Assembly (NCBI GenBank): GCA_046759145.1
Contig: JBHIBR010000053.1
Span: 1-8,572 of the forward strand
Direction of reading: 5' to 3'
DNA length: 8,572 nt
From: JBHIBR01 sp046759145 [NCBI: Nitrospinota bacterium]
GTDB taxonomy: Bacteria > UBA8248
Part shown: positions 1-8,572 of the stretch, one piece after another
Layout: each line of letters starts with the position of its first letter
How positions within the stretch are numbered: the first letter of the stretch is position 1
The notes under the pieces: model-generated
The model's database searches: none
Told to the model about the DNA's origin: nothing
What the model saw: only the letters and a program-made list of their open reading frames with translations
Program-made: the position numbers and the translations under genes

Positions 1-5
1 TCGCG

Positions 6-34
6 TTGAAGCGGCAACCCCCATGGCCTAAGAT
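6..34 (+). promoter_or_regulatory. Possible sigma70-type promoter for the tolC-like/ruvX/mltG cluster
   Basis: A TTGAAG hexamer at 6-11 (4 of 6 matches to the -35 consensus) and a TAAGAT hexamer at 29-34 (4 of 6 to the -10 consensus) are separated by exactly 17 bases. This would start a transcript near base 41, giving a leader of about 85 bases before the first gene. The match is moderate and the sequence upstream is cut by the window edge, so these bases may instead be the end of an upstream gene: one frame stops at 7-9 and another at 29-31. Confidence 0.3.
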
Positions 35-47
35 GCCCGCAGCGAAG

Positions 48-94
48 GGTCGGCCCCATCGGGGGCGACCGGGAGAGGGCGCCAGGGGGCGCCC
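48..94. other. Two tandem GC-rich hairpins in the leader of the TolC-family gene
   Basis: The first inverted repeat has arms at 48-57 and 61-70 with a 3-base ATC loop; nine of ten positions pair. The second has a perfect 7-base stem, GGGCGCC (77-83) and GGCGCCC (88-94), around a 4-base loop. They lie between a possible promoter and the gene at 125. There is no T-tract after either, so they are not classical intrinsic terminators. They could end an upstream transcript, stabilise the leader, or simply reflect high GC. What is seen is the pairing; any function is inferred. Confidence 0.35.
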
Positions 95-124
95 CAGGGG
101 GGGTCGTGCGGAGGAGGGGGGAAG

Positions 125-1684
125 ATGGGGTCTAAGGTTCCTTTTCTCACAAGGTTCCGTGTGGGGGCGGTGGCCTGTGTGTGTGCATTACTCCTCCCGG
201 GCGGAGCTCCCTGGGCCCAGCCGCCGCCCCCGGCTCCCCGGCCGGCCCAGCTCGCCCTCAGCTTGCGGGAGGCCATCTCCCTCGCCCTCAGCAAGAATTT
301 CGACATCCTCATCGAGAGCTTCGTGCCCCGCATCCGGGAGACGGATGTGGTGCGGGAGGAGAGCGTCTTCGACCCCGCCGCCACGGCCGACCTGGTGGCT
401 CAGAAGGACATCGCTCAGAGCCCCAGCCGCTTCTTCCCCGGAGGGGTGTCAAGGTCCGGCGAGCAAAAGGTAACCCTGGGCTTCGAACAGAGGGTGGTCT
501 CGGGGGCCCAGTACCGGCTGGCTCTCGAGGGCCTGCGGGTCACCACCAACTCGGGCAACGTGCTCTTCGACCCGCGCTTCGAGGGGAATCTGGTGCTCAC
601 CCTCACCCAACCCCTCCTCAAGGACTTCGGGGTGGATGTGAACCGCGCCCAGATCCGGATCGCCCAGCTCTCCCGGGACCAGTCGCTCCTGGCCTACCGG
701 GCCCGCGTCATCGAGGTCCTCTCCCTCGTCCAGGGGGCTTACTGGGAACTCGTCTTCGCCATCGAAGACCTCGCAACCAAGCGCAAATCCCTCGAGCTGG
801 CCAAGGACCTCCTGCGTCGCAACCGAATCCAGGTGGAGGTGGGGACCCTGGCGCCCATCGAGATCCTCCAGGCCGAGGCCGCCGTCGCCTCCCGGGAGGA
901 AGACGTCATCGTCGCCGAGAACGCCGTGCGGGACGCCGAGGATCGCCTCAAGCGGATCCTGAACCTGCCCGGGGGGCTCCGCGACTGGGAGACGCGCATC
1001 CTCCCCACCGACAAGCCTCAGTTCCGCCCCGAGCCCGTGAACCTGCGGGAGAGCATCCGGACCGCCCTCCGCGCGCGGCCCGACTACCGGCAACTCCGCC
1101 TCCGGGTGCAGTCCCAGCGCATCCAGCTCCAGCGCGCCCGCAACCAGACCCTCCCGCAGCTCAACCTGCTGGCGAGCGCGGGCCTGACCGGGCTGGACAA
1201 CACCCGCAGGGGGGCTGCCGACCGGCTCAGCTCGGGCGATTTCTACAGCTGGGAGGTGGGCGTCGGCTTCCGCATCCCCCTCGGAAACCGCGCGGCCCGC
1301 AGCGGGCTCACCCGCCGGCGGCTGGAGGCCCTCCAGGCGGCGCTGGAGCTGAGGAACCTGGAGCAGAAGGTCATCGAGGAGGTGCGCGCGGGGGTGCGAC
1401 GCCTTGTGCGGGACGAGAAGCGGGTGGCCGCCACGCGGGTGGCGCGGCGACTCGCCGAGAAGCAGCTCGACGCCCAGGAGAAGAAGTTCAGCGTGGGCCT
1501 CTCCACCAGCCGCGAGGTCCTCGAGGACCAGGAGGCCCTGGCCACCGCCCTCATCGGTGAGGTGAACGCTATCGTGGACTACAACAAGTCGCTGGTGAAC
1601 CTGGCCCGGGTGACCAGCACCGCGCTGGAGAAGCACCGCGTCGTGCTCGAGGACCCCCGCAAGCGGCCCCTCGTCGGGCCCTGA
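125..1684 (+). CDS. TolC-family outer-membrane efflux protein
   Basis: A 519-residue outer-membrane channel of the TolC/OEP family, which trimerises into a barrel plus periplasmic helical tunnel and acts as the exit duct for tripartite pumps or type I secretion. The N-terminus has basic residues (K4, R10, R12) and a hydrophobic stretch (about 13-25), with a signal-peptidase site likely around residues 28-32; I see no convincing lipobox. The two OEP halves are visible: the first opens with a LSLREAISLAL helix at about 45-55 and contains the characteristic TLTQPLLKDFG strand at 159-169; the second opens near 306 (NLRESIRTALRARPDY) and continues through QTLPQLNLLASAGL at 341-354. Long coiled-coil-like helices lie at about 171-280 and 385-500. 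The ATG is preceded by a GGAGG-rich ribosome site at 110-120. No membrane-fusion protein or inner-membrane pump is nearby, so the substrate cannot be told. The gene ends 14 bases before ruvX and is probably cotranscribed with it. Confidence 0.9.
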   Translation: MGSKVPFLTRFRVGAVACVCALLLPGGAPWAQPPPPAPRPAQLALSLREAISLALSKNFDILIESFVPRIRETDVVREESVFDPAATADLVAQKDIAQSPSRFFPGGVSRSGEQKVTLGFEQRVVSGAQYRLALEGLRVTTNSGNVLFDPRFEGNLVLTLTQPLLKDFGVDVNRAQIRIAQLSRDQSLLAYRARVIEVLSLVQGAYWELVFAIEDLATKRKSLELAKDLLRRNRIQVEVGTLAPIEILQAEAAVASREEDVIVAENAVRDAEDRLKRILNLPGGLRDWETRILPTDKPQFRPEPVNLRESIRTALRARPDYRQLRLRVQSQRIQLQRARNQTLPQLNLLASAGLTGLDNTRRGAADRLSSGDFYSWEVGVGFRIPLGNRAARSGLTRRRLEALQAALELRNLEQKVIEEVRAGVRRLVRDEKRVAATRVARRLAEKQLDAQEKKFSVGLSTSREVLEDQEALATALIGEVNAIVDYNKSLVNLARVTSTALEKHRVVLEDPRKRPLVGP

Positions 1685-1698
1685 CGCGGGAGGAGGCT

Positions 1699-2124
1699 GT
1701 GGGCCGCATCCTCGGCATCGACTGGGGCGAGAGGCGCGTGGGGGTGGCCCTCAGCGACCCCCTGGGCATCACCGCCCAGCCTCTCGCCTTCCTGCCGGGG
1801 GGGAACGAAGGGGACCTGCTCGACGCGCTGGCCCGGTTGGTGGAGGAGCGAGAGGTGGAGCGGGTGGTCGTAGGGGTTCCCCTCCACATGAGCGGGGCGC
1901 GAGGGGCGCGGGCGCGGAAGACGGAGGCCTTCATGGCCCGTCTGGCGAAGCGCCTCTCGGTGCCCGTGGAGGGTTGGGACGAGCGGCTCAGCACTGCGGC
2001 GGCGGAGCGGTCGCTGCGGGAGATGGGCCTGAGCGGGAAGAAGAGGAGGGGGAAGCTGGACGTGGCCTCGGCCCAGCTCATCCTCCAGGGATACCTGGAT
2101 CGCCAGCGGGGGGCGGGGCGGTGA
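1699..2124 (+). CDS. ruvX: Pre-16S rRNA nuclease YqgF / putative Holliday junction resolvase RuvX
   Basis: A 141-residue protein of the YqgF family (RNase H-like fold), about the usual length (E. coli 138). In E. coli the protein matures the 5' end of 16S rRNA; a Holliday-junction role has also been proposed. Family marks are present: the GIDWGERRVGVALSD segment (residues 6-20) with metal-ligand Asp8, VVGVPLHMSG at 57-66, WDERLST at 93-99 with Glu95, and the C-terminal DVASAQLILQGYLD at 121-134 with Asp121. These acidic residues form the expected active site. The GTG start is chosen because AGGAGG lies at 1691-1696 (spacing is tight, with GGGAGG at 1688-1693 as the better-spaced alternative) and because the family's conserved first strand begins at residue 3. 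The stop overlaps the mltG start (GTGA), implying translational coupling. The ruvX-mltG pair recurs in many bacteria. Confidence 0.95.
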   Translation: MGRILGIDWGERRVGVALSDPLGITAQPLAFLPGGNEGDLLDALARLVEEREVERVVVGVPLHMSGARGARARKTEAFMARLAKRLSVPVEGWDERLSTAAAERSLREMGLSGKKRRGKLDVASAQLILQGYLDRQRGAGR

Positions 2125-3206
2125 GTGCGCCCGAGAGGGGCCCGGCCCCCGAGGAAACCCCGGGGAAAACTCGCGCGGCGGGGGGGCGAGTGGCGGTCGT
2201 TGCCCTCGCTTTGCTGCTCGCGGCTGCGGGGGCACTCTGGTTCGTGCGGGCGCAGTGGGATCGCCCCCTGCAGAAGGAGCCCGCACCCCGGGCGGTGGAG
2301 ATCCCCCCGGGGAGTTCCCTCCGCCGCATCTCCCTCCTCCTGGCTCGGGAGGGCGTCATCGCCCGACCCTTCCTCTTTCGCCTGCTCACCCGGGTGGAAG
2401 GCCAGGACCGGGTCCTGAAGGCGGGCGAGTACGAGCTGGGCCCCCATCTCTCGCCCCGGCAGGTGCTGCGGAAGCTCGCCCGGGGAGAGGTCATCCAGCA
2501 CCCGGTCACCATCCCCGAGGGCTCCTCCCTCTTCGAGGTGGCGAGGCTGGTGGAGGGGAGGCACCTCCTCCCCCCGGGTCGCCTCCTGCCGCTGGCCATG
2601 GACCCGGCGGTGGCGAAGAGCCTGGGGGTCGAGGCGAGCTCGCTCGAGGGCTACCTCTTTCCCGAGACCTACTTCTTCCCCAAGGGGATGAGCGCCCGGA
2701 AGGTACTCCGCACCATGGTGGAGGCCACGCGCAAGGTTTTGACCCCCGAGATTCGTCGGCGCGCGGAGGCTCTGGGGCTGGGCGTCCACGGCGCCCTCAC
2801 CCTGGCTTCCATCATCGAGAAGGAAACCGACCTGGCCGAGGAACGCCCCCTGGTCTCGGCCGTTTTCCACAACCGCCTCCAAAGGGGCATGCCCCTGCAG
2901 GGTGACCCCACCGTCATCTACGCTCTCAAACTCGCCGGCCGCTACCGGGGGAAGCTGGGCCGGGGGGAGCTCGCCTTCGACTCCCCATACAACACCTACC
3001 GCCACAAGGGTCTCCCCCCCGGGCCCATCGCCAATTCGGGGCTGGACTCCCTGCGGGCCGCCCTCTACCCCGCTCCCGTCCCCTACCTCTATTTCGTCGC
3101 CAAGGAGGGGGGCGGCCACCACTTCTCGCGCACCATCGAGGAACACCGCCGCGCCATAGCGCGCGAGCGGCGAAGAGCCTCCCGCACCCGCGAGCGAGGC
3201 GGTTGA
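2121..3206 (+). CDS. mltG: Endolytic peptidoglycan transglycosylase MltG (YceG family)
   Basis: A 361-residue membrane-anchored lytic transglycosylase that cuts nascent glycan strands in the periplasm and is thought to terminate their polymerisation. From GTG at 2121 the protein has a short cytoplasmic tail, one membrane segment at about 24-42, a LysM-like region at about 56-145 (IPPGSSLRRIS and IPEGSSLFEVA are its two repeated starts), and the YceG catalytic domain. The catalytic motif LASIIEKET lies at 228-236; Glu233 corresponds to the essential Glu of E. coli MltG. The other family blocks follow: FHNRLQRGMPLQGDPTVIYA (249-268), SPYNTYRHKGLPPGPIANSG (288-307) and the YLYFVAKEGGGHHFS end block (322-336). 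The start is inferred from the 4-base GTGA overlap with ruvX, which places the membrane segment at the normal distance; the reading frame is open upstream inside ruvX but lacks homology there. The length is normal (E. coli 340). The tail is unusually Arg-rich (residues 343-358). Confidence 0.95.
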   Translation: MSAPERGPAPEETPGKTRAAGGRVAVVALALLLAAAGALWFVRAQWDRPLQKEPAPRAVEIPPGSSLRRISLLLAREGVIARPFLFRLLTRVEGQDRVLKAGEYELGPHLSPRQVLRKLARGEVIQHPVTIPEGSSLFEVARLVEGRHLLPPGRLLPLAMDPAVAKSLGVEASSLEGYLFPETYFFPKGMSARKVLRTMVEATRKVLTPEIRRRAEALGLGVHGALTLASIIEKETDLAEERPLVSAVFHNRLQRGMPLQGDPTVIYALKLAGRYRGKLGRGELAFDSPYNTYRHKGLPPGPIANSGLDSLRAALYPAPVPYLYFVAKEGGGHHFSRTIEEHRRAIARERRRASRTRERGG

Positions 3207-3231
3207 CCCGCCATTGGAGTGGTGACATCAT
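3203..3231 (+). promoter_or_regulatory. Probable promoter for the receiver-protein/valS/birA/coaX cluster
   Basis: TTGACC at 3203-3208 (5 of 6 to -35) is followed after exactly 17 bases by CATCAT at 3226-3231 (4 of 6 to -10), with an extended -10 TG at 3223-3224. Downstream is the AT-rich patch CAAATTTTA (3232-3240), which stands out in this GC-rich window and would sit at the transcription start. The -35 box overlaps the mltG stop codon (3204-3206). The expected start of transcription is near 3238, about 80 bases before the ATG at 3317. Confidence 0.45.
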
Positions 3232-3242
3232 CAAATTTTAAG

Positions 3243-3302
3243 CGGCGGGAGGTTCCCTGCCGGAGGAGGCTGGCGGGGAGAGGCCCCTTCTTTGCGCCCG
3301 CC
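3243..3302 (+). other. GC hairpins in the leader before the receiver-domain gene
   Basis: A first stem pairs CGGC+GGGA (3243-3250) with TCCC+GCCG (3254-3257 and 3259-3262), with a 3-base loop and one bulged T. A second can form either GGGG (3275-3278) with CCCC (3284-3287), followed by TTCTTT (3288-3293), or GGCGGG (3272-3277) with CCCGCC (3297-3302). The two forms of the second stem are mutually exclusive. This could be a weak terminator for the mltG transcript, a weak attenuator, or chance pairing in GC-rich DNA. The T-run is interrupted and the 4-base stem is short, so I do not call a terminator. Confidence 0.25.
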
Positions 3303-3316
3303 CTGAGGGTCCGGCC

Positions 3317-4369
3317 ATGGCGAAGAGGCTGTTGGTAGCGGACGGCAGCCCGACTATCCAGCGGGAGGTGGAGGTCACCTTCCAGGGCAGGGACATCGAG
3401 GTCTTGGTCGCCTCCGACGGCGAGACGGCCCTCAGGCTGGCGCGCGAGCTCGGGCCGGATGTGGTGCTGGCCGATGTGGAGATGCCGGATCTGGACGGGC
3501 TCTCCCTCTGCCGGACGATGAAGTCGGACCCCCTCCTGAAGGGCATCCCCTGCATCCTGCTCACCAAGGCCTTCGGGGAACCCGACGAGGCGTCCGCCCG
3601 GGCGGCGGGGGCGGCCTCCTGGCTGGCAAAGCCCTTCGAGGCAAAAGAGCTGGTGGCCAAGGTGGAGAGGGCGCTGGGGGAGCCGGAGGCGGGCGCGACT
3701 CCGCCTCCCCCGGCCTCCCAAGAGCCCCTCTCGGCCTCGGTGGAGCCCGTGATGGAGGACTTTGCCCTGGAGGAAAGGGCGGGGGGGGACTCGCGCCCTC
3801 GAGACGTGCTGCCTGGGGAGGCCGACCTGGACACCGAGGTCGTCCTGGAGGAGGCGGAGCGGCTCATCGAGGAGGAGGAGAGGAGGGAGAAACACCCCGC
3901 TCTCGAAGCCTCCCCCGGGGTAGCCCTCTCCCCGGCGGGGGGCGGCGATCTGCAAGGCGGCCCTTCCGGGGAGGGGGCGCCGGAGGCCCTGGACCTGGCG
4001 GACCTTCTGGAGATCGAGCTCGCCCGGGGGGAGGAAGAAAAGCCCGAGGAGTTTTCTCCCCCGCCAGAAGCGGCGCCGGCCGAGAGGCCCGTCGCCCCAG
4101 AGCCCGCGGAGGGGAAGGGAGGGGACGATACTCCGGTTGCGGAGGAGGCGCCCCGCGCACCGAGGGCCGGCTTCCGGGGCGGTGCGATGGTTCTCTCTCT
4201 CCCCGAGGCCGAGCTGCGCTCGCTCGCGCGGGAAGTGCTCTCGGAGGGCTTCGAGAAGGTGGTCCCCCGGGTGGTCCAGCTCGTGGAGGAGACGGCCCGG
4301 GAGATGGCCCCGGCCATTGTGGAGCGGGTGGTCCGGGAGGAGATCGAGAGACTCAAGCGCGGAGAGTAG
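3317..4369 (+). CDS. Receiver-domain protein with acidic linker and helical, PopZ-like C-terminal tail
   Basis: A 350-residue soluble protein in three parts. Residues 3-121 form a CheY-like receiver: phosphoacceptor Asp53 (in ADVEMPDLDG), Thr83 and Lys105 (in AKPF) are in place, but the usual pair of N-terminal acidic residues is reduced to Ala8-Asp9, which may weaken magnesium binding. Residues 122-290 are rich in Glu, Pro, Ala and Gly and probably mostly disordered, with a short Glu-rich helix around 175-192 and a leucine-rich acidic segment around 223-237. Residues 292-350 form amphipathic helices ending in IVERVVREEIERLKRGE. There is no DNA-binding, kinase or enzymatic output domain. From memory, the tail resembles the oligomerising C-terminus (DUF2497) of the polar organiser PopZ; this is motif-level only. 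The ATG has GAGGG at 3305-3309. The stop lies 3 bases before valS, so the two are probably translationally coupled. A classical transcriptional role is unlikely; scaffold, localisation or phospho-relay output are possible. Confidence 0.85.
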   Translation: MAKRLLVADGSPTIQREVEVTFQGRDIEVLVASDGETALRLARELGPDVVLADVEMPDLDGLSLCRTMKSDPLLKGIPCILLTKAFGEPDEASARAAGAASWLAKPFEAKELVAKVERALGEPEAGATPPPPASQEPLSASVEPVMEDFALEERAGGDSRPRDVLPGEADLDTEVVLEEAERLIEEEERREKHPALEASPGVALSPAGGGDLQGGPSGEGAPEALDLADLLEIELARGEEEKPEEFSPPPEAAPAERPVAPEPAEGKGGDDTPVAEEAPRAPRAGFRGGAMVLSLPEAELRSLAREVLSEGFEKVVPRVVQLVEETAREMAPAIVERVVREEIERLKRGE

Positions 4370-4372
4370 GTT

Positions 4373-7021
4373 TTGCTCGACAAGCGTTACGACCCGCGGG
4401 TGGCCGAGAGCAAGTGGTATGCGTTCTGGCGGGAGCGGGGCTACTTCCACGCTGAGCCCGCGGACGCGCGGCCCCCGTACTCCATCGTCATCCCGCCCCC
4501 CAACGTGACGGGCTCCCTCCACATGGGACACGCCCTCAACAACACCCTCCAGGACATCCTGGTGCGGTGGAAGCGGATGGAGGGGTTCAACGTCTGCTGG
4601 ATGCCGGGCACCGACCACGCTGGAATCGCCACCCAGAACGTGGTGGAACAGGAGCTCGCCCGGGAGGGCACGACCCGCCAGGTCCTCGGCCGGGAGGCTT
4701 TCCTCCAGCGGGTCTGGGATTGGAAGGACAAGTACGGGGGCATCATCACCAGCCAGCTCGCGCGCCTGGGGGCCTCGTGCGACTGGGAGCGGGAGCGCTT
4801 CACCATGGACGAGGGCCTCTCCCGGGCGGTGCGGGAGGTCTTCGTCCGCCTCTACGAGCAGGGTCTCATCTACCGGACCAATTACATCATCAACTGGTGT
4901 CCCCGCTGTCACACCGCGCTCAGCGACCTCGAGGTGGAACACCGCGAGCTGGACGGGCACCTCTACCACGTGCGCTACCCCGCGGCCGAGGGCGGGGGGT
5001 ACCTCACCGTCGCCACCACGCGGCCGGAGACCATCCTGGGCGACACGGCCGTGGCTGTGCACCCCGACGACGAGCGCCACCGGAGCTGGGTGGGCAGGGA
5101 GGTGCTGCTCCCCCTCCTCAAGCGGCCGCTGCCCGTCATCGCGGATTCCTATGTGAGCCGGGAGTTCGGCACAGGGGCCCTCAAGATCACCCCCGGCCAC
5201 GACCCCAACGACTTCCTGGTGGGACTCCGCCACGACCTCCCCCAGCTCAACGTGCTCAATCCCGACGCCACCATGAACGAAGAGGCCGGGCCCTACCGCG
5301 GGCTGGACCGCTTCGAGTGCCGGGCCCGCGTCCTGGAGGACCTCAAGGGGGAGGGCCTCCTGGATCGGGTGGAGCCCCACCGCCACGCGGTGGGGCACTG
5401 CTACCGGTGCCACACCGTGGTGGAGCCCTACCTCTCCCTCCAGTGGTTCGTCCGCACGGAGGAGCTCGCCAGGCCCGCCATCCGGGCGGTGGAGGAGGGC
5501 CGCATCCGCATCGTCCCCTCCACGTGGGAGAACACCTATTTCGAGTGGATGCGGAACATCCGGGACTGGTGCATCTCCCGCCAGATCTGGTGGGGGCACC
5601 GCATCCCCGCCTGGTACTGCGACCCCTGCGGGGAGGTGGTGGTGGCCCGGGAGGAGCCCCCCGGCTGCCCCCGGTGCGGGGGGCCGCTGCGCCAGGAGAG
5701 CGAGGTGCTGGACACCTGGTTCAGCTCGGCGCTGTGGCCCTTCTCCACCTTCGGCTGGCCCGAGGAGAGCGCCGAGCTCAAGACCTTCTACCCCACATCG
5801 GTCCTGGTGACGGGCTTCGACATCCTCTTCTTCTGGGTGGCCCGGATGGCCATGATGGGGCTGCGCTTCATGGGCGATGTGCCCTTCCGGGATGTGTACA
5901 TCCACGCCCTCGTCCGGGACGAGGAAGGCCAGAAGATGAGCAAGAGCCGCGGGAACGTCATCGACCCCCTGGAGGTCATCGACCGCTACGGGGCGGACGC
6001 CCTGCGGTTCACCCTGGCGGCGCTGGCGGCCCAGGGGCGCGACATCCGCCTCTCGGAGGGCCGCATCGCGGGCTACCGCAATTTCTGCAACAAGCTCTGG
6101 AACGCCGCCCGCTTCGTCCTCATGCAGCTCGAAGGGTGGGCGGGACCGCGCAACGGAGCTCCCCGCCGCGAGGAGCTGGCGCTTGCCGACCGCTGGGTGC
6201 TCAGCCGCTCGGGCGCCCTCGCCGACAAGGTGCGGGGGGCGCTGGAGGAGTACAGATTCAACGACGCGGCGGGAGCCCTCTACCAGTTCCTCTGGCATGA
6301 GTACTGCGACTGGTACCTGGAGGTGGTGAAGCCGCGCCTGCAGCGCGAGGGAGAGGCGAGCGCCGAGGCCGCCCGCTGGGTGCTGTGGAGGGTGCTGGAG
6401 CGCACGCTGCGGCTCCTCCACCCCTTCGCCCCTTTCATCACCGAGGAGATCTGGCAGCAACTCCCCGGCCGAACGGACGAGAGCATCCAGGCCACCTCCT
6501 ACCCGCAGGCCGAGAGCGGGTGGGAGGACCCCGAGGCGGAGGCCTCCATGGGCGCGCTGATGGAGGTGCTGACGAGCGTCCGCAACATCCGGGGGGAGCT
6601 GGGAATTGCCCCCGCCAAGAAGGTCGCCGCCCTCGTGCGAGCGACCGACGCGAGCCGGCGCGCGCTCCTGGAGGAAGAGCAGGAGTGGATCTGTCGCCTG
6701 GGCAAGGTGGGGACCTGGCAGGTGGGGCCTGAGGTGGAGCGCCCCCGGGCAGCGGCGGCGGCGGTGGCGGGGGGCGTGGAGGTCTTCGTCCCCCTGGACG
6801 GCCTCCTGGACGTGGAGGAGGAGATCCGGCGCCTCCAGAAACAGCTCCAGGCGCTGGAGGAGGACCGCGCCTCCCTGAGGGGGAAACTCTCCAATCCCGA
6901 CTTCCTCGGGCGCGCCCCCGCCGCCGTGGTGGAGAAGGACCGGCGCAGGCTCGAAGAGCTCGACGCGCGGGCCCAGAGGCTCGAGGAGAACCTCGAGCGC
7001 CTGCGGGCGCTCGTGGCCTGA
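4373..7021 (+). CDS. valS: Valyl-tRNA synthetase
   Basis: An 882-residue class Ia aminoacyl-tRNA synthetase that charges tRNA-Val in the cytoplasm and edits misactivated threonine. The HIGH signature appears as HMGH (50-53) within PPPNVTGSLHMGHALNNT, and the KMSKS loop is exact at 521-525. The editing domain shows TTRPETILGDTAVAVHP from about 215 and GTGALKITPGHDPND at about 266-280. Cysteine pairs at 176/179 and 343/346, and at 416/419 and 432/435, look like two zinc sites as in the Thermus-type enzyme. The anticodon-binding helical domain follows FCNKLWNAARF, and the C-terminal coiled-coil arm spans about 813-882. Length matches the shorter bacterial form (about 880). The start is TTG: it gives the family's usual LDKRYDP opening, GGAG at 4361-4364 is well placed, and no upstream in-frame alternative fits. 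The gene follows the receiver-protein gene by 3 bases. No T-box leader is seen. Confidence 0.98.
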   Translation: MLDKRYDPRVAESKWYAFWRERGYFHAEPADARPPYSIVIPPPNVTGSLHMGHALNNTLQDILVRWKRMEGFNVCWMPGTDHAGIATQNVVEQELAREGTTRQVLGREAFLQRVWDWKDKYGGIITSQLARLGASCDWERERFTMDEGLSRAVREVFVRLYEQGLIYRTNYIINWCPRCHTALSDLEVEHRELDGHLYHVRYPAAEGGGYLTVATTRPETILGDTAVAVHPDDERHRSWVGREVLLPLLKRPLPVIADSYVSREFGTGALKITPGHDPNDFLVGLRHDLPQLNVLNPDATMNEEAGPYRGLDRFECRARVLEDLKGEGLLDRVEPHRHAVGHCYRCHTVVEPYLSLQWFVRTEELARPAIRAVEEGRIRIVPSTWENTYFEWMRNIRDWCISRQIWWGHRIPAWYCDPCGEVVVAREEPPGCPRCGGPLRQESEVLDTWFSSALWPFSTFGWPEESAELKTFYPTSVLVTGFDILFFWVARMAMMGLRFMGDVPFRDVYIHALVRDEEGQKMSKSRGNVIDPLEVIDRYGADALRFTLAALAAQGRDIRLSEGRIAGYRNFCNKLWNAARFVLMQLEGWAGPRNGAPRREELALADRWVLSRSGALADKVRGALEEYRFNDAAGALYQFLWHEYCDWYLEVVKPRLQREGEASAEAARWVLWRVLERTLRLLHPFAPFITEEIWQQLPGRTDESIQATSYPQAESGWEDPEAEASMGALMEVLTSVRNIRGELGIAPAKKVAALVRATDASRRALLEEEQEWICRLGKVGTWQVGPEVERPRAAAAAVAGGVEVFVPLDGLLDVEEEIRRLQKQLQALEEDRASLRGKLSNPDFLGRAPAAVVEKDRRRLEELDARAQRLEENLERLRALVA

Positions 7022-7023
7022 GG

Positions 7024-7037
7024 GGGCCACCAGGCCC
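7024..7037 (+). other. Small hairpin in the valS-birA gap
   Basis: A perfect 5-base stem, GGGCC (7024-7028) with GGCCC (7033-7037), closes a 4-base ACCA loop directly after the valS stop. No T-tract follows, so it is not an intrinsic terminator. It could modestly protect the upstream mRNA or be chance in GC-rich DNA. The birA ribosome site GGGAG (7042-7046) follows at once. Confidence 0.2.
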
Positions 7038-7051
7038 GCCCGGGAGTCGCC

Positions 7052-7795
7052 GTGAGCGCCATTGTCTGGTCGGTGCGGCGCTACGGGGAGGTGGACTCCA
7101 CCAATACGGTCGCCCTCGAGCTCGCCCGCGGAGGCTGCCCCGAGGGGACGGTGGTGACCGCCGAGAGCCAGTCTCGCGGGCGGGGCCGGATGGGACGCTC
7201 CTGGTTCTCGCCCGTGGGGACGGGGCTCTACCTCTCGGCGGTGCTGCGGCCCGGCATCTCCGCCGACATCCTGCCCCCGCTCACCCTGGTGGCGGGGGTG
7301 GCCTCAGCCGAGGCGGCGGAGCGCGTGGCGGGCATCCCGGTGCGACTCAAGTGGCCCAATGACCTGCGGTGCGGGGAGAAGAAGGTGGGGGGCATCCTGG
7401 CGGAGCTGGAGCGCGAAGACGGCCCTTGCGTGGTGTTGGGGGTGGGCCTCAACGTGAACACGGCGCCGGCGGCCTTCCCCCCGGAGTTGAGCGGGGAGGC
7501 CACCTCGCTCAGGGCCGCCGCGGGCCGGGTGGTCAACCGGGAGAGCCTCCTTCAGGCGCTCCTGGAGTGCCTGGACCGGTGGTACGGGAGGCTGCAGGCG
7601 GAGGGGTTCGGGCCGGTGCGGGAGCGGTGGCGGCAGCTGAGCCAGACGCTCGGGCGCCGCGTGAGGGTGGCACTGCCCGGGGGCGGCCGGGTGGAGGGGT
7701 TGGCCGAGGATATCGACGAGCGGGGGCGGCTCGTGGTGCGGGCGCCGGGCGGGGAGCGGGTGGCCGTGGATGCGGGCGACGTGATGGAGGTATGA
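7052..7795 (+). CDS. birA: Biotin--[acetyl-CoA-carboxylase] ligase, monofunctional (no repressor domain)
   Basis: A 247-residue biotin protein ligase that makes biotinyl-AMP and transfers biotin to a lysine of biotin carboxyl carrier proteins. The catalytic domain is complete: STN at 16-18, the biotinyl-AMP loop GRGRMGR at 43-49, WFSPVGTGLYLS at 51-62, KWPND at 100-104, the catalytic-type Lys111 in KKVGGIL, and GLNVN at 132-136. A small C-terminal SH3-like domain follows (about 200-247, with RVRVALPGGGRVEGLAEDID). The N-terminal winged-helix domain of bifunctional E. coli BirA is absent; this protein begins only a few residues before the ligase fold, so it should not repress biotin genes itself. 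The GTG start has GGGAG at 7042-7046, and an upstream extension would run into valS. It lies 30 bases after valS and 4 before coaX, in an evident operon. Confidence 0.95.
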   Translation: MSAIVWSVRRYGEVDSTNTVALELARGGCPEGTVVTAESQSRGRGRMGRSWFSPVGTGLYLSAVLRPGISADILPPLTLVAGVASAEAAERVAGIPVRLKWPNDLRCGEKKVGGILAELEREDGPCVVLGVGLNVNTAPAAFPPELSGEATSLRAAAGRVVNRESLLQALLECLDRWYGRLQAEGFGPVRERWRQLSQTLGRRVRVALPGGGRVEGLAEDIDERGRLVVRAPGGERVAVDAGDVMEV

Positions 7796-7799
7796 GGGC

Positions 7800-8572
7800 G
7801 TGAGCCGAAACCTCCTGCTTGTCCTCGACGTGGGAAACACCAACACCGTGCTCGGCCTCTACCGGGGGGAAGAGCTCGTGTTCCACTGGCGGGTGAGCAC
7901 CCGCATCGAGCGCACGGCCGACGAGCTGGGGCTGTTGGCGGACGCCCTCTTGCGGGAGCGGGGGCTCAGCAGGGAGGTGGTGGGTGCGGTCGCCATCGCC
8001 TCTGTGGTCCCCCCCCTCCAGGGGGCGCTCGAGGCCATGGCGCGCGAGCACTTCGGGGTAGAGCCCCTGGTGGTGGGGCCGGGCACTCGCACGGGCGTCC
8101 CCATCCTCTACGACAGCCCGCGGGAGGTGGGCGCGGACCGGGTGGTGAACGCCGTGGCCGGCTACCATAAATACGGGGGGCCCCTCATTGTGGTGGATTT
8201 CGGGACCGCCATCACCTTCGACGCCATCAGCGCCGAGGGGGCCTACCTGGGCGGGGCCATCGCACCGGGGATGGTCATCTCGCTGGAGGCCCTCTTCGAG
8301 CGCGCCGCCAGGCTGCCGCGGGTGGAACTCTCGCGGCCCAAGACGGTCATCGGGAAGAACACCGTGCACAGCGTCCAGGCGGGGATGGCGGTGGGCTTCC
8401 GGGGGCTCGTGCGGGAGGTGGTGGGGGCCATGCGGGCGGAGCTCGGCGGGCGGGCGCTGGCCGTGGCCACGGGGGGCGAGGCGCAGATGTTCGCCGACTT
8501 CGCTGACCTCATCGACCGCTGGGACCCTTACCTCACCCTGGACGGGCTGCGGCTGGTGTGGGAGAGCAACGC
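7800..8572 (+). CDS. coaX: Type III pantothenate kinase, cut by the window edge
   Basis: The first 257 residues of CoaX, an ASKHA-fold kinase that phosphorylates pantothenate in the first step of coenzyme A synthesis. This type is not feedback-inhibited by CoA and usually needs a monovalent cation. The phosphate-binding motif DVGNTNT is at 10-16, the catalytic-type Asp105 lies in ILYDSPREVGADRVVN (102-117), including GADR at 111-114, the VVDFGTAITFD block is at 131-141, GGAIAPGM at 151-158, and ATGGEA at 223-228. Family proteins are about 255-260 residues, so only the last few codons and the stop are missing. I take the GTG at 7800, four bases after the birA stop, with GGAGG at 7786-7790; it puts the first beta strand at residue 4. 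The ATG at 7792, overlapping the birA stop, is in another frame and stops after three codons. Pairing with birA is common and links biotin and CoA supply. Confidence 0.95.
   Translation, partial: MSRNLLLVLDVGNTNTVLGLYRGEELVFHWRVSTRIERTADELGLLADALLRERGLSREVVGAVAIASVVPPLQGALEAMAREHFGVEPLVVGPGTRTGVPILYDSPREVGADRVVNAVAGYHKYGGPLIVVDFGTAITFDAISAEGAYLGGAIAPGMVISLEALFERAARLPRVELSRPKTVIGKNTVHSVQAGMAVGFRGLVREVVGAMRAELGGRALAVATGGEAQMFADFADLIDRWDPYLTLDGLRLVWESN

Follow-up and report, generated by a model that had tools for sequence, protein, structure and literature searches.

A Putative RomR-Like Receiver–Linker–Helix Protein Encoded Upstream of valS

The gene at positions 3317–4369 of the window, that is, of the whole 8,572-nucleotide stretch of DNA analyzed here, encodes a receiver followed by a mostly disordered, acidic and proline-rich linker (residues 121–296) and by one long C-terminal helix (residues 297–347), and its closest known relative is RomR, the organizer of the cell pole of gliding bacteria, rather than PopZ. 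More precisely, the protein looks like a distant RomR variant devoid of the tail Trp, and we favor, with a probability of roughly 0.6, the hypothesis that it acts as a RomR-like self-assembling hub running without the MglA/MglB/MglC module. RomR is familiar as a component of the MglA/MglB polarity switch. The existence of RomR-like proteins in genomes without Mgl matches, the tracking of the tail Trp with Roadblock, and a family-level profile match between these tails and that of PopZ together make testable the idea that two pole organizers share one assembly helix.

A Three-Part Gene Conserved Upstream of valS

The gene belongs to a row of genes all encoded on the + strand, tolC (OEP)–ruvX–mltG–REC–valS–birA–coaX (table 1). 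The three-part architecture proposed in the initial annotation of this DNA (receiver, linker, and helical tail) is borne out by the translation, by Pfam, by AlphaFold2, and by homologs, and amounts to more than chance, for other genomes have homologs built of the same parts and likewise situated upstream of valS. One sigma-70-like promoter match lies just before the gene (3203–3231; one match against a shuffle mean of 0.0, sd 0.2), an Rfam search returned no match, and a 1313-aa open frame of the − strand (3089–7030), opposite the gene and valS, is most likely a high-GC artifact.

Table 1. Window coordinates of the gene, its neighbors, and the parts and residues of its product
Feature	Coordinates	Strand	Remarks
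mltG (YceG), upstream neighbor	2121..3206	+	Start 2121 read from sequence; upstream in 16/17 sister loci too
Putative RomR-like response regulator gene	3317..4369	+	350 aa, ATG start, TAG stop; homologs upstream of valS
Receiver (REC) domain, residues 1–120	3317..3676	+	Pfam PF00072, E 8.6e-21; AlphaFold2 blocks 94–98, one 77
D9-G10, degenerate acidic pair	3341..3346	+	D-D or D-E in 48/53 aligned receivers
Asp53, putative phospho-acceptor	3473..3475	+	D in 31/53 aligned rows; cf. RomR D53 (PMC3441718)
Thr83, switch position	3563..3565	+	Column mixed in family (T, A, S, V, and others)
Lys105, conserved lysine	3629..3631	+	K in 51/53 rows, R in 2; invariant in 34-row alignment
Acidic/Pro-rich linker, residues 121–296	3677..4204	+	Mostly disordered in AlphaFold2 model; predicted helix 173–192
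C-terminal helix, residues 297–347	4205..4357	+	RomR-C-like; PopZ-like at family level
Arg328, at column of tail Trp (RomR Trp394)	4298..4300	+	Tail alignment
Pro332, conserved tail Pro	4310..4312	+	Kept in 58/62 tails
valS, conserved downstream neighbor	4373..7021	+	3 bp gap after the 3317..4369 gene

In an initial survey of ValRS, which covered 45 genomes of the phylum of G001, none of the ten valS loci obtained contained a related receiver. A search of the 290 genomes reached from an available center yielded ValRS of up to 66% identity, beside several of which a receiver with a similar tail was found. The profile of an alignment of 16 tails from valS-linked genes, the window's included (alignment A1), matched in 59 of 242 genomes at E 0.01. 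Besides the window's own gene, 61 family genes were listed, of which 47 are closely followed by valS and 43 of those 47 have a recognized receiver, in a sample where part of the loci had been taken because of valS and where A1 likewise came from valS-linked genes. Among the loci taken around tail matches (L135–L179), valS follows 30 of 44 genes, 15 of the 30 belonging to a sister lineage that is joined to the window in a ValRS tree of 16 genomes (100/100). Of the 17 loci of this sister lineage, 16 have a gap of 3–4 bp before valS, and mltG precedes the gene just as often. Three receiver genes before valS (L054, L069, and L070) have tails outside the family list, L069 being nonetheless part of A1, and three doubtful tail matches (L176, L165, and L174) were kept out of the 59-tail profile, although they are included among the 61 genes, in the 62 rows of the tail alignment, and, through their genomes, among the 59 genomes. 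L061 carries a tandem duplicate of the receiver–linker–tail gene upstream of valS (1328–2467 and 2847–3935), and in L054 (6723–10705), genes that by eye resemble a CheA-type kinase with a receiver and a CheB lie ahead of valS and of a diverged member of the family, an order that hints at a chemosensory input.

Apart from Response_reg, which spans residues 6–117, no Pfam family matches the 350-aa protein at its curated cut-off. The initial annotation had seen no known output domain, and indeed no Pfam output domain passes its cut-off, but the output part does have known kin, since the tail is homologous to RomR-type tails, which the annotation had not named. In the AlphaFold2 model (run as a monomer with 34 sequences; pTM 0.44), the less confident block of the receiver corresponds to residues 81–90, and the tail forms a single continuous helix with pLDDT blocks of 80–93 after a first block of 72. 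This agrees with the helical tail described beforehand, except for its amphipathic character: the hydrophobic moment of the whole tail at 100 degrees (0.065) lies below the shuffle mean (0.153; 874 of 1,000 shuffles at least as high), so that amphipathicity of the whole helix is not shown; a moment of 0.43 is obtained at 95 degrees, a value without a control.

The linker answers closely to its earlier description as a disordered, Glu/Pro-rich stretch of about 170 residues: over the 168 residues measured, 25.6% are Asp or Glu and 14.9% Pro, the net charge per residue is −0.17, and the pLDDT blocks are mostly 36–59, with the exception of the predicted helix, whose blocks are at 78 and 89, and of a second, weak helix at residues 227–236. 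Such a net acidic linker was found in 46 of the 50 family members measured. Two linkers of the sister lineage (L047, 6615–8177; L135, 4192–5781) carry repeated acidic D/E-h-D/E-x-L-F motifs, for example, ELDSLF, which, we presume, recall FliM-type receiver-binding peptides; these motifs are weakly enriched in 50 family linkers (20 vs. 8.8 in shuffles, sd 3.2), and the window linker contains none.

The Receiver and Its Phosphorylation

The three receiver residues named at the outset (Asp53, Thr83, and Lys105) are all right, and the acidic pair, absent from the initial annotation, can be added to them; the columns given in table 1 come from a 53-row alignment of family receivers in which the window is included. 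The window protein keeps the D53 that its sister lineage has lost, Ser or Gly standing in its place in every one of the 16 receivers of that lineage that could be read, and the column is D in 17 of 17 rows of the alignment of receivers from Trp-bearing proteins. The suggestion that phosphorylation tunes the protein is doubtful, because the acidic pair is degenerate and the sister receivers are without Asp53. Judging from these residues, phosphorylation may still modulate the window protein, where D53 is kept, but cannot be a general switch in the sister lineage, since the Asp is lost there.

Homology to RomR

RomR was defined in 2012 by a receiver, an unstructured linker, and a C-terminal region, RomR-C, with an invariant Trp and an invariant Pro (PMC3441718). 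That survey encountered intact RomR solely in the company of MglA and MglB and described RomR-C as non-homologous to characterized domains, and RomR-C and the RomR linker are each reported to localize to the poles (PMC3441718). In Myxococcus, the RomR helix 371–420, which ends in H420, forms a homotrimer in solution and binds MglC; E390, K391, W394, and E402 are its named residues, W394 being crucial for MglC binding (PMC12719032, 2025). The RomR of Bdellovibrio has been described as a hub (PMC11025332).

One family member, L152, could be tied to this literature. Its product has 416 aa, its gene ends 56 bp before valS, and the genome, of 9 Mb, also contains MglA and Roadblock; when counted from its C terminus, it reproduces E390, K391, W394, E402, and the terminal His at 420 of RomR, so that we infer from the published residue numbers alone that L152 is a RomR. 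In single BLASTP comparisons with it, the window protein aligns both by its receiver (44% over 122 aa, E 4e-28) and by its tail (34% over 47 aa, E 2e-4). At the family level, a model built from the 21 Trp-bearing tails was run on the 38 Trp-less ones: with Z = 1000 it recovers 36 of them at E < 0.01, and it finds the window's tail at 4e-5. The receiver behaves less distinctively: under a model built from the receivers of 17 Trp-bearing members it reaches 131 bits, against 110.3 for the best receiver outside the family list once the valS-linked L069 (193 bits) and L054 (142 bits), both with diverged tails, are set aside, and the 37 family receivers outside the model have a median of 98 bits, nine of them exceeding 110.3. 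As an indication that the receiver belongs to the RomR subfamily, this comparison is moderate at most, and the RomR-like reading is carried by the tail, the synteny, and the co-occurrence described below, the receiver test being given lower weight.

Held against the published definition, the window protein has a receiver with D53, an unstructured linker (AlphaFold2 blocks mostly under 60, apart from the one predicted helix), and a helix that is homologous to RomR-C by both the tail model and BLASTP. As for the invariant pair, the Pro is kept and the Trp is replaced by Arg, whereas proteins of the sister lineage have Val, Ala, or Glu in that column; formal RomR membership fails because this invariant Trp is missing.

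The Tail Trp and the Mgl Proteins

The presence of the tail Trp tracks that of Roadblock proteins. Among the 59 tail-bearing genomes, divided manually into Trp-bearing and Trp-less classes (G185 being classed as Trp-bearing by reading L171), a Roadblock match is present in 20 of 21 Trp-bearing vs. 4 of 38 Trp-less genomes (4 of 21 outside the sister lineage), and an MglA match in 21 of 21 vs. 7 of 38. When the sister lineage is counted once and the three doubtful matches are removed, the Trp-less proportions become 4 of 19 for Roadblock (P = 1.6e-6) and 7 of 19 for MglA (P = 9e-6), in Fisher tests that treat genomes as independent though they are not. The Trp-less exceptions are G090, G109, G196, and G249, which have both proteins, and G123, G177, and G264, which have MglA only; conversely, G194 has the Trp and MglA and lacks a Roadblock match. 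The 183 genomes without a tail match include 43 with Roadblock and 57 with MglA. Two other markers proved of little use: Arf (PF00025) as a proxy for MglA was too loose (154 of 242 genomes) and was replaced by an MglA query, and PilM did not discriminate, being present in 196 of the 242 genomes and in 15 of the nearest 18.

None of the 18 genomes nearest to G184, in a nearness list that conveys no kinship, with 16 of them in the ValRS tree and some perhaps incomplete, has a Roadblock match at E 1e-4 or an MglA match at E 1e-25. The window's own genome would likewise be devoid of Mgl proteins, given that the sister lineage to which the ValRS tree joins it is without matches.

The Relation to PopZ and Rival Explanations

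The initial annotation had likened the tail to PopZ, the alphaproteobacterial pole organizer, and this likeness survives tests at the level of the family, while it is modest for the window tail itself. Alone, the window tail reaches 14.6 bits with DUF2497 (PF10691; E 0.046), below the 27-bit Pfam cut-off, and E 0.0017 (Z = 1000), a modest value, with a PopZ model. As the annotation had also stated, a receiver occupies the place of the N-terminal helix of PopZ (Pfam, AlphaFold2). The window protein fails PopZ membership, on account of both its score below the DUF2497 cut-off and this replacement. When 16 family tails were compared with Pfam, only DUF2497 was matched by several of them (6 at a loose E of 10, the best at 5e-4), sporadic matches of single members to EnY2, DUF6771, and other families being disregarded.

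PopZ genes were taken from 30 loci of a search with DUF2497 in 105 of 115 genomes, plus one earlier locus, and the 28 tails recognized by motif among these 31 genes were used as a profile. A single hhalign comparison with the 59 family tails gives 95.3% (E 2.2e-8). Reciprocally, and at E < 0.01 with Z = 1000, the family tail model recovers 28 of 28 PopZ tails vs. 0 of 280 shuffles, and the PopZ model 38 of 59 family tails vs. 0 of 590 shuffles. Over the C-termini of 3,929 ORFs, the PopZ model finds 41 at E < 0.01, namely 40 family members and the valS-linked receiver gene L070; the tail model also retrieves the three PopZ genes missed by motif (E 1.6e-7, 1.1e-6, and 0.002), when no other ORF among the 431 of those PopZ loci reaches E 1. 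A ValRS coiled coil used as a profile–profile decoy scores 1.1% and 0.5%. Taken together, the reciprocal searches, shuffles, ORF background, and decoy favor a real relation between the family tails and that of PopZ. Searches of the PDB were uninformative: with the tail as query, the best match was a designed repeat protein, whose whole-sequence E of 3.6e-7 adds up eight weak copies that score about 9 bits each and are all insufficient individually, and the remaining matches have E 0.7 or worse; the 16-row profile brought up nothing beyond a designed protein and, at E 0.15, a zinc-finger/GCN4 chimera.

On one rival explanation, the tail and the oligomerization domain of PopZ would be a single module by descent, fused here to a receiver, and the protein would form polar condensates recruiting many clients. 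In addition to the profile matches, AlphaFold2 predicts for the C terminus of PopZ one helix (184–225; pTM 0.29) that, like that of the window protein, continues through the conserved Pro, and PopZ too has an acidic, Pro-containing disordered region, which sets condensate properties together with a helical oligomerization domain and measures 78 aa in Caulobacter crescentus and 93 on average in Caulobacterales (PMC9512792). Yet we deem this descent rather unlikely, in view of the weak scores of the window tail itself and of the absence of the N-terminal client helix. The Trp-bearing tails, which are the most RomR-like, reach only 74.6% with PopZ (vs. 95.3% for the Trp-less ones), the two classes match each other better (97.3%) than either matches PopZ, and the alignment, about 45 residues, all helical, with 13% identity, is short enough for convergence.

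The protein might also be a soluble signaling adaptor, whose tail would only dimerize the receiver or dock one partner, without polar or condensate behavior; its neighbors are housekeeping genes, and single-helix tails that merely dimerize are common. The pole targeting of the homologous RomR-C (PMC3441718) and the net acidic charge kept in nearly all family linkers speak against such an adaptor, which we regard as improbable. Far less credible still is a role in the expression or placement of valyl-tRNA synthetase, as the short gap to valS in the sister lineage could suggest: in the stretches examined, 14 of the 61 family genes lack a neighboring valS, many of the 60 surveyed valS loci have no such gene upstream, and RomR acts in polarity and motility.

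The distribution of the gene was also sought in other elements. A plasmid search with the whole protein returned 1,692 records, and among the 20 listed the match is to the receiver, one of them reaching residue 162; with the tail, the plasmid search returned none, and viral contigs searched with ValRS, the protein, and the tail gave no confirmed match. A scan of genome contigs gave six receiver matches from mixed groups.

A Hub That Would Work without Mgl

On the favored reading of a RomR-like hub, the C-terminal helix, which is probably a self-assembly helix by analogy with RomR 371–420, would self-associate, probably as a small coiled-coil oligomer, and this oligomer would mark the cell pole or another focus, as RomR-C and the RomR linker lead us to expect. 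The long acidic and Pro-rich linker would keep the assembly open and hold client-binding stretches, and the receiver would be a signal- or client-binding head, the hub role itself being suggested by the RomR of Bdellovibrio. The sister lineage suggests, moreover, that all this would take place independently of MglA, MglB, and MglC, the module served by the RomR of Myxococcus. By analogy with both systems, the window protein plausibly works like RomR and PopZ alike. A bolder and more speculative idea, to which we give less credence than to the hub, is that a single ancient helix for polar assembly is common to RomR and PopZ and that the valS-linked gene encodes the RomR/PopZ-type hub of many lineages; in Mgl-free ones, the window's among them, this hub would have become a stand-alone pole organizer after losing the Trp that contacts MglC and, for the sister lineage, the phospho-Asp as well. 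In the literature outside subscription papers and preprints, we found no statement of a relation between the RomR and PopZ helices, nor RomR mentioned together with valS or valyl-tRNA synthetase.

Comparison with Known Systems

The protein resembles RomR (M. xanthus MXAN_4461; Bdellovibrio Bd2761) by its D53 receiver, its unstructured linker, and a conserved C-terminal helix in which Glu and Pro follow the same pattern, as well as by its context, the RomR-like L152 also lying upstream of valS. Unlike RomR, it has an Arg at Trp394, D9-G10 as its acidic pair, and a linker that is acidic as well as Pro-rich, when that of L152 is hardly acidic (33% Pro, 3% acidic); and whereas RomR is found with Mgl, the window's nearest genomes have no MglA or Roadblock match. 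With PopZ, it shares an acidic, Pro-containing disordered region followed by a C-terminal helix of pattern P-x-h-h-E-x-h-h-x-x-E-h-x-K/R, but it differs by the receiver that stands instead of the N-terminal client helix, by a tail below the DUF2497 cut-off, and by a longer linker (168 aa vs. 78 in the PopZ of C. crescentus). As regards the receiver, a further parallel can be drawn with FrzS-type pseudo-receiver polarity proteins, in which this domain is a binding head rather than a phosphorylation switch.
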